From Bacteroidales bacterium Bact_11 (lineage in GTDB: Bacteria; Bacteroidota; Bacteroidia; Bacteroidales; UBA932), in contig LUZC01000042.1 in NCBI GenBank assembly GCA_001603505.1, positions 1 to 64,000 of the forward strand: a stretch of DNA of 64,000 nucleotides. Reading direction: 5' to 3'. Below the pieces are notes generated by a model. That model was not told the origin of the DNA. It saw only the letters and a program-made list of their open reading frames with translations, and made no database searches. Position numbers and translations under genes: made by a program. Each line of letters begins with the position of its first letter. Position 1 is the stretch's first letter. Positions 1-64,000 of the stretch are shown piece after piece.

Positions 1-470
1 GAGTGTTTCGTGCCGAATTGCGGGATTTCCAGGCACAAGTCGGATGCATCTACGACGTCCTGGGCTACGCCCCTCACCTCGTTGCCAAATACCAGCGCAT
101 AGCGCTTTCCGGGATCAGGCTGGAAATCCTGGAGCATTGTCGCCCCTTCGGCCTGCTCCACGCTTACAATGACGTATCCATCCTCGCGAAGATTGCGCAC
201 GGCCTCGATCGCCGAATCGAAATGCTCCCAATCCACGCTGAATTCTGCGCCCAGCGCGGCTTTGTGAATCTCCGGTGTCGGCGGCACAGCGGTGATTCCG
301 CACAGACAGATTTTTTCCAGGCGGAACGCATCGCACGTACGAAAGGCCGAACCGATGTTGTGCTGACTGCGGACATTGTCGAGCACGAGGATCAGCGGCG
401 CTTTCTTCGCTTTTTTGTAGGCATCTACGCCCATCCGCCCCAATTCTGAATTCTGTAGCTTTCTGAACAT
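1..470 (-). CDS. TrmH/SpoU-family RNA 2'-O-methyltransferase (3' end truncated by window edge)
   Basis: Manual reverse-strand translation [49 protein letters not shown]...[12 protein letters not shown]...[12 protein letters not shown] contains the SpoU motifs (NVRSxxNIGSxFRT, FGNEVRGV, EIPxFGTKHS). Frame is not in the supplied ORF track. Confidence 0.9.
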
Positions 471-540
471 GTTTTTTTGTGGAATTGAGGCCGTAAATAT
501 AGGAAATTGTTTTATCTTTGTAGGACAATACGATTTTCTT

Positions 541-1821
541 ATGAAACAAGACGTCCAAATATCCGACTTGATCCGCAAAGAAGAAGAGCGCCAGAGCGAA
601 GGCATCGAACTTATTGCTTCCGAAAATTTCGTGAGCAAGCAAGTGCTTGAGGCTCTCGGCAGCGTTTGCACCAACAAATACGCCGAGGGTTACCCGGGCG
701 CCCGCTACTATGGCGGTTGCGAGATTGTCGACCAGATTGAGCAGCTGGCCATCGACCGTCTCTGCAAACTCTTCGACGCTGAATATGCCAATGTGCAGCC
801 CCACTCCGGAGCACAGGCCAACATGGCGGTGTTCTTTACTTGCCTCCAGCCGGGCGATACCTTCATGGGCCTCGATTTGGCGCACGGTGGTCACCTGACG
901 CATGGTTCTCCGGTCAACATGTCGGGCAAAATGTACCACGCCATCGGCTATCAGCTCAACCAGGAAACCGGACTGGTGGATTACGACGATATGGAGCGCA
1001 AGGCGCGTGAATACAAGCCGAAGCTCATCATCGGTGGCGCATCCGCTTATTCCCGTGAGTGGGATTGGGAACGCATGCGTGCCATTGCCGACGAAATCGG
1101 AGCCATTTTTATGGTGGATATGGCACACCCTGCCGGCCTGATCGCTGCAGGCCTGCTGAAAAACCCCGTGAAATACGCGCACATCGTGACATCTACTACC
1201 CACAAGACGCTTCGTGGCCCGCGTGGTGGTGTCATCCTCATGGGCAAGGATTTCGACAATCCGTGGGGAATCACCACGCCGAAGGGCGAAATCAAGAAGA
1301 TGAGCGCGATGATCAACTCGGCGGTATTCCCGGGCATCCAAGGTGGTCCGCTCGAGCACTGCATCGCCGCCAAGGCCGTCTCGTTCTACGAGGCGCTGCA
1401 GCCCGAATTCCGCGACTACCAGATTCAGGTGCAGAAGAATGCCAAAGCGCTGGCCGAGGCTTTCATCAATAAGGGCTACTACATCGTTTCGGGCGGTACC
1501 GACAACCATCTGATGTTGATTGACCTTCGTCCGAAGTTCCCAGACCTGACGGGCAAGGTTGCCGAAAAGGCGCTCGTACGCGCCGGCATCACCGTCAACA
1601 AGAATATGGTGCCGTTTGACAGTCGCAGCGCTTTTCAGACCTCCGGCCTCCGCGTCGGAACGCCTGCCATCACTTCACGCGGTCTTGTCGAAAAAGACAT
1701 GCCCGGCATTGTCGAACTGATCGACAAGGTGCTCTGCAATGTTGAGAACGACCAGATCATCGAGGAGGTCCGCCAGCAGGTGAAGATGAAGATGAACGGC
1801 CTGCCGCTCAACCGCTGGTAG
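541..1821 (+). CDS. glyA: Serine hydroxymethyltransferase
   Basis: [30 protein letters not shown]...[12 protein letters not shown] (PLP-Lys motif). The ATG at 541 is preferred over the extended ORF start at 469. Confidence 0.97.
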
Positions 1822-1825
1822 CGCA

Positions 1826-1858
1826 TGACACGGGTGTTCGAGTCACCTCTTCCCGACA
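1826..1858 (+). other. tRNA 3'-half-like relic (T-arm plus acceptor 3' strand)
   Basis: GGGTG-TTCGAGT-CACCT forms a 5-bp T-stem with a canonical 7-nt T-loop, followed by CTTCCCG-A-CA resembling an acceptor 3' strand. No full cloverleaf upstream, which is glyA coding sequence. Confidence 0.5.
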
Positions 1859-1860
1859 TA

Positions 1861-1893
1861 AAAAGACCCTCGGCGATCGCCGAGGGTCTTTTT
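1861..1893 (+). terminator. Rho-independent terminator (glyA; possibly bidirectional)
   Basis: aaaaGACCCTCGGCGATCGCCGAGGGTCttttttg: long perfect palindrome followed by a T-run. Confidence 0.85.
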
Positions 1894-1907
1894 TGTCGGA
1901 AGCAGAA

Positions 1908-2921
1908 TCAGAAGTCGAGGTCGGGGTTGTTGTAGTCGTAGCCGTTTAGGACCATACCGTCTCCGCTGTAGTTGATGGTGCGCTGGGGCTTACCCTTGGT
2001 ATTGTAGGTCGTGCAGCTATGTTCTCCGATCTGTTCGGGCGGCAGGGCTCGGATGCGCTCGATTTCCTTGCTGAATACCTCTTCTGCCGCATAGCGGATC
2101 TGGCGTTCGGTGGTGGTCGGCGGACGGTGTTTGTAACCGCCATCTCGGTCGAGGTAGTCGAGGAGTTCAAAACGGCTGCCGTCGGCAAATTCGAGGATTG
2201 CGATCCAGCGGGGGCGGGACGTGTCTTCTTCCGAAAGCTTTTCGCCACAGTACGAGCAGGCGTGAATCCAACGCATGTCGTCGGCCAGTTTTTCCAGCAA
2301 CTTCTCGTCGCCGCAGTAGTAGTTCCACCCTTCGATCGATCCGAGGGTGCGGAAATACACGGCATTGTGGTCTTCGTCTTTCTTGAACCAGAAGACTTCG
2401 GTACCTTCGTTGCCGTGAAGCTCATAGCGGAACGAGACCAAAGCGGCATCGTCGGCCGGAGTCCTGTTGCGCCAGGGGGCGAAGAGATCCTCCACTTTCT
2501 GGAAAGCTTCGTCGGCGCCTTTGGGCATGGCTTCGTAGCCGCCGCTGCTCACGTGTTTTCCATTGGAAAAACGCAGCGAAAGATCCCAGGTATCGCCGTC
2601 TTTCACGTCGAATCTCGGCTTATAACGCTCTTTGTAGCGGTCCATCCTGTATTCTTTGACGATGGCTTCAAGCGAATCCATCAAGGCAGCGTCCGTCACG
2701 AAGATGCGGTCGCGGTCGTCACCCAGTTCGATGGTAATGCGTACCTGATCGGCGCTCAGGCGTTCAGCCCGGTAGCCCCGGTTGGTATAGCCGCGCCAGC
2801 CGTGCGTGGCCGTGTAATAGAAGGAATCGAGATGTACCGATCCGTCGAGGATGTCGGGCGACTGGCACCCGAAGAAAGATAACATGGACATCAGGAGGAT
2901 AAGTTTCGTCACGGAATTCAT
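1908..2921 (-). CDS. Uncharacterised lipoprotein, paralog of the 2927-3829 gene
   Basis: Lipobox MNSVTKLILLMSMLSFFGC; shares ATHGWRGYTNRGYRAERL, EYRMDR and EEDTSRPRWI motifs with its neighbour. Confidence 0.75.
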   Translation of the reverse strand: MNSVTKLILLMSMLSFFGCQSPDILDGSVHLDSFYYTATHGWRGYTNRGYRAERLSADQVRITIELGDDRDRIFVTDAALMDSLEAIVKEYRMDRYKERYKPRFDVKDGDTWDLSLRFSNGKHVSSGGYEAMPKGADEAFQKVEDLFAPWRNRTPADDAALVSFRYELHGNEGTEVFWFKKDEDHNAVYFRTLGSIEGWNYYCGDEKLLEKLADDMRWIHACSYCGEKLSEEDTSRPRWIAILEFADGSRFELLDYLDRDGGYKHRPPTTTERQIRYAAEEVFSKEIERIRALPPEQIGEHSCTTYNTKGKPQRTINYSGDGMVLNGYDYNNPDLDF

Positions 2922-2926
2922 AGTTA

Positions 2927-3829
2927 TTATTGAGCGTCGCGTTCTTCAATGCGGCGGACCTGCAGGCTGAAACAACGTTCCGTCTCGTTGCGGAGATCCA
3001 TTTCTGAAATGGAGGGAACACCGTATCGCCAATTGTCGCCGGTAGAGCGGTCGAAATAGTCCATTGTCTCGATCTTCTGCCCGTTCTCGTATTCAGTCAG
3101 CAGAATCCAGCGTGGACGGGAAGTGTCTTCTTCGGCCGGGTTTTCTCCTGTGTAGGAGCCCATATGACTCCATCGGATGGTATTGGCAAGCATTTTCGCC
3201 AAGTCTTCGTCGCCGGCGTCACTGACAAAGGGTTTGTCGGCACCCAGAGGGCGGGAGGAAATCGTATAGATAGCGTCCTTCTTCCGGAAAGAGAATGCCT
3301 CGCTGCCTTCCTCGCAGCACATTTCGTAGCGGAACGAGATCAGGGCGATCTCTTCCGCCGGCTCCTGATCGAGCCAGCGGGAGAGAAGGCCTTCCACTTT
3401 TCCTATCGCTGCGGCGCCTTTTCCCGGGGGATACGCCATGTATCCGCCGCAGGAGGAATAGGTCCCGTCCGAAAAGTTGATCTCCATCGACCAGGAATCC
3501 CCGTCCATGATTTCCATCTTGGGCTGGTAATACCCGCTGAAGCGGTCCATCCGGTATTCCCGGACCAGCGCGTCCAGCGTATCCATCAGTGAACCGTCGG
3601 TTTCAAACACGCGGTCGCGGTCGTTGCCCACTTCCACGGTGATGCGGGATGCGCCGTTCGGCAGCCGTTCGGCCTTATAGCCGATGTTGCTGTAGGCGTG
3701 GTATCCGTGCGTGGCGCTGAAATGGATGGATGCCAGGGATGCGGGTGTTACGTGTCCGCATCCGAAAAAGGATAGCAGGGACATCAGCAGGAGAATGGAA
3801 ATCACTTTTTTCAAAGGAGGGAAGCGCAA
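2927..3829 (-). CDS. Uncharacterised lipoprotein, paralog of the 1908-2921 gene
   Basis: Lipobox LLLMSLLSFFGC; ATHGYHAYSNIGYKAERL, EYRMDR, EEDTSRPRWI. Confidence 0.75.
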   Translation of the reverse strand: MRFPPLKKVISILLLMSLLSFFGCGHVTPASLASIHFSATHGYHAYSNIGYKAERLPNGASRITVEVGNDRDRVFETDGSLMDTLDALVREYRMDRFSGYYQPKMEIMDGDSWSMEINFSDGTYSSCGGYMAYPPGKGAAAIGKVEGLLSRWLDQEPAEEIALISFRYEMCCEEGSEAFSFRKKDAIYTISSRPLGADKPFVSDAGDEDLAKMLANTIRWSHMGSYTGENPAEEDTSRPRWILLTEYENGQKIETMDYFDRSTGDNWRYGVPSISEMDLRNETERCFSLQVRRIEERDAQ

Positions 3830-3832
3830 GGG

Positions 3833-6118
3833 TTATTTGTTTTCGCGATGCGGTTTGCCGTCACGGCCTCCTTCGCGGCGCAGGCCGCGGATGCCTCCTT
3901 CGCGGCGCCCGCCTTCCTTACCGTCCTTGCCTTCTCGGCGCAGACCGCGCGGACGGCGTTCCGGCTCCACGTATCCTTCCGGCTTGGGCTGCAGGGCGCG
4001 CATCGAGAGGCGCATCTTGCCGGCCTTCGGATCGTATTCAAGCAGCTTGACATCGACTTCGTCGCCGACGGCCAGGACATCTTCGACCTTCTCGGTCTTG
4101 GTCCAGGCGATTTCGGAGACGTGCAGCAGGCCTTCCTTGCCCGGCATGATCTCGATGAACGCGCCGAACTCGAGGATGGAGACCACTTTTCCGTGGTACA
4201 CCTGGCCGACCTCGGGAACCGCGCAGATGCCCTTGATCCAGTCGAGGGCCTTCTGCATGTTCTCAGCATTATCGGAAGCGATGTCCACCACGCCTTCGGT
4301 GAGGTTGGTGCCCGGAATCGGCTCTTCGTCGATGTTGATGACGGTGCCGGTTTCCTTCTGGATCTTCTGGATGGTCTCGCCACCCTTGCCGATGACGGCG
4401 CCGATGAATTCGGCGGCGATGCGGATCTGGACGATGCGAGGCACGAACGGCTTATAGTCGGCACGCGGCTCGGGAATCACCTTGAGCATTTCGCCCATGA
4501 TGTGCATGCGGCCCTGGCGCGCCTGCTCCAGTGCTTTCTCCAGCACGTCGTAGCTCAGGCCGTCGACCTTGATGTCCATCTGGGTGGCGGTGATGCCGTC
4601 GGCGGTACCGGTGACCTTGAAGTCCATGTCGCCGAGATGATCCTCGTCGCCAAGGATGTCGGTCAGGATGGCGTAGCGGTCGTTCGGGCGCTCGGCGTCG
4701 GTGATCAGGCCCATGGCCACACCGGCGACCGGCTTGCGGATCTTCACGCCGGCGTCCATCAGAGCGAGGCAGCCGCCACAGACCGAAGCCATCGACGACG
4801 AACCGTTCGATTCGAGGATATCGGAAACCACGCGCACGGCGTAGGGATTCTCAGGAGCGAGGGGCATGACGGCCTTGAGGGCGCGCATGGCGAGGTTGCC
4901 GTGGCCGATTTCGCGGCGGCCGGTGGCGCGCTGCGGTTTGGCTTCGCCCGTGGCGAACGGCGGGAAGTTGTAGTGGAGTACGAACTGCTGGTCTTCCTGG
5001 ATGAGGACTTCGTCCTGCTCTTTCATGTCGAGCTTGGTGCCGAGGGTCACGCTGGCGAGCGACTGGGTTTCGCCGCGGGTGAAGATAGCGCTGCCGTGGG
5101 CGCAGGGCAGGTAGTCGACCTCGCACCAGATGGGGCGCACTTCGGCGGTGCTGCGGCCGTCGAGACGGCGGCCTTCGTCGAGGATAAGGTTGCGCATGGC
5201 TTCCTTCTCCACGTCGTGGTAGTAGCGCTCCACGAGCGGCGTTTTCTCTTCGAGTTCTTCTTCGGGAATCGTGGCGAGGAAGTCGGCCTTGATGGCTTCG
5301 AACGCGTCGGCACGCTCATGCTTCGGCAGGGCGGCCTTAGCGGTCTCGTAGCAACGCTGGTAGCAGGCGGCATGAACGGCTTTCTGCAGATCCTCATCTT
5401 CCACATCGTGCGGATAGTCGCGCTTGTTTACATCGGTGCCGAGTTCCTTCATGATCTCTTTCTGGATGCGGCAGTGGCGCTTGATTTCTTCGTGGGCGAA
5501 CTTGATTGCCTCGAGCATGTCGTGCTCGGATACTTCCTTCATTTCACCCTCGACCATCATGATGTTCTCTTCGGTGGCGGCGACCATCAGTTCGAGGTCG
5601 GCGCGTTCCATGGCCTTGAAACCGGGGTTGATGACGAATTGTCCGTCGATGCGGCACACGCGGACTTCGGAGATCGGGCCCTGGAAAGGCAGGTCGCTCG
5701 TGGCCAGGGCGGCGGAGGCGGCCAGGCCGGCGAGCGCGTCGGGCTGGATATCTTTTTCTGCTGAAATCAGCATGACGTTGACAAAGACTTCGAGGTGGAA
5801 GTCGGCGGGCCAGAGCGGACGGATGGGACGGTCCACCAGGCGGGAGATCAGAATCTCATAGTCGTCGGGCCGGCTTTCTCTCTTCAAAAAACCGCCAGGG
5901 AAACGGCCGGCGGCGTAATACTTCTCCCGGTAGTCGACTTGAAGCGGGAGAAAATCGGTTCCTTCTTTTACTTCTGTTGCAGCTGTTACGGTCGCCAGGA
6001 GCATCGTTCCTCCCATTTTCACGACCGCCGAGCCGTCAGCCTGCTTGGCAAGCTTGCCGGTCTCGATTTCGATTGTCCGACCGTCGGACAATGCAATGGT
6101 TTTCTTGATAATGTTCAT
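3833..6118 (-). CDS. pnp: Polyribonucleotide nucleotidyltransferase (PNPase) with RG-rich C-terminal tail
   Basis: [29 protein letters not shown]...; KH ([19 protein letters not shown]) and S1 domains. Start at 6118 chosen over 6145. Confidence 0.97.
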
Positions 6119-6145
6119 ATTTCGTCTTGTGTGTCTTCTATACAA

Positions 6146-6177
6146 AAAAGGCCGCTGTTTCCCGGCGGCCTTGATTC
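6146..6177 (-). terminator. Terminator/attenuator between rpsO and pnp
   Basis: Reverse complement AAGGCCGCcgggaaacaGCGGCCTTTTTTG: GC stem followed by a T-run on the minus strand. Confidence 0.7.
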
Positions 6178-6189
6178 GTTCCCTGGAGA

Positions 6190-6465
6190 TTATTTACGGA
6201 GGCCAAGGGCCTTCACGATCTCGCGGTATCTCTCAATATCCTTCTCTTTCAAATAATCGAGGAGCTGACGACGCTTGCCCACAAGGCGGAGAAGGGCACG
6301 CTGGGTGTTGTGGTCCTTCTTGTTGGCCTTGAGGTGTTCGGTCAGATGAGCGATACGGTAGGAAAACAAAGCAACCTGACTCTCTGGCGAGCCGGTGTCA
6401 ACATTAGACTTTCCGTATTTGCCGAAAATCTCTTGCTTCTTGTCTGCGTTCAAATACTCTGACAT
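6190..6465 (-). CDS. rpsO: 30S ribosomal protein S15
   Basis: [50 protein letters not shown] is diagnostic for S15. Confidence 0.98.
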
Positions 6466-6535
6466 ATTGCAAAAAATTGATTAAGGGCTGCAAAGGTAAG
6501 GATTATTTTTAACTCTGCAACTTTTTCTTTTGCAA

Positions 6536-6808
6536 TTATTTTGCAAGCGCGCTCAGGCGTTCGCACAGCTGGTCGAGGCCTGAGAGGAGCTCGGCGCCGA
6601 CCTGGTTGTACCACATGCGGGGCTTCACGTCGGGAGCCGGATGGTTCACCTTTTCGAAGAGGTTGTCGGCCAGGTCGCTGGCTTCGTTGATGAGTTTTTC
6701 CGTCTGGGCGAGGTCCTTTTCAGGGTGCAGCATGGCGAACATGAGGCAGTCTTCCACGAAGTCGCCGATCAGGAATTCGATATCCTTCTTGATATCACGA
6801 AGATTCAT
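6536..6808 (-). CDS. Small conserved hypothetical protein (90 aa)
   Basis: Intact ORF MNLRDIKKDIEFLIGDFVEDCLMF...; codon usage matches neighbours. Confidence 0.7.
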   Translation of the reverse strand: MNLRDIKKDIEFLIGDFVEDCLMFAMLHPEKDLAQTEKLINEASDLADNLFEKVNHPAPDVKPRMWYNQVGAELLSGLDQLCERLSALAK

Positions 6809-6898
6809 ACGTGTGATGTTTTAAATGATTCGGGTGCAAAGATAGTAAAATATCAAGAAGATTTTGGCTATTTTTGCATAAACAAAAAACCACTGTCT

Positions 6899-7414
6899 AT
6901 GAAAAGAGTATTTACTACCGCCATCCTTCTCCTTGCGGCCGCTTCCCTTTTTGCGGCGAAGCCTTTGAAAGTGAGCAAGGGCAGTCTCGACGTACTCCGT
7001 CAGGATGCGACTGCGACCTGGACCATCGACCTGTCGCAGGCAACCTTTGAAAAAGACCAGTCGTTCGAAGCATCGTACGAGGGCGATTTCCAGGCCCTTG
7101 TCCAAAGCATCAACGATACCTTCTTCGAATCCTTCAACAAGTTCAGCAAGGGCCTCAAGCTGGTCAAGGAGGAACCCGCACCGTACAAGCTGGTGTTCAA
7201 GGTGAAAGACTTCGAACGCAAACAGGGTCCGGGCATGTGGGGCAGCATGTTTATCCGGGTGACCGGCGTCATCGACATCGAAGACTGCGCCAGTGGTGAA
7301 ACCGTCTGTGAACTGGAGGTAAACGGCGTCAAGGGCGATACAGATTTCGTCGAGGCCGACCGTTATCCCAAAACCATGGACTGGCTCTGCCGCGACATCT
7401 TCAAGATGAAATAA
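6899..7414 (+). CDS. Secreted hypothetical protein
   Basis: Signal peptide MKRVFTTAILLLAAASLFAA; ATG at 6899 preferred over the ORF start at 6641. Confidence 0.75.
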   Translation: MKRVFTTAILLLAAASLFAAKPLKVSKGSLDVLRQDATATWTIDLSQATFEKDQSFEASYEGDFQALVQSINDTFFESFNKFSKGLKLVKEEPAPYKLVFKVKDFERKQGPGMWGSMFIRVTGVIDIEDCASGETVCELEVNGVKGDTDFVEADRYPKTMDWLCRDIFKMK

Positions 7415-7419
7415 CAATT

Positions 7420-7504
7420 CCGTCCACGTTTACGCCATGAAACGTGGACGGAAGAAAGAATTCTGAGGTCCCGTCCACGAGATTGCCTTATTTCGTGGAC
7501 GGGG
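7420..7504. repeat. Two consecutive hairpins sharing the same stem (CCGTCCACG...CGTGGACGG)
   Basis: 7420-7451 ccgtccacgtt-10 nt-aacgtggacgg and 7470-7503 cccgtccacga-12 nt-tcgtggacggg, between convergent genes. Confidence 0.85.
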
Positions 7505-7511
7505 CTCTTTT

Positions 7512-8681
7512 CTAGATGGTGATGATGCCCGGTTTCTTGGTCAGGCCGAGGCCGGGTTTGTCTTCGAGGGTGATGCGGCCGTCGACGAGCTTCATGCCGT
7601 CGAAGCAGTCGTTGCCCAGCAGGTAGTTGCCGTCGAGGTCGGCCCAGATGACCTTCGGAGAGATCTGGGCGGCGGCGGAGATGGCCACCGAGGTCTCGGT
7701 CATGCAGCCTACCATCAGCTTCATGTGGAGCTGCTCGGCCATGGTGATCATCTGGCGGGCTTCCCAAAGGCCCGTGCACTTCATCAGCTTGATGTTGATG
7801 CCGTCGAAGGCGCCTTTCAGCTTCGGAATGTCGTAGATGCGCTGGCAGCTTTCGTCGGCCATGACGGGCAGCGGGCTGCGCTCGGTGATCCAGGCCGTCT
7901 CGTCGAGACAGAGTTTGCTCATCGGCTGCTCGATCATCTCCACGCCGCGTTCGGCGAGCCAGTAGATCATGTCGAGGGCATAGGACTTGTCTTTCCAGCC
8001 CTGGTTGGCGTCGATCACGATGGGGCGGTTGTCGCGGGCGCGGATCAGGTTGATCATGCGCTTGTCTTCGGCCTCGCTCATGCCGAGCTTCACCTTGATG
8101 ATCTTGTTCCAGGATGCTTCGGTGATCTTGGTATTTACCATATCGTCGCTGGCGTCGTAGCCGATGGTATAGCAGGTGTACGGCGCGTCCTTCGGGTTGA
8201 AGCCCCAGATCTTCCACCATGGCTGTCCGAAGATGTTGCCCACGAGGTCGTGCAGGGCGATGTCGATAGAGGCCTTGGCGGCGGTGTTGTTGGTCGTCAG
8301 TTTGTCGACGGCGGCCATGATGGCCTCGATTTCGAACGGGTTGTCGAACTTCGGCAGCACGTTGTCGACCACCTTCTTGTAGAATTCGTGGCAGGAGGCC
8401 TGCGTTTCGCCGAGGTACGGCGGCATGGCTGCCTCGCCGTAGCCTTCGTAGCCGTCCCAGGTGAGGCGGGTGATGACGATAGGAGTGGTGGTACGGGAGC
8501 TGCCCGAAATGGTGAAGGTGAACTTCATGATGCCCTGGAAGTCTTCCCAGGCCAGTTCCAGTTTCTTGCTGCCCGTTTTCTTCTTGGCGGAGCTTCTAGC
8601 GAATAGCTGGGAAGGATGCCAGAGTGCGGCGCCGGCCGTCAGCAGCCCGGCTGTCTTGAGGAATGTTCTGCGATCGCTCAT
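7512..8681 (-). CDS. Enolase-superfamily dipeptide epimerase (L-Ala-D/L-Glu epimerase-like), Tat-type signal
   Basis: MSDRRTFLKTAGLLTAGAAL twin-Arg leader; IKVKLG, VIDANQGW, MIEQP, VMADES, INIKLMKCTG motifs. Confidence 0.88.
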   Translation of the reverse strand: MSDRRTFLKTAGLLTAGAALWHPSQLFARSSAKKKTGSKKLELAWEDFQGIMKFTFTISGSSRTTTPIVITRLTWDGYEGYGEAAMPPYLGETQASCHEFYKKVVDNVLPKFDNPFEIEAIMAAVDKLTTNNTAAKASIDIALHDLVGNIFGQPWWKIWGFNPKDAPYTCYTIGYDASDDMVNTKITEASWNKIIKVKLGMSEAEDKRMINLIRARDNRPIVIDANQGWKDKSYALDMIYWLAERGVEMIEQPMSKLCLDETAWITERSPLPVMADESCQRIYDIPKLKGAFDGINIKLMKCTGLWEARQMITMAEQLHMKLMVGCMTETSVAISAAAQISPKVIWADLDGNYLLGNDCFDGMKLVDGRITLEDKPGLGLTKKPGIITI

Positions 8682-8686
8682 ATTAT

Positions 8687-9706
8687 CTAAAAATATACAT
8701 TACTATTTGTGATGGATACCACGCCCTTTCCGCAGTCCTGGTTGCCGATGATGCGGCAGGCCCGGATGACTTTGCGGCTGTAATAGTCGGGCTGGCCTTC
8801 AATCAGGGAGTTGATGCGGACCACCTGAGAGGAGTGGATGATCTTGCCGTCGCCCATGTAGATGGCCACGTGGGTGATCTTCTCGGGCTTGTCTTCCGTG
8901 GCTTCGCGGCCGAAGAACACCAGGTCGGCCGGCTGCAGGTTGTCGAGACCTTCCGATACGTCGATCGGCTCGCCCGTCTTGTACTGTTGAGAGGCGTTGC
9001 GTAGGAGCATGTAGCCATTGAGGAAGTATACGCTCTTGGCAAAGCCGCTGCAGTCCACGCCCTTGATGGATGTGCCGGCCCAGAGGTAGGGCACGCCCAC
9101 GAAGGTCCTGGCGGTTTCAAGGATGCGTGCGCGCGCCTGCTCGACCTGCGCCTCGGGCGCGTCGGCCGGGATGACGGCGGAGCGGCTGTCTACCCACTCG
9201 CGGAGATCCATGACGTCGGCGGTCGGCACGAAGGCTTTCTTGCCGTCGGGAAGTTTCACTTCCGTGTATTTGCCCGTCGTTCCCACATATTCCGCAATGT
9301 CGCCCCACACGCCGTCGCTCACGTGGTTCGCATCGGGCTTGGGGGCGTCGAGGAAGAATGTATAGTAGTTGGTGACGACCACCCTTTTGGCCGCTTTCCA
9401 GGCATCGAGCGTTTCCTGATCGGTCGGCACGATGGCCATCTCATTGACCCAGGCCTTGTAGCCGTCGGGGGTTTCGATATTGATCCAGTAGCCGTTTTCG
9501 CGGTAGTGCACCTTGACAGGCGTTCCCATCAAAGCCTGCGTACCGAGTTCGGCGGCATAGTCGGGTTTTTCGCGCATGTTGATGACCGAAAGGGCGGCAA
9601 AAGCCAGCCCGTTTTCGTCTTCCGGCTGCGGCTGCGGCGATTCGACCTGTTTTGCGCAAGAGAGGGCGAGCAGCGTGCAGAGGAGGTAGGTGAAAATGCG
9701 TTTCAT
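8687..9706 (-). CDS. NlpC/P60 (C40) peptidase lipoprotein with N-terminal SH3 domains
   Basis: MKRIFTYLLCTLLALSC lipobox; FVGVPYLWAGTSIKGVDCSGF (catalytic Cys) and THVAIYMGDGKIIHSS (catalytic His). Confidence 0.9.
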   Translation of the reverse strand: MKRIFTYLLCTLLALSCAKQVESPQPQPEDENGLAFAALSVINMREKPDYAAELGTQALMGTPVKVHYRENGYWINIETPDGYKAWVNEMAIVPTDQETLDAWKAAKRVVVTNYYTFFLDAPKPDANHVSDGVWGDIAEYVGTTGKYTEVKLPDGKKAFVPTADVMDLREWVDSRSAVIPADAPEAQVEQARARILETARTFVGVPYLWAGTSIKGVDCSGFAKSVYFLNGYMLLRNASQQYKTGEPIDVSEGLDNLQPADLVFFGREATEDKPEKITHVAIYMGDGKIIHSSQVVRINSLIEGQPDYYSRKVIRACRIIGNQDCGKGVVSITNSNVYF

Positions 9707-9755
9707 CGCGGGGAAAAGAGTCTTTACAATCAACAAATATACAAAAAAATTATCC

Positions 9756-9809
9756 CACATTCGCCACAAAACACGCACATTCGCCCCAAAAACACCCCTT
9801 TTCGCCACA
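9756..9809 (+). repeat. Short degenerate direct repeats (about 20-bp period) upstream of acpP
   Basis: CACATTCGCCACAAAACACG / CACATTCGCCCCAAAAACACC / CCTTTTCGCCACAC... Confidence 0.7.
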
Positions 9810-9883
9810 CTGCCCGCCCGGGGGAGTGTCACATTGCGAAGGGATGGTTACCTTTGCGGCGATAATAATTAAAATCTGAAAAA

Positions 9884-10123
9884 ATGGAAAAAGCTACAAT
9901 CGAAGAGAAAGTTGTCAACATCATCTCCAACAAACTCGGTCTTCCGAAAGACGAAGTCACGCCTGCGGCCAGCTTCACGATGGACCTCGGTGCCGACTCT
10001 CTCGACACGGTCGAATTGATCATGGACTTCGAGAAGGAGTTTGGCCTGAAGATTTCCGATGAGGATGCCATGGGCATCAAGACCGTCGGCGACGCCATCG
10101 ATTATATCGCCGCGCGCGTCTAG
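9884..10123 (+). CDS. acpP: Acyl carrier protein (primary)
   Basis: [50 protein letters not shown] -7 element lies at 9849-9856. Confidence 0.97.
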
Positions 10124-10157
10124 TCGATCTTCAGCCGGAACCGGTTTCCCATATGCA

Positions 10158-11000
10158 CTACGAGGCGATCCGGCCCAATCGTTCCGCGATCGTCTTGTAG
10201 TAGCTCTTGGAAACGGGGATTTTCTTGGCGTCGGGATGCGAGAGAACCAGGAAGGCGTTGGCCTTTTCCCGCTTGAAAAGTGCAACGTTGTCGACATTGA
10301 CGATATACGAACGGTGACAACGGACCAGCGAAGTGTCTTCCAGCTGTTTCTCCAGCCGCGTGGTGCGGCAGCGCATCAGATAGTTGAGCAGTTTTCCGCC
10401 CATCTCGTAGCGGATTTCCACGTAATTGTCCTGCGACGCGATATAATAGATGTCGTCGGCCGCAATGGAAATGCGCAGGATTCCGTTGAAATCGTAGAAA
10501 TGGATGATATTGGTTGCCTGGGCAGGCTTCTCTGCTTCGGCGGCAAGCTTCAAGGCATCGATTTCCTCCGTCTTGGCCCTGTTCGAAGCGTATAGGGTAA
10601 AGATGGTGTAGGGAATGGCCAGGATCAGCCCTACGCAGAGCGAGGTGTGGAGCATGACCCGGAAGGTAATGGGGATGTCCGCCTCAAACCAGTGTCGGGT
10701 AAACAGCAGGTACACGACGCCGATCAGGATGAATTCGCCGAGAATCCACAGCAGGTACTGGCGTACCGTGACCGTGTGGCCCAGCTGGTAGATCATGATA
10801 CCCACCTTGCTGGCCAGCAGGATGCCGACGCTCGACAGGTAGAACAGGACGGTTGGCCGCCAGACTTCGGGCTTGAGCCCCAACCAGATGGTCTCGGAAA
10901 AAGGATGATAGGTGAGCAGGAAGATAAAGGAAAAGATGACCACGAAGGCCACGGATTGCAGCAGGGATTGCCGGTGAAGGAGATATTTAGGTGCTTCCAA
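10158..11000 (-). CDS. Membrane-bound LytTR-family transcriptional regulator
   Basis: Four N-terminal TM segments; C-terminal LytTR domain (IYYIASQDNYVEI...LVRCHRSYIVNVDNV). Start codon appears to be TTG. Confidence 0.88.
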   Translation of the reverse strand: MEAPKYLLHRQSLLQSVAFVVIFSFIFLLTYHPFSETIWLGLKPEVWRPTVLFYLSSVGILLASKVGIMIYQLGHTVTVRQYLLWILGEFILIGVVYLLFTRHWFEADIPITFRVMLHTSLCVGLILAIPYTIFTLYASNRAKTEEIDALKLAAEAEKPAQATNIIHFYDFNGILRISIAADDIYYIASQDNYVEIRYEMGGKLLNYLMRCRTTRLEKQLEDTSLVRCHRSYIVNVDNVALFKREKANAFLVLSHPDAKKIPVSKSYYKTIAERLGRIAS

Positions 11001-11036
11001 TTCGATTCGATTTAGGCTTCAAAGGTAGAAATTTTT

Positions 11037-12284
11037 ATGGAAACGAAAAGAATCGTCATAACCGGAGCGGGGGTAATCTCGCCACTTGGTAACAATATAA
11101 ATGATTTTTGGTCAGCGATTTGCGCTGGTAAATGCGGCATCGGACGCCTCACTGGATGGGAGGAATGGGACTTGCCCGTCTCGGTGGCCGGCCAGGTACG
11201 CCACTTCGATCCGCTTGCGTTCGGCCTCTCCCCGAAAGAGGCGCGCCGCGACGACCGTTACTGCCAGTTCGCGATGGCTGCGGCCGCGCAGGCGATGGCC
11301 GCGAGCGGCCTGGATACGGCTTCAAATATCGGCTCCGACCGGATGGGCGTGTATATCGGCTCCGGCATCGGCGGGCTGATTACCTTTGTCGCCCAGAGCA
11401 AGGTGCTGCTCGAAGAAGGGGCCGGGCGGGTTTCCCCGCTGTTCATTCCCACGGTCATTCCCAACATCGCCGGAGGTAACATCGCCATCAAATACAACGC
11501 CGAGGGTCCGTGCATGACGCATGTGGCAGCCTGCGCCTCCAGTGCTTATTCCCTCGGCGAAGCTTTTCAGGCCATCCGGCTCGGCAAGGCCGACGCCATC
11601 ATCGCCGGCGGCGCCGAGGCGGTGATCCATCCCATCGGCATCGGCGGATTCGCCAACAGCAAGGCGCTCTCGCTTTCATCCGATCCGTTGAACGCCAGCC
11701 TGCCGTTCGACCGGCGACGTGCCGGTTTTGTGATGGGCGAAGGTGCGGCTGTCCTCGTTCTGGAAGAGTATGGGCATGCCCGCCGCCGCGGTGCACAGAT
11801 CCTGGCGGAAGTCACCGGCTATGGCAGCACCTGCGACGCATACCATTTCACCGCGCCGCGTCCCGACGGAATCCCCGCTTCGCGGGCCATCGCGGAAGCC
11901 CTGCATGAAGCGGGCTACGACGCTTCGCGCGACAGCCTTTACATCAACGCCCATGGCACGGGTACCGTGCTCAACGACAAGTGCGAGACGCTGGCCATCA
12001 AACTGGCGCTCGGCGAAGAACAGGCCCGTCGCGTGGCCATCAGTTCCACCAAATCGATGACGGGCCACCTTTTCGGGGCGGCTGGTGCGCTGGAAGTGCT
12101 CGTTTCGGCGCTGGCCTTGCGCGACGGCATCGTGCCGCCGACCATCGGCCTGCGCGACCCCGATCCCGAATGCGACCTCGACTACACGCCGCTGGAAGCC
12201 CGCCGCGCTGTCATCGATATCGCCGTATCCAATTCCCTGGGCTTCGGCGGGCACAATGCCTGCGTAGCACTTCGTAAAATCTGA
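11037..12284 (+). CDS. fabF: Beta-ketoacyl-ACP synthase II
   Basis: VITGAGVISPLGNN; active-site ACASSAYSLGEA; NAHGTGT; KSMTGHLFGAAG. Confidence 0.96.
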   Translation: METKRIVITGAGVISPLGNNINDFWSAICAGKCGIGRLTGWEEWDLPVSVAGQVRHFDPLAFGLSPKEARRDDRYCQFAMAAAAQAMAASGLDTASNIGSDRMGVYIGSGIGGLITFVAQSKVLLEEGAGRVSPLFIPTVIPNIAGGNIAIKYNAEGPCMTHVAACASSAYSLGEAFQAIRLGKADAIIAGGAEAVIHPIGIGGFANSKALSLSSDPLNASLPFDRRRAGFVMGEGAAVLVLEEYGHARRRGAQILAEVTGYGSTCDAYHFTAPRPDGIPASRAIAEALHEAGYDASRDSLYINAHGTGTVLNDKCETLAIKLALGEEQARRVAISSTKSMTGHLFGAAGALEVLVSALALRDGIVPPTIGLRDPDPECDLDYTPLEARRAVIDIAVSNSLGFGGHNACVALRKI

Positions 12285-12299
12285 TAATCAACTTGAACC

Positions 12300-12731
12300 A
12301 TGAATAGAGAGCAACTGAAAGAAATCCTGCCGCACCGCGAGCCGATGCTGCTGGTCGACGAATCGGAGATGGACGGCGCCGTCGTCCACTCGAAATACCA
12401 TGTCCGCGGGGATGAATTTTTCCTGCAGGGCCATTTCCCCGGTTATCCCGTGGTACCGGGCGTGATTCTCTGCGAGATCATGGCACAGTCCAGCGTGCTG
12501 CTGGTGGGCGCTGAAGAGATGAAAGTCAATACGGCATTCTACGCAGGTCTCGACGGCATCAAATTCCGCAAGTCGGTGTTCCCGGGCGACACGGTGAAAG
12601 TGGATGCGCAGATCGTTCAGCGTCGCGGCCCGGCTTTCGTCATCGCGGCGGAAGCCCGCGTGGACGGCGAAATCTGCTGCGCCGGCACGCTCAAATTCAT
12701 GCTGGTACCCAACGAAACTTTGAAGCGATAA
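12300..12731 (+). CDS. fabZ: 3-hydroxyacyl-ACP dehydratase
   Basis: LPHREPMLLVDE...GHFPGYPVVPGVILCEIMAQ. Confidence 0.92.
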   Translation: MNREQLKEILPHREPMLLVDESEMDGAVVHSKYHVRGDEFFLQGHFPGYPVVPGVILCEIMAQSSVLLVGAEEMKVNTAFYAGLDGIKFRKSVFPGDTVKVDAQIVQRRGPAFVIAAEARVDGEICCAGTLKFMLVPNETLKR

Positions 12732-13516
12732 TGGCATACAATCTATTAAAAGGCAAGAGGGGCATCATCTTCGGCGCCCTCAACGAACAGTCCATCGCCT
12801 GGAAGGCGGCGGTCCGCGCCCACGAGGAAGGCGCCCGGCTCGTGCTCACCAATACGCCGGTGGCGCTCCGCCTCGGCACGCTTAACGGCCTGGCCGAACA
12901 AACCGGCGCGCTGCTGGTTCCGGCCGACGCCTCGTCGGTGGAAGACCTGCAGGCGCTCGTGGCCAAAGCGCAGGAACACTTCGGCGGCAAGATCGACTTC
13001 GTGCTCCATTCGGTGGCTATGTCGATGAACCTCCGCAAGGGCCGTCCCTACGAAGCGGCGAACTACGATTTCTTCGGCAAGACGCTCGACATCTCGGCGC
13101 TGTCGTTCCACAAACTTCTGCAGGTGCTCTACGAGCGCGACGCCATGGCGGAATGGGGTTCGGTGGTGGCGATGACCTATATCGCCGCGCAGCGAGCGTT
13201 CGAGGGTTATAATGACATGGCCGACGCAAAAGCCCTGCTGGAATCGATCTGCCGCAGTTTCGGCGTGATCTACGGCCGCCGGAAAAGGGTGCGCATCAAT
13301 TGCGTGTCCCAGTCGCCGACACTCACCACGGCGGGACAGGGCATCGCCGGCATGACCGAGATGTTCGGCAAGGCCGACGCCATCTCCCCGCTGGGCAACG
13401 CCTCTGCCGACGACTGTGCCGACTACCTCGTTGCCCTCTTCTCCGACCTCACCCGTCACGTCACCATGCAGACCCTCTACCACGATGGCGGGTATTCGAT
13501 GACGGGGATTATCTAG
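12731..13516 (+). CDS. fabI: Enoyl-ACP reductase (NADH)
   Basis: GALNEQSIAWKAA; DFVLHSVAMS; AQRAFEGYNDMADAKALLESICRSFG; start overlaps the fabZ stop. Confidence 0.94.
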   Translation: MAYNLLKGKRGIIFGALNEQSIAWKAAVRAHEEGARLVLTNTPVALRLGTLNGLAEQTGALLVPADASSVEDLQALVAKAQEHFGGKIDFVLHSVAMSMNLRKGRPYEAANYDFFGKTLDISALSFHKLLQVLYERDAMAEWGSVVAMTYIAAQRAFEGYNDMADAKALLESICRSFGVIYGRRKRVRINCVSQSPTLTTAGQGIAGMTEMFGKADAISPLGNASADDCADYLVALFSDLTRHVTMQTLYHDGGYSMTGII

Positions 13517-13524
13517 AGGATTGC

Positions 13525-14853
13525 TTACCACGTCGCCGCCTCTTTCATCAGGGCGGCGATTTCTTTTGTGCATAGGTTGCCGAGGCTGCCGAGGTGGGTA
13601 TGCCCCAGGTCGGAAGCCTTCAGCGAGGCCAGGGAGCCGTCGGGGCCGGTCTTTCCGTAGTGGAAACGCCCCTCGTTGACCTCGATGCCCACCTGCCTGT
13701 AGGCGTCGCGGAACGGTGTGCCCGCGAGGGCGCGGCGGTTGACTTCCTCCACAGTGAAGAGGGTCTCGTAGAGCGGATTCTCAAAAATGTGCGTGTTCAC
13801 TTCCAGGTGCTGGAGCATGTAGCCGGTCATCTGCAGGCAGTCGTGCAACTGTTCCAGCGCGGGGAAGAGCACCTCTTTCAAGAGTTGGAAGTCGCGGTGG
13901 TAGCCGTGCGGCAGGTTGCTGCTCATCAGGGCAATCTCGCCGGAGCACGACAGGATGCGGTTGCAGCGGCCGCGTACGATTTCCCACACGTCGGGATTCT
14001 TCTTGTGCGGCATGATGCTCGAGCCCGTGGTAAGTTCGTCGGGGAAATGGATGAAGCCGAAGTTCGGGCTCATGTACTGGATGCAGTCGGTGGCGAACTT
14101 GTTGAGGGTCAGGGCGACGGCGCCCAGCGCATCGGCGACGGCCCGTTCGGTGCGGCCGCGTCCCAGCTGGGCGGCGATGCTGTTGTACACGGGCGCGTCG
14201 AACCCCAGCAACTCCGTGGTCAGGGCCCGGTCGAGCGGAAAGGAATTGCCATAGCCGGCGGCGGAGCCGAGCGGATTGCGGTTGACTACCTTCCAGGCGG
14301 CTTTCAGCTGCTCCATGTCTTCCGTCAGGGCCTCGGCATAGGCGCCCAGCCACAGGCCGAACGAAGAAGGCATCGCCAGCTGGCCGTGGGTGTACCCGGG
14401 CAGCAGCACGTCCTTGTGCTTTTCGCTGAGCTGCTGGAGGATTTCAAACAGGTCGAGGACCTCCTGCCGCACCTGCAGAAGCTCGTCGCGGAGGAAAAGT
14501 TTCACGTCGACCAGCACCTGGTCGTTGCGCGAACGGCCTGCGTGAATCTTCTTGCCCAGGTCGCCGAGTGCGCGGGTGAGCAGCAGCTCCACCTGCGAAT
14601 GGATATCTTCCACATCGTCCTCGACCTGGAAATTGCCTGCCTTGACGGCGATAGCGATGTCGTCGAGGCCCTGGAGCAGGGCTTTCAGTTCTTCGGCCGT
14701 GAGCAGCCCGATGTGCTGAAGCATCCGGATATGGGCTTTGGACCCTTCGATATCGTACTCGGCGAGCCGAAGGTCGAGCTGGCGGTCGTTTCCGACGGTG
14801 AAACGGTCGACCGCTTCGGTGGCGGTGGTTCCTTTATTCCAAAGTGTACGCAT
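13525..14853 (-). CDS. argH: Argininosuccinate lyase
   Basis: TGSSIMPHKKNPD signature; HAGRSRNDQV. Confidence 0.97.
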   Translation of the reverse strand: MRTLWNKGTTATEAVDRFTVGNDRQLDLRLAEYDIEGSKAHIRMLQHIGLLTAEELKALLQGLDDIAIAVKAGNFQVEDDVEDIHSQVELLLTRALGDLGKKIHAGRSRNDQVLVDVKLFLRDELLQVRQEVLDLFEILQQLSEKHKDVLLPGYTHGQLAMPSSFGLWLGAYAEALTEDMEQLKAAWKVVNRNPLGSAAGYGNSFPLDRALTTELLGFDAPVYNSIAAQLGRGRTERAVADALGAVALTLNKFATDCIQYMSPNFGFIHFPDELTTGSSIMPHKKNPDVWEIVRGRCNRILSCSGEIALMSSNLPHGYHRDFQLLKEVLFPALEQLHDCLQMTGYMLQHLEVNTHIFENPLYETLFTVEEVNRRALAGTPFRDAYRQVGIEVNEGRFHYGKTGPDGSLASLKASDLGHTHLGSLGNLCTKEIAALMKEAATW

Positions 14854-15919
14854 GGAGTTGTTCGATCAGGTGGATATAGGTTTCGATGCCGGCGTAGATT
14901 TCATCGGTACGGATGTATTCATCGGCCCGGTGGGAGCGTGCGGAGTCGCCCGGGCCAATCTTCACTGCGTCGCAGGGAAGCAGCATCCAGTCGGAGGAGG
15001 TCTGTGAGGAGAAAGTTTCAAGGCCGAGAGCAGCCGCTGCTTTGCGCAGCGGGGAATCCGGCCGGGTGGCCGAGGCGCGGTGCAGCAGATTCCGGGCGGT
15101 GAGCTTGCTGCGGCAGAGCGCCTGGAGTTCGGCGAGGATTTCTGCGGGCGCGTATTGCTCGGTGGGGCGGATGTCCACCACGAACCGGCAGCGGTCGGGC
15201 ACCACGTTGTGCGCCGTTCCGGCATGGATCTGGGTGACGCTGACGCGCACTTCGCCCATTTCTTTCGAGACTTTCGGGAAGTGGTGGGCCTGCAGCGTGG
15301 CGATATCTTCGAGGGCGAGATAGATGGCATTGACGCCCTCGCCGCGTGCCGCGTGGCCGCTCACGCCGATAGCTTCTCCGTCGAGCACGAGCAGCCCGCG
15401 CTCGCTGGTAGCCGCCTTCAGGCCGGTGGGTTCGCCGACGATGGCCCAGTCGGGCATCGGCAGAGCGCCTTTTTGGAAGGGCCCTTCGGGACCGAACAGC
15501 CAGCGGGTGCCGTGGGGGCCGGAGCACTCCTCTTCACGGACGAGCAGCAGCACGAGGTTGATAGCCAGGGGCTTTCCGAGAAAATGCCGGAACGCTGCCA
15601 GCATCGACACGACGCTGCCGCCGTCGTCGTTCGCACCCAGGCCGCGGATGAATCCGGGTTTTGTTCCAGCGTCGTATGGGTCGCGGGAATAGCCGGAGGC
15701 GGGTGGCACGGTATCGAGGTGAGCTGTCAGGGCAAGGGTGGGTTTGGCCGGGTCAGGCTCGGCGGCAACGGCGACGATATTGCCGTTCGGCGTGGTGAGG
15801 GCGATGCCCTGTGCGGTAAGCCAGCCGCTGACGCAGTCCACGACCGCTTCTTCTTCGTAGGAAGGGGATGGAATACGGACCAGTTCGCGCAGCAGTTCAA
15901 GGCAGTCTTCGTTATTCAT
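14834..15919 (-). CDS. argE: M20-family deacylase, N-acyl-ornithine deacetylase type
   Basis: LTAHLDTVPP, LGANDDGGSVVSMLAAF, REEECSGPHG metal-ligand motifs; sits between argG and argH. Confidence 0.82.
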   Translation of the reverse strand: MNNEDCLELLRELVRIPSPSYEEEAVVDCVSGWLTAQGIALTTPNGNIVAVAAEPDPAKPTLALTAHLDTVPPASGYSRDPYDAGTKPGFIRGLGANDDGGSVVSMLAAFRHFLGKPLAINLVLLLVREEECSGPHGTRWLFGPEGPFQKGALPMPDWAIVGEPTGLKAATSERGLLVLDGEAIGVSGHAARGEGVNAIYLALEDIATLQAHHFPKVSKEMGEVRVSVTQIHAGTAHNVVPDRCRFVVDIRPTEQYAPAEILAELQALCRSKLTARNLLHRASATRPDSPLRKAAAALGLETFSSQTSSDWMLLPCDAVKIGPGDSARSHRADEYIRTDEIYAGIETYIHLIEQLHAYTLE

Positions 15920-17126
15920 CGTAGGGGAGTTCTTCGGGGTGATTTCCATAATATACACGCAGGGGATTCGACATCAGCTTGATGAAGCCTTTGACTTCCT
16001 CGGCGCTCCAGCCTTTCTGCGTCTCACCGTACTCGCCGAGTTTCGATTTCACCAGGTCGCAGGGGGAATCCACGCCCACGGTCGAGAAACTGCAGGGCCG
16101 AAGTTCCAGCGTCACGGTGCCCGTGACGTTGCGCTGGCTGTTGTCGAGCATCGCCTCGATGTCGCGCATCACCGGTTCCATGTACTGGCTCTCGTGGAGA
16201 AACATCCCGTACCACGTGCCCACCTGGTCCTTCCAGTATTGCTGCCATTTCGAGAGCGTATATTTCTCGAGATACTTGTGCGCACCGATGATGAGCATCG
16301 GTGCCGCAGCCTCGAAGCCCACGCGGCCCTTGATGCCGATGATGGTGTCGCCCACATGGTTGTCGCGTCCGATGCCCCAGGCCGCGCCGATTTCCTCGAC
16401 CGCCTGGATGGCCGCCACCTTGTCGGTGAAGGTTTTTCTGTTCACGCTGCAGATTTCTCCCTTCTCGAAGCCGATGCTCAGAATTTCGGAGCCGCTCTTG
16501 CTGACTTGCTTCAAGTAGGCGCTCTCGGGCAGACCCTGTTTCGAATCGAGGATCTCGCCGCCGCAGACCGACGTGCCCCAGAGGCCCACGTTGTAGGAGT
16601 ATTTCATCTTGGCGAAGTCGGCCGCGAAGCCGTGAGCGTTGAGATAATCCACTTCCTCCTGCCGCGACAGGTTGCCGTCGCGGGTGAGTGTGATGATTTC
16701 CACGCCCGGGCACATCACCAGGAACACCATGTCGAAGCGTACCTGGTCGTTGCCTGCGCCGGTGGAACCGTGGGCGATGGCGTCGGCCCCGATGCTCTTC
16801 GCGTAGCGGGCCACCGCCATGGCTTGGAACAGGCGTTCCGACGACACGGAGATGGGATAGGTGCCGTTGCGCAGCACGTTGCCGAAGATCATGTATTTCA
16901 GGCTCTTGGCGTAGTATTCCTGCGTGATGTCGATGGCGGCGAACTTCTCTGCGCCCAGCTTATAGGCATTCTCTTCGTTGGTTTTCAGCTGCTCGGCACT
17001 GAAACCGCCTGTGTCGGCGCAGACTGCGTGGACTTCGTAGCCTTTCTCGTGCGAGAGGTACATTACCGCATAGGACGTGTCGAGCCCGCCGCTGTAGGCG
17101 ACCACGACTTTTTTCTTTTTATCCAT
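15912..17126 (-). CDS. argG: Argininosuccinate synthase
   Basis: MDKKKKVVVAYSGGLDTSYAVMYL; AHGSTGAGNDQVRFD. Confidence 0.97.
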   Translation of the reverse strand: MDKKKKVVVAYSGGLDTSYAVMYLSHEKGYEVHAVCADTGGFSAEQLKTNEENAYKLGAEKFAAIDITQEYYAKSLKYMIFGNVLRNGTYPISVSSERLFQAMAVARYAKSIGADAIAHGSTGAGNDQVRFDMVFLVMCPGVEIITLTRDGNLSRQEEVDYLNAHGFAADFAKMKYSYNVGLWGTSVCGGEILDSKQGLPESAYLKQVSKSGSEILSIGFEKGEICSVNRKTFTDKVAAIQAVEEIGAAWGIGRDNHVGDTIIGIKGRVGFEAAAPMLIIGAHKYLEKYTLSKWQQYWKDQVGTWYGMFLHESQYMEPVMRDIEAMLDNSQRNVTGTVTLELRPCSFSTVGVDSPCDLVKSKLGEYGETQKGWSAEEVKGFIKLMSNPLRVYYGNHPEELPYDE

Positions 17127-17127
17127 A

Positions 17128-17688
17128 TTATTCTCCGGGATGGTGGATTTCCAAATGTTCTTCCGGGTCGTAGAGCAGTCCCGTGCAGATGCAGACCCGG
17201 TATTTCTGCTCCTGCAGCACGGGGAAGTTGCGGCAGCCCTCGCATCCTTTCCAGAACTCGACGTCGTCGGTCAGGTCGTCGTAGGTCACGGGGCGGAAAC
17301 CGAATTCGTAGTTCATTTTCATCACTGCCGCCGAGGTGGTCATGGAGAAGATCTTGGCGTCGGGGAACAGTTTCCGCGAGAGGATGAAGGTCTGTTCCTT
17401 GATGCGCCTGGCGATGCCCATCGCGCGGAATTCTTCGGAGACGATGAGGCCGGAGTTGGCCACAAAGCTTTTGCCGCCCCACGATTCGATGTAGGAGAAA
17501 CCGGCGAACCGGCCGTCGTCAGTCAGGGCGATTACGGCTTTGCCGGCCAGAATCTTGTCGCGGATGTACTCCGGCGTACGCCGGGCGATGCCGATCTTGT
17601 CGCCGAGCGAAGAGAGATAGAGTTCGTGGCACACGTCCTCTGCGTATGGGAGGTGGCTTTCATCGGCCACCAGGACATTCACGTTCAT
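17128..17688 (-). CDS. GNAT-family N-acetyltransferase of the arginine operon
   Basis: GNAT core (LIVSEEFRAMGIARRIKEQTF) followed by a Cys-containing C-terminus; position between argR and argG. Confidence 0.82.
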   Translation of the reverse strand: MNVNVLVADESHLPYAEDVCHELYLSSLGDKIGIARRTPEYIRDKILAGKAVIALTDDGRFAGFSYIESWGGKSFVANSGLIVSEEFRAMGIARRIKEQTFILSRKLFPDAKIFSMTTSAAVMKMNYEFGFRPVTYDDLTDDVEFWKGCEGCRNFPVLQEQKYRVCICTGLLYDPEEHLEIHHPGE

Positions 17689-17696
17689 AAGGCAGG

Positions 17697-18173
17697 TTAT
17701 TTTTCAATCAGACGTTTCCCGATGCCCGGGATGAGCCGTTCCAGGTGCAGCAGCAATTCGGTTTGCGGCGCGTTTTCGCGCAGGATGAGCAGCAGGGTGT
17801 CTTCGCCGGCCACTGTGCCCATCAGTCCCGGGAGTCTGTGTTCGTCGATCAGCGCGCCAACCATATTGGCGCAGCCGGGCAGGGTTTTGACCACGCCCAT
17901 CTGTCCGGAGATTTCCAGGCTCACGATGCATTCCCCGGCGCGGCTTTCGGGAAGCAGGATGCCCCGCTGGGGTTGTGCGGATTCAGGAAGGACGTAGCAA
18001 TAAACCCCGTCTTTGTCGTGCTGCTTGGAGATACGGAGTTTCTTCAGGTCGCGCGAGAGGGTGGCCTGGGTGGTCAGTATCCCTTTTTCCGCCAGCAGCC
18101 CGATGAGTTCCTCTTGGCTCCGAATGACGCGGGTGCGAACCAGTTCTTGAATGATATCGGCTCGGTTATTCAT
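17697..18173 (-). CDS. argR: Arginine repressor
   Basis: LLAEKGILTTQATLSRDLKKLRISK (winged helix); LPGCANMVGALID and GEDTLLLI C-terminal domain. Start at 18173 chosen. Confidence 0.94.
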   Translation of the reverse strand: MNNRADIIQELVRTRVIRSQEELIGLLAEKGILTTQATLSRDLKKLRISKQHDKDGVYCYVLPESAQPQRGILLPESRAGECIVSLEISGQMGVVKTLPGCANMVGALIDEHRLPGLMGTVAGEDTLLLILRENAPQTELLLHLERLIPGIGKRLIEK

Positions 18174-18189
18174 AAAATAGGCAGAAATC

Positions 18190-18234
18190 TGTATAAACAT
18201 TCAAATTTTCTGCAAATATACAAATAATTATTCA
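18190..18234. promoter_or_regulatory. Two ARG-box-like operators flanking the argR -7 element (TATATTTG, minus strand, 18213-18220)
   Basis: TGTATAAACATTCA (18190-18203) and CAAATAATTATTCA (18221-18234), each 12/14 to TGAATWWWWATTCA. Confidence 0.55.
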
Positions 18235-18236
18235 TA

Positions 18237-18268
18237 TTGTACCGATATTGTATTTTTTATTACCTTTG
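18237..18268 (+). promoter_or_regulatory. Bacteroidota-type promoter (TTG, 21 nt, TACCTTTG) for the YraN-like gene
   Basis: TTG at 18237-18239, TACCTTTG at 18261-18268. Confidence 0.6.
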
Positions 18269-18296
18269 TAAAATAAGAGACCAAACGAAGCGTGTT

Positions 18297-18665
18297 TTGA
18301 AAAAGAGCGAGACGGGAAGAAGGGGAGAAGATGTTGCACTGGACTGGTTGCTGGCGCACGGGTTCCGGTTGCTCGACCGCAACTGGCGGGCGGGCCACAA
18401 GGAACTGGATCTGGTGGTGGAAAGTGCCCAGCGTGTACACATAGTGGAGGTTAAAACCATGACACCGCCGTTGCTGATCCGTCCCTACGAGAAGGTGGAC
18501 AGCCGCAAACAGGCCTCGCTGGTGCAGGCAGCACGCAAATACATCGCGTGGCGGCACGTGTCCAAAGAGGTGCAGTTCGACGTGTTGTCCGTGGTTCTTG
18601 CAGAGGATGGCAATGAAGTGGAGTACATCCCTGAGGCCTTTTACCCGATTCGCTTCGGCTTGTAA
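18297..18665 (+). CDS. YraN/UPF0102-family protein (endonuclease-fold)
   Basis: TGRRGEDVALDWLLAHGFRLLDRNWRAGHKELDLV...HIVEVKT. Start assigned to a TTG at 18297 because the promoter lies inside the longer ORF; start uncertain. Confidence 0.8.
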   Translation: MKKSETGRRGEDVALDWLLAHGFRLLDRNWRAGHKELDLVVESAQRVHIVEVKTMTPPLLIRPYEKVDSRKQASLVQAARKYIAWRHVSKEVQFDVLSVVLAEDGNEVEYIPEAFYPIRFGL

Positions 18666-18691
18666 GAAAAAATGACTATCAGACTCATCAT

Positions 18692-19789
18692 ATGAACAAT
18701 AATCATTATTGCATCATTATGGCCGGGGGTATCGGCAGCCGCTTCTGGCCGGTCAGCCGCCAGTCGCGTCCCAAGCAGTTCATCGATCTGCTCGGCATTG
18801 GGCGGACCTTCCTGCAAATGACCTACGACCGATACGCCGGCATCGTGCCCGAAGAGAACATCCTCATCGTGACGGCCGAGCGCTATTACGGCCTGGTCAA
18901 GGAACAGCTGCCACAAGTGTGCGAGGAGAACATCCTGCTGGAGCCCTACAAGCGCAACACGGCTCCCTGCGTGGCCTATGCCACCTATAAATTGCTCAAG
19001 AAGAATCCCGAAGCAACAGTGGTTGTAGCCCCGGCCGACCATCTGATCATCGGTGACGCGCAGTTTCGCGATGTCATCGTCTCGGCGCTGGAGCATGCCG
19101 AACACAGCGATAATCTTTTCACGATCGGCATCGACCCGACGCGTCCTGAGACGAATTACGGCTACATTCAGTTCAACAAATCCAACACGGAGCGGGTGGG
19201 CTCGCACGACGTGTTCCAAGTCAAGACATTCACCGAAAAGCCCAATGCCGATCTGGCACGTGTGTTCCTGGAAACGGGTGAATTCCTTTGGAACTCCGGC
19301 ATGTTCATCTGGAATCTGCAGGCCATCAAAGCCGAGCTTGAGCATTGTCTGCCGGAAGTTACGACGCTGTTCCGCGGCGGGGAGGAATTCTATTACACGC
19401 CGGGCGAGAAAGATTTCATCCGTCGCGTGTACGAAGATTGCCCGGCCATCTCCATCGATTATGGCGTGATGGAGAAAACCCAGCGCGCCTGGGTGTTCCC
19501 GTCGGATTTCGGCTGGAGCGACCTCGGCACCTGGGGATCCGTGTACGAGCGTGTTTCCAAGAGCGCCGATGGGAATATCGTCAGCGGAGGAGTCCAGATG
19601 ATTGACGATGTGAAGAATTCCATTGTCCTGTGTACCAACCAGCAGAAACTGGTTGTGGCACGCAGCATCGATAACATGATGGTGGTCGACATGGACGATG
19701 TGCTGCTGGTGTGCCGCCGCGACGACCGTGTCGTGAAAGACGTGGTGACCGACTTGACAGTGAAAGACAAAATCGACCGTTACCTGTAG
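18692..19789 (+). CDS. manC: Mannose-1-phosphate guanylyltransferase
   Basis: IIMAGGIGSRFWPVSRQSRPKQFIDLLG; FTEKPNADLA; FLWNSGMFIW; DFGWSDLGTW. Confidence 0.94.
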   Translation: MNNNHYCIIMAGGIGSRFWPVSRQSRPKQFIDLLGIGRTFLQMTYDRYAGIVPEENILIVTAERYYGLVKEQLPQVCEENILLEPYKRNTAPCVAYATYKLLKKNPEATVVVAPADHLIIGDAQFRDVIVSALEHAEHSDNLFTIGIDPTRPETNYGYIQFNKSNTERVGSHDVFQVKTFTEKPNADLARVFLETGEFLWNSGMFIWNLQAIKAELEHCLPEVTTLFRGGEEFYYTPGEKDFIRRVYEDCPAISIDYGVMEKTQRAWVFPSDFGWSDLGTWGSVYERVSKSADGNIVSGGVQMIDDVKNSIVLCTNQQKLVVARSIDNMMVVDMDDVLLVCRRDDRVVKDVVTDLTVKDKIDRYL

Positions 19790-19801
19790 TCGCCTGAACC
19801 C

Positions 19802-21073
19802 ATGAAAGAGAAAACGTTGAAAATTTCCGTCCAGTCCGAAATCGGCAAACTGGACGCTGTTTTGCTGCATACTCCGGGCGCCGAGGTCGAGAATATGACG
19901 CCTCGGATGGCCCAGCGGGCCCTTTACAGCGATATCCTGAATTTGTCGATCGCCCGGCGCGAATACGAGCAGATCGAGGGTGTCCTGTCGAAGGTGGCGC
20001 AAGTCTATCAGGTTCGCGACCTGCTGGCCAGGGTGCTCGACAAACCTGATCGTCGGCGTGCGCTGATCACGAAGATATGCCTGGCCGAGAAGGCGGGCAG
20101 CAGCTTCGCCACGTTGATGGAAATGCCGACACCGCAACTGGTCAGGGCTTTGATTGAAGGTCTTCCGGCCAAGATTGACACGCTGACGGCCTTCCTCAAT
20201 GAAGACTATTACGCGCTTTTCCCGCTCTACAATTTCTATTTTACGCGCGACTCTTCCGTGACCATCGGCAACAACGCACTGATTTGCCGCATGGCCAATC
20301 AGGTGCGTGCCCGTGAAGCGATGATCATGGAAGCCATTTACCAGGGAAGCGGCGCTTTTTCCTGTGGAACCATCGACCTGCAGAACGAACTGCCCGCAGA
20401 AGGAAAATTGTTTATCGAGGGCGGTGACGTGCAGGTACTGCGCGACGACATTCTGGTGGTCGGCAACGGCATGCGTACCAGCGCTGCGGGCATCGACGCG
20501 CTGGCCCGGCATCTGTGTGAGCGCTGTCCCAAGGGGAAGCGGCACATCCTCGTCCAGCAGCTCCCTTCCGCACCGGAATCGTTCATCCATCTCGACATGG
20601 TGTTCACGCAGCTCGACCGCGACAAGTGCATGGTGTTCGAGCCGCTCATCCAGGGCGACCATACTTTCCAGACCGTCCACATCACACTCGAAGACGGACG
20701 TGTGAGCAAGATCCGCGGCGTGGCAGGCATCCTGCCGACGCTCCGCCGGCTGGGTTTGGACCTGGAGCCGGTGCGCTGTGGCGGTTCGGCCGACAGCTGG
20801 GTGCAGGAGCGCGAGCAGTGGCATAGCGGTTCCAACCTGTTTGCCATTGCGCCTGGCAAGGTGTTGTGCTATGCCCGCAACGAGGCGACGCTGGGAGAAC
20901 TCGACCGCCATGGCTTCGAGGTGCTCTCGGCCCGCGACGTGATCGCCGGCAAAAAGAATCCGGCCGATTATGCCCGCTGCTGCATCGCTATCCAGGGTTC
21001 CGAGCTTCCCCGTGGCGGCGGCGGTGCCCGCTGCATGACCATGCCGCTCTCGCGCAAGCCGGTTGAATGGTAG
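19802..21073 (+). CDS. arcA: Arginine deiminase
   Basis: LDAVLLHTPGAEVENMTPR; NFYFTRDSSVTIG; FIEGGDVQVL; HLDMVFTQLDRDKCMVF; catalytic Cys in GGGGARCMTMPL. Confidence 0.94.
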   Translation: MKEKTLKISVQSEIGKLDAVLLHTPGAEVENMTPRMAQRALYSDILNLSIARREYEQIEGVLSKVAQVYQVRDLLARVLDKPDRRRALITKICLAEKAGSSFATLMEMPTPQLVRALIEGLPAKIDTLTAFLNEDYYALFPLYNFYFTRDSSVTIGNNALICRMANQVRAREAMIMEAIYQGSGAFSCGTIDLQNELPAEGKLFIEGGDVQVLRDDILVVGNGMRTSAAGIDALARHLCERCPKGKRHILVQQLPSAPESFIHLDMVFTQLDRDKCMVFEPLIQGDHTFQTVHITLEDGRVSKIRGVAGILPTLRRLGLDLEPVRCGGSADSWVQEREQWHSGSNLFAIAPGKVLCYARNEATLGELDRHGFEVLSARDVIAGKKNPADYARCCIAIQGSELPRGGGGARCMTMPLSRKPVEW

Positions 21074-21092
21074 GAGATATTTATTACTTTTG
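21063..21092 (+). promoter_or_regulatory. Bacteroidota-type promoter for pheS
   Basis: TTG 21063-21065, 19-nt gap, TACTTTTG 21085-21092. Confidence 0.5.
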
Positions 21093-21112
21093 CGTTCTAA
21101 TTTTGATACGTC

Positions 21113-22150
21113 ATGGCAATATCCAACGAGAAGATTGAACAGATGATGGCTTCCATCCAGGAGCTGAAGGCGGCCAAGGAACAGGAAATCGAGGAACTGC
21201 GCGTGAAATGGCTTGGCAAGAAGGGCGAGATCACGCAGTTGTTCGAAGAGTTCCGGACTGTCGACAGGGAGCAGAAACGGGAATTCGGACAGCGTCTGAA
21301 TGCCCTCAAGAACGCCGCTACGGCGAAGATTGAGGAGCTGCGCGCCTTGCTTGAGGAGATGGCCGATCCTTCCGCGGCTTCGTTCGACTTGACCAAGCCC
21401 GGCGACCGCATGGAACTGGGCGCGCGTCATCCGATTTCCGTGACCCGCGAGGAAATCATTTCCATCTTCAGCAAGTTCGGCTATTCCGTGGCGGAAGGCC
21501 CGGAGATCGAGGACGACTGGCACGTGTTCAGCGCCCTGAATTTCCCGCCGGAGCATCCTGCCCGCGACATGCAGGACACGTTTTTCGTAGAGCCGGGTGG
21601 TGACAACCCGATTCTGCTGCGTACGCACACATCCTCGGTGCAGGTGCGCACCATGGAAAAGATGCGTCCGCCCATCCGTGTGATCTGCCCGGGGCGCGTG
21701 TTCCGAAACGAGGCTATCTCAGCCCGCGCGCACTGCATCTTCCACCAGGTGGAAGGCCTCTATATCGACAAGAACGTTTCGTTCGCCGACTTGAAGCAGG
21801 CCATCCTGCTGTTCGCCCAGGAGATGTTCGGGGCTGAGACGCAGATCCGCATGCGGCCGTCGTATTTCCCGTTCACGGAGCCGAGCGCCGAGGTCGATGT
21901 GAGCTGTAACATCTGCAAGGGAAAGGGTTGCAACATCTGCAAGGGAACGGGTTGGCTCGAAATTCTGGGATGCGGTATGGTCGACCCGAACGTGCTCCGT
22001 GCCTCGGGCATCGATCCGGAAGTGTACAGCGGATTTGCTTTCGGTATGGGAATCGAGCGCATCGCGATGCTGAAGTGGCAGGTGAAGGACCTGCGCAACT
22101 ATTTCGAGAACGACATCCGCTTCCTCCGTCAGTTCGAAGCAGCGATTTAG
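21113..22150 (+). CDS. pheS: Phenylalanine--tRNA ligase alpha subunit
   Basis: HPISVTREEIISIFSKFGYSVAEGPEIEDDWHVFSALNFPPEHPARDMQDTFFV; GFAFGMGIERIAML. Confidence 0.97.
   Translation: MAISNEKIEQMMASIQELKAAKEQEIEELRVKWLGKKGEITQLFEEFRTVDREQKREFGQRLNALKNAATAKIEELRALLEEMADPSAASFDLTKPGDRMELGARHPISVTREEIISIFSKFGYSVAEGPEIEDDWHVFSALNFPPEHPARDMQDTFFVEPGGDNPILLRTHTSSVQVRTMEKMRPPIRVICPGRVFRNEAISARAHCIFHQVEGLYIDKNVSFADLKQAILLFAQEMFGAETQIRMRPSYFPFTEPSAEVDVSCNICKGKGCNICKGTGWLEILGCGMVDPNVLRASGIDPEVYSGFAFGMGIERIAMLKWQVKDLRNYFENDIRFLRQFEAAI
21908..21955 (+). repeat. In-frame 24-bp tandem repeat inside pheS encoding NICKGKGC/NICKGTGW
   Basis: aacatctgcaagggaaagggttgc + aacatctgcaagggaacgggttgg (22/24 identical). 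Confidence 0.9.
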
Positions 22151-22160
22151 TGAAAAAAAA

Positions 22161-22191
22161 TTTGGGAGTACAAAAAAAGTTCTTACCTTTG
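22161..22191 (+). promoter_or_regulatory. tRNA-Gly promoter
   Basis: TTTG 22161-22164, 19-nt gap, TACCTTTG 22184-22191. Confidence 0.7.
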
Positions 22192-22201
22192 CACTCCCAA
22201 C

Positions 22202-22274
<73 letters not shown>

Positions 22275-22283
22275 CAAAGCAAA

Positions 22284-22316
22284 AGCAGCAGCCTCTAGGT
22301 TGCTGCTTTTTGTTTT
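22284..22316 (+). terminator. Rho-independent terminator of tRNA-Gly
   Basis: AGCAGCAGCC-TCTA-GGTTGCTGCT followed by TTTTGTTTT. Confidence 0.85.
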
Positions 22317-22364
22317 GCAGGAGACTCGGACGAAGCGACCCCAGCCCTCGCCCGGGGCAGCCTT

Positions 22365-23525
22365 TTAATCGTTTACGAGTGCACAGTAGTTTTTGTAGAC
22401 GTCCCGCACGACATCGTCCCAGTTGAGATATAGGTCGTTTCGGGCGGCGGCTGAGATACGGCCATATCCCTCGGGATCAGACAGAATATCTATGATCATC
22501 CGGGCATAGCGGTCCTCATCCGGAGGACAGACGTAACCGTTGACGCCAGGGGTCACGGTGGCGGCGGTGCGGGCGCCTTCCAGGAAAACGGTGGGTGTGC
22601 CCTGGCAGGCGGCTTCAATCTGTACCAGGGAGTTGGCATCATATAGGGAGGGGAAGAGGAAGAGTTTGGCTCGGGCGTACAGGTTCTCCAGCATATCCTT
22701 GCCAGAAATCAGGCCGCACATGACCACTTCCTCCGCCAGTCCCTGTTCCCGCACGAGTTCGGTGAGCTTATCCTCATCTTGCCCCCTGCCGACGAACAGC
22801 ATCCGGAAGTTCTTCAGGCCCATTGCCTTGGCTTTCGCAAGGGCACGGACCGTGAAGTCGATATTCTTGATGAAATTGATCCGTCCCACGAACAAGAAAA
22901 CCGTGGCATCGGCAGGTATGCCGTAGGTCTCATTGACAATCCGTGCGGCTTCCGCAGGGTTTGCGACGGGACGATGGTCGGTGGCGTTGAGACGAACCTT
23001 ACAGGGGGCGGTGAGTCCGTATTCGTGGAGATAGAGATCCCTGATGCCGGCGTTCACGGCCCAGCATTCGTCGCAGGCGTTGAACACGCGCATGATGGTA
23101 CTCATCGCCATGTTCAGGGCCGGCTTGAATTTGAGGGGTTTTTCAAAGTCCTGCTTGTACTGCGAATGCAGGGTGGCCACCACGGGCAGTCTGTGTACTT
23201 TCCCGTAGAGAACGCCCTGTAAGCCCACTGTGAAAGGGGAATGGATATGGACCAGGTCTATGCCGCTCAGGATGAGCTGGGCCTCGAACCGGGGGTCCAG
23301 AGACGGGGCGGGAATATCGTAGTCGCTTTTGATGAGCGGCAACGATGCGCAGCGGAACACTTTGTACGGCAGCCGGGCGTCGTCTTCCTTATTGAATCCC
23401 CGGGTTTCGGGGCAGAACACCACCACGTCGCAATATTGAACGAGCCGACGGGCGTAATTGTCCACCACCTTAATGACTCCGTCGACCATCGGATACCAGG
23501 TGTCGATAAATAGTCCGATTTTCAT
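22365..23525 (-). CDS. Glycosyltransferase family 4-type
   Basis: MKIGLFIDTWYPMVDGVIKVVDNYAR; LVHIHSPFTVG; FLFVGRINFIKNI; LFLFPSLYDANSLVQIEAACQGTP. Confidence 0.9.
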   Translation of the reverse strand: MKIGLFIDTWYPMVDGVIKVVDNYARRLVQYCDVVVFCPETRGFNKEDDARLPYKVFRCASLPLIKSDYDIPAPSLDPRFEAQLILSGIDLVHIHSPFTVGLQGVLYGKVHRLPVVATLHSQYKQDFEKPLKFKPALNMAMSTIMRVFNACDECWAVNAGIRDLYLHEYGLTAPCKVRLNATDHRPVANPAEAARIVNETYGIPADATVFLFVGRINFIKNIDFTVRALAKAKAMGLKNFRMLFVGRGQDEDKLTELVREQGLAEEVVMCGLISGKDMLENLYARAKLFLFPSLYDANSLVQIEAACQGTPTVFLEGARTAATVTPGVNGYVCPPDEDRYARMIIDILSDPEGYGRISAAARNDLYLNWDDVVRDVYKNYCALVND

Positions 23526-23586
23526 ATGTAGCTGACTTTTCGATTTTTTACGTAAATTTGTAAAACTGTCCCTGGTCATACGCTTC

Positions 23587-24885
23587 ATGAAAAATATTCT
23601 TCTTCTTGCCTTCGCCCTGCTGGTTATTGTGCCGGCTTATGCCCAGCCTGACACCCTGCAGTCGTCCAAATCCCACCATTTCAGCGTCAGAGGGGAACTT
23701 TGGACAAGAGGCGAAATTCGTGCCGGAGCGCTGCCGGCCCAGAACGGGGAAGAGAAGGCTTATTTCCTGTCGGGAAGCACCCTGCTGGGTCTAGATTATC
23801 TGCATAATGGATTTCAGGTCAGGATCGCCCCCAAGCATTCCGGCGTGTGGGGCGCCCAAAACGGGGGAGACCTCAGCCTCGACGAAGGATGGATCTCGCT
23901 GACGCACCGCAGCGGCCTCTTCCTCAAGGTAGGCCGGCAGAAAATCGCCTACGACGACGAACGCATCATCGGCACCAACGACTGGGTCATGAACCCCAGC
24001 CGCCCCGATCTGATCAAGGCCGGCATCGACCGGGAGAAACACAAGTTGCATGTGCTCTTCGCTTTTAACCAGAACGCCGACAATGTAAACGGCGGTTCCT
24101 ACTACAAGGATGGCGGCCAGCCCTACAAATCGATGCAGACGGTGTGGTACCACACCGATCCCCTGCCGCAGCTGGGCGTTTCGCTGCTCTTTATGAACAC
24201 GGGGATGCAGAATCCCCTCGACAGCCTGAACGACACGCAGTACCAACAGCTGTTCGGCGCTTTCGTGGAGGGACGTCCCGGTCCCGTGGATATCCAGGCG
24301 TCGTATTACCGGCAAACGGGCCACTGTGAGTACGCGCTTCCCATCCATGCCTGGATGACCAGTATCGAAGCCGCCTGGCAGATGACGTCCCGCTTCCGGG
24401 TGAATACCGGATATTTCCATATGAGCGGCGACGAGAAGTTCTATGTACCGCCGGAAGGCGCCTTGGGCATGACCCTCAAGACGGAAGTACGCGGCTTCAA
24501 TCCCATTTTCGGCTCGCACCACCAGTTCTACGGCGCCATGGACTTTTTCTATGTCACTACCTATTATGGCGGCAACACGCCCGGCCTGCAGGACTTTCAT
24601 GTAGGCGTCAAATGGGATCCCTCCAAGACCGTATCCCTGCTTGCGTCGTATCACTACCTGGCAACCGCCATCCAGGTGCCGGAAACCACCAAGACGCTGG
24701 GGCACGAGCTGGAACTGTCCGCCTCGTGGACCCTCCTCAAGGACGTGACGCTCCAGGCGGGCTACTCTTTCATGGACGGAACCGAGACCATGGCGGTCCT
24801 CAAGCGTTCGCACAACCGCAATCATCTCAATTGGGGCTGGATCATGCTCAGCGTGACACCTGAATTCTTTTCGTATAGTTGGTAA
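23587..24885 (+). CDS. Alginate-export/OprD-like outer-membrane beta-barrel protein
   Basis: Signal peptide; GLFLKVGRQKIAYDDERIIGTNDWVMNPSRPDLIKAG, typical of alginate_exp barrels; alternating beta-barrel pattern to the end. Confidence 0.75.
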   Translation: MKNILLLAFALLVIVPAYAQPDTLQSSKSHHFSVRGELWTRGEIRAGALPAQNGEEKAYFLSGSTLLGLDYLHNGFQVRIAPKHSGVWGAQNGGDLSLDEGWISLTHRSGLFLKVGRQKIAYDDERIIGTNDWVMNPSRPDLIKAGIDREKHKLHVLFAFNQNADNVNGGSYYKDGGQPYKSMQTVWYHTDPLPQLGVSLLFMNTGMQNPLDSLNDTQYQQLFGAFVEGRPGPVDIQASYYRQTGHCEYALPIHAWMTSIEAAWQMTSRFRVNTGYFHMSGDEKFYVPPEGALGMTLKTEVRGFNPIFGSHHQFYGAMDFFYVTTYYGGNTPGLQDFHVGVKWDPSKTVSLLASYHYLATAIQVPETTKTLGHELELSASWTLLKDVTLQAGYSFMDGTETMAVLKRSHNRNHLNWGWIMLSVTPEFFSYSW

Positions 24886-24913
24886 ACCTTGAAAAACGTA
24901 TTATTTCCCTGCA

Positions 24914-26272
24914 ATGAAACGAGTCGTCCTGGTTCTTTTGGCTGCGGTGCTGGTCGCCGCCGGCTGCTGTAAATCTTCTGACAATACTATCCGTACTACC
25001 GTGCCTGCGCGTCCCGCCGGACAGCAGGATGCCCTGGGTATGACGGCAGAACCCATCGAGACCGTGCGCATTGGCGTGGTGGGCCTGGGCATGCGCGGCA
25101 GCGATGCGGTGGAACGTCTGTCGCTGGTGCCGGGTGCCGTGGTGACGGCGCTCTGCGACCTGCTTCCCGGCCGCGTGGACGCTTCCGCGGCCGATCTGGA
25201 AAAGATGGGCAAACCGGCTGCTACGGGCCTGTACAGCGGCGAACCGGAGTCCTGGCGCGGCCTCTGCGAGCAGGGGGACGTCGATCTGGTGTATATCTGC
25301 ACCGACTGGCTCAACCATTATCCCATTGCGATGTACGCCATGGAATGTGGCAAGCATGTGGCCATCGAGGTGCCCGCCGCGCTCGACATGGACGAAATCT
25401 GGGGCCTGGTGAACCAATGCGAGAAGACGCGCCGGCACTGTATGATGCTCGAGAATTGCGTGTACGATTTTTTCGAGATGACCACGCTGGAAATGGCCCG
25501 TCGCGGCCTCTTCGGCGAGGTGATCCACGTGGAAGGATCGTATCTCCACAACCTGGATCCCTACTGGGATGAATATTGGAACAACTGGCGCCTCGACTAC
25601 AACAGTAAATATCGGGGTGACGTGTATCCCACCCATGGCATCGGCCCCGTGTGCCAGGTGCTGGGCATCCACCGCGGTGACCGTATGACCACGCTTGTGG
25701 CGATGGACACCAGGTCGTTCAACGGTGCGAAGATCGCCTCCGAACGCGCCGGCGAACCTGTGACAGACTTCGCCAACGGCGACGAAACCACCACGATGAT
25801 CCGTACCGAAAAGGGCAAGACCCTGCTCATCGAGCATGACGTGATGACGCCGCGCCCGTACAGCCGCATGTATCAGGTGGTCGGTACAGAGGGTTATGCC
25901 GCGAAATATCCCATCCGCCAGTACTGCTTCCGAGCCGGTGAAAAGCGCGAGAAAACCATCTCCGGCGAAGCGTTGGAAGCGCTGCAGGCCGAATACCGGA
26001 ACACGGCCGTGACGCCCGAACTGGAGCGCCTGGCCAAGGAGGTCGGCGGCCACGGCGGCATGGACTACATCATGGACTACCGCCTCGTTTACTGCCTGCG
26101 CCACGGCCTGCCGCTCGACATGGACGTGTACGACCTGGCTGAGTGGTGCTGTGTGGCGCCGCTTTCGCGACTTTCGCTGGAAAACGGTTCGATGCCGGTG
26201 GAGGTGCCCGATTTCACCCGTGGCGCCTGGGACCGCGTGCAGGGATTCAGTTACGCGCTGGCGGAGGAATAA
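24914..26272 (+). CDS. GH109-type NAD-dependent glycosidase (alpha-N-acetylgalactosaminidase-like; Gfo/Idh/MocA fold), lipoprotein
   Basis: Lipobox LVAAGC; RIGVVGLGMRGSDAV nucleotide-binding motif; SYLHNLDPYWDEYWNNWRLDYNSKYRGDVYPTHGIGPVCQVLGIHRGDRM characteristic of GH109. Confidence 0.85.
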   Translation: MKRVVLVLLAAVLVAAGCCKSSDNTIRTTVPARPAGQQDALGMTAEPIETVRIGVVGLGMRGSDAVERLSLVPGAVVTALCDLLPGRVDASAADLEKMGKPAATGLYSGEPESWRGLCEQGDVDLVYICTDWLNHYPIAMYAMECGKHVAIEVPAALDMDEIWGLVNQCEKTRRHCMMLENCVYDFFEMTTLEMARRGLFGEVIHVEGSYLHNLDPYWDEYWNNWRLDYNSKYRGDVYPTHGIGPVCQVLGIHRGDRMTTLVAMDTRSFNGAKIASERAGEPVTDFANGDETTTMIRTEKGKTLLIEHDVMTPRPYSRMYQVVGTEGYAAKYPIRQYCFRAGEKREKTISGEALEALQAEYRNTAVTPELERLAKEVGGHGGMDYIMDYRLVYCLRHGLPLDMDVYDLAEWCCVAPLSRLSLENGSMPVEVPDFTRGAWDRVQGFSYALAEE

Positions 26273-26275
26273 ACT

Positions 26276-27355
26276 ATGGACGAAAGACTGAAACAGATTC
26301 TGGGCTGCTTCGCCGTGGAGGGCACGGTGAAAGACATCGTGCCGCTGGGCAACGGCCTGATCAACGATACATTCCGGGTGATGACCGACGGCCCGGACGA
26401 CTACGTGCTCCAGCGTATCAACCAGGCTATCTTCCAGGACGTGGATCTGCTGCAACACAACATTGAATGTGTGACGCGGCACATCCGCGCCAAGCTGGAG
26501 GCGGCGGGGGAGACCGACATCGACCGCAAGGTGCTCCGTTTCCTTCCGGAACGGATCACGGGCAAGACTTACTGGACCGACGGTCGGGAGTGGTGGCGCG
26601 TGTCGGTGTTCATCCGCGATGCGTTGACTTTTGAGGCCGTGACGCCCGAATATGCCGGATACGCCGGCGTGGCGTTCGGCCGTTTCGAGGCCATGCTCGC
26701 CGACCTGCCCGACGCGCTGGGCGAACCCATCCCCGATTTCCACAACATGGAGTTGCGCGCAAGGCAGCTGCACGAGGCTGTAGCGAAGGATGTCGCCGGC
26801 CGGATGGCCAACCCGGAGGTGCAGGTGCTTGTGGAAAAGATGTATGCGCACGAGGAGGAGATGTGCAAGGCTGAGCGGATGTATCGCGAAGGCGTGCTGC
26901 CCAAACGCGTGTGCCACTGCGACACGAAGGTCAACAACATGCTCTTCGACCGCGACGGCAGCATTCTCTGTGTCATCGATCTTGATACGGTGATGCCCTC
27001 GTTCGTGTTCTCCGATTTCGGCGATTTCCTTCGCTCGGCGGCCAACACCGGCGCCGAGGATGACCCGAACCCGGACAATGTCTCGTTCGACATGGATATC
27101 TTCCGCGCCTTTGCCAAGGGATACCTCTCCACGGCCGGAGGGTTCCTCACACCCATCGAGCGTGAAAATCTGCCCTTCGCGGCTACGCTGTTTCCGTATA
27201 TGCAGGCAGTCCGTTTTCTGGCCGACCATATCAACGGCGACATTTATTACAAGATTAAATATCCCGGCCACAACCTGGTGCGGACGCGTGCGCAATGGCA
27301 GTTGTTCTGCGACGTTCGACAGAAGCGCGAAGAAATGGCCGCCATCATCGGATAG
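26276..27355 (+). CDS. Phosphotransferase (APH-fold), N-acetylhexosamine 1-kinase (NahK)-like
   Basis: PLGNGLINDTFRV; VCHCDTKVNNMLFDRDGSILCVIDLDTVMPSFVFSDFGDFLR. Confidence 0.8.
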   Translation: MDERLKQILGCFAVEGTVKDIVPLGNGLINDTFRVMTDGPDDYVLQRINQAIFQDVDLLQHNIECVTRHIRAKLEAAGETDIDRKVLRFLPERITGKTYWTDGREWWRVSVFIRDALTFEAVTPEYAGYAGVAFGRFEAMLADLPDALGEPIPDFHNMELRARQLHEAVAKDVAGRMANPEVQVLVEKMYAHEEEMCKAERMYREGVLPKRVCHCDTKVNNMLFDRDGSILCVIDLDTVMPSFVFSDFGDFLRSAANTGAEDDPNPDNVSFDMDIFRAFAKGYLSTAGGFLTPIERENLPFAATLFPYMQAVRFLADHINGDIYYKIKYPGHNLVRTRAQWQLFCDVRQKREEMAAIIG

Positions 27356-27364
27356 CCTATTGCC

Positions 27365-29377
27365 ATGAAACGTATATATCTTTTTGTATCCCTCGTTGCG
27401 CTGGTTATCACCGGCTGCGCGAAATCTTCTCTATCCCCGTCCGTCCACCCTGTCGCCGCTTCCGACGTCATCCCCGGCTTGACCGGAGATCTCGACCGCA
27501 TCCAGCGTGGCATTGACCAGTGTGCAGCCCTGTGGCGTTCAGAAGACGGCTCTCAGGCCGACTTCGAAGCGTTTGTGAATCAGTGGCTGGCCACGACGCC
27601 CGAGGCACGGCGTACGCTCTACGATAAGATTGCCCGCGCCCTTGAAATCTTCAACACGCAGGCCAACCAGCTTACCATCGGGCTGGGCCGTCCTACAGTC
27701 CTGGCAGAAGGCGAGCCCGGCCCCATCGACTATCTGCTGAGCGGCTACGACGCAACGGCCCATTTCTCCGACGATATGTTCGCCAACAAGCTGGCGTTCA
27801 TCACGGTGCTCAATTTCCCGCATTTCACGCTGGAGGAGAAGAATGCGCTGAGTCCGCAATGGAGTCGGCAGGACTGGGCATATGCGCGCCTGGGCGATGA
27901 GTTCACCGAGCGCGTGCCTGCCGAAGTCAGCCAGGCGGTGACGGCAGCCCGCAGTGCTGCGGAGGGCTATGTGGATACGTATAACATCGAAATGGGACAT
28001 TTGTTAACCGAGGGAGGGGAGCGTCTCTTCCCGGAGGATATGTCGCTGCTCTCGCACTGGAACCTTCGCGACGAACTCAAATCGAACTATGCCGATGTGC
28101 CGCACGCCAGCGCGAAACAGGAAATGATCTATCGGGTGATGGAGCGCATCGTGACGCAGGAGATTCCCGCCGCGGTGGTCAACAATCCCGCCTACGACTG
28201 GGCACCGGAGTCGAACCGTATCTGGAAGGACGGGGAGGAAGTGTCGCTCCCGGCCGAGGGAGCCGTACGCTATGCCCACATCCTCGACCAGTTCCATGCA
28301 TTCCAGCAGCTGGACCGCTGGTGCCCGGCGCTGCCGACGGCCATCGCCCGCAACTTCGAAGGCAGCATCGAGATGTCCGACCGGGAGGTGGAAGACCTCT
28401 TCATCCGTTTCCTGACCTCGGAGCAGGTGAAGCAGGTCGGAGGTGTCATCCGGGATCGGCTCGGACGCGACCTGCGGCCCTACGACATCTGGTACGACGG
28501 ATTCAAGAGCCGTTCAGCCATTCCTGAAGACCGGCTTACCGCCGAAACCCGCCGTCGTTATCCCGACGCGGAAGCTTTCCATCGCGATATGCCGCGGATG
28601 CTGCGCAATCTGGGCTTCGACGCGGCGGAAGCGCAGTTCCTGGCCGACCATATCGTGGTCGAAGGCGCGCGCGGCTCCGGTCACGCCTGGGAGTGCCTGG
28701 GCCGCACGGAACCGGCCCGCCTCCGCACGCGCATCGGCCCGGAGGGGATGGATTACAAGGGCTACAACATCGCCGTCCACGAATTCGGCCATAACGTGGA
28801 GCAGGTCACCGACCTCTACCACATTGACTATTACACCCTGTTCGGCGTGCCCAACAATGCCGCCACGGAGTCGATGGCCTTCCTGTTCCAGGCGCGCGAC
28901 CTGCAGCTGCTGGGCTACGGACGGCAGATGATCGACGCCAACGCCACACTCGATATTTTCTGGGGCATGTATGAGATCATGGGCGTGAGCCTGGTTGATA
29001 TGTACACCTGGCGGTGGCTGTATGCGCATCCCGATGCTTCAGCCGAAGATCTTCGCGATGCGGTGCTGGAAATCGCCCGTTCCGTGTGGAACCAGTATTA
29101 CGAGCCGGTGCTGGGCACACACGATGCGACGCTGCTGGCCGTCTATTCCCACATGCTCAACTATCCGATGTACCTGCCGAACTATCCGATCGGGCATATC
29201 ATCCACTACCAGCTGGAAGAGCATCTAGCGAAATGCGGCAGCGATGCTGCGTTCGCTGCGGAGTTGCAGCGTATCTATGAGCAGGGGCGGCTTACGCCGC
29301 AAGCCTGGATGCAGGGTGCCGTGGGCGCTCCGATCAGCGTCGAGCCGATCCTCACGGCCGTCGGCAAGTTACTTTAA
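27365..29377 (+). CDS. Lipoprotein zinc metallopeptidase-like (HEFGH gluzincin, unassigned family)
   Basis: Lipobox LVITGC; NIAVHEFGHNVEQ with downstream Glu candidate in NNAATESMAFLFQARD. Confidence 0.7.
   Translation: MKRIYLFVSLVALVITGCAKSSLSPSVHPVAASDVIPGLTGDLDRIQRGIDQCAALWRSEDGSQADFEAFVNQWLATTPEARRTLYDKIARALEIFNTQANQLTIGLGRPTVLAEGEPGPIDYLLSGYDATAHFSDDMFANKLAFITVLNFPHFTLEEKNALSPQWSRQDWAYARLGDEFTERVPAEVSQAVTAARSAAEGYVDTYNIEMGHLLTEGGERLFPEDMSLLSHWNLRDELKSNYADVPHASAKQEMIYRVMERIVTQEIPAAVVNNPAYDWAPESNRIWKDGEEVSLPAEGAVRYAHILDQFHAFQQLDRWCPALPTAIARNFEGSIEMSDREVEDLFIRFLTSEQVKQVGGVIRDRLGRDLRPYDIWYDGFKSRSAIPEDRLTAETRRRYPDAEAFHRDMPRMLRNLGFDAAEAQFLADHIVVEGARGSGHAWECLGRTEPARLRTRIGPEGMDYKGYNIAVHEFGHNVEQVTDLYHIDYYTLFGVPNNAATESMAFLFQARDLQLLGYGRQMIDANATLDIFWGMYEIMGVSLVDMYTWRWLYAHPDASAEDLRDAVLEIARSVWNQYYEPVLGTHDATLLAVYSHMLNYPMYLPNYPIGHIIHYQLEEHLAKCGSDAAFAAELQRIYEQGRLTPQAWMQGAVGAPISVEPILTAVGKLL
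27464..27495 (+). repeat. Palindromic element-like sequence inside a lipoprotein linker
   Basis: gacgtcATCcCCGGcttgaCCGGaGATctcgac, encoding SDVIPGLTGDLDR. Confidence 0.5.
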
Positions 29378-31384
29378 TCCTCTGGCGCGAAGCAGGGCAT
29401 CCGGGTCGGGCTCGGCACCGCGGAACCGCTTGTAAAGCACCATCGGCTCTTCGCTGCCGCCTTTCTCGAGGATATTCTTCCGGAAACTCATGGCGGTAGC
29501 GGGGTCGAAGATACCCTTCTCCTTAAACAGTTCGAAGGCGTCCTTGTCGAGCACCTCGGCCCACAGGTAGCTGTAGTAGCCGGCGCTGTAGCCGCTGTTG
29601 AAGATGTGGTTGAAGTAAGTGGTGCGGTAGCGCGGGATAATCTCGTCGATCAGGCCCATTTCCTGGCAGGCCTGCTTCTCGAAGGCCTCGATGTCGACGT
29701 CCTCCACCGACTGGAGCTCATGCCACTTCATATCGAGAATGGAGGCAGCGCAGAGCTCGGTGGTCATGAATCCCTGGTTGAAGGTGCGGGCGGCGAGAAT
29801 CTTCTCCACGAGTTCGTCGGGAATCACTTCCCCGGTCTCATAGTGCTTTGCGTAGCCTGTGAGCACTTCTTTCTGGAAAGCCCAGTTTTCGTTGATTTGC
29901 GACGGAAGTTCCACGAAGTCACGGGCCACCGCGGTGCCGCTCACCGTGGCATAATGGCACTGGCTGAGGAGTCCATGCAGGGCGTGGCCGAATTCGTGGA
30001 ACATGGTTTCCACGTTGTCGATGCTCAGCAGCGACGGGGTGGTCTCAGTGGGTTTGTTGAAGTTGCCTACGTTGACGATGATCGGGCGGACCATCTGTCC
30101 GTCGACGGTGACATATTGCTCGCGGACGTTGTTCATCCACGCGCCGCCGCGTTTGCTTTCACGCGGGAAATAGTCGGTCAGCAGCACGCCGATCAGCGAA
30201 CCGTCGGCATCGGTCACCTTGAAGGCTTCCATGTCGGGGTTGTATTTCGGCGCATCGGCGATGGGTTCGAACTGCAGTCCGTAGAGCTTGGAAGCGGTAT
30301 TGAACACGCCTTCGCGTACGTTCTCCATCTTGAAGTAAGGCTTGGTCTCCTCCTCGTCGAGGTTGAACTTGGCCTTGCGGACCTTCTCGGCGTAGTAGAA
30401 CCAGTCCCAGGGCTCGATCTTCGCGCCCGCTTCAAGTTTGCCAGCGGCGATGTCTTCGTCCATGATCTTCTGCATGTCGTAGACTTCCTGCTTGGCGCGG
30501 GCCACGGCATACTTGAAAATATTGGCCAGGAACGCGTCGACGGCTTCGGGTGTCTTGGCCATCTTGTCGCTCAGGATGTGGGCGGCAGGGGTGTCATAGC
30601 CGAGCATCTTGGCTTTTTCTTCCTTGAGCTTCAGGATGTTGAGAATGATGTCCTTGGTGTCGTATTCGTTGCCGTTGTTGCCTCGGTTGGCAAAGGCATG
30701 GAACATTTCTTCGCGTTTGGCGCGGTCTTCCTCGGCGGCCATGGCATCGCGATACTCGGAAATCGCCACGTTGAACTTGGCTTTGAAGGCATTGTTTTCC
30801 TTGAGCAGGTAGTTGCCGAAGCGGTTGCTCAGGGTGGAGAGTTCCGTGTTGATTTCCATCATGCGGGCCTGGCCGGCTTCGTCGAGGGCGATACCGTTAT
30901 CGGCGAACGAGCGGTAAATCTTGTCGAGCACCATTTCCTGTTCGCGGGTAAGGCCCAGCTGGTCTTTCTGCTTGTTGACGGCTTCCACCTTGGCGAAGAG
31001 ATCTTTGTTGAAAGTGATCTCGTTGCCGTGCTGCGCCACGAGCGTCGTAGCCTCTTCCACGATCTTCTCAAGCGTCGGGGTGTTGTCGGTCTCGGCAAGG
31101 TTGAAGAGCACGCCTACTACCTTGGAGAGCAGGTTGCCCGATTGGTCGAATGCGCCGATCACGTTGTCGAAAGTCGGTTCTTCGGGATTGTCAATGATGG
31201 CCTGGATGTCGGCGTTGTGCTGTTCGATACCGGCTTTCAGGGCAGGGAGATAATCGGCCTCCCGGATCTGTTCGAACGGAGGGATGCCTTCCGGGGTGTT
31301 CCATTCCGTCAGGAAGGGGTTGGTGCGCTGGGTGCATGCTGTCATGGCGAAAAAGACTGCTGCGATGGCAAGAATACGTTTCAT
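29369..31384 (-). CDS. dcp: M3-family peptidyl-dipeptidase (Dcp-like), lipoprotein
   Basis: MKRILAIAAVFFAMTAC lipobox; VETMFHEFGHALHGLLSQ. Start at 31384; the upstream part of the 1079-aa ORF is antisense to the next gene. Confidence 0.93.
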   Translation of the reverse strand: MKRILAIAAVFFAMTACTQRTNPFLTEWNTPEGIPPFEQIREADYLPALKAGIEQHNADIQAIIDNPEEPTFDNVIGAFDQSGNLLSKVVGVLFNLAETDNTPTLEKIVEEATTLVAQHGNEITFNKDLFAKVEAVNKQKDQLGLTREQEMVLDKIYRSFADNGIALDEAGQARMMEINTELSTLSNRFGNYLLKENNAFKAKFNVAISEYRDAMAAEEDRAKREEMFHAFANRGNNGNEYDTKDIILNILKLKEEKAKMLGYDTPAAHILSDKMAKTPEAVDAFLANIFKYAVARAKQEVYDMQKIMDEDIAAGKLEAGAKIEPWDWFYYAEKVRKAKFNLDEEETKPYFKMENVREGVFNTASKLYGLQFEPIADAPKYNPDMEAFKVTDADGSLIGVLLTDYFPRESKRGGAWMNNVREQYVTVDGQMVRPIIVNVGNFNKPTETTPSLLSIDNVETMFHEFGHALHGLLSQCHYATVSGTAVARDFVELPSQINENWAFQKEVLTGYAKHYETGEVIPDELVEKILAARTFNQGFMTTELCAASILDMKWHELQSVEDVDIEAFEKQACQEMGLIDEIIPRYRTTYFNHIFNSGYSAGYYSYLWAEVLDKDAFELFKEKGIFDPATAMSFRKNILEKGGSEEPMVLYKRFRGAEPDPDALLRARGLK

Positions 31385-31474
31385 AAATGATTTTATCCGT
31401 TTATAATTGTTTAGACGCATGTTATATTCTACAAAATTACGTATTTTTGTCAAGCAAAAACAAAAAATCCTGTT

Positions 31475-32662
31475 ATGGTCAAAGATATCAGCAAGTCTGT
31501 CAAATTCATCGGTGTGGACGATCTCGACCTCGACCTGTTCGAGAGCCAGTACGTTGTGCCCGAAGGTATGTCTTACAATTCCTATCTCATTCTCGACGAG
31601 AAGGTCGCCGTGCTCGACACGGCCGACATCCGGAAAGGCGAAGCGTGGAAGGCCAATCTGGTTGAAGGCCTGGCCGGCCGCACGCCCGACTACCTGGTGG
31701 TCCACCACATGGAACCCGACCATTCCGCGCTGGTGGCCTGGATGCTGGCCGAGTACCCGTCCGTGACGCTGGTGGCCACGGCTGCCGCCTTGAAGATGCT
31801 GCCGCAGTTCTTCGAGGGCATCGACTTGGAAGGCCGCACGCTCACCGTGAAGGAAGGCGACACGCTGTCGCTCGGCAGCCACAGCCTGCGCTTTTTGATG
31901 GCGCCGATGGTGCACTGGCCGGAAGTCATGGTGTCGTATGAAGCTTCTGAGAAGCTGCTCTTCTCGGCCGATGCCTTCGGCCGTTTCGGCGCCATGGAGA
32001 AGATCGCTTTCTGGAGTGCCGATGATGACGACTGGGCCTGCGAAGCCCGCCGCTATTACTTCAATATCTGCGGCAAATACGGCGTCCAGGTACAGAACGT
32101 GCTGAAGAAACTCGTCGGGACGGACATCGCGATGATCTGTCCGCTCCACGGCCCGATTATCAACGAGAACCTCGGGTATCAAATGGGTTTGTACCGGACC
32201 TGGAGCAGCTATGGCGTGGAAACCGAGGGTATTTTCGTGGCGTATGCTTCCATCCACGGCGGTACGGCTGCCGCGGCGGAACGCTTTGCCGAAATGCTTC
32301 GCGAGAAGGGCTGCCCGAAGGTCTCCGTGGCCGACATCACGCGCGACGACATTGCGGAATGTGTGGAAGACGCCTTCCGCTACGGCAAGATGGTGCTGGC
32401 CGCCTCGTCGTACGACGCCGGCGTGTTCACCCCGATGCACGACTTCCTTTACCGTCTTCAGGCCAAGGGCTATCAGAAACGCACCGTGGCCCTGATTGAA
32501 AACGGCAGCTGGGCGCCCAGCGCCGGCCGCGTCATGAAAGAGATGCTCGGTGCGATGAAGGAAATCACCATCGTGGAGCCGCTGGTCACCATCCGCAGCC
32601 GCATGCATGCTGAAGATCTTCCGAAATTCGAAGTCCTTGCCGACGCCATCCTGAATGCCTAG
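31475..32662 (+). CDS. Flavodiiron protein (FprA-type A flavoprotein)
   Basis: HHMEPDHS di-iron motif; ICPLHGP; C-terminal flavodoxin domain (VAYASIHGGTAAAAERFAEML). Confidence 0.92.
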   Translation: MVKDISKSVKFIGVDDLDLDLFESQYVVPEGMSYNSYLILDEKVAVLDTADIRKGEAWKANLVEGLAGRTPDYLVVHHMEPDHSALVAWMLAEYPSVTLVATAAALKMLPQFFEGIDLEGRTLTVKEGDTLSLGSHSLRFLMAPMVHWPEVMVSYEASEKLLFSADAFGRFGAMEKIAFWSADDDDWACEARRYYFNICGKYGVQVQNVLKKLVGTDIAMICPLHGPIINENLGYQMGLYRTWSSYGVETEGIFVAYASIHGGTAAAAERFAEMLREKGCPKVSVADITRDDIAECVEDAFRYGKMVLAASSYDAGVFTPMHDFLYRLQAKGYQKRTVALIENGSWAPSAGRVMKEMLGAMKEITIVEPLVTIRSRMHAEDLPKFEVLADAILNA

Positions 32663-32673
32663 CGCCGACTCCG

Positions 32674-34419
32674 ATGATTCGACTGGAGAACAACAGCGCG
32701 GTGGGCCCGTATCGGGTGGAGCGTTTCATCAAGGACGGCGTTTTCAACAGCAGTTATGTAGTGGCGGACGCCCAGGGCGGGCGCTGCTTCCTGAAACTGT
32801 TCGACATAAAGTCCATCCCTGCATCCTGGCTCCAAGAGGGGGAAGTGGTAGAAATCGTCAACAGCCGCGGCCTGAAACACGAAAATGTGATTTCTTATGT
32901 GGCCGACGGAAAGGTGGAACTGGATGGAACCTCGTACCCTTATCTGGCCATGCAGTTCTACAACGGCATGCTCTTGTCGGAAATCCTGAGCTCCGGACGC
33001 CAGTTTACCTCGGAAGAGGTGCGCAACGTCGCCTGTTTCGTGCTCGAAGGGCTGAAGTATCTCCGGAACGAGGGCCTGCACCACAATGATATCTGTCCGC
33101 GCAACATCCTTTTCGAGTCGTCTACCGGCAGGCTGATGCCGAAACTCATCGACCTGGGCCACGCCTGTCATGAAATCACCGACGGAAAGCTTCCTTTTCC
33201 GCTGGAAGACCTGAACCTGCTGTATACGGCGCCGGAAGCGATGGACGGCGTGTTTACCGATGCGAGCGATGCGTTTTCTGTGGCGGTGCTGCTCTATACG
33301 CTGATCTGCGGCCAGGAACCCTGGCGGGTCAACTTGGACGAACGGGATTCGTTTGAGGAGCGGAAGAACCGGATGAAGGCGGCCAGGCAGCGTGAGCCGG
33401 TCTGGCCTGCGGCCTTGCATGCCAGCGACCGCGTGTTGCAGAACCTCGTGCTGACGGGCCTGCAGATGAACCCGGCCAACCGTCCTACGCCCGCCCGGAT
33501 GCTGGAACTGCTGACCGGCGAGAGCGTCGACGAACGGCAACGCACAGACAACGGCGTCAAGCCGAGGAAACCTGTGCCATCATCGGGACTTACCGCCACG
33601 ACCGACGGAACGGAGCTGAAAAAGACCCTGCAGCGCAATACCAGCAGCGGCGGCTTTGCCGACGTGGCCGGCATGGAAGACCTCAAGAAGATGCTGACCG
33701 AACGGGTGATCTGGGTGCTCCGCGACCGCGAAAAAGCCAGGAAATACCGGCTGTTGCCGCCCAACGGCATGTTGCTTTATGGTCCTCCGGGTTGCGGAAA
33801 AACCTATTTCGCTGAAAAATTCGCCGAGGAATCCCACTTCAACTACATGGTGGTCAACGGTTCGGACGTGGGCAGCACCTACATCCACGGAACGCAGGGA
33901 AAGATTGCGGCGCTGTTCCAGGAAGCGGCTGCCAAGGCGCCCACCGTGCTCTGTTTCGACGAATTCGATTCTTTTGTACCGGCGCGCGGCAGCGAAGCCG
34001 CACGTCATCGCCCCGAGGAAGTCAACGAGTTCCTGTCGCAGCTCAACAACTGCGCCCAGAAAGGCATTTTCGTGATCGGCACCACCAACCGGAAAGACAT
34101 GATTGATCCGGCCGTCCTGCGAAAGGGCCGTCTCGACCTGTTGGTCGAAGTGCCTGCTCCGGAGCCCGAAACACGCCGACAGATGTTTATCCATCACCTC
34201 AAGGGCCGGCCACTGGCCGATGACATCGATTTCGACCGCCTGGCCGCCCTGACCGACGGCTACGCCTCCTCCGACATCGCCTTCATCGCCAACGACGCCG
34301 CCCTGGTCGCCGCCCTGGCCGACGAGCCCATCACCCAGCGACACCTCGAGGATTCGATCCGCTGCAATCCGTCATCCCTCGCCCGCAAGGACGAGCGCAT
34401 CCCCATCGGTTATCGATAG
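32674..34419 (+). CDS. Fusion protein: N-terminal Ser/Thr-kinase-like domain + C-terminal AAA+ ATPase (Cdc48/FtsH-like)
   Basis: Kinase: CFLKLFD (VAIK-like), GLHHNDICPRNILFE (HxDxxxxN), PKLIDLG (DFG-like), YTAPEAM (APE). AAA+: LYGPPGCGKT Walker A, VLCFDEFD Walker B, GTTNRKDMIDPAVLRKGRLD sensor-1/Arg-finger region. Confidence 0.88.
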   Translation: MIRLENNSAVGPYRVERFIKDGVFNSSYVVADAQGGRCFLKLFDIKSIPASWLQEGEVVEIVNSRGLKHENVISYVADGKVELDGTSYPYLAMQFYNGMLLSEILSSGRQFTSEEVRNVACFVLEGLKYLRNEGLHHNDICPRNILFESSTGRLMPKLIDLGHACHEITDGKLPFPLEDLNLLYTAPEAMDGVFTDASDAFSVAVLLYTLICGQEPWRVNLDERDSFEERKNRMKAARQREPVWPAALHASDRVLQNLVLTGLQMNPANRPTPARMLELLTGESVDERQRTDNGVKPRKPVPSSGLTATTDGTELKKTLQRNTSSGGFADVAGMEDLKKMLTERVIWVLRDREKARKYRLLPPNGMLLYGPPGCGKTYFAEKFAEESHFNYMVVNGSDVGSTYIHGTQGKIAALFQEAAAKAPTVLCFDEFDSFVPARGSEAARHRPEEVNEFLSQLNNCAQKGIFVIGTTNRKDMIDPAVLRKGRLDLLVEVPAPEPETRRQMFIHHLKGRPLADDIDFDRLAALTDGYASSDIAFIANDAALVAALADEPITQRHLEDSIRCNPSSLARKDERIPIGYR

Positions 34420-34421
34420 TT

Positions 34422-34454
34422 TTGGTACGGAATTAGAAAGAATTCCTATCTTTG
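34422..34454 (+). promoter_or_regulatory. Bacteroidota-type promoter for the LolA-like gene
   Basis: TTG 34422-34424, 22-nt gap, TATCTTTG 34447-34454. Confidence 0.5.
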
Positions 34455-34484
34455 TGCGCCAATAGCACGAAAGAAAACCATCTG

Positions 34485-35000
34485 ATGAAGAAAATACTGA
34501 CGCTCCTTTGTCTGTCGCTGGCCATATTCACGACCTATGCACAGCAAATTGAATGCACATTCACGCAGGACAAAACCATCCAAGCCTCCGGTAAAGTGAT
34601 CCACTCGGAAGGCGTTATCTCCTTCAACGGTTCCGACCAGCTCACCATGACCTATACCAAGCCTGCTGGTGAATACCTGGTTATCTCAGGCCCGATGCTT
34701 CGTTCCAACGCCAATGGCCAGAGCATTTCCGTGGATACCGACAAGAACGCCCGCTTCCGTTCGTTGCGCAACACACTGCTCAATTGCATCACGGGCCAGT
34801 ATGAGCAAGCCGCTGCCGACAACGATGCGGAATTGCAGGTTTCTGAAAAAAGCGGGGTGAAAACCGTTTCGATGAAAGCGCGCAAGAATGCGCCCCGGGG
34901 TTATTCCCGGATTGTGATGGAATACATCAAAGAACTCCCCGTGCGCATGGTACTTGAGGAGTTTGGCGGTATCTCCACCGAGTATTTCTTCAAATATTAA
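34485..35000 (+). CDS. LolA-like outer-membrane lipoprotein-carrier-fold protein
   Basis: Signal peptide; CTFTQDKTIQASGKVIHSEGVISFNGSDQLTMTYTKPAGEYLVISG pattern typical of LolA-like proteins. Confidence 0.7.
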   Translation: MKKILTLLCLSLAIFTTYAQQIECTFTQDKTIQASGKVIHSEGVISFNGSDQLTMTYTKPAGEYLVISGPMLRSNANGQSISVDTDKNARFRSLRNTLLNCITGQYEQAAADNDAELQVSEKSGVKTVSMKARKNAPRGYSRIVMEYIKELPVRMVLEEFGGISTEYFFKY

Positions 35001-35017
35001 AGGACGGGCTCCCCCGG

Positions 35018-35833
35018 TTATTTCCCTTTCTGCCGCTTGCGCTGCCGATACTGCATCGGCGTAATTCCTTCCGTTTTCTTGAAGAAACGGGTAAAGTAGG
35101 AATTGTCGTTGATGCCGATGGCGGCGGCTACTTTCGTAATGGGCATCTGCCCTTCCCGTAGCAACGACTTGGCCATGGAGAGGCGGGAAATCTCGATCCA
35201 TTCGATGGCGGAATGGCCGGTGTGGTTGTGTACCAGCCGATTCAAATAGTTGGGCGTAATGTGGAGGTCTTCGGCATAGTCGGAAACTTTCCGTATGGGG
35301 TTGTTCCGGCAGAAGACTCTTTCGAGGAACGAGTTGACCAGGGCGTTTCCCGGTTGGTTCGACGGCATTTCCATCCTGCAGAGAAGCAGGTCGAGTCCGC
35401 TTGCGATCAGGGGAAAATCCTTTTTCGGGAATGCTTTCAGGATTTGATGGAGGAGGGCGGTCGTGAAAGCCGCTTCTTCCTCGTCGAATTGCTGGAGGAT
35501 CGGTTCAAGGGAGTGGAGACAAGGATGAGAAATGTCTTTCAGGATTTTGATGGAAAAACCCCCTTCAAAGCCGCTGCAGTCGTCGAAATGACGCACCGAA
35601 AAAGGCACGTTTCTCGGCACCAGGAGAATCTGACCGCTTTGGCAAAGATAGGGTTTTTCCGCAGCTTCCACCAACACCTCTCCTTCAAGGAGATACAGGA
35701 AAGAAAAAAACGGCAGATGCACTTCCGGCGTTTCCGAAGCATCAAGATATTCGTCGAATTTCATCTCTCTGATATAGAAACTGAAATCGGCGGGATTGCC
35801 TTTGGGTATCCAGTAGGGATGGGCTTTTTTCAT
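35018..35833 (-). CDS. AraC-family transcriptional regulator
   Basis: N-terminal cupin; two HTH motifs ending GINDNSYFTRFFKKTEGITPMQYRQ. Confidence 0.93.
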   Translation of the reverse strand: MKKAHPYWIPKGNPADFSFYIREMKFDEYLDASETPEVHLPFFSFLYLLEGEVLVEAAEKPYLCQSGQILLVPRNVPFSVRHFDDCSGFEGGFSIKILKDISHPCLHSLEPILQQFDEEEAAFTTALLHQILKAFPKKDFPLIASGLDLLLCRMEMPSNQPGNALVNSFLERVFCRNNPIRKVSDYAEDLHITPNYLNRLVHNHTGHSAIEWIEISRLSMAKSLLREGQMPITKVAAAIGINDNSYFTRFFKKTEGITPMQYRQRKRQKGK

Positions 35834-36069
35834 GACATGGCATCTTGCTCCTGTTTTTCCAGATAGGCGACGACGTCACCAACGGTTTCGAAAGTGGCCA
35901 GGGCTATATCGGGGATCACAATGCCATATTGGTCTTCAATACGCATGAGCAATTGCAGGATGTCGATGGAATCGGCCCCCAGATCTTTCTTGATGCTCGT
36001 TTCAAGGGTGATGGTTGCCGGATCTTTCCGGAGTTGTTTGGCCAGGATGGCTTTTACTTTATCAAACAT
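35830..36069 (-). CDS. Second acyl carrier protein (operon-specific)
   Basis: KKDLGADSIDILQLLMRIEDQYGIVIPD: phosphopantetheine Ser in DSID. Start overlaps nothing; stop region overlaps the AraC start by 4 bp. Confidence 0.93.
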   Translation of the reverse strand: MFDKVKAILAKQLRKDPATITLETSIKKDLGADSIDILQLLMRIEDQYGIVIPDIALATFETVGDVVAYLEKQEQDAMS

Positions 36070-36071
36070 GG

Positions 36072-37091
36072 TTATTCTTCGTAATGTTCGTATTTTGCGA
36101 TTTCAGCTTCGATTTTTGCGGCCAGACGGCTGGTCTCCATGCGGTAAGCCTGCTCGATGCATTTCTCTACGGCGACAGCCTTGCTGCTGCCGTGTCCCTT
36201 GACCACGACCTTCGATGTTCCGAGGAGCACGCTTCCTCCGTAGTTCTGGTAGTTCATGAATTCTTTTTCATCCATGAACATCCGTTTCATCAGCAATGCG
36301 CCCACTTTGTAAAGTGTACGGGAGTAGATGTCTTTCTTGAGTTTCTTCAACAGTTCGATGGCCGTGCCTTCCGTGGTCTTGACGAGCACATTGCCCGAAA
36401 AGCCGTCGGCAATCACCACATCGTAGGCGCCCGACAGCAGGTCGCGGCTCTCCATGTTGCCCACAAAATTGACCGACGAGGTCTCCTGCAGGAGTTTGTA
36501 CGCTTCGCGGCGGATGTCATCGCCCTTCTCGGCTTCCTTGCCCACGTTGAGCAGGGCGGTGCGGGGGCGGGCCACGCCGTACACGTTTTCAAGATAGAGA
36601 CTAGCCATGATGGCGAACTGACGCAGATGTGCCGGAGTGACTTCCACATTGGCGCCGCTGTCGCAGATGCCCACGATGCCGCCGGTCATGGAAGGCAGCA
36701 GCGGGCAGAAAGCAGGGCGGATAACGCCGGGGATGCGTCCGAGCCGTACGAGAGCGCCGGTCACCAGGGCGCCGGTCGATCCAGTCGATACCATGGCGGC
36801 GATGTCGTCTTCGTCGCGCAGCAGGATAATGGCCTTCATCATCGAGCTGTTGCGCTTGAGCCGGATTACATCGGTAGGTTTCTCGTCGCAGCCGATGACT
36901 TCGGGGGCGTGGACGATGTCGAGCCGTGACGCGTCGTACTCCTTTCCGGCGAGTTCGGCCTTGAGCAGCGCTTCATCTCCCGTGAGGATCACATGCAACT
37001 CGGGATTCTTCTGCAGTGCGGCAAGGGCGCCCTCTACGGGGGCCTGTGGCGAATGATCACCGCCGAAGCAGTCGATGAGGATCTTGATCAT
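36072..37091 (-). CDS. plsX: Phosphate acyltransferase PlsX
   Basis: IDCFGGDHSPQAPVEGALAAL; VIADGFSGNVLVKTTEG; GGSVLLGTSKVVVKGHGSS. Confidence 0.95.
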   Translation of the reverse strand: MIKILIDCFGGDHSPQAPVEGALAALQKNPELHVILTGDEALLKAELAGKEYDASRLDIVHAPEVIGCDEKPTDVIRLKRNSSMMKAIILLRDEDDIAAMVSTGSTGALVTGALVRLGRIPGVIRPAFCPLLPSMTGGIVGICDSGANVEVTPAHLRQFAIMASLYLENVYGVARPRTALLNVGKEAEKGDDIRREAYKLLQETSSVNFVGNMESRDLLSGAYDVVIADGFSGNVLVKTTEGTAIELLKKLKKDIYSRTLYKVGALLMKRMFMDEKEFMNYQNYGGSVLLGTSKVVVKGHGSSKAVAVEKCIEQAYRMETSRLAAKIEAEIAKYEHYEE

Positions 37092-38215
37092 GCCAGTTTC
37101 TTTACATACGCGCGGCGGCGCTTGGCCTGAACGGCCTGGAAGCGGCGCCACATGTTCTGGATAGCGTAGTTGTCTTCGAGATTGAGGTTGGTCTCGGCAT
37201 ATTCCACGTCAGTGTCCTGCAACATGTGCATGATGGCTGAAGTAAAGGCCGAAGAAACGCCCTTGTTGAGGTACTCCGGCTCTACCCCGATGAGGCAGAG
37301 GTCGATGATCTTCGGATGGCGGATGCAGCGCAGAAGCCGCCACAGCACGCGCGGTGTGAAACGGCCGCGGGTTCCTGCCAGCGCCGGGGCAAGGGCTGGA
37401 ATGGCGAAGCCGAAGCACACGATACGGTCGTTTTCATCGAGAACGACGGCTGCGTATTTGGGGTTGATGACGAGGCGAAAATTTTCGATCATCAGTTTTT
37501 TCATCCCTTCGGTGAAAGGGACTGTGCCGTAAAGGCTTTCGTACGACTTGTCGAGCAACCCGAAGATACCGTTGGCATAACGGTTGATAAAATCACGGGC
37601 GCCGGAGGATGGCCCGAAATGCAGCTTGTAGCGCCGGAAAATAAAGTCGGTGAGTTTGTCGATTTCTTCCGGATCTTCGTCGGGAGCGGGGCCGTAAAGC
37701 CGGGATTCCGTCCAATCGACTTCCTTGACGAATCCCAGCTGCTCGATGTGCTGCTGGTAATAGGCGGCGTTATACTGTTCCTCGAAGGTCTGCGGTTGGT
37801 CGAAACCCTCGATCAGCAGGCCCTCGCGCTCCAGGTCGGAAAAACTCAATGGCCCGCAGATGGTATCCATGCCTTTTTCGCGGCCCCATTGCTCGACGGC
37901 ATCAAACAGCGCTTTTGACACGGCCGGGTCGTCGATGGCGTCGAAGCGGTTGAATCGAACCCGCTTTTCTCCATTTTTCTCGTTGGCCGCCCGCTGGATA
38001 ATACCCTGGATGCGTCCGGCTATCCGGCCGTCCTTGTAGGCGTTCAGGCAGATCCAGTCGCAGCAGTCGCTATAAACGAATCCTGGCCGGAACATCTTCC
38101 GCTCATCGGAATACAGAGGCGGGATGAAGTAGGGATTGTCCGCATAGAGGTCGAGGGGAAAATTGAGGAATTCCCGTTGCTGGCGCCGAGATTTTACTTC
38201 TTTGATTTCAATCAT
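37088..38215 (-). CDS. GNAT-fold acyltransferase-like protein (YghO-like)
   Basis: EFLNFPLDLYADNPYFIPPLYSDERKMF; GPLSFSDLEREGLLIEGFDQPQTFEEQYNAAYYQQHIEQLGF. Start at 38215. Confidence 0.75.
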   Translation of the reverse strand: MIEIKEVKSRRQQREFLNFPLDLYADNPYFIPPLYSDERKMFRPGFVYSDCCDWICLNAYKDGRIAGRIQGIIQRAANEKNGEKRVRFNRFDAIDDPAVSKALFDAVEQWGREKGMDTICGPLSFSDLEREGLLIEGFDQPQTFEEQYNAAYYQQHIEQLGFVKEVDWTESRLYGPAPDEDPEEIDKLTDFIFRRYKLHFGPSSGARDFINRYANGIFGLLDKSYESLYGTVPFTEGMKKLMIENFRLVINPKYAAVVLDENDRIVCFGFAIPALAPALAGTRGRFTPRVLWRLLRCIRHPKIIDLCLIGVEPEYLNKGVSSAFTSAIMHMLQDTDVEYAETNLNLEDNYAIQNMWRRFQAVQAKRRRAYVKKLA

Positions 38216-38216
38216 A

Positions 38217-39086
38217 TTATCGGTGGATAGCGTGGAAGCAGACGCCGACGCCGTTGGGGCCGGAGTGGCTGCCTGCGGTTGGGTTGGTGATGACAAATTC
38301 GATATCGAGGTCGTCGCCGAAGCGTTCCTTGAGCGCATGGGCGAGCTCCTTGGCCAGCTCCGGCGCATCGGTGTGACCTACATAAAAACGGTGTCCCTTG
38401 ATGTCGTCGCCCAATTCGGCTACTTTGCCGAGTAAATGTTCCATCGCCTTGATGCGGCCTTTTTCTTTGCCGCACGACACCATTTTACCTTCGGCCGACA
38501 TATAAATGATGGGCCGGATGCCAATCAGCGTGCCCATGGTGGCGGCCAAGCCGCTCACGCGCCCGCTGCGCCGAAAGAACTTCAAGTCGTCGGCATAGAA
38601 GTACATGGCATAGTGATCCACTTCGGTCTTGGCCCATTCCAACACCTCGTCGAGACGCTTGCCGGAGAGCACAAGGTCGCCCACCGCGCGCACGATGGCA
38701 TAACTGATCGTGGTAATGCCCTTGGTGTCGATTTCTTCGAAACGGCGTTCAGGATACTTCGCCCGGAGCTCGGAAACGGCCTGGTCCATAGCATCGAAAG
38801 TGATGGTCATCGCACGGGAGAAGTGAACGTAGAGAATGTCGTTGCCAGCAGCCAATTCGGGTTCGAAATACTCGATGTAGCGCTCTTTTGAGATGGCGCT
38901 GGTGGTGGGTAGCACACCGCTGCGCAGCATGTCGTAGAAGGCATGTCCGTCAAATTCATCGAAATCTACGTAAGGGTAGACGGTCTTGGCATCAACGCTG
39001 TAGGGCATGCTGATGAGTTTGTAACCGTATTCCGCCGCGACTGCGGGCGTGATGTCGGTGTCGGTGTCAGTATAAAGTGTCAACAT
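38217..39086 (-). CDS. fakB: DegV-family fatty-acid-binding protein (FakB-like)
   Basis: LYTDTDTDITPAVAAEYG; PTTSAISKERYIEYFEPELAAGNDILYVHFS; FFRRSGRVSGLAATMGTLIGIRPII. Confidence 0.9.
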   Translation of the reverse strand: MLTLYTDTDTDITPAVAAEYGYKLISMPYSVDAKTVYPYVDFDEFDGHAFYDMLRSGVLPTTSAISKERYIEYFEPELAAGNDILYVHFSRAMTITFDAMDQAVSELRAKYPERRFEEIDTKGITTISYAIVRAVGDLVLSGKRLDEVLEWAKTEVDHYAMYFYADDLKFFRRSGRVSGLAATMGTLIGIRPIIYMSAEGKMVSCGKEKGRIKAMEHLLGKVAELGDDIKGHRFYVGHTDAPELAKELAHALKERFGDDLDIEFVITNPTAGSHSGPNGVGVCFHAIHR

Positions 39087-40678
39087 AGCAGTAGGATATA
39101 ATCGTAAACGGGTTGACCGCCTTCGATAAGGGTGGTCTCGGTGCGCGGATAGGTGGTGGAAAGGACATCGGCGATTTCCTGCGCTTCTGCGGCCGGTACG
39201 TCGGCGCCTGAGAAAAGGACGGCCAGGTCGTGGCTGCCGATATTGAGTTTCTGCGCCAGTTGAAGGATTGCCTGCCGGCGGTCGGCATCGCCGCAGAGGA
39301 TATCTTTGCCGCTCATTCCCAGATAGTCTCCGGTATGACCGGCCTGCGAGTCGCGAATGGCGCGCGACACCTGCCCGGTGACCGTGCCTTGGACGCCTTC
39401 GGTGAGTTCGGGAACGATGTCGTCGACCGTTTCGGAGGTATCGAGGCAAGCCAGGGCATAATACCCTTCGCCGAGGCTCCGGGTGGGGATGACCTCGATG
39501 CGGGCCTTGTCGTACATCGAAGCGGCCTGCCGGGCAGTAAGCAGGATGTTGCCGTTATTGGGGAAAACGAGGATACTTTCGGCACCGATACGGTCGAAAG
39601 CATCCAGGAAAGCCTGAACGGGCGGATTCATGGTTTGTCCGCCTTCGATCACTTCGTCGGCGCCCATGTCGCGGAAGGTCTGTTGCAGCCGGGCGCCGGC
39701 AGCGACCGTTACCACACCGAGTGCTTTTCCTTTCCGGTGGAAGCGTTCGTCCATGTGGTTTTCGTGGTGCTGCAGCGTCATATTCTCGATCTTGAGTGTC
39801 AGGAATTCTCCGTACTGCTGGCAGTGGTTGAGGATTTCTCCGGGCGTGTGCGTGTGGACATGGACACGGATGAGCGTTCCGTCGCGGAAAAACACCAGCG
39901 AATCGCCGTGGGCGGCGAGCCAGTCGGCAATCACCTTTTCATCGAAGGTATCGAGGTCAACCTTGCAGCGCTGGAGACGCAGCAGGAACTCGGTGCAGTA
40001 GCCGAATTTCAGCACGCTGTCTTCGGTGAAGGCGCTCAGGTCGACATGCTGTGCCGTTGGAGCGGTGCCTGTTTCGGGCAGTTCTTCCACTTCTCCTTGG
40101 AGGGCAGCGCGCATGCCTTCGGCTACGTAGAGCAGTCCGGCACCGCCGCTGTCCACCACACCGGCTTTCTTCAGTACGTCGAGCAACTCGGGCGTGTGCT
40201 GGAGCGAAAGGTCCATGGCGGAAATCAGAAGGTCGAAATATTCTTCAAAGCTGCGGCTCCCCGAGGCAGCTTCTACGCCTTCGCGGAAGACGGTCAGGAT
40301 GGTGCCTTCCACAGGCGTGGGTACGGCGTGATAGGATTCTTCAACGCCCGCCTTCATGGCTTTGTCGTAAGCCTTGATGTCGGCGGCCTTGCATCCGTCG
40401 AGTCCCTTCGCTATGCCGGCGAAGATGCGCGAAAGGATCACGCCTGAGTTGCCCCGGGCGCCCATCAGCATCCCGTCGGAGACGGAGCGGGCCGTTTCGG
40501 CGAGGGTGCTGCCGCTGGCGTGTGCGCCAGCCTCGATGGTCATATACATATTGTCGCCCGTGTCCCCGTCGGGGATGGGGAAGACGTTGAGGTCGTTGAT
40601 GGCTTTGCGGTGGGCGTTGAGGCGTGCAGCGCCGCTGCGGACCATGTTCAGATACAGGTTACCTTCCAGTAGTTCCAT
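39080..40678 (-). CDS. fakA: DAK2-domain fatty acid kinase (FakA-like)
   Basis: LNVFPIPDGDTGDNMYMTIEAG; GARGNSGVILSRIFAGIAKGL; VVDSGGAGL. Confidence 0.92.
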   Translation of the reverse strand: MELLEGNLYLNMVRSGAARLNAHRKAINDLNVFPIPDGDTGDNMYMTIEAGAHASGSTLAETARSVSDGMLMGARGNSGVILSRIFAGIAKGLDGCKAADIKAYDKAMKAGVEESYHAVPTPVEGTILTVFREGVEAASGSRSFEEYFDLLISAMDLSLQHTPELLDVLKKAGVVDSGGAGLLYVAEGMRAALQGEVEELPETGTAPTAQHVDLSAFTEDSVLKFGYCTEFLLRLQRCKVDLDTFDEKVIADWLAAHGDSLVFFRDGTLIRVHVHTHTPGEILNHCQQYGEFLTLKIENMTLQHHENHMDERFHRKGKALGVVTVAAGARLQQTFRDMGADEVIEGGQTMNPPVQAFLDAFDRIGAESILVFPNNGNILLTARQAASMYDKARIEVIPTRSLGEGYYALACLDTSETVDDIVPELTEGVQGTVTGQVSRAIRDSQAGHTGDYLGMSGKDILCGDADRRQAILQLAQKLNIGSHDLAVLFSGADVPAAEAQEIADVLSTTYPRTETTLIEGGQPVYDYILLLC

Positions 40679-43163
40679 GGGTATCGTCGAGTTTAAGACT
40701 CTTCCGGAACCATTTCCGGCCGAGCAGCTTGTGGAACACGAAAGGTTCTAGCGAGTAGGTCATCAGGATGGTGGAAAGCATGCCGATGAGCGTAATCTTA
40801 CCGGTTGAACTGATGGCGGGATGGGTTGCGAAGATCAGCGAAGTGACCACGATGATGAGGATCATCGCCGAGAAGAAGATGGCGACCTTGTGGTATTCCA
40901 GACGGTCCTTGCTGCCCGTACGCGCCTCCTGCAGCAGGCCTTCCATCACGAAGATGCTGTAGTCCACGCCGATGCCGAACACAAAGGTGGAAATCACGAT
41001 ATTGATCATGTTGAATTCCAGCCCGAACAGGGCCATCAGCCCTTGCAGGACATACCACGACAGGAACATCGGGAAGAAAGCGATAAGCGCTACCCATACG
41101 TTGCGGAAAGCCACCAGCAGCACCAGCAGCACGAACAGCGAGGAAATCCAGAGCGTGATGTTGAAGTCGTCGTGAATAATCTCCACCAGGTCTCGGCAAT
41201 AGTAGAACGGTTCCAGCACCAGGGCATGGGGTCCGTCGGTCAGCCCCTCGATCACCTTATCCATGTCTTCCTGAGCAAAGGAAACCGACGTAAAGATCAT
41301 CTTGCGGCCGCTCGCCTGCTCTTCAACATAGTTGGATAGCAATTCCGGAGGAATGATGCCTTCGTCAATCAGCGAACCGGGTTCGTAGTCGGCTTCCACA
41401 AGCGAGAAGAACGGCGCAAAGAGGGCTGGATCGAGGTGGTTCCGTCGGGCGGCTTTTTCCAGCGTCCGGCGTGCGGCTGCTTCCCGCTGCGGTGTCCAGA
41501 ATTCTTTCCAGGCCCGGATGCGTTCCTCCTGATCGCGGGTGGTCTGCAGCAGCAGGGGAACCAGCGAATTGTACCCTTTCACCAGGCCGGTTGCGTGGAG
41601 GGCTTCCAGGCGGTTTTGCAGCAGTTTGTTGTATTCGAGTGCCTGGTCGAGGTCGTTGTCCCAGGCGGCGAAATAGAGATCCATGTAGCCGCTCTGGTTT
41701 TTCTCATTGTACAGGTTCTGGCTTTCGATCTGCTCGGGATAGTCGAAGTCGAGATTACGCAGGTCGCTGTCGAATTTCACACGCGGGCTCATGATTACAC
41801 CGACGACGATAATGACAAGCATGACGCCGAGGATCAGCCAGTTCCGGTCCCAGGGGAGGTTGTTGATGCGATCGATCAGCGGGAAACCGCGGTCTTCCTT
41901 GCGCCCGACGTGCTCTGGTTTGAGAAAATGCGGCAAAAACACCAGAACATAAAAGGTGCTGCCAACCAGAACAAATGTGGCGAACAGGCCGAAGTCCCGC
42001 AGCAGGTCACTTTCCGTGAACAACAGTGCCAGGAAGGCGCCCACGGTGGTCAGGCAGCCCAGAAACACGGGCGTCGCTTCTTCACGCAACGTCTGTTCGG
42101 CATTCCCCACATAATAGAAATGGATGAGGATGTGCAGGCAGTAGCTCAGTGCTACGCCGAGTACGACGGCTCCTACGCCCAGCGCCATGATCGACATAGA
42201 TCCCTTGACCCAGTAGAGACCTGCCAGCGCGAACACGGTGCCGTAGATTACGGGAGACAGCAGATGCCCCAGAAATGCGGGTTTCCGGAAGCAGATCAAC
42301 AGGAGGATGGCAATGATCAGGAGCGAGATGCCGACCGACTTGGCCAGGTCCTTCTTGATGGTGCGGGAATTGGAAACGGCGCCCAGCGGTGCCCCGTGAA
42401 TGAGGATGCGGGCGTCGGGATGCTCGGCTTCAAAGCGCTCCTGCTCCTGCTTGAGGATGCGGTAGAAGCGAATGGAATTGTAGGAGTCGGTCTGAGAGAA
42501 GCGCGGCGTGAGGAATGCCAGTGCCACCGTTTTATCGGGGCAGAAGAAATGGCCGTCCTCTACCGTGAAATTGCTGATCTGGAGGCCGTCGCCCCCAAGG
42601 TATTTGTCGAGGAACACCCCCCGCAGATTGAAGGGGTCGGTGCACACCATCTGGGTAATGTCACCGGTCATATCCTCTTCGATGAGGGCGACGTTCCGTT
42701 CCATCTGCGCTTCTACGGCATCGGGTTCCAGTGCAGCTGCGAAGGCGGCATAACAAGACGTGTCGATAAAGGTGGGAAGGTGTTCGAAACCATAGTCCAT
42801 CGCACCGAGCGCCGTTTCTATGTCGAGGGAACTGAGGATGCCCACGATGAACCGGCCTGCCGTATCACGGGCGCGGAGGGCGTCGGTGAATGTATCCACA
42901 TAGTCGCCCATGGTCCAGGTGTCGAGCGCCTGGTCGGGGTCGGCAGCCGTGATCTGGATGAAAATCTTGTCTTTGAGGCCGATATCGCTGAAGGCAAGCT
43001 CCGTGTCGAGGCTGGAACGGGGCATCAACTTGATGATGTCTTCCTCATACCGGAGTTTGAGGCCGAAAAAGATAAACAGCGCGCTGGTCAGAGCCAGAAA
43101 AAGATACAGGAGAGCCTTGTGACGGCAGAAAAAGTGGTATATCGGGAGAAATATACGATGCAT
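40659..43163 (-). CDS. MMPL/RND-family lipid exporter
   Basis: 834 aa, two RND/MMPL repeats each with a large soluble loop and TM bundle (TFVFGIGVDYSIFVMEGL). Confidence 0.88.
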   Translation of the reverse strand: MHRIFLPIYHFFCRHKALLYLFLALTSALFIFFGLKLRYEEDIIKLMPRSSLDTELAFSDIGLKDKIFIQITAADPDQALDTWTMGDYVDTFTDALRARDTAGRFIVGILSSLDIETALGAMDYGFEHLPTFIDTSCYAAFAAALEPDAVEAQMERNVALIEEDMTGDITQMVCTDPFNLRGVFLDKYLGGDGLQISNFTVEDGHFFCPDKTVALAFLTPRFSQTDSYNSIRFYRILKQEQERFEAEHPDARILIHGAPLGAVSNSRTIKKDLAKSVGISLLIIAILLLICFRKPAFLGHLLSPVIYGTVFALAGLYWVKGSMSIMALGVGAVVLGVALSYCLHILIHFYYVGNAEQTLREEATPVFLGCLTTVGAFLALLFTESDLLRDFGLFATFVLVGSTFYVLVFLPHFLKPEHVGRKEDRGFPLIDRINNLPWDRNWLILGVMLVIIVVGVIMSPRVKFDSDLRNLDFDYPEQIESQNLYNEKNQSGYMDLYFAAWDNDLDQALEYNKLLQNRLEALHATGLVKGYNSLVPLLLQTTRDQEERIRAWKEFWTPQREAAARRTLEKAARRNHLDPALFAPFFSLVEADYEPGSLIDEGIIPPELLSNYVEEQASGRKMIFTSVSFAQEDMDKVIEGLTDGPHALVLEPFYYCRDLVEIIHDDFNITLWISSLFVLLVLLVAFRNVWVALIAFFPMFLSWYVLQGLMALFGLEFNMINIVISTFVFGIGVDYSIFVMEGLLQEARTGSKDRLEYHKVAIFFSAMILIIVVTSLIFATHPAISSTGKITLIGMLSTILMTYSLEPFVFHKLLGRKWFRKSLKLDDTHGTTGR

Positions 43164-43234
43164 CAGTATGCTTTAACACAAATAAATAAAGATGCAAATA
43201 TAGCATTTTTTCGCACATTTATTCGCATTAGCAG

Positions 43235-43266
43235 CATAAAAGAAGGCTCCCGACAGGGAGCCTTCT
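43235..43266 (-). terminator. Rho-independent terminator downstream of the 43295-43990 gene
   Basis: GAAGGCTCCCgacaGGGAGCCTTC with a T-run on the minus strand. Confidence 0.75.
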
Positions 43267-43294
43267 TCATTCTGGTTGTATGGCGAAAGAGGGA

Positions 43295-43990
43295 TTATGC
43301 TTCGGTATCCACTTCTTTCACCACTTCTTCGATGATGGTCTCGACAACCGGTTCTTCCTCTTCTTCTTTCTTGCAGCAGTGGCCACGCTTTTTGGCAAGG
43401 ATGGTGTCGGCTTTCTTGGAGAAGAAATCGTACATCACGCCTTCAACGGCAATGACGATGGCCATGCAGACAATCATTGCGATTGCAGAGAAAACGCCTC
43501 CCACCTTCGGAATGCATCCCAGGATACCGCAGATGAGGCCGATCAAGAACCAGCAGATGAGGCCGACGAAGAAAATCCGCCATTTGTTACCGTAGGTGGA
43601 ATCCCAACTCAACTGGATGGCCTTCAGCGGGGACACCTTCTTGTCGATGTAGAAGTAAATGGCGAAGCTCCATGCGATGCCCACGACGATGGCCGGAATG
43701 AACATGAAGAACATGGCTATGATGGTGCCGATGTAGACCAGGCCCATCAGCAGGAAGAAGCCGCTGATATTCTGATAGTTTTCTTTGTCAAAAATCGAGG
43801 TCGGATTGATGGTCTCGCCACGGCCGATGCCGATGATGGCTTTGTAGAGGCCGATGGTGGTGCCTACGTTGATCCAGGGAATCCACACGGTGACCACATA
43901 GAGGATGATCATCAGCAGGAGGGGAAGGAAGTTCTTCAGGCCATACTGGACGCCGTCCTTGATGGTCTGCTTGATGTCGAGTTTTTCCAT
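43295..43990 (-). CDS. Multi-pass membrane protein of unknown function with acidic C-tail
   Basis: Several hydrophobic segments; tail KRGHCCKKEEEEEPVVETIIEEVVKEVDTEA. Confidence 0.75.
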   Translation of the reverse strand: MEKLDIKQTIKDGVQYGLKNFLPLLLMIILYVVTVWIPWINVGTTIGLYKAIIGIGRGETINPTSIFDKENYQNISGFFLLMGLVYIGTIIAMFFMFIPAIVVGIAWSFAIYFYIDKKVSPLKAIQLSWDSTYGNKWRIFFVGLICWFLIGLICGILGCIPKVGGVFSAIAMIVCMAIVIAVEGVMYDFFSKKADTILAKKRGHCCKKEEEEEPVVETIIEEVVKEVDTEA

Positions 43991-44061
43991 AGTACTATGA
44001 TTTGGTTATTGTATATCCGGTCTGACTTGTAAATATAAGCAAAAAATCCGGAAAAACCAAA

Positions 44062-45171
44062 TCAGTCGACTAGAACACGCTTCACCCGTTTCGGGATCGA
44101 GGTAAAGATTTCGTAGGGAATCGTGTCGAGGATCCGGGCCAGGTCGGCGGCGGTGGGGTTGTCGCCGAAGATCGTCACGATGTCGCCTTCCTGGCAGTCA
44201 ATGCCGGTGACATCGATCATGCACATATCCATGCAGATATTGCCGAGGGTAGGCGCGAGCTTGCCGTTGACCTCGAAACAGGCGCGGCCACAACCCAGGT
44301 GGCGGTTGATACCGTCGGCGTAGCCTACGCAGAGCGTAGCGCTGCGCGTCACGCCGGGGCCAAGCTTGCCATGGCGACCATAGCCCACAGTCCCGTCTTC
44401 GGGATGGAGGTCCTTGATCTGCAGGATGGGGCAGCGGTAGAATGCAGTCGGCTTGAGGTCTTCCGAGCCTGCTGCGCTGATGCCGTAGATGCCGATGCCC
44501 AGGCGCACCATGTCGTACTGGTGTTCGGTGAAGCGCTCGATGCCGGCGGAGTTGAGGACATGGCGGAGCGGCCTGTAGGGCAGGGCTTCCATGATTTGCG
44601 TACTCAGTTTTTCATAAAGGGCGATTTGTCCGCGCGTGAAGGCATCGTGCTGCGCCTCGTCGGATGCAGCGAGGTGGGTATACAGGCCTTCGATGTGGAT
44701 TTCGGGACTTACTTTCAGGAAATCGAGCAGGTCGGGGACTTCGCGTTCCATGAAGCCGAGGCGGTGCATGCCTGTATCGATGTTGACGTGTACAGGGTAG
44801 TCGGTGCGTCCGGCTTTTCTCAATTCATCACGGAGCCGGATCAGGGCGGGCAGGTCGGGAATACCCGGCATCAGGTCATATCGGATAATCTCCGGGTAGT
44901 CTTCCACACCGGTCGTCAGCACAAGGATTGGGAGATCGATGCCCGCTTTCCGGAGCTCCACGCCTTCGCCGGGCAGGGCGACGCCCAGGTAGGCGGCTCC
45001 AAGCTTCTCCATCTGCCGGGCGAACGGTACGGCGCCGTGGCCATAGCCGTTGGCTTTGACCAGAATGAGCATTTTGGTCTCAGGTTTGAGGAGCGACCGG
45101 AAGTAATGGTAATTGCTGGCGATTCCGCTGCGGCTGAGTTCCAGCCTTGCCAGAGGGGTATTGGTATTCAT
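44062..45171 (-). CDS. alr: Alanine racemase
   Basis: ILVKANGYGHGAVPFA PLP-Lys motif; VNIDTGMHRLGF; TLGNICMDMCMIDVT. Start at 45171. Confidence 0.95.
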   Translation of the reverse strand: MNTNTPLARLELSRSGIASNYHYFRSLLKPETKMLILVKANGYGHGAVPFARQMEKLGAAYLGVALPGEGVELRKAGIDLPILVLTTGVEDYPEIIRYDLMPGIPDLPALIRLRDELRKAGRTDYPVHVNIDTGMHRLGFMEREVPDLLDFLKVSPEIHIEGLYTHLAASDEAQHDAFTRGQIALYEKLSTQIMEALPYRPLRHVLNSAGIERFTEHQYDMVRLGIGIYGISAAGSEDLKPTAFYRCPILQIKDLHPEDGTVGYGRHGKLGPGVTRSATLCVGYADGINRHLGCGRACFEVNGKLAPTLGNICMDMCMIDVTGIDCQEGDIVTIFGDNPTAADLARILDTIPYEIFTSIPKRVKRVLVD

Positions 45172-45281
45172 CTTTTCCTGCAGATTGATGCGCAAAAATA
45201 CGGAATCGACGGTAAAGTTATTCTCCAATTTTTGGTGATTTCCGAAAAAATGCGTAATTATGTAGTTTGAAAAAGTGTGAC

Positions 45282-47279
45282 ATGCGACGGATAGTGACCT
45301 TGGTTTTTGCCTTGCTGGCTTTCTCATTGCAGCTTTCTGCAGTGAAGGCACGGCCTTATCCCGTTACGGTCACACAACCCGACGGCACCACGCTTACCAT
45401 CCGCATCCACGGCGATGAGAACCGGTCATGGAAAACCACGCTCGACGGGCGTCCCGTGTACCAGGCTCCTGACGGATTCTGGCGACACACGGATTCCCTG
45501 CCGCCGCAGGCTGGTCGTTTCAAGACTCTTGAGCCCGAGGGGGGTGCCGTGGCGATGTTCTTTGGCACCAAATCGCCCCTTAGTGTGCGGACCCTCGTCA
45601 TCCCCGTCGAATTCCACGACCGCAAATTCACCGTGCCTTCGCCCCGCGCATCGATCTACAACCTGTTCAATCAGCAATACTACTCCGAATACGGGGCCAC
45701 GGGCAGCGTGCTCGACTGGTTTCGCGACAACCTGGGGAGTGCAGGCAATTTCTCCTTCGAAGTCTGTGACGTGGTTTCGCTGCCTTACGACATTGCGTGG
45801 TATGGTGCGAATTCCGAAGGGGTGACCGACCGGAACATCAAGCAAATGGTGGTTCACGCCTGCCAGGCGGCCGATGCGGCCGGCGTAGACTTTACCCGTT
45901 ATGATTTCGATCGCGACGGGATCGTGGATAACGTGTTCCTGCTCTTTGCCGGACACAACGAAGCCGAGGGTGGCGGCGACAACACGCTCTGGCCGCAATC
46001 GTGGAATATCGCCGATTTGGGCCTGTCGCTCGACGGCATGAAGATTTCGAATTTTTCGCTGTATTCCGAGTATTCCGGGCCTTCCGGCTATCAATTTGCC
46101 GGCATCGGCACCATCTGTCACGAGTATTGTCACTTTCTCGGCCTGCCCGATCTGTACGACGTCAACGGCGAGAAAGAGGGTTGGTCCGACGGCCTTTTCG
46201 GCTCTCTCTCGGTGATGGACCAGGGCAACTACAACAATGACGGCCGTACGCCGCCCTACCTGACTGTGTTCGAAAGGCAGTTGATCGGCCTGACCACGAC
46301 CGAGACCATCCGGCAGGAACGGAACCTATTGATTGCGCCCGTACAACAGACTTCAACGGCTTGGCTGCTGCCGACTTCCACGGCCGGCGAAGATTTCTGG
46401 CTGGAATACCGCGACGGGACCAAATGGGATGCCCATATCGGCGGAGCCGGACTGGTGGTTTACCACATTGATAAAAGCGTGAACCAGGCCGGCTCGATGA
46501 CGGCCAAGACGCGCTGGATTACCAATGCGGTAAATGCCTGTTCCAGTCATCCCTGCGCCATGTTTGTGGCTTCTGATGGCGGGCCGGCTTCGGAGGTGGC
46601 CGATGCCTTCTACCCCGGAGCGAAGAATGTGCGGATTATTCATTCCGCCGAGACTTTTCCGCTGACGGGTTGGAACGGAAAAGGCGTAGGCTATGGCCTG
46701 CGCGATATAGCACGCGGTGCCGATGGCCTCAGCTGCCGCATCGTGTTTGACCAGAGTTGGGATTTGCCGGCCGTGACGGGTTGGTCGATTTTCCCGAGCC
46801 AGACGTTCGCCCAGCTCGACTGGCAGACCGATAAGAAAGATTATGGCCAGTGGAATATCCGCTGGGGGGCGATCAACAGCATTACGCCGACCACTGTGGT
46901 GGTGGGAAGCGGCACAAGCTATGTTTTTGAAGGCCTAGAACCGGGCGAATCCTACTATTGCGATCTGTACTATACGCGCTGGAACATCACGGGCAAGGTG
47001 TACCACATGGAATTCCGCGCCTTGAGCAGATTGAGCGACTATCCCCTGATCGGTGGGCTCGACCACTCCTGGTATGTGGGCCAGCAGTTCCGGCTGTTCC
47101 TGCTGAACCTGTCGGACGATGTCGCCAGTGTGGCCTGGTATATCGACGGATCGCAGAATAAGGCGGATTCCTACGTGTTTGAAAAGGCAGGATCTTATAA
47201 AATCTCGGCTGTGCTCTCCTACCGGGACGGTTCGAAGGAGACGCTCGTCAAAATACTGGAGGTGAAAGATGGACAGTAA
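45282..47279 (+). CDS. M6-family secreted metalloprotease with C-terminal FN3/PKD-like domains
   Basis: Signal peptide; IGTICHEYCHFLGLPDLYDVNG zinc motif. Confidence 0.92.
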   Translation: MRRIVTLVFALLAFSLQLSAVKARPYPVTVTQPDGTTLTIRIHGDENRSWKTTLDGRPVYQAPDGFWRHTDSLPPQAGRFKTLEPEGGAVAMFFGTKSPLSVRTLVIPVEFHDRKFTVPSPRASIYNLFNQQYYSEYGATGSVLDWFRDNLGSAGNFSFEVCDVVSLPYDIAWYGANSEGVTDRNIKQMVVHACQAADAAGVDFTRYDFDRDGIVDNVFLLFAGHNEAEGGGDNTLWPQSWNIADLGLSLDGMKISNFSLYSEYSGPSGYQFAGIGTICHEYCHFLGLPDLYDVNGEKEGWSDGLFGSLSVMDQGNYNNDGRTPPYLTVFERQLIGLTTTETIRQERNLLIAPVQQTSTAWLLPTSTAGEDFWLEYRDGTKWDAHIGGAGLVVYHIDKSVNQAGSMTAKTRWITNAVNACSSHPCAMFVASDGGPASEVADAFYPGAKNVRIIHSAETFPLTGWNGKGVGYGLRDIARGADGLSCRIVFDQSWDLPAVTGWSIFPSQTFAQLDWQTDKKDYGQWNIRWGAINSITPTTVVVGSGTSYVFEGLEPGESYYCDLYYTRWNITGKVYHMEFRALSRLSDYPLIGGLDHSWYVGQQFRLFLLNLSDDVASVAWYIDGSQNKADSYVFEKAGSYKISAVLSYRDGSKETLVKILEVKDGQ

Positions 47280-47742
47280 GCGGCTGGTATTCTATCTGCG
47301 CTTTGCACTGGCGCTGTTCGTCGTTGCCACGACGATGGCGGTTTCGTGTCCCGAACCTGATCCGCCGACCCCTGATCCGACACCTACCGAAACCAAATCG
47401 GCCGAGCGCAAGCAGCTGGAAGCGGCGTATGTGGAGGGCTTCTACCTGAAAGGCCGTTGTGCGTTGCCTTTCGACCTGGTCTCTTTCCAGCGTGCCATCA
47501 ATCCCGGGCGAAAGACCTATCGTATCCAGAGCGACGACCAGTCGCGTTATCTCAATATCCGCTATAACGGAACCGTGCCTTCCGCGATTAACGATGAGGT
47601 TGAATGCGAAATCCACTACAGCCTTGCTGCGGGAGAATCGACCACGCTGATTGTCAAATTGGTGGTGGTCAAGACCTCCGAGGAGTATCTCTGGCTTTGG
47701 AACGAATTCCAGAAAGTCGGCGTGATCGTCCAGCGCTTATGA
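47269..47742 (+). CDS. Small lipoprotein of unknown function
   Basis: Hydrophobic leader with lipobox-like TMAVSC then Pro/Asp/Thr-rich linker; overlaps both flanking genes. Confidence 0.7.
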   Translation: MDSKRLVFYLRFALALFVVATTMAVSCPEPDPPTPDPTPTETKSAERKQLEAAYVEGFYLKGRCALPFDLVSFQRAINPGRKTYRIQSDDQSRYLNIRYNGTVPSAINDEVECEIHYSLAAGESTTLIVKLVVVKTSEEYLWLWNEFQKVGVIVQRL

Positions 47743-48134
47743 GCGAAATCTACGATCCCCTTCGAAAAAAATGGGTGACCTGTACGCCGGAAGAAGAGGT
47801 GCGGCAGGCTGTCATTGCGTGGCTTCGTGATGCCAAGGGTGTTCCCGTAGGCTTGATGGAGAGCGAATATGACTTTATCTACAACCGCCGGCACTACCGG
47901 GCTGATATCCTGGTGTTCGACAGGCAATTGCTGCCGCTGGTCCTGGTGGAATGCAAGGCCCCGGGCGTGCGGCTCGATGCGAAAGTCGTGGATCAGGTGG
48001 TGCGCTATACACGGGTGTTGGCCGTGCGATACGTGCTGGTGACCAATGGCAGGGAAAGCCACTTGTTGCGTCGTTCTGACAGCGGCAGCGGCTACGAGGC
48101 CCTGCCGGCTATTCCTGAGGATTTCTTTGCTTAG
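47739..48134 (+). CDS. HSDR_N-like PD-(D/E)XK domain protein (orphan)
   Basis: YRADILVFDRQLLPLVLVECKAPGV nuclease core; no HsdM/HsdS nearby. Confidence 0.8.
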   Translation: MSEIYDPLRKKWVTCTPEEEVRQAVIAWLRDAKGVPVGLMESEYDFIYNRRHYRADILVFDRQLLPLVLVECKAPGVRLDAKVVDQVVRYTRVLAVRYVLVTNGRESHLLRRSDSGSGYEALPAIPEDFFA

Positions 48135-49189
48135 GCTAGGATCTTGGCGGTAAGTTCTTTGAGAAGATCGCCGTCGGAGGCTTCGCCCCGGGCGTTCGAT
48201 TTGGAGCGCCGGTCATATTCTTTCAGCAGGGCAACCACCCGCATGGTCTTGCGCACCGGATAGTTGCGCAGTGCCGCTTCGTATTCTCCCGCGAAATAGG
48301 GATTGATGCCCAATTGTGAAAGGATCTCGCTGCGGCTTTTGCCGTCCTGCAGCAGGGCGTGGAAGCGAAGCAGGCGGATGAAATGCCCCGAGAGGGCAGC
48401 CATTGTCATCGGGAGCGGGAATCGCTTCGACGCTTCGCCGAAAAAGCGGACGATGCGGAAGGCTTTGGCTGCGTCTTTCAGCGAGAGGGCCTTGGTCAGC
48501 TCGAATACGGAGTAGTCGCGGCTCATGCCCACGTTCTCCTCGATGTCCTGCACGGTGATGCGCTTGCGGTCTTCCGGCAGGAGCTTGCGGAGTTTGTCGA
48601 TGGAGAGGGTGATTTTCTGCAAGTCGGTGCCGGCCGATTCGGCCAGGAGAGCGGCTGCATCGGGTGCGATGGTAAGGCCGTTTTCAGCTAGATAACTGTC
48701 GATCCATCGCGCCATCTTGTAGTCGGGGATGGGGTTCGATTCGAACGCTACGCCGAATTTCTTGGCCTGCTTGTAGAAGGAGGATCGCTTGTCGATGTTC
48801 TTGCCCGACTTGGCCGGGTCGTTGTTGGTCTTGTAGCAGACCACCAGTACCGTGGATGGCTGGATGCCCTCGAAATAAACCTCGATGTCCTCCACTTTCT
48901 TCATCATCTGCGCCTCCTTGACCACCACAATCTGGCGGGCAATCATCATCGGAAACTGACGGGCCGTGCTCACCACCTGGTTGGCAGTCACGTCGGCGCC
49001 GTAGTATACAATCTGTCCGAAATCGCGCTCCTCGGGAGGGACGACCTGCTCCATCAGCAACTTGCAGAGTTCATCAATGTAGTAGTGCTCCTTTCCGAAA
49101 AAGAGATAGAAAGGCTTGATGTCGCCCTGGAGAATCTCTTCGCGCAGCGCCTTGTATTCCAGAACCGTGTCGGAAGTCGTCTTAGCCAT
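48131..49189 (-). CDS. holA: DNA polymerase III subunit delta
   Basis: PFYLFFGKEHYYIDELCKLLM; FPMMIARQIVVVKEAQMM; DLQKITLSIDKL. Start at 49189. Confidence 0.88.
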   Translation of the reverse strand: MAKTTSDTVLEYKALREEILQGDIKPFYLFFGKEHYYIDELCKLLMEQVVPPEERDFGQIVYYGADVTANQVVSTARQFPMMIARQIVVVKEAQMMKKVEDIEVYFEGIQPSTVLVVCYKTNNDPAKSGKNIDKRSSFYKQAKKFGVAFESNPIPDYKMARWIDSYLAENGLTIAPDAAALLAESAGTDLQKITLSIDKLRKLLPEDRKRITVQDIEENVGMSRDYSVFELTKALSLKDAAKAFRIVRFFGEASKRFPLPMTMAALSGHFIRLLRFHALLQDGKSRSEILSQLGINPYFAGEYEAALRNYPVRKTMRVVALLKEYDRRSKSNARGEASDGDLLKELTAKILA

Positions 49190-49226
49190 ACCTACAAAGA
49201 TACTGAATCTTTTGTATATTTGCACC

Positions 49227-50621
49227 ATGTTTCCGCAGGCTTTGAACGGGAGAATCTTCGATATCGTGTCGCGTTCGGCGCGGGAACTGGGTGTGCGCGC
49301 CTTCGTCATCGGCGGCTATGTCCGCGACTTCTTCCTGCAGCGCGAAAACAACGACATCGACATCGTGGTGGAGGGCAGTGGCATTGCCCTGGCCGAGGCG
49401 GTCGCGGCCAAACTCCATACCAAGGTTTCCGTGTTCAAGAGTTTCGGCACGGCCATGCTCCATTGCGGGAACATCGAAGTGGAGTTTGTAGGAGCCCGCC
49501 GCGAGTCGTACCGGGCCAATTCCCGCAAGCCCATTGTTGAAGACGGCACCCTGGAGGAAGACCAGGAGCGTCGCGATTTCACCATCAACGCCATGGCCTT
49601 CAGCCTTCAGGCCGACGATTATGGCGTGTTGGTCGATCCCTTCGGCGGCATCCGCGACCTCAATGCAGGCCTTATCCGCACGCCGCTCGATCCCGACACG
49701 ACCTACAGTGATGATCCGCTCAGGATGTTGCGCGCCATCCGTTTCGCAACGCAGCTGGGCTTCACCATCGTGCCGGAATCCATCGCTTCCATCCGCCGCA
49801 ACAAAGAGCGCCTGGAAATCCTCTCCGTCGAACGCATCGCCGACGAACTCAACAAGATCATGCGGTCGCCCAAACCGTCGACGGGATTTCTGTTGCTCGA
49901 CGAATGCGAACTGTTGCCTTACATCCTGCCGGCGCTGGCCAATCTCAAGGGCATCGAAACGGTGGACGGCCGCGGCCACAAAGACAACTTCAAGCATTCC
50001 CTTCAGGTTCTCGACAACGTGGCGGCCGTGAGCGACAACCTCTGGCTCCGCTGGGCTGCCTTGCTCCACGACATCGGCAAAGCCGCTGTCAAGCGCTGGG
50101 AGCCGGGCACCGGCTGGACCTTCCATGGGCATGAATACGTGGGCGGCAAGATGGTCAAAGGTGTGTTCTCCAAGCTGAAGATGTCGCAGACCGAAGACAT
50201 GAAATACGTGGAGAAACTCGTGTCGCTCCACATGCGTCCCGTTGCGCTGGTGACCGACGAAGTTACTGATTCGGCGGTACGCCGCCTGCTGTTTGACGCC
50301 GGCGATGACATCGACGACCTGATGCTCCTGTGCAAGGCCGACATTACCTCTGCCAATGAGCAGAAAGTGGAGCGTTTCCGCAAACAGTACGAGCATGTCA
50401 GGGAGAAGTTGGTGGAGGTGGAAGCCAAGGACGCCGTGCGTAACTTCAAGAATCCCATCACCGGCGAGCTCATCATGGAGAAATACCATATCCCGCCGTG
50501 CCGTGAGATCGGTCTCATCAAGGAAGCCGTCAAGGAGGCCATCCTCGACGGGATCATTCCCAACGAGTATGATGCCGCCTATGCTCTCATGGAGCAAAAG
50601 GCAGCGGAGTTGGGGCTGTAA
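49227..50621 (+). CDS. tRNA nucleotidyltransferase (CCA-adding/poly(A) polymerase family, HD domain)
   Basis: AFVIGGYVRDFFLQRENNDIDIVVEG; RRDFTINAMAF; ALLHDIGKA. Confidence 0.94.
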   Translation: MFPQALNGRIFDIVSRSARELGVRAFVIGGYVRDFFLQRENNDIDIVVEGSGIALAEAVAAKLHTKVSVFKSFGTAMLHCGNIEVEFVGARRESYRANSRKPIVEDGTLEEDQERRDFTINAMAFSLQADDYGVLVDPFGGIRDLNAGLIRTPLDPDTTYSDDPLRMLRAIRFATQLGFTIVPESIASIRRNKERLEILSVERIADELNKIMRSPKPSTGFLLLDECELLPYILPALANLKGIETVDGRGHKDNFKHSLQVLDNVAAVSDNLWLRWAALLHDIGKAAVKRWEPGTGWTFHGHEYVGGKMVKGVFSKLKMSQTEDMKYVEKLVSLHMRPVALVTDEVTDSAVRRLLFDAGDDIDDLMLLCKADITSANEQKVERFRKQYEHVREKLVEVEAKDAVRNFKNPITGELIMEKYHIPPCREIGLIKEAVKEAILDGIIPNEYDAAYALMEQKAAELGL

Positions 50622-50634
50622 TCTTTCTTAATCC

Positions 50635-52635
50635 TTACAGCGTCCGGTATTTTTTGCCGTAGTAGAGCTGCTGGGCGAGGAAATCGTCGCCGTAGACCAC
50701 CTGATAGTCCACCACCTTGCCGTCTTCGACCACCGGCACGATGTCCGGGTTGATGAAGCCGCGGTAGGGCTTGAGTTCCAGGCTGGCATAGCGGTCGAGC
50801 ACTTCTTTGTGGAGTTGCGGATCGATGTTTACGGCATACTGCTGCACCAGCGCCTTGCCGGCTTCGTAGTCGCCTTCCGACTTGATGCGCTGAATTTCGG
50901 CAAGAAGCTCGCCGAAAAGGCCGCGCAGCCGCTCGAAGTCGTTGATTACAAAATAGGTCTTGCCGCCACGCACCTTTTTCTCGATGACGTTGTCGGCCTG
51001 TCCATGTTCATAGCACCAGTCGGCGACGAGCTTGCGGTTCTGCATGTGTGCCTCGGTGTTCTGCTTGCCGAGTTCCACGCGGCTGAACTGCGTGAAAATA
51101 CCGTTGCGGATGTAGCTCATGTATTCGGCCTTATAGGCATCCGGACTGTCGAGCAGGCCGAGTTCGATGAGCTTCGGGTCGGCCAGATAGTAGAGTGCGA
51201 ACAAGTCGGCACGGGCTTCTTCCAGCGTGGAAGTGAATTCTTTCAAGGCATTGGAGGGCGTGCCGGGAAGCAGCTGGCCGGAGCCGTGACCGAGACACTC
51301 GTGCAGGTCGGTGTGGAGGTTGCCGGTGATGCTGCCATACTTCTTGCAAAGGTCGATCTCGGCCTGGTCCCAAGCGAACTCGGTGAGCACGCTCTTGGGC
51401 CGCTGGGCGGATGCCAGGTCGTAAGCGTCGGTAATGTTGGCGATGGTCACCGACTTGGAGCCATGCTCCTTGCGGATCCAGTCGGCGTTGGGCAAGTTGA
51501 TGCCGATGGCCGTGGCGGGATAGTTGTCGCCCGCGATGACGGCCACATTGATGACCTTGGCCGAAACGCCTTTAACCTCCTCCTTGCGGAAACGGGGGTC
51601 GATCGGCGAGTGGTCCTCGAACCACTGGGCGTTGTCGCTGATGATCTCGGTACGCTTCGACGCTTCACGGTCGCGGAAATTCACGATTCCTTCCCACGAG
51701 GCTTTGCGGCCGAGCGGGTCGTCGTAATCCTCGATGAAACCGTTCACGAAGTCGACATCGCTGCGCGTGTCACCCACCCAGGTGATGTTGTACTGGTCCC
51801 AGGTGCGCAGGTTGCCGGTGCGGTAGTAGTCGATCAGTTCGGCGATGTATTTCTTCTGCAGGTCGTTCTCGGCAACGGCCGCCGCATCTTCGAGATGGCC
51901 GATGATGATTTCAAGGGCGGGGCCGTAAATGCCGCCGACTTTCCAGGTCTTCTCCACCACTTTACCGTTCTCCTTGACCACCTTGCTGTTGAGGCCATAG
52001 CTGATGGGGTGCGGATCGGAAGGATCTTCCATCTTGGCGTAGAAGTCGTTGACTTCCTGTGCCGTGACCCCTTCATAGAAGTTCACGGCGGAGGCCTCTA
52101 CCAGGTCTTTCTCGGTACCCTGGTACTGAAGCGTGGGGTAGAGGTCCGGATTGAAGATCACATTGAGCAGGAACTCGGCACGTCCGGGATCCATGCCCAC
52201 CGTGTCGAGCAGCGAGGCAAAATAGGCGCGTGAGCAGGCGGGAATCATCTTGTCGTTGGCATAGTGGTGATGGATACCGTTGCTGAAGAACACCCGCTTG
52301 GCATACACCAGGAAGTCGTTCCACTCCGCAGCGCTGCGGTCCACAGCTCTGTTCTCGAGGATGGCCTCGAGGGCGTGGCGGATTTCCAGGTTGTATTTGA
52401 AATTCTGGTCCCAGGTGATGTCTCGGCCCGATTTGGCCGCTTCGCACAGATGGTAGATGTACTCCTTCTGCTGCAGGGAAAGGTCTTCCCATCCGGGAAT
52501 CTGGTAGCGCAGCACCTCGATGTCTGCAAATTCGTCGACAGAGTAACGGAATTCGGGGTCACCGGTCTTTGAACCGCACGAAGTCAGGGCCAAACCCAGT
52601 CCGGCAAGAATGATCATAGCTTTGTATAGACGCAT
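50635..52635 (-). CDS. Dipeptidyl-peptidase III-like (M49), lipoprotein
   Basis: Lipobox LALTSC; LHECLGHGSG (HExxGH) and EEARADLFALYY. Confidence 0.9.
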   Translation of the reverse strand: MRLYKAMIILAGLGLALTSCGSKTGDPEFRYSVDEFADIEVLRYQIPGWEDLSLQQKEYIYHLCEAAKSGRDITWDQNFKYNLEIRHALEAILENRAVDRSAAEWNDFLVYAKRVFFSNGIHHHYANDKMIPACSRAYFASLLDTVGMDPGRAEFLLNVIFNPDLYPTLQYQGTEKDLVEASAVNFYEGVTAQEVNDFYAKMEDPSDPHPISYGLNSKVVKENGKVVEKTWKVGGIYGPALEIIIGHLEDAAAVAENDLQKKYIAELIDYYRTGNLRTWDQYNITWVGDTRSDVDFVNGFIEDYDDPLGRKASWEGIVNFRDREASKRTEIISDNAQWFEDHSPIDPRFRKEEVKGVSAKVINVAVIAGDNYPATAIGINLPNADWIRKEHGSKSVTIANITDAYDLASAQRPKSVLTEFAWDQAEIDLCKKYGSITGNLHTDLHECLGHGSGQLLPGTPSNALKEFTSTLEEARADLFALYYLADPKLIELGLLDSPDAYKAEYMSYIRNGIFTQFSRVELGKQNTEAHMQNRKLVADWCYEHGQADNVIEKKVRGGKTYFVINDFERLRGLFGELLAEIQRIKSEGDYEAGKALVQQYAVNIDPQLHKEVLDRYASLELKPYRGFINPDIVPVVEDGKVVDYQVVYGDDFLAQQLYYGKKYRTL

Positions 52636-52701
52636 ATTCGATTCGATTAACTTGACAAAGATAATTATTTTTCATATCATTGTAGATTATTCTATCATCG
52701 G

Positions 52702-53916
52702 ATGACGAAGAAAATCCTCATATTGATCCTGGCGGCGTTTTGCCTGACAGGATGTGACTACTGGTTCGAATGCGACCAGCGGGACCGCCAGGTGCTGCTT
52801 GTCTACATGGCCGGGAACAATGACTTGACAATAAACGGTCAGCGGGACTATCGGGATATGCTCAGCTCTTATCTTCCATCCGTCATGAATGAGGACAGGA
52901 TCCTGCTGGTATTCAGGCATTTTGCGGACGAGAAGCCGGTACTGAACCGTCTCTGCCGCGACACGAGCGGCAACGCCGTCGAGGAACTCATCAGGGAGTA
53001 TCCTGTGGACTTTAATTCCGCAACCGGAGCGACCCTTGCTGCCGTGCTGGCGGATGCGGAGAGGGCCTATCCCGCCGACAGGCATGGAATCGTTCTCTGG
53101 TCGCACAGCTCCGGATTCCTTCCCAGCAATTATGATCATGGTACCTATGAGTTGGACTCAGACATGCCGCGCTGGGGCGAAGCATCCGTCCAGAACGACC
53201 CCTACGCGCACCTGGTTAAGTCTTCCGATTCCGTCGTAAAGAGTTTCGGTACCGATCGCGGCAGCGTGATCGAGATAAATGACCTCAAGGAGGCCCTGGG
53301 CCGTTATCATTACGATTTCATCTTGTTTGATAGCTGCCAGATGGGCAACGTGGAGGTGGCCTACGAACTGAAGGACTGCTGCGACTATCTCGTGTTCTCA
53401 CCCTCGGAAATCCTCAGTGACGGGTTCCCGTATCCGGAAATGATCCATCCCATCTTCACGCTGACGCCCAGGGAAGCCATGCTCAACATTTGCAAGAGTT
53501 ACATGGCATTCTACCGAACGAAGGATGGCATTGACCGTTCTGCTTGCATCGCGATGGTGAAGACGTCCGGACTCGAGAAACTCGCCGATGCCTGTCGGCC
53601 CATCTTCCGCGACCACCACGACGAAATCCTTTCGATAGACCGGTCCCCCATCCAACGTTATTTCCGATGCAACGAGTTCGCCTTTTACGACATCGACGAC
53701 TTCGTAGGCCGGGTGGCCGACGAGCGCGAGTACCGGGCTTTCGCTGCAGCCTTGAATGACGTCGTCGTTTTCAAGGATGCCACGGATTATTTCTTCAATA
53801 TCAATATCGAGCATTATTCCGGCCTGAGCATTTACATCCCCAGGGCCAACTATACCTATCTCAACAACTATTACCGCACCTTGCAGTGGAATCAGGCGAC
53901 AGAACTGGTGCAGTGA
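52702..53916 (+). CDS. Clostripain-family (C11) cysteine peptidase lipoprotein, copy 1
   Basis: Lipobox FCLTGC; VLLVYMAGNNDL; IVLWSHSSGFLP (His) and LFDSCQMGNVEVAYEL (Cys). Confidence 0.9.
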   Translation: MTKKILILILAAFCLTGCDYWFECDQRDRQVLLVYMAGNNDLTINGQRDYRDMLSSYLPSVMNEDRILLVFRHFADEKPVLNRLCRDTSGNAVEELIREYPVDFNSATGATLAAVLADAERAYPADRHGIVLWSHSSGFLPSNYDHGTYELDSDMPRWGEASVQNDPYAHLVKSSDSVVKSFGTDRGSVIEINDLKEALGRYHYDFILFDSCQMGNVEVAYELKDCCDYLVFSPSEILSDGFPYPEMIHPIFTLTPREAMLNICKSYMAFYRTKDGIDRSACIAMVKTSGLEKLADACRPIFRDHHDEILSIDRSPIQRYFRCNEFAFYDIDDFVGRVADEREYRAFAAALNDVVVFKDATDYFFNINIEHYSGLSIYIPRANYTYLNNYYRTLQWNQATELVQ

Positions 53917-53950
53917 TATGATTTGTCCTCGTTTTTATTTAGAGCGACCC

Positions 53951-55156
53951 ATGAAGAAGACCATCTTATTGATACTTGTAGCGTTTTGCCTGACCGGATG
54001 TGACTACTGGTTCGGATGCAATAAGAAGGACCGGCAGGTACTGCTGGTGTATTTTGCGGGCAATAATTCCCTCTCGGCCGAAGGAAGCAGCGACCTTTCG
54101 GATATCATGTCTTCGTATCTCCCGTCTGAAAGAGAAACTGAAAAGATCGTTCTTGCCTTTTGCCATTTCGTCGACAAGACGCCCGTACTCAAGCGCCTCT
54201 ACACCGACAGCCGGGGCTTCGCCGTCGAAGAGATCATCCAGGAATACCCTTTCAATACGAACTCCGCCAGCGCCACGACGCTGTCGACCGTACTTGCCGA
54301 TGCGGAAGCGGCATATCCCGCCGACAAACGCGGCCTTATCCTATGGTCGCACGCCACAGGTTTTCTGCCGGAAGGATACTATGCCCATCCCAAAGAAACC
54401 GCCACGGGCGACGACTGGTTCGACACGGAAACCGATCTCCAGGAAGATCCCTTCGCCCACCTGGTAAAGGCCGGTGTCAAAAGCTTTGCGGAAGACCACG
54501 GCAGCGAGATGGAGATTCCCGCGTTGTGCTCGGCACTTTCCCCGTACCATTTCGACTTCCTGCTGTTCGACTGCTGTCTGATGGCGAATGTGGAAGTGGC
54601 CTATGAACTTAGGGACTGCTGCGATTATATCCTGTTTTCCCCTACGGAGATTCTTTCTGACGGCTTTCCGTACAAAACCATGGTGGAGCCCATCTTCACG
54701 CAGTCGGCCGAGAAGGCGATGATCACCATCTGCCAGAACTACATGAACCACTATCGGGCACAGAGCGGCATTTACAGGTCCGCCACCATTTCCCTTGTCA
54801 AAACCCAGATGCTCGGGCAACTCGCCGCAGCCTGCAAACCGATCTTCCAAAACCACCGCGACCAGATTCTGGTCATCAACCGTTCCGATATCCAGCCCTA
54901 TTTCCGCTTCAACAAGCACTGGTTCTACGATATCGACGATTTGGTGGGGAGGGTGGCAACCGAGGGTGAGTATGAGACTTTCCACACGGCGCTCGAGGGT
55001 GCCGTTATCTACAAGGATGCCACCGAACAATTCCTGTCGATTGATATCGTCCACTATTCGGGGCTGAGCATCTATATCCCCCGCGCCGACTACACCGTGC
55101 TTAACAACTACTACAAGACTTTGCAGTGGAACATGGCCAGCGGCCTGATACAGTAG
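53951..55156 (+). CDS. Clostripain-family (C11) cysteine peptidase lipoprotein, copy 2
   Basis: Lipobox FCLTGC; VLLVYFAGNNSL; LILWSHATGFLP (His) and LFDCCLMANVEVAYEL (Cys). Confidence 0.9.
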   Translation: MKKTILLILVAFCLTGCDYWFGCNKKDRQVLLVYFAGNNSLSAEGSSDLSDIMSSYLPSERETEKIVLAFCHFVDKTPVLKRLYTDSRGFAVEEIIQEYPFNTNSASATTLSTVLADAEAAYPADKRGLILWSHATGFLPEGYYAHPKETATGDDWFDTETDLQEDPFAHLVKAGVKSFAEDHGSEMEIPALCSALSPYHFDFLLFDCCLMANVEVAYELRDCCDYILFSPTEILSDGFPYKTMVEPIFTQSAEKAMITICQNYMNHYRAQSGIYRSATISLVKTQMLGQLAAACKPIFQNHRDQILVINRSDIQPYFRFNKHWFYDIDDLVGRVATEGEYETFHTALEGAVIYKDATEQFLSIDIVHYSGLSIYIPRADYTVLNNYYKTLQWNMASGLIQ

Positions 55157-55163
55157 CATTTAT

Positions 55164-55194
55164 TTGATTTTTTCAAAAAGTTGTTCTACCTTTG
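55164..55194 (+). promoter_or_regulatory. Bacteroidota-type promoter for rplY
   Basis: TTG 55164-55166, 20-nt gap, TACCTTTG 55187-55194. Confidence 0.6.
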
Positions 55195-55200
55195 CCCCCT

Positions 55201-55278
55201 GCTGAAAAAGGGAAACCTTTTGGTGCAATGGGAGCCGGCCCGTTTCCGGCTTGAGTAACACATTTTAAAAATCAGTCA
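55201..55278 (+). promoter_or_regulatory. Structured 5' leader of rplY (two small hairpins)
   Basis: AAAAGG-GAAA-CCTTTT and AGCCGG-cccgttt-CCGGCT between promoter and start codon. Confidence 0.45.
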
Positions 55279-55857
55279 ATGAAACACTTAGAACTTCAAG
55301 GTAAGAAGAGAATTACCGGCAAGAAGGCTGACGTCAAGAGCGTCCGCAAAGAAGACAGAGTACCTTGCGTCATCTACGGCGCCGGTGTTGAGAACACCGC
55401 TTTCTCCGTCGACGAGAAAGCCCTCAAGGCACTCACACACACTCCGTATTCCCACATTGTGGACCTCGACATCGAAGGTGCGAAGCATGAGGCCATCCTG
55501 AAGGCGATCCAGTATCACCCGGTCACCGACCGTGCGCTTCACGTGGATTTCCTCGCCCTCGACCCGGCCAAGCCCGTGACCATCGAAGTGCCGATCAAAA
55601 TCACCGGTAACTCCGTCGGTGTCCGCCAGGGCGGTAAGCTGAATGTCCCTACCCGCAAACTTAAAGTCTGCGGTATGATCGAGAAGCTCCCCGACGAACT
55701 GCCGGTCGACATCACCGAACTGGGCCTCGGCAAGCAGATCAATGCCGGCGACCTGAAATTCGACGGAATCCAGATCGTTTCGCCGAAGGGCACGCTGGTA
55801 TGCGCTGTCCGCGCTACCCGCAACTCCGCTGCCGCTGCCGCTGAGACTGCCGAATAA
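55279..55857 (+). CDS. rplY: 50S ribosomal protein L25/Ctc
   Basis: R-E-D-R-VPCVIYGAGVENTAFSV; long CTC-type C-terminal domain. Confidence 0.94.
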   Translation: MKHLELQGKKRITGKKADVKSVRKEDRVPCVIYGAGVENTAFSVDEKALKALTHTPYSHIVDLDIEGAKHEAILKAIQYHPVTDRALHVDFLALDPAKPVTIEVPIKITGNSVGVRQGGKLNVPTRKLKVCGMIEKLPDELPVDITELGLGKQINAGDLKFDGIQIVSPKGTLVCAVRATRNSAAAAAETAE

Positions 55858-55866
55858 TCGCTTCTT

Positions 55867-56484
55867 ATGAACTATCTTGTCGTCGGTCTCGGAAACATAG
55901 GTGAAGAGTATGCTTCCACCCGGCACAACATGGGATTTATGGTATTGGATGCCTGGGCTCAGGCATCCAATGCTGTTTTTACTCCCTGCCGCTACGGATT
56001 GGTAGCCGAAATCTCTTTCAAGGGACGCAAGTTCACGCTTCTGAAGCCGAATACCTACATGAACCTCAGCGGTCGCGCTGTCCGCTACTGGCTGCAGAAA
56101 ACGCGCATTCCCCAGGAGAATCTCCTGGTGGTGGTCGATGATTTCGCCATTCCTTTTGGCACGCTGCGTATGCGGAAGCGGGGTTCTGCAGGAGGTCACA
56201 ACGGGCTCAAGAGCATCGATTATGAACTGGCTAGTGATGACTATGCACGCCTGCGCATTGGGACCGGCAACGGTGGTTTCGCCGAAGGCCGTCAGGTGGA
56301 TTTCGTTTTGGGAGAATTGTTGCTAGAAGAAAAGCGGGCCATGCCCGAACTGCTGCTGCGTGCCGTGGAAGCCATCAAATGCTACGGCACCGAAGGAATC
56401 GACCGGGCGATGACCCGGTTCAACCGCAGCCTGCCTGCCCCGGATCAATCGTCCGAGGAGTCATCCATAAAGAAAGAATCATAG
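55867..56484 (+). CDS. pth: Peptidyl-tRNA hydrolase
   Basis: MNYLVVGLGNIGEEYASTRHNMGF; LLKPNTYMNLSG; VVDDFAIPFG; GSAGGHNGLKSI. Confidence 0.96.
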   Translation: MNYLVVGLGNIGEEYASTRHNMGFMVLDAWAQASNAVFTPCRYGLVAEISFKGRKFTLLKPNTYMNLSGRAVRYWLQKTRIPQENLLVVVDDFAIPFGTLRMRKRGSAGGHNGLKSIDYELASDDYARLRIGTGNGGFAEGRQVDFVLGELLLEEKRAMPELLLRAVEAIKCYGTEGIDRAMTRFNRSLPAPDQSSEESSIKKES

Positions 56485-56846
56485 AGCGAATCCATCTCGC
56501 GCCGGTCCTTCTTGGTCGGACGTCCCGCTCCGCGGTCGCGTCGGATGAAGAAGGTCTCCACTGGGGCGTGGAGTTTGTCGAGTTCTGTCTGGGGCGTGAG
56601 GTTTTCCGCATAGGCCGGTACGTCTTTTGCGCCGACACGCTTCTCCAGCGGGGCAAGTACCTTGAACTGGTAGAGCACAGGCCCTTTGCGGACATGGATT
56701 ACATCGCCGGCCTTGACCTCGCGGGCGGGTTTCACGTCGGTTCCGTTGACGGTTACTTTGCTGCCTTTGCAGGCGTCGGTCGCGTCGGTACGTGTCTTAT
56801 AGACGCGGATCGCCCAGAGATATTTATCGATTCGTACGGAGTCCAT
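56445..56846 (-). CDS. S4-domain RNA-binding protein (Hsp15-like)
   Basis: VRIDKYLWAIRVYKTRTDATDACKGSKVTVNGTDVKPAREVKAGDVIHV. Confidence 0.9.
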   Translation of the reverse strand: MDSVRIDKYLWAIRVYKTRTDATDACKGSKVTVNGTDVKPAREVKAGDVIHVRKGPVLYQFKVLAPLEKRVGAKDVPAYAENLTPQTELDKLHAPVETFFIRRDRGAGRPTKKDRREMDSLYDSFFMDDSSDD

Positions 56847-56877
56847 GGGAAAGCAGGTTTACGGAAGCCTTGTGATG

Positions 56878-56912
56878 CAAAAACGGGGCCGCCTGTGGCA
56901 GCCCCGTTTTTA
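56878..56912 (-). terminator. Terminator of the histone-H1-like gene
   Basis: AAACGGGGC-TGCCACAGGCG-GCCCCGTTTTT on the minus strand. Confidence 0.75.
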
Positions 56913-56930
56913 CAATTGCGAAACGATCAC

Positions 56931-57104
56931 TTATTTCGCTGCCTCGACGGAAGCTTTGCGGAAGTCCTTCATCAGCTTAGCGATGTTGAGGGCGTGCTTG
57001 CGGGCACGGGTGCCGGCAGCTTTGTTGCCTTTGACCACCTGCAGGTTGGCGTTGATCTGGAAAGCACCGATCTCGGCATTGATTTTTTCAACAAGTTCTT
57101 TCAT
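56931..57104 (-). CDS. Histone H1/Hc1-like small basic protein (57 aa)
   Basis: Manual translation MKELVEKINAEIGAFQINANLQVVKGNKAAGTRARKHALNIAKLMKDFRKASVEAAK*; below the ORF-track length cutoff. Confidence 0.88.
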   Translation of the reverse strand: MKELVEKINAEIGAFQINANLQVVKGNKAAGTRARKHALNIAKLMKDFRKASVEAAK

Positions 57105-57214
57105 GGTTTTTTGGTTTTATAAAGTAAATCTTTTCAATAGCCGTTAATTAGTGCCGAAGTTAGGGAGTTTCAGTCAATTATCCAAATTTTCTCAAGAAAA
57201 ACCGCAAAAAAGGT

Positions 57215-58771
57215 CTATTTTTTCTCAAAAAACGGCTTTTCCACCTTATAAACTCCGTAGTTTGACTTATCTTCTTTCATATCAATCCGATACCCAGGCC
57301 GTTCTCCCGATTTGACGGAACCGTTGCGACGCACTGTTCCGGAGACGGGCGGATACTTTCCGGTGGCAATATGAGACAAACAGGCACGGATCTCTCCCTC
57401 GTCGACACCAAAGTCGTGGTAAAGATCGTCGGGGCGCAAGTTGTCAGGAACAAAGCCGTCCCATGGAATCGATTCTCCCAGTGAATTGCGGTTGAAGAAA
57501 GCGATGGGCAGGAACACCCACTGCAGCTTCGTGAAATCTCCGTCCCGGTATTTGGCATAATCACTGTTCGATCCGGGATACATCAGTACATACATACCGT
57601 TGGGTTTGCCATAGGTGGTGTCGCCCACCATTTGGACCTTGTCGCCCATATAGGGACGCAAGCCGTTGATCACCATCTCACTGGCAGAAGCGGTGGAGGG
57701 GCTCACGATGAAATAGATCCTGTCGATGTCGAAACGGTTGGAAAACACCTTCGTCCAGTAGGCGTCATCACCGCCGGCGTCGGTGTATTTCTTGCGGTCG
57801 GAATCGATGATGGCCACCGTATTCTCCGCATCGGAAAACGATTCGTCGAGTGAAGCCAGATAACTGCTGTGGTTGCGGACCACATAGGTTTTCCCCAAAG
57901 CGGAGGAAGGTGCCAGGTAGTCCATCATCAGCTGGCTGGCGCGGGAATCGCCACCCCCGTTGTAGCGAAGGTCGATAATCAGTTTCCGGGTTCCGGCCGT
58001 ACGGAAGGTCTTCATGGCGTCGTGGATATCATCGAGGAAGTTGGCGCCGAACGACAGATAGTGGAAATAACCCACAGGTTCCGTCAGGCCTTCCATTTCA
58101 CCGGGCTGGAACACGCGCGTGACAAGGCCGGGACGGGTGGCCAGCGAGCTGGCCCACGAAGCGGTGAAAGTGGTGTCCCGCCCGTCAACCAGGCGGAAGG
58201 TGAAGGTTTGGGGGGATTGATAGAAATCCTTTTGGAAAATGGCGAGTTTTTCGGCGGTAAAACCACTTTCGTCGTGTTCCACGTTCTGGCCATTGATACG
58301 GGTCAGCACGGCACCTCGTGTCACGCCAAACCGCTCCAGAGGCGAGCCGGGATAAATATAGCGCACATGGAGACCGTAGTCGCCAAAATACTTGATGGCC
58401 TGGCTGAGGCTTATGCCCCAGGTCCCCATCACAATGCCTGTCTCGTCGGAGATGTACGTATCCCTGTCCATCATCCAGCTCCAACGGTCATCCTTGTAAA
58501 GCATTTCGTCGAAGAAGTCGTAGATGTCATAGTTGTAGGGCTTGAGCGTGGCATTGCGGGCCTGTACGTCGTCGCGCCAATAATAATATACATCCATATA
58601 TTGCGCACGAAGGAAATCCTTTGCCGCATAGTCGGGGTCGGCATCTATCTTGGCTTGTTCGTCGTCGGACGGCGGGGTGTCGGGACAACCTTGGGCGACC
58701 AGCATCACGACCGCGAGGACAACCGGCATCCAAAGCCGGGAAAGGGTTTTCACTTTCATTATTGCCTCCAT
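57215..58771 (-). CDS. S41-family (C-terminal processing) peptidase lipoprotein
   Basis: Lipobox LVAQGC; PDZ-like region; LIIDLRYNGGGD; FIVSPSTASASEMVINGL (catalytic Ser). Confidence 0.9.
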   Translation of the reverse strand: MEAIMKVKTLSRLWMPVVLAVVMLVAQGCPDTPPSDDEQAKIDADPDYAAKDFLRAQYMDVYYYWRDDVQARNATLKPYNYDIYDFFDEMLYKDDRWSWMMDRDTYISDETGIVMGTWGISLSQAIKYFGDYGLHVRYIYPGSPLERFGVTRGAVLTRINGQNVEHDESGFTAEKLAIFQKDFYQSPQTFTFRLVDGRDTTFTASWASSLATRPGLVTRVFQPGEMEGLTEPVGYFHYLSFGANFLDDIHDAMKTFRTAGTRKLIIDLRYNGGGDSRASQLMMDYLAPSSALGKTYVVRNHSSYLASLDESFSDAENTVAIIDSDRKKYTDAGGDDAYWTKVFSNRFDIDRIYFIVSPSTASASEMVINGLRPYMGDKVQMVGDTTYGKPNGMYVLMYPGSNSDYAKYRDGDFTKLQWVFLPIAFFNRNSLGESIPWDGFVPDNLRPDDLYHDFGVDEGEIRACLSHIATGKYPPVSGTVRRNGSVKSGERPGYRIDMKEDKSNYGVYKVEKPFFEKK

Positions 58772-58806
58772 TTTTCTATATTTGCAAAGATATACATTTT
58801 TTTCCG

Positions 58807-60195
58807 ATGAATTCGTTCGCCTCCCTGATTGAAAAAGTCTCCTCGGCCGTTTGGGGCTGGCCGATGATTATCCTGCTGCTAGGCACCCATATCTTCATGA
58901 CGGTCCGGCTCCGTTTCCCGCAGCTTAAGGTCGGGAAGGCTATCCGGCTGTCGGTCACCAGGGACAAGAATTCCCACGGCGATGTCAGCCAGTTTGGCGC
59001 ATTGGCCACCGCGTTGGCTGCCACCATCGGGACGGGCAATATCGTGGGAGTCGCAACGGCTGTGGCGCTCGGTGGTCCCGGGGCTGTGCTCTGGTGTTGG
59101 ATTACAGGTGTGTTCGGCATGGCGACGAAGTATTCCGAAGGTCTTCTGGCTGTCAAATACCGGGCCAAGACACAGGACGGACGCATGCTTGGAGGACCGA
59201 TGTTCGCCTTGGAGAGGGGGCTTCACGCGAAATGGCTGGCCGTCATCTTCGCCGTTTTTACGGCCATCGCCGCCTTCGGCATCGGGAATACCGTGCAGGC
59301 AAATTCCATTTCGCTGCTCCTCAACGAGACCTATGGCTTCTCTCCCTATGTTGTCGGCGGTGTCCTGGCCCTGCTGGTACTGCTGGTCATCGTCTTCGGG
59401 GTTAAAGGCATTTCGCGGGTATGCTCTACGCTTGTGCCCTTCATGGCCCTGTTCTATGTTCTGGGCTGCCTTGTCATCCTCGGGATGAACTGGGCCTTTC
59501 TTGGCGAAAGCATCCGGCTGATCTGCCGTTCCGCCTTTACGGCGCGCGCCGCCGCAGGCGGTTTTATCGGCACGACCGTACTCATGGCGTGCCGTTACGG
59601 TATCGCCCGCGGACTCTTCTCCAACGAATCGGGTCTGGGTTCTGCCCCTATCGTGGCGGCCGCCGCCCAGACGCGCAACCCCGTCCGGCAGGCGCTCGTT
59701 TCATCCACGGGCACCTTCTGGGACACCGTGGTGGTCTGCGCCCTCACCGGACTGGTGATCGTGAGCAGTATCGTGGCGCATCCCGACATCGACTGCGTGC
59801 AGGGTGCCGCGCTCACCAAGGCCGCTTTCGACAAATTGCCCTACATCGGTCCGCTGATCCTGTCGGTGGGTATCGTGACTTTTGCGTTTTCCACGATCCT
59901 GGGCTGGTCGTACTATGGCGAACGGGCGGTCGAGTACCTGGCCGGGCACAACCGAAAAGCAGGAAAGATCATGATTGCGGTTTACCGCGTCATCTGGATT
60001 GTCGCCGTTTTCCTGGGTTCGGTGCTGAGCCTTTCGGTAGTCTGGAACCTGGCGGACATCGCCAATGCGTTGATGGCCATCCCGAACCTGCTGGCCATTT
60101 TGCTGCTCAGCGGAGTGATCGTGCGGGAAACGCGGAAGTATCTGTGGGAAGACCGGCTCGACGACGAGAGCGGAGAAGAACCACCTACTCTATGA
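58807..60195 (+). CDS. Sodium:alanine symporter (AGCS family)
   Basis: ALAATIGTGNIVGVATAVALGGPGAVLWCW; GLFSNESGLGSAPIVAAAAQT. Confidence 0.94.
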   Translation: MNSFASLIEKVSSAVWGWPMIILLLGTHIFMTVRLRFPQLKVGKAIRLSVTRDKNSHGDVSQFGALATALAATIGTGNIVGVATAVALGGPGAVLWCWITGVFGMATKYSEGLLAVKYRAKTQDGRMLGGPMFALERGLHAKWLAVIFAVFTAIAAFGIGNTVQANSISLLLNETYGFSPYVVGGVLALLVLLVIVFGVKGISRVCSTLVPFMALFYVLGCLVILGMNWAFLGESIRLICRSAFTARAAAGGFIGTTVLMACRYGIARGLFSNESGLGSAPIVAAAAQTRNPVRQALVSSTGTFWDTVVVCALTGLVIVSSIVAHPDIDCVQGAALTKAAFDKLPYIGPLILSVGIVTFAFSTILGWSYYGERAVEYLAGHNRKAGKIMIAVYRVIWIVAVFLGSVLSLSVVWNLADIANALMAIPNLLAILLLSGVIVRETRKYLWEDRLDDESGEEPPTL

Positions 60196-60511
60196 CGAAG
60201 ACGTCTTCGCCGTCCTGGTGGTAGTAGTATTCTTCCCGGGCGAATTTTTCAAGGGAGTCGCGCTCGGAGCGGAGCTGTTCGAGTTTCCGGTCCATATTGG
60301 AAATCTCCTTCTTGTAGAATTCAATCTGTCGCTGCTGCTGGCGCAGGGTGATGCGCGTGCGGATGTACTGCCCGACGTTGTTGGTATCGATGAAACAGAT
60401 CCAAACCAAAAACACGAAACCCATCAGGAAGTACTTGTTGAGCAAGACCTTCCCGAGCGGATAACTTTTCCACTGGCGGATCCTTTCCTGGACTTTCGTG
60501 AAGACTGACAC
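60185..60511 (-). CDS. Septum formation initiator (FtsB/DivIC-like)
   Basis: Single TM followed by coiled coil and FAREEYYYHQDGEDVFVIE. Confidence 0.88.
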   Translation of the reverse strand: MSVFTKVQERIRQWKSYPLGKVLLNKYFLMGFVFLVWICFIDTNNVGQYIRTRITLRQQQRQIEFYKKEISNMDRKLEQLRSERDSLEKFAREEYYYHQDGEDVFVIE

Positions 60512-60554
60512 GGGCGGAAGATGTTTTCACAAAAATAATGATTAATTTTGAACG

Positions 60555-61367
60555 ATGGTTCAATACTTCAAATATTATCGGCCCGGGCTAGGCCAGTCGT
60601 GGCTGCTGGCGGCATTGATGTTTCTGGGCAGCATTGTCGTCGGATTCTGCCTGCCCCGCGCTCCGCAATCCCTCACTTATTTTTTGTCCATGCTCCTTCC
60701 CCTGGCCTGGTGCTGGTGGATGGGGCAACAGGCATACGTGGCGGGAAGCAAAGCCTGTCCTGTCAACGATCCGCATTTCGGCAAAATCGGAGCCGGCCGA
60801 TTCATGGTGCTGGCCCTCTTGGCGCTCCTGTCGCTTACCGTGGTGGCCGATCCCACCACGTCCTTTATTCCGATGCCTGATACGATCCGTGCCATGTTCG
60901 AACGGGTATTCATGGATTCCCCGCTATGGGATATGGTTTTGTCGACCTGCATCCTGGCGCCGTTGCTCGAAGAGTTTCTGTGCCGGGGGATGATGCTTCG
61001 GGGCATGCTCAGCCATATGTCGCCCCGAAAGGCAATCATCTGGTCGGCGGTCATTTTCGCCGTAATGCACATGAATCCCTGGCAGTCAATCCCGGCGCTG
61101 CTCATCGGTCTGCTTCTGGGATGGGTGTACTGGCGAACTCACTGCCTATGGGCGACCATCTTCCTGCATTGCTTCAATAATTCCCTTTCGACCTTGTTAT
61201 CCCGCCTGATGCCCGACATTCCGGTCGATGCCAGCCTGCAGGATTTACTGCCACCGACAACTTGGTGGATTGTCTTCTGTGTGTCGGTAGTCGTACTTAC
61301 GATAACGCTGTATATTCTTCATGAAAAAACTCTATCCCCTGAAATTCAAGCCGGTCCTGAAGCCTAA
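60555..61367 (+). CDS. CPBP-family intramembrane glutamic protease
   Basis: APLLEEFLCRGMMLRGML (EExxxR), SAVIFAVMHMNPWQSIPALLIGLLLGWVY, IFLHCFNN. Confidence 0.92.
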   Translation: MVQYFKYYRPGLGQSWLLAALMFLGSIVVGFCLPRAPQSLTYFLSMLLPLAWCWWMGQQAYVAGSKACPVNDPHFGKIGAGRFMVLALLALLSLTVVADPTTSFIPMPDTIRAMFERVFMDSPLWDMVLSTCILAPLLEEFLCRGMMLRGMLSHMSPRKAIIWSAVIFAVMHMNPWQSIPALLIGLLLGWVYWRTHCLWATIFLHCFNNSLSTLLSRLMPDIPVDASLQDLLPPTTWWIVFCVSVVVLTITLYILHEKTLSPEIQAGPEA

Positions 61368-62292
61368 GTCGTGGGGCGGCGAGTCGTGGGACCTCTGCGG
61401 TTTCGAGGAGGATGCTTCCCTCATCGCGGAAGGCTTTCTGGCCGATAACGACCTGCCCGACATCCTCGAAACCTATCTCGGCGACCTGGTAGGCGACGAG
61501 ATATTCGATTGGTATAATCTGCACTTTCCCTTGCTGGTCAAGCGGCTGGACGTACAGGATCGCCTGTCTGTACAGGTACATCCCGATGACATTGTGGCCG
61601 GCGAACGATTCGATTCCTATGGGAAATCGGAATTCTGGTATGTGACGGAGGCGGGGCCCGATGCCCGGATCTATATGGGATTCAAGGAGGATATCGATGC
61701 GACGACACTCTATCAGGCTTGCAAGGCCGGAACGGTCGACCGCCTGCTCAATGAATTCATTCCTCGTCCGGGTGACTGTTTCTTCATCTCGGCCGGTACG
61801 GTCCATGCGGCTGGCGGCGGCGTGAAGATCACCGAAATCCAGCAGGCTTCCGACATCACCTTCCGCCTCTTCGACTGGGGCCGGGAGCGCAATCCCGCCA
61901 CCCGCCGCGAAATGCATCTCGAGGAAGCGATCGACTGCATCGACTATCGTAAATACGATGAAGCGGCCTGTCACTGCTACAAACCAGAAGGGGTCAAGGT
62001 GGTAGCGCAGTGCCCGCAGTTCGTGGTAACCAGCTTGCAATTGAATGAGCCTGCCCGGGTTTCCATGGATGATTTCAAGAGTTGCGTCGTTTACAGCTGC
62101 CTGTCGGGCGATACGACACTAACCACCGCAGGTCAGAACTATTCCCTGTCGGCCGGCGAGACGCTGCTGGTACCCGCTTCTTGCGACAACCTGCTGCTGA
62201 CACCTGCGTCGGGCGGTGTCCATCTGCTGCAGACACACCTTCCCCAGCCGCCGAAAGACGATGTGTATGACGGCCCGGAACCGGAGGTGTAG
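61321..62292 (+). CDS. manA: Mannose-6-phosphate isomerase, class I
   Basis: YPLKFKPVLKPKSWGGESWDL; LSVQVHPDD; GKSEFWYV; FISAGTVHAAGGGVKITEIQQASDITFRLFDW. Confidence 0.94.
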   Translation: MKKLYPLKFKPVLKPKSWGGESWDLCGFEEDASLIAEGFLADNDLPDILETYLGDLVGDEIFDWYNLHFPLLVKRLDVQDRLSVQVHPDDIVAGERFDSYGKSEFWYVTEAGPDARIYMGFKEDIDATTLYQACKAGTVDRLLNEFIPRPGDCFFISAGTVHAAGGGVKITEIQQASDITFRLFDWGRERNPATRREMHLEEAIDCIDYRKYDEAACHCYKPEGVKVVAQCPQFVVTSLQLNEPARVSMDDFKSCVVYSCLSGDTTLTTAGQNYSLSAGETLLVPASCDNLLLTPASGGVHLLQTHLPQPPKDDVYDGPEPEV

Positions 62293-63048
62293 TTAAAACA
62301 GATGTGTTCTGATGATGGACGCGCCCAGAGAAGCGGCGCGTTCTTCGTATTCGTGCACGATGTCGCCGCAGGTGGCGGGACTCAGGCCGCGTGGCTGCCA
62401 GATGAAGCGCTTGCGCGAGACGCCCACGAGGATCGGCCGGCGGAAACTCTTGAGTTCGTCGAGGCGGTCGAACAGGGTCTGGTTGTCCTCGTTGCTCTTC
62501 GAGAAGCCGAATCCCGGGTCGAGGATCCAGTCGGTCACGCCGGCCTCCTTCGCGCGCACCGCGAAATCCCGGAAATACTGCTTCACGCTTTCAACGACAT
62601 CGTCATAGGCATAGGTGTCGTGCATCGTGGCAAAGGTCCCCTGGTGGTGCATCGCCACGTAGCGCAGTCCGAGCCGGCCAGCGACGGGAAGCATCGCCTC
62701 GTCCCATTCTCCGGAAGAAATGTCATTGATCCAGAAGCGGCCTATCGCCTGGTAGGCCATCAGGACGATTGCAGGGCGGAAAGTGTCGATCGAAACAGTG
62801 ACACCGGCATAAGAACGGCCAATCGTCTCCACGATCGGTTCCAGCCGGGCCCATTCTTCCTCCGTCAAGATCTCTTCAGCGCCCGGCCGCGACGACATGG
62901 CCCCGATGTCGAGAATGTCAGCTCCAGCCTCCAGCAGGGCATCTGCCCGGCGACGAAAAGCATCGACCGTCGCCGCCCGTGAAGGCGCATAGAAAGAGTC
63001 CTCGTTGAGGTTGATGATTCCCATGATTTTCGTTTGACCGCTTGCCAT
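62293..63048 (-). CDS. folP: Dihydropteroate synthase
   Basis: IMGIINLNEDSFYAPSR; ADILDIGAMSSRPGAEE; ILDPGFGFSKSNEDN; GVSRKRFI. -7 element TATCTTTG (minus) at 63075-63082. Confidence 0.96.
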   Translation of the reverse strand: MASGQTKIMGIINLNEDSFYAPSRAATVDAFRRRADALLEAGADILDIGAMSSRPGAEEILTEEEWARLEPIVETIGRSYAGVTVSIDTFRPAIVLMAYQAIGRFWINDISSGEWDEAMLPVAGRLGLRYVAMHHQGTFATMHDTYAYDDVVESVKQYFRDFAVRAKEAGVTDWILDPGFGFSKSNEDNQTLFDRLDELKSFRRPILVGVSRKRFIWQPRGLSPATCGDIVHEYEERAASLGASIIRTHLF

Positions 63049-63089
63049 AATTTCTTATCTTTACAAGTTGAATGCAAAGATAATACTTT

Positions 63090-63767
63090 ATGCTGATCGT
63101 TCTCGAAGGTTTGGATGGCGCCGGCAAATCGACGCAGCTCAAGATGGTAACCTCTTACTTTTCTTCGCTGGGCCGCAAGGTTGATTACCTGCATTTTCCC
63201 CGGTACACCGCTCCGCTCTACGGCGAACTCATCGCGAAGTTCCTGCGGGGGGATTTCGGCTCCATCGACCAGGTGCATCCCCAGCTGGTGGCGCTGCTGT
63301 TCGCCGAAGACCGACGTGACGCCAGCAGCCTGATCCGCAGCTGGATGAATCAGGGGCACGTGGTGATCCTCGACCGTTACGTGTATTCCAATATCGCCTT
63401 CCAGTGCGCGAAGCTTCCTTCGGCCGAAGAAGCGGTCGCCCTGCGCGACTGGATTATCGATCTTGAGTTCGGCCGATTCGGGATTCCCCATCCGACGCTC
63501 AACCTGTTCCTCGACGTGCCCATTGAATTTGTCGACGCCAAGCTCAAGCAGAACCGCAAGGGCGGAGACCGGCGCTATCTCGAGGGCAAGGCCGATATTC
63601 ATGAGGCGGACATCGCCTTCCAGGTCAAAGTCCGCGACATTTATCGCGAACAGTGCCTGCTCGACGATCAGTTCCTTCGCATCGACTGCGGCGACGAGGA
63701 AGGTCACATGCTGCCCGCTTCCGATATCTTCCGCCGCATCCGCACCCAAATCGACGCGCTTCTATGA
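63090..63767 (+). CDS. tmk: Thymidylate kinase
   Basis: MLIVLEGLDGAGKSTQLKMV; VILDRYVYSNIAFQ. Confidence 0.95.
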   Translation: MLIVLEGLDGAGKSTQLKMVTSYFSSLGRKVDYLHFPRYTAPLYGELIAKFLRGDFGSIDQVHPQLVALLFAEDRRDASSLIRSWMNQGHVVILDRYVYSNIAFQCAKLPSAEEAVALRDWIIDLEFGRFGIPHPTLNLFLDVPIEFVDAKLKQNRKGGDRRYLEGKADIHEADIAFQVKVRDIYREQCLLDDQFLRIDCGDEEGHMLPASDIFRRIRTQIDALL

Positions 63768-64000
63768 GATTTCTGCGTGGCTTGTGCCGGATGATCTTCG
63801 CCCTGACCTTCATCCTTTCCGGCGTGCTGAAACTGCTCGATCCGGTAGGGACGGGGCTGATTGTGAAGGAGTATCTCGACTTCATGGGACTTTTGTTCCT
63901 GGAGCCGGCGTCCATTGTATTGGGTATCGCCCTGGCCACGGCCGAATTCGTGATCGGCATCTGTGTGCTCAGCGGACTCAGGATCCGGATTGTGGCGTGG
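63764..64000 (+). CDS. DoxX-like membrane protein (truncated by window edge)
   Basis: MRFLRGLCRMIFALTFILSGVLKLLDPVGTGLIVKEYLDFMGL...; start overlaps the tmk stop. Confidence 0.75.
   Translation, partial: MRFLRGLCRMIFALTFILSGVLKLLDPVGTGLIVKEYLDFMGLLFLEPASIVLGIALATAEFVIGICVLSGLRIRIVAW

Follow-up and report, generated by a model that had tools for sequence, protein, structure and literature searches.

A kinase-AAA+ fusion gene in a gut Bacteroidales bacterium: a candidate protein-remodeling motor with relatives in an Hsp70 gene cassette

The fusion gene and its two domains

The window, a 64,000-nt stretch of contig LUZC01000042.1 from the gut bacterium Bacteroidales bacterium Bact_11, contains a gene whose product joins a protein kinase fold to a single AAA+ module (Table 1). 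A previous reading of the DNA made without database searches (hereafter, the sequence-only reading) had described one uninterrupted 581-aa ORF uniting these domains, and the Pfam matches, predicted fold and orthologs all bear this description out. Nine intact full-length relatives at 72–80% identity were found in other Bacteroidales MAGs, and a tenth member of the same clade (genome G053, locus L080) showed 68–69% identity. It could be argued that the ORF is an assembly chimera or a decaying gene: at locus L014, an internal deletion has left only a short ORF, which indicates that the gene can be lost. The chimeric artifact that the sequence-only reading had warned of is ruled out by full-length, single-ORF orthologs (68–80% identity) in other assemblies, and purifying selection on both halves argues against decay. 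We consider this explanation extremely improbable. The relic itself (L014:5920-6237) retains the start and the end of the protein in one short ORF, with the middle gone, and still lies directly downstream of a flavodiiron gene.

The N-terminal half matched the Pfam Pkinase family over residues 55–277 (E = 2.9e-26; 92.9 bits against a cut-off of 31.7). The AF2 model of residues 1–290 (pLDDT 86, pTM 0.85) presented a kinase fold, and its top PDB matches in Foldseek were kinases (PknB 6i2p, 5u94, 1o6y; E ~1e-16). The initial interpretation depended on a kinase fold in these residues, and this fold is present. The bilobal architecture and the Pkinase score above the curated cut-off identify this half as a Hanks-type domain. 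The residue set K41, E60, D139, N144, D160 and G162 is complete and invariant in the window clade, and the motifs that had been read by eye all hold: the lysine, an HxDxxxxN catalytic loop with Lys replaced by Cys, DLG, APE (residues 186–188) and a degenerate Gly-rich loop. Two features depart from the Hanks pattern, namely this Gly-rich loop (KDGVFNSSY) and the absence of the catalytic-loop Lys at D+2, which is Cys in the window protein and Thr in most relatives. The position D+4 is occupied by an Arg that is invariant in the window clade (HNDITPRN); Arg at this position is a tyrosine-kinase pattern. The alpha-C helix is short in the AF2 model. The window assembly, which is 81% complete, yielded no other Pkinase match and no match to a PP2C_2-type phosphatase.

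The C-terminal half matched Pfam AAA over residues 366–494 (E = 2.7e-32), and AAA_lid_3 was matched below its own cut-off (23.4 versus 27.2 bits). The nearest solved relatives of this half are p97/Cdc48. Walker A and B, sensor 1, Arg fingers, an aromatic pore loop and a lid, whose Asp is invariant in 29/29 family members, assign it to the classical AAA+ proteins (Cdc48/PAN/FtsH clade). The motifs proposed earlier for this half were correct, except that the third pore-loop residue is His, where Gly is usual. The protein is not an FtsH protease, as the ORF stops after the AAA lid without a zinc metalloprotease (equivalog score of 157 versus 600 bits), nor is it a CDC48 protein, as it has one AAA module and scores 180 bits against a curated cut-off of 803. 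The full-length AF2 model has low scores (pLDDT 66, pTM 0.49) and does not fix the relative placement of the two halves.

Table 1. Features of the kinase-AAA+ locus (window coordinates).
Feature	Position	Strand	Basis or conservation
Flavodiiron protein gene, ends 11 bp upstream of fusion gene	31475..32662	+	PF19583
Kinase-AAA+ fusion gene	32674..34419	+	Single ORF, 581 aa; orthologs in other assemblies
Hanks-type protein kinase fold, residues 9-281	32698..33516	+	Pfam PF00069, AF2, Foldseek
K41, beta-3 (VAIK-type) lysine	32794..32796	+	Invariant in clade; family K 27/29, R 2/29
Catalytic loop HNDICPRN, residues 137-144	33082..33105	+	D139 invariant in 10 close orthologs
DLG (DFG-type) motif, residues 160-162	33151..33159	+	Sequence and alignments
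Variable linker, residues 286-326	33529..33651	+	39-73% identity among orthologs; low pLDDT in full-length model
Single classical AAA+ module with lid, residues 327-560	33652..34353	+	PF00004, PF17862, p97 D2 homology
Walker A GPPGCGKT, residues 370-377	33781..33804	+	K376 29/29
Pore loop 1, Y403-I404-H405	33880..33888	+	Y/F 29/29; His/Asn at third position 28/29
Walker B TVLCFDE, residues 424-430 (D429/E430)	33943..33963	+	E430 29/29
Sensor 1 (to N472) and Arg-finger pair R483/R486	34081..34131	+	N472, R483 29/29; R486 28/29
TATCTTTG, Bacteroides-type -7 box before next gene	34447..34454	+	Read from sequence
LolA-like gene, separate transcription unit	34485..35000	+	PF03548, E 1e-4, just under cut-off

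Local gene order and the flavodiiron neighbor

The sequence-only reading had placed a flavodiiron gene 11 bp upstream in the same orientation and had given the next gene its own promoter. Both statements were confirmed at the window locus, where the LolA-like gene is preceded by TATCTTTG (34447-34454), which we take to be a Bacteroides -7 box. The short gap and the shared strand make co-transcription of the flavodiiron and kinase-AAA+ genes plausible here, and both G053 (L080) and the L014 relic show the same order. These observations favor the earlier suggestion that an active kinase-AAA+ protein cooperates with its flavodiiron neighbor during stress by NO or O2. We mapped the neighbors of 10 intact same-clade loci, the window included, leaving out L009, a near-duplicate of L008. 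A flavodiiron gene was directly upstream on the same strand at only two of them (the window and L080), besides the relic; the other eight present an M3 peptidase gene or unrelated genes upstream instead. At L006 and L007, the flavodiiron gene is divergent and lies beyond the upstream M3 peptidase gene. Five loci (L002, L003, L004, L005 and L008) have AraC-type and LolA-like genes nearby and no flavodiiron gene in the examined stretch, and L001 presents none of the window's neighbor genes, flavodiiron included, in its examined stretch. No recurring flavodiiron cluster was observed in the distant family contexts examined. Because the adjacency is not conserved, we attribute it to chance in the local arrangement of genes; the comparison of loci gives the NO/O2 proposal no support. 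We rejected it as very unlikely: the flavodiiron gene is probably a neighbor rather than a functional partner.

Relatives across Bacteroidota and the Hsp70 cassette

Full-length relatives at 32–50% identity are distributed patchily through the family, the order and the phylum (Bacteroidota). At the cut-offs used, matches were found in 15/200 genomes of the family and 18/393 genomes of the order, some of them to the AAA part only, and only one plasmid record presented a region covering 80% of the query. Homology extends across kinase, linker and AAA, which makes the window protein a member of a Bacteroidota kinase-AAA+ family. Gene clustering of the flanks places 23 of the 29 full-length loci from outside the window clade in an Hsp70 cassette. 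The commonest order is a J-like/CFI-box-CTERM gene, a coiled-coil protein (~300 aa) with a membrane segment, Hsp70 (~840 aa; PF00012, E = 1e-71), the kinase-AAA+ gene and a TerB-like gene (PF05099, E = 4e-5, just under the cut-off; this cluster is present in 17 loci). Cassette completeness varies and some loci have fewer than five genes. A YbjN-like gene (weak YbjN match) follows the kinase-AAA+ gene at L091, L094 and L100, and Hsp70 adjoins the AAA gene also at L041, at L102 and in the IMG/VR contigs L106 and L107. The RefSeq label of one cassette kinase-AAA+ protein (WP_013769014.1) is simply 'AAA family ATPase', and the cassette seems to be unnamed.

The assignment of the first cassette protein as a J-domain protein is only a lead from its sequence, as it has no HPD motif and no Pfam match to a J-domain, and its PDB J-protein match has an E-value of 0.95. 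At L086:4335-6053, this protein opens with a conserved, J-domain-like NPYR-LG...A..EI without HPD, and some relatives of it carry a CFI-box-type tail at their C-terminus. The family also includes AAA-only versions lacking the kinase half (L067:9709-11627, L068:9154-11250 and L069:8956-10449), which are adjoined by one or two small YbjN-like genes.

Neither the Hsp70 nor the TerB partner of the cassette adjoins the window gene, and neither was found in its 81%-complete assembly. In our tree, the window clade is supported at 100/100, its grouping with L081 at 100/99 and its grouping with the other non-cassette rows at 99/97 (15 rows). Loss of the cassette in the window clade is likely; the tree, being unrooted, does not decide between such a loss and original absence.

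Several members of the family are found in mobile settings. A Haliscomenobacter plasmid carries the kinase-AAA+ cassette beside BREX genes. On the IMG/VR contig L106 (421-7752), a weak match to a portal protein lies within a few kb of the J-like, Hsp70 and kinase-AAA+ genes, and this cassette may be carried by a phage or prophage. On L107 (164-12855), J-like, Hsp70 and AAA genes are followed by genes for a NucS-like protein, a DNA/RNA non-specific endonuclease and an integrase. Neither Pfam nor hhalign recognized a kinase in the N-terminal half of the L107 AAA protein, and the idea that this half is a degenerate kinase found no support from hhalign; the Hsp70-AAA pair is kept although the N-terminal half is unrecognizable as a kinase.

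These mobile contexts, together with the patchy spread of the family, raise the possibility of an anti-phage or stress-conflict system in which the kinase-AAA+ protein would be the sensor or the effector motor. The kinase and AAA halves also match portions of the PADLOC MAD6, PD-T4-6 and IetA models. These matches are partial and domain-sized, fall short of the whole models and their partners, and are what any Hanks kinase or AAA protein would give; an NCBIfam anti-phage ATPase model scored 89 bits versus 510. The flanks of 21 cassettes consist mostly of ordinary genes: their 83 neighbor proteins, which were compared to defense families without a control set, gave scattered matches only and no recurring defense family. 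The window copy itself has housekeeping surroundings. We consider a role in defense unlikely.

Constraint, mechanism and known systems

Both halves of the protein are constrained, and the AAA part is far more so: dN/dS among same-clade orthologs is 0.025–0.06 for the AAA part versus 0.16–0.32 for the kinase part. This is the pattern expected for a conserved engine with a regulatory or docking domain that evolves faster. Overall, only 32% of kinase positions are invariant across 10 same-clade sequences; K41, E60, D139, N144, D160, G162, E188 and R270 are all among them, and this contrast makes kinase activity plausible in the window clade. Across 29 diverse family members, the catalytic residues of the AAA+ module are almost invariant. 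In contrast, the position of D139 is Asp in nine members, Glu in 12 and another residue in eight; it is thus replaced in 20/29 (by E, N, A, G or S), whereas the nucleotide-site Lys is kept in 27/29 and the Glu at the position of E60 in 28/29. The full K-E-D-N-D-G set was found in 7/29 members, including all four sampled from the window clade. Since most members lack the kinase catalytic residues, phosphorylation cannot be the mechanism of the family as a whole.

Our preferred interpretation, which we hold with moderate confidence, is that the protein is a Cdc48-type AAA+ remodeling motor in which the kinase-fold N-domain has a regulatory or partner-docking role. Judging from its motifs, the AAA+ module would assemble as a single-ring hexamer whose Tyr-hydrophobic-His pore loops pull on client proteins. 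The kinase fold would stand in place of the N-domains that p97 and PAN use to bind substrates or cofactors, docking clients or partners and switching the motor through nucleotide binding. Kinase activity may persist in some clades, the fold having decayed in most to a nucleotide-binding module. The window clade keeps the catalytic set; its kinase may still work, with the protein itself or the clients held by the motor as possible substrates. Because relatives elsewhere in Bacteroidota are encoded in the Hsp70 cassette, the principal role across the family is probably chaperone-like, Hsp70 plus AAA+ being analogous to DnaK plus ClpB. As far as can be seen from the assembly, the window protein would act in the absence of the cassette Hsp70 and TerB, and a chaperone function for it is thus a transfer by homology at 32–40% identity. 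The sequence-only reading had proposed that the kinase phosphorylates substrates or gates the motor: a protein remodeler remains probable, and phosphorylation does not hold as a family-wide mechanism.

A narrower version of the motor interpretation, differing from it on catalysis, is that the kinase half is a pseudokinase that binds nucleotide or partners without phosphotransfer, in the window protein as well. The degenerate Gly loop, the missing catalytic-loop Lys and the short alpha-C helix all point in this direction, as do the replacement of D139 in most members, with K41 and E60 retained, and the lack of a PP2C_2-type phosphatase match in the 81%-complete window assembly. The invariance of D139, N144, D160 and G162 in the window clade would be unexpected if catalysis had been lost anciently, and the tyrosine-kinase-like Arg at D+4 also argues against such a loss. 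Pseudokinase function in the window protein is a serious possibility, yet we judge it to be somewhat improbable. More speculatively, the family might constitute a mobile bi-chaperone system of Bacteroidota, with Hsp70, a J-like protein and an AAA+ motor coupled through a mostly pseudokinase N-domain, of which the window clade would be a free-standing offshoot with a working kinase that couples phosphorylation to unfolding in one polypeptide. We put this scenario forward tentatively, as one that is rather unlikely to hold in full.

Regulation of AAA+ unfoldases normally comes from adaptors or kinases that are distinct proteins. Here the kinase fold is fused to the motor; its catalytic intactness in one clade and its erosion in most others allow a direct comparison of two roles on an unfoldase, phosphorylating enzyme versus allosteric docking domain. 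Through its Hsp70 cassette, the family is further linked to protein quality control or to conflict with phages. Neither kinase folds nor Cdc48-type AAA modules are new in themselves; their fusion and its cassette appear to be undescribed: the open-access full texts searched, which leave most subscription papers outside their coverage, yielded no description of either, in agreement with the sequence-only reading, which knew of no characterized protein of this architecture.

Among the closest known systems, some combine Hsp70 with NTPases. These are the GAP1-N2 GTPase conflict systems containing Hsp70 (PMC7159879) and the McrBC-centered CoCoNuTs (PMC11090510), and some related systems possess inactive kinase domains or a SpoVK-type ATPase. 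As far as the available parts of these two papers describe them, the systems differ in being centered on a GTPase or McrBC and present no kinase-AAA+ fusion. The AAA+ modules of Cdc48/p97 D2, PAN and FtsH show 28–34% identity to that of the window protein and share its motifs, the Arg-finger pair and aromatic pore loop included. Unlike these proteins, the window protein has one ring, a kinase fold as its N-domain and His as the third pore-loop residue (His or Asn in the family), without the p97 N-domain, the PAN OB domain or the FtsH protease. PknB-type Hanks kinases share the fold and most catalytic residues; at ~20% identity, the window kinase differs in its degenerate Gly loop, its lack of the catalytic-loop Lys, its short alpha-C helix and its fusion to AAA+ without a transmembrane or PASTA part. 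An unfused archaeal counterpart is found on a Thermococcus peptonophilus plasmid (L103:5389-9016), where genes for a protein kinase, an AAA-type ATP-binding protein and a PP2C phosphatase are adjacent; the kinase and AAA genes resemble the window fusion in lying side by side and differ in being separate, archaeal, 25% identical and accompanied by the phosphatase gene. Finally, WP_013769014.1, from the Hsp70 cassette of the Haliscomenobacter plasmid, is homologous to the window protein over its full length, with the same domain order and a similar length. Such cassette kinase-AAA+ proteins are distinguished from the window protein by their 32–39% identity to it, by a catalytic motif that is mostly HNE rather than HND and by their Hsp70 and TerB neighbors.
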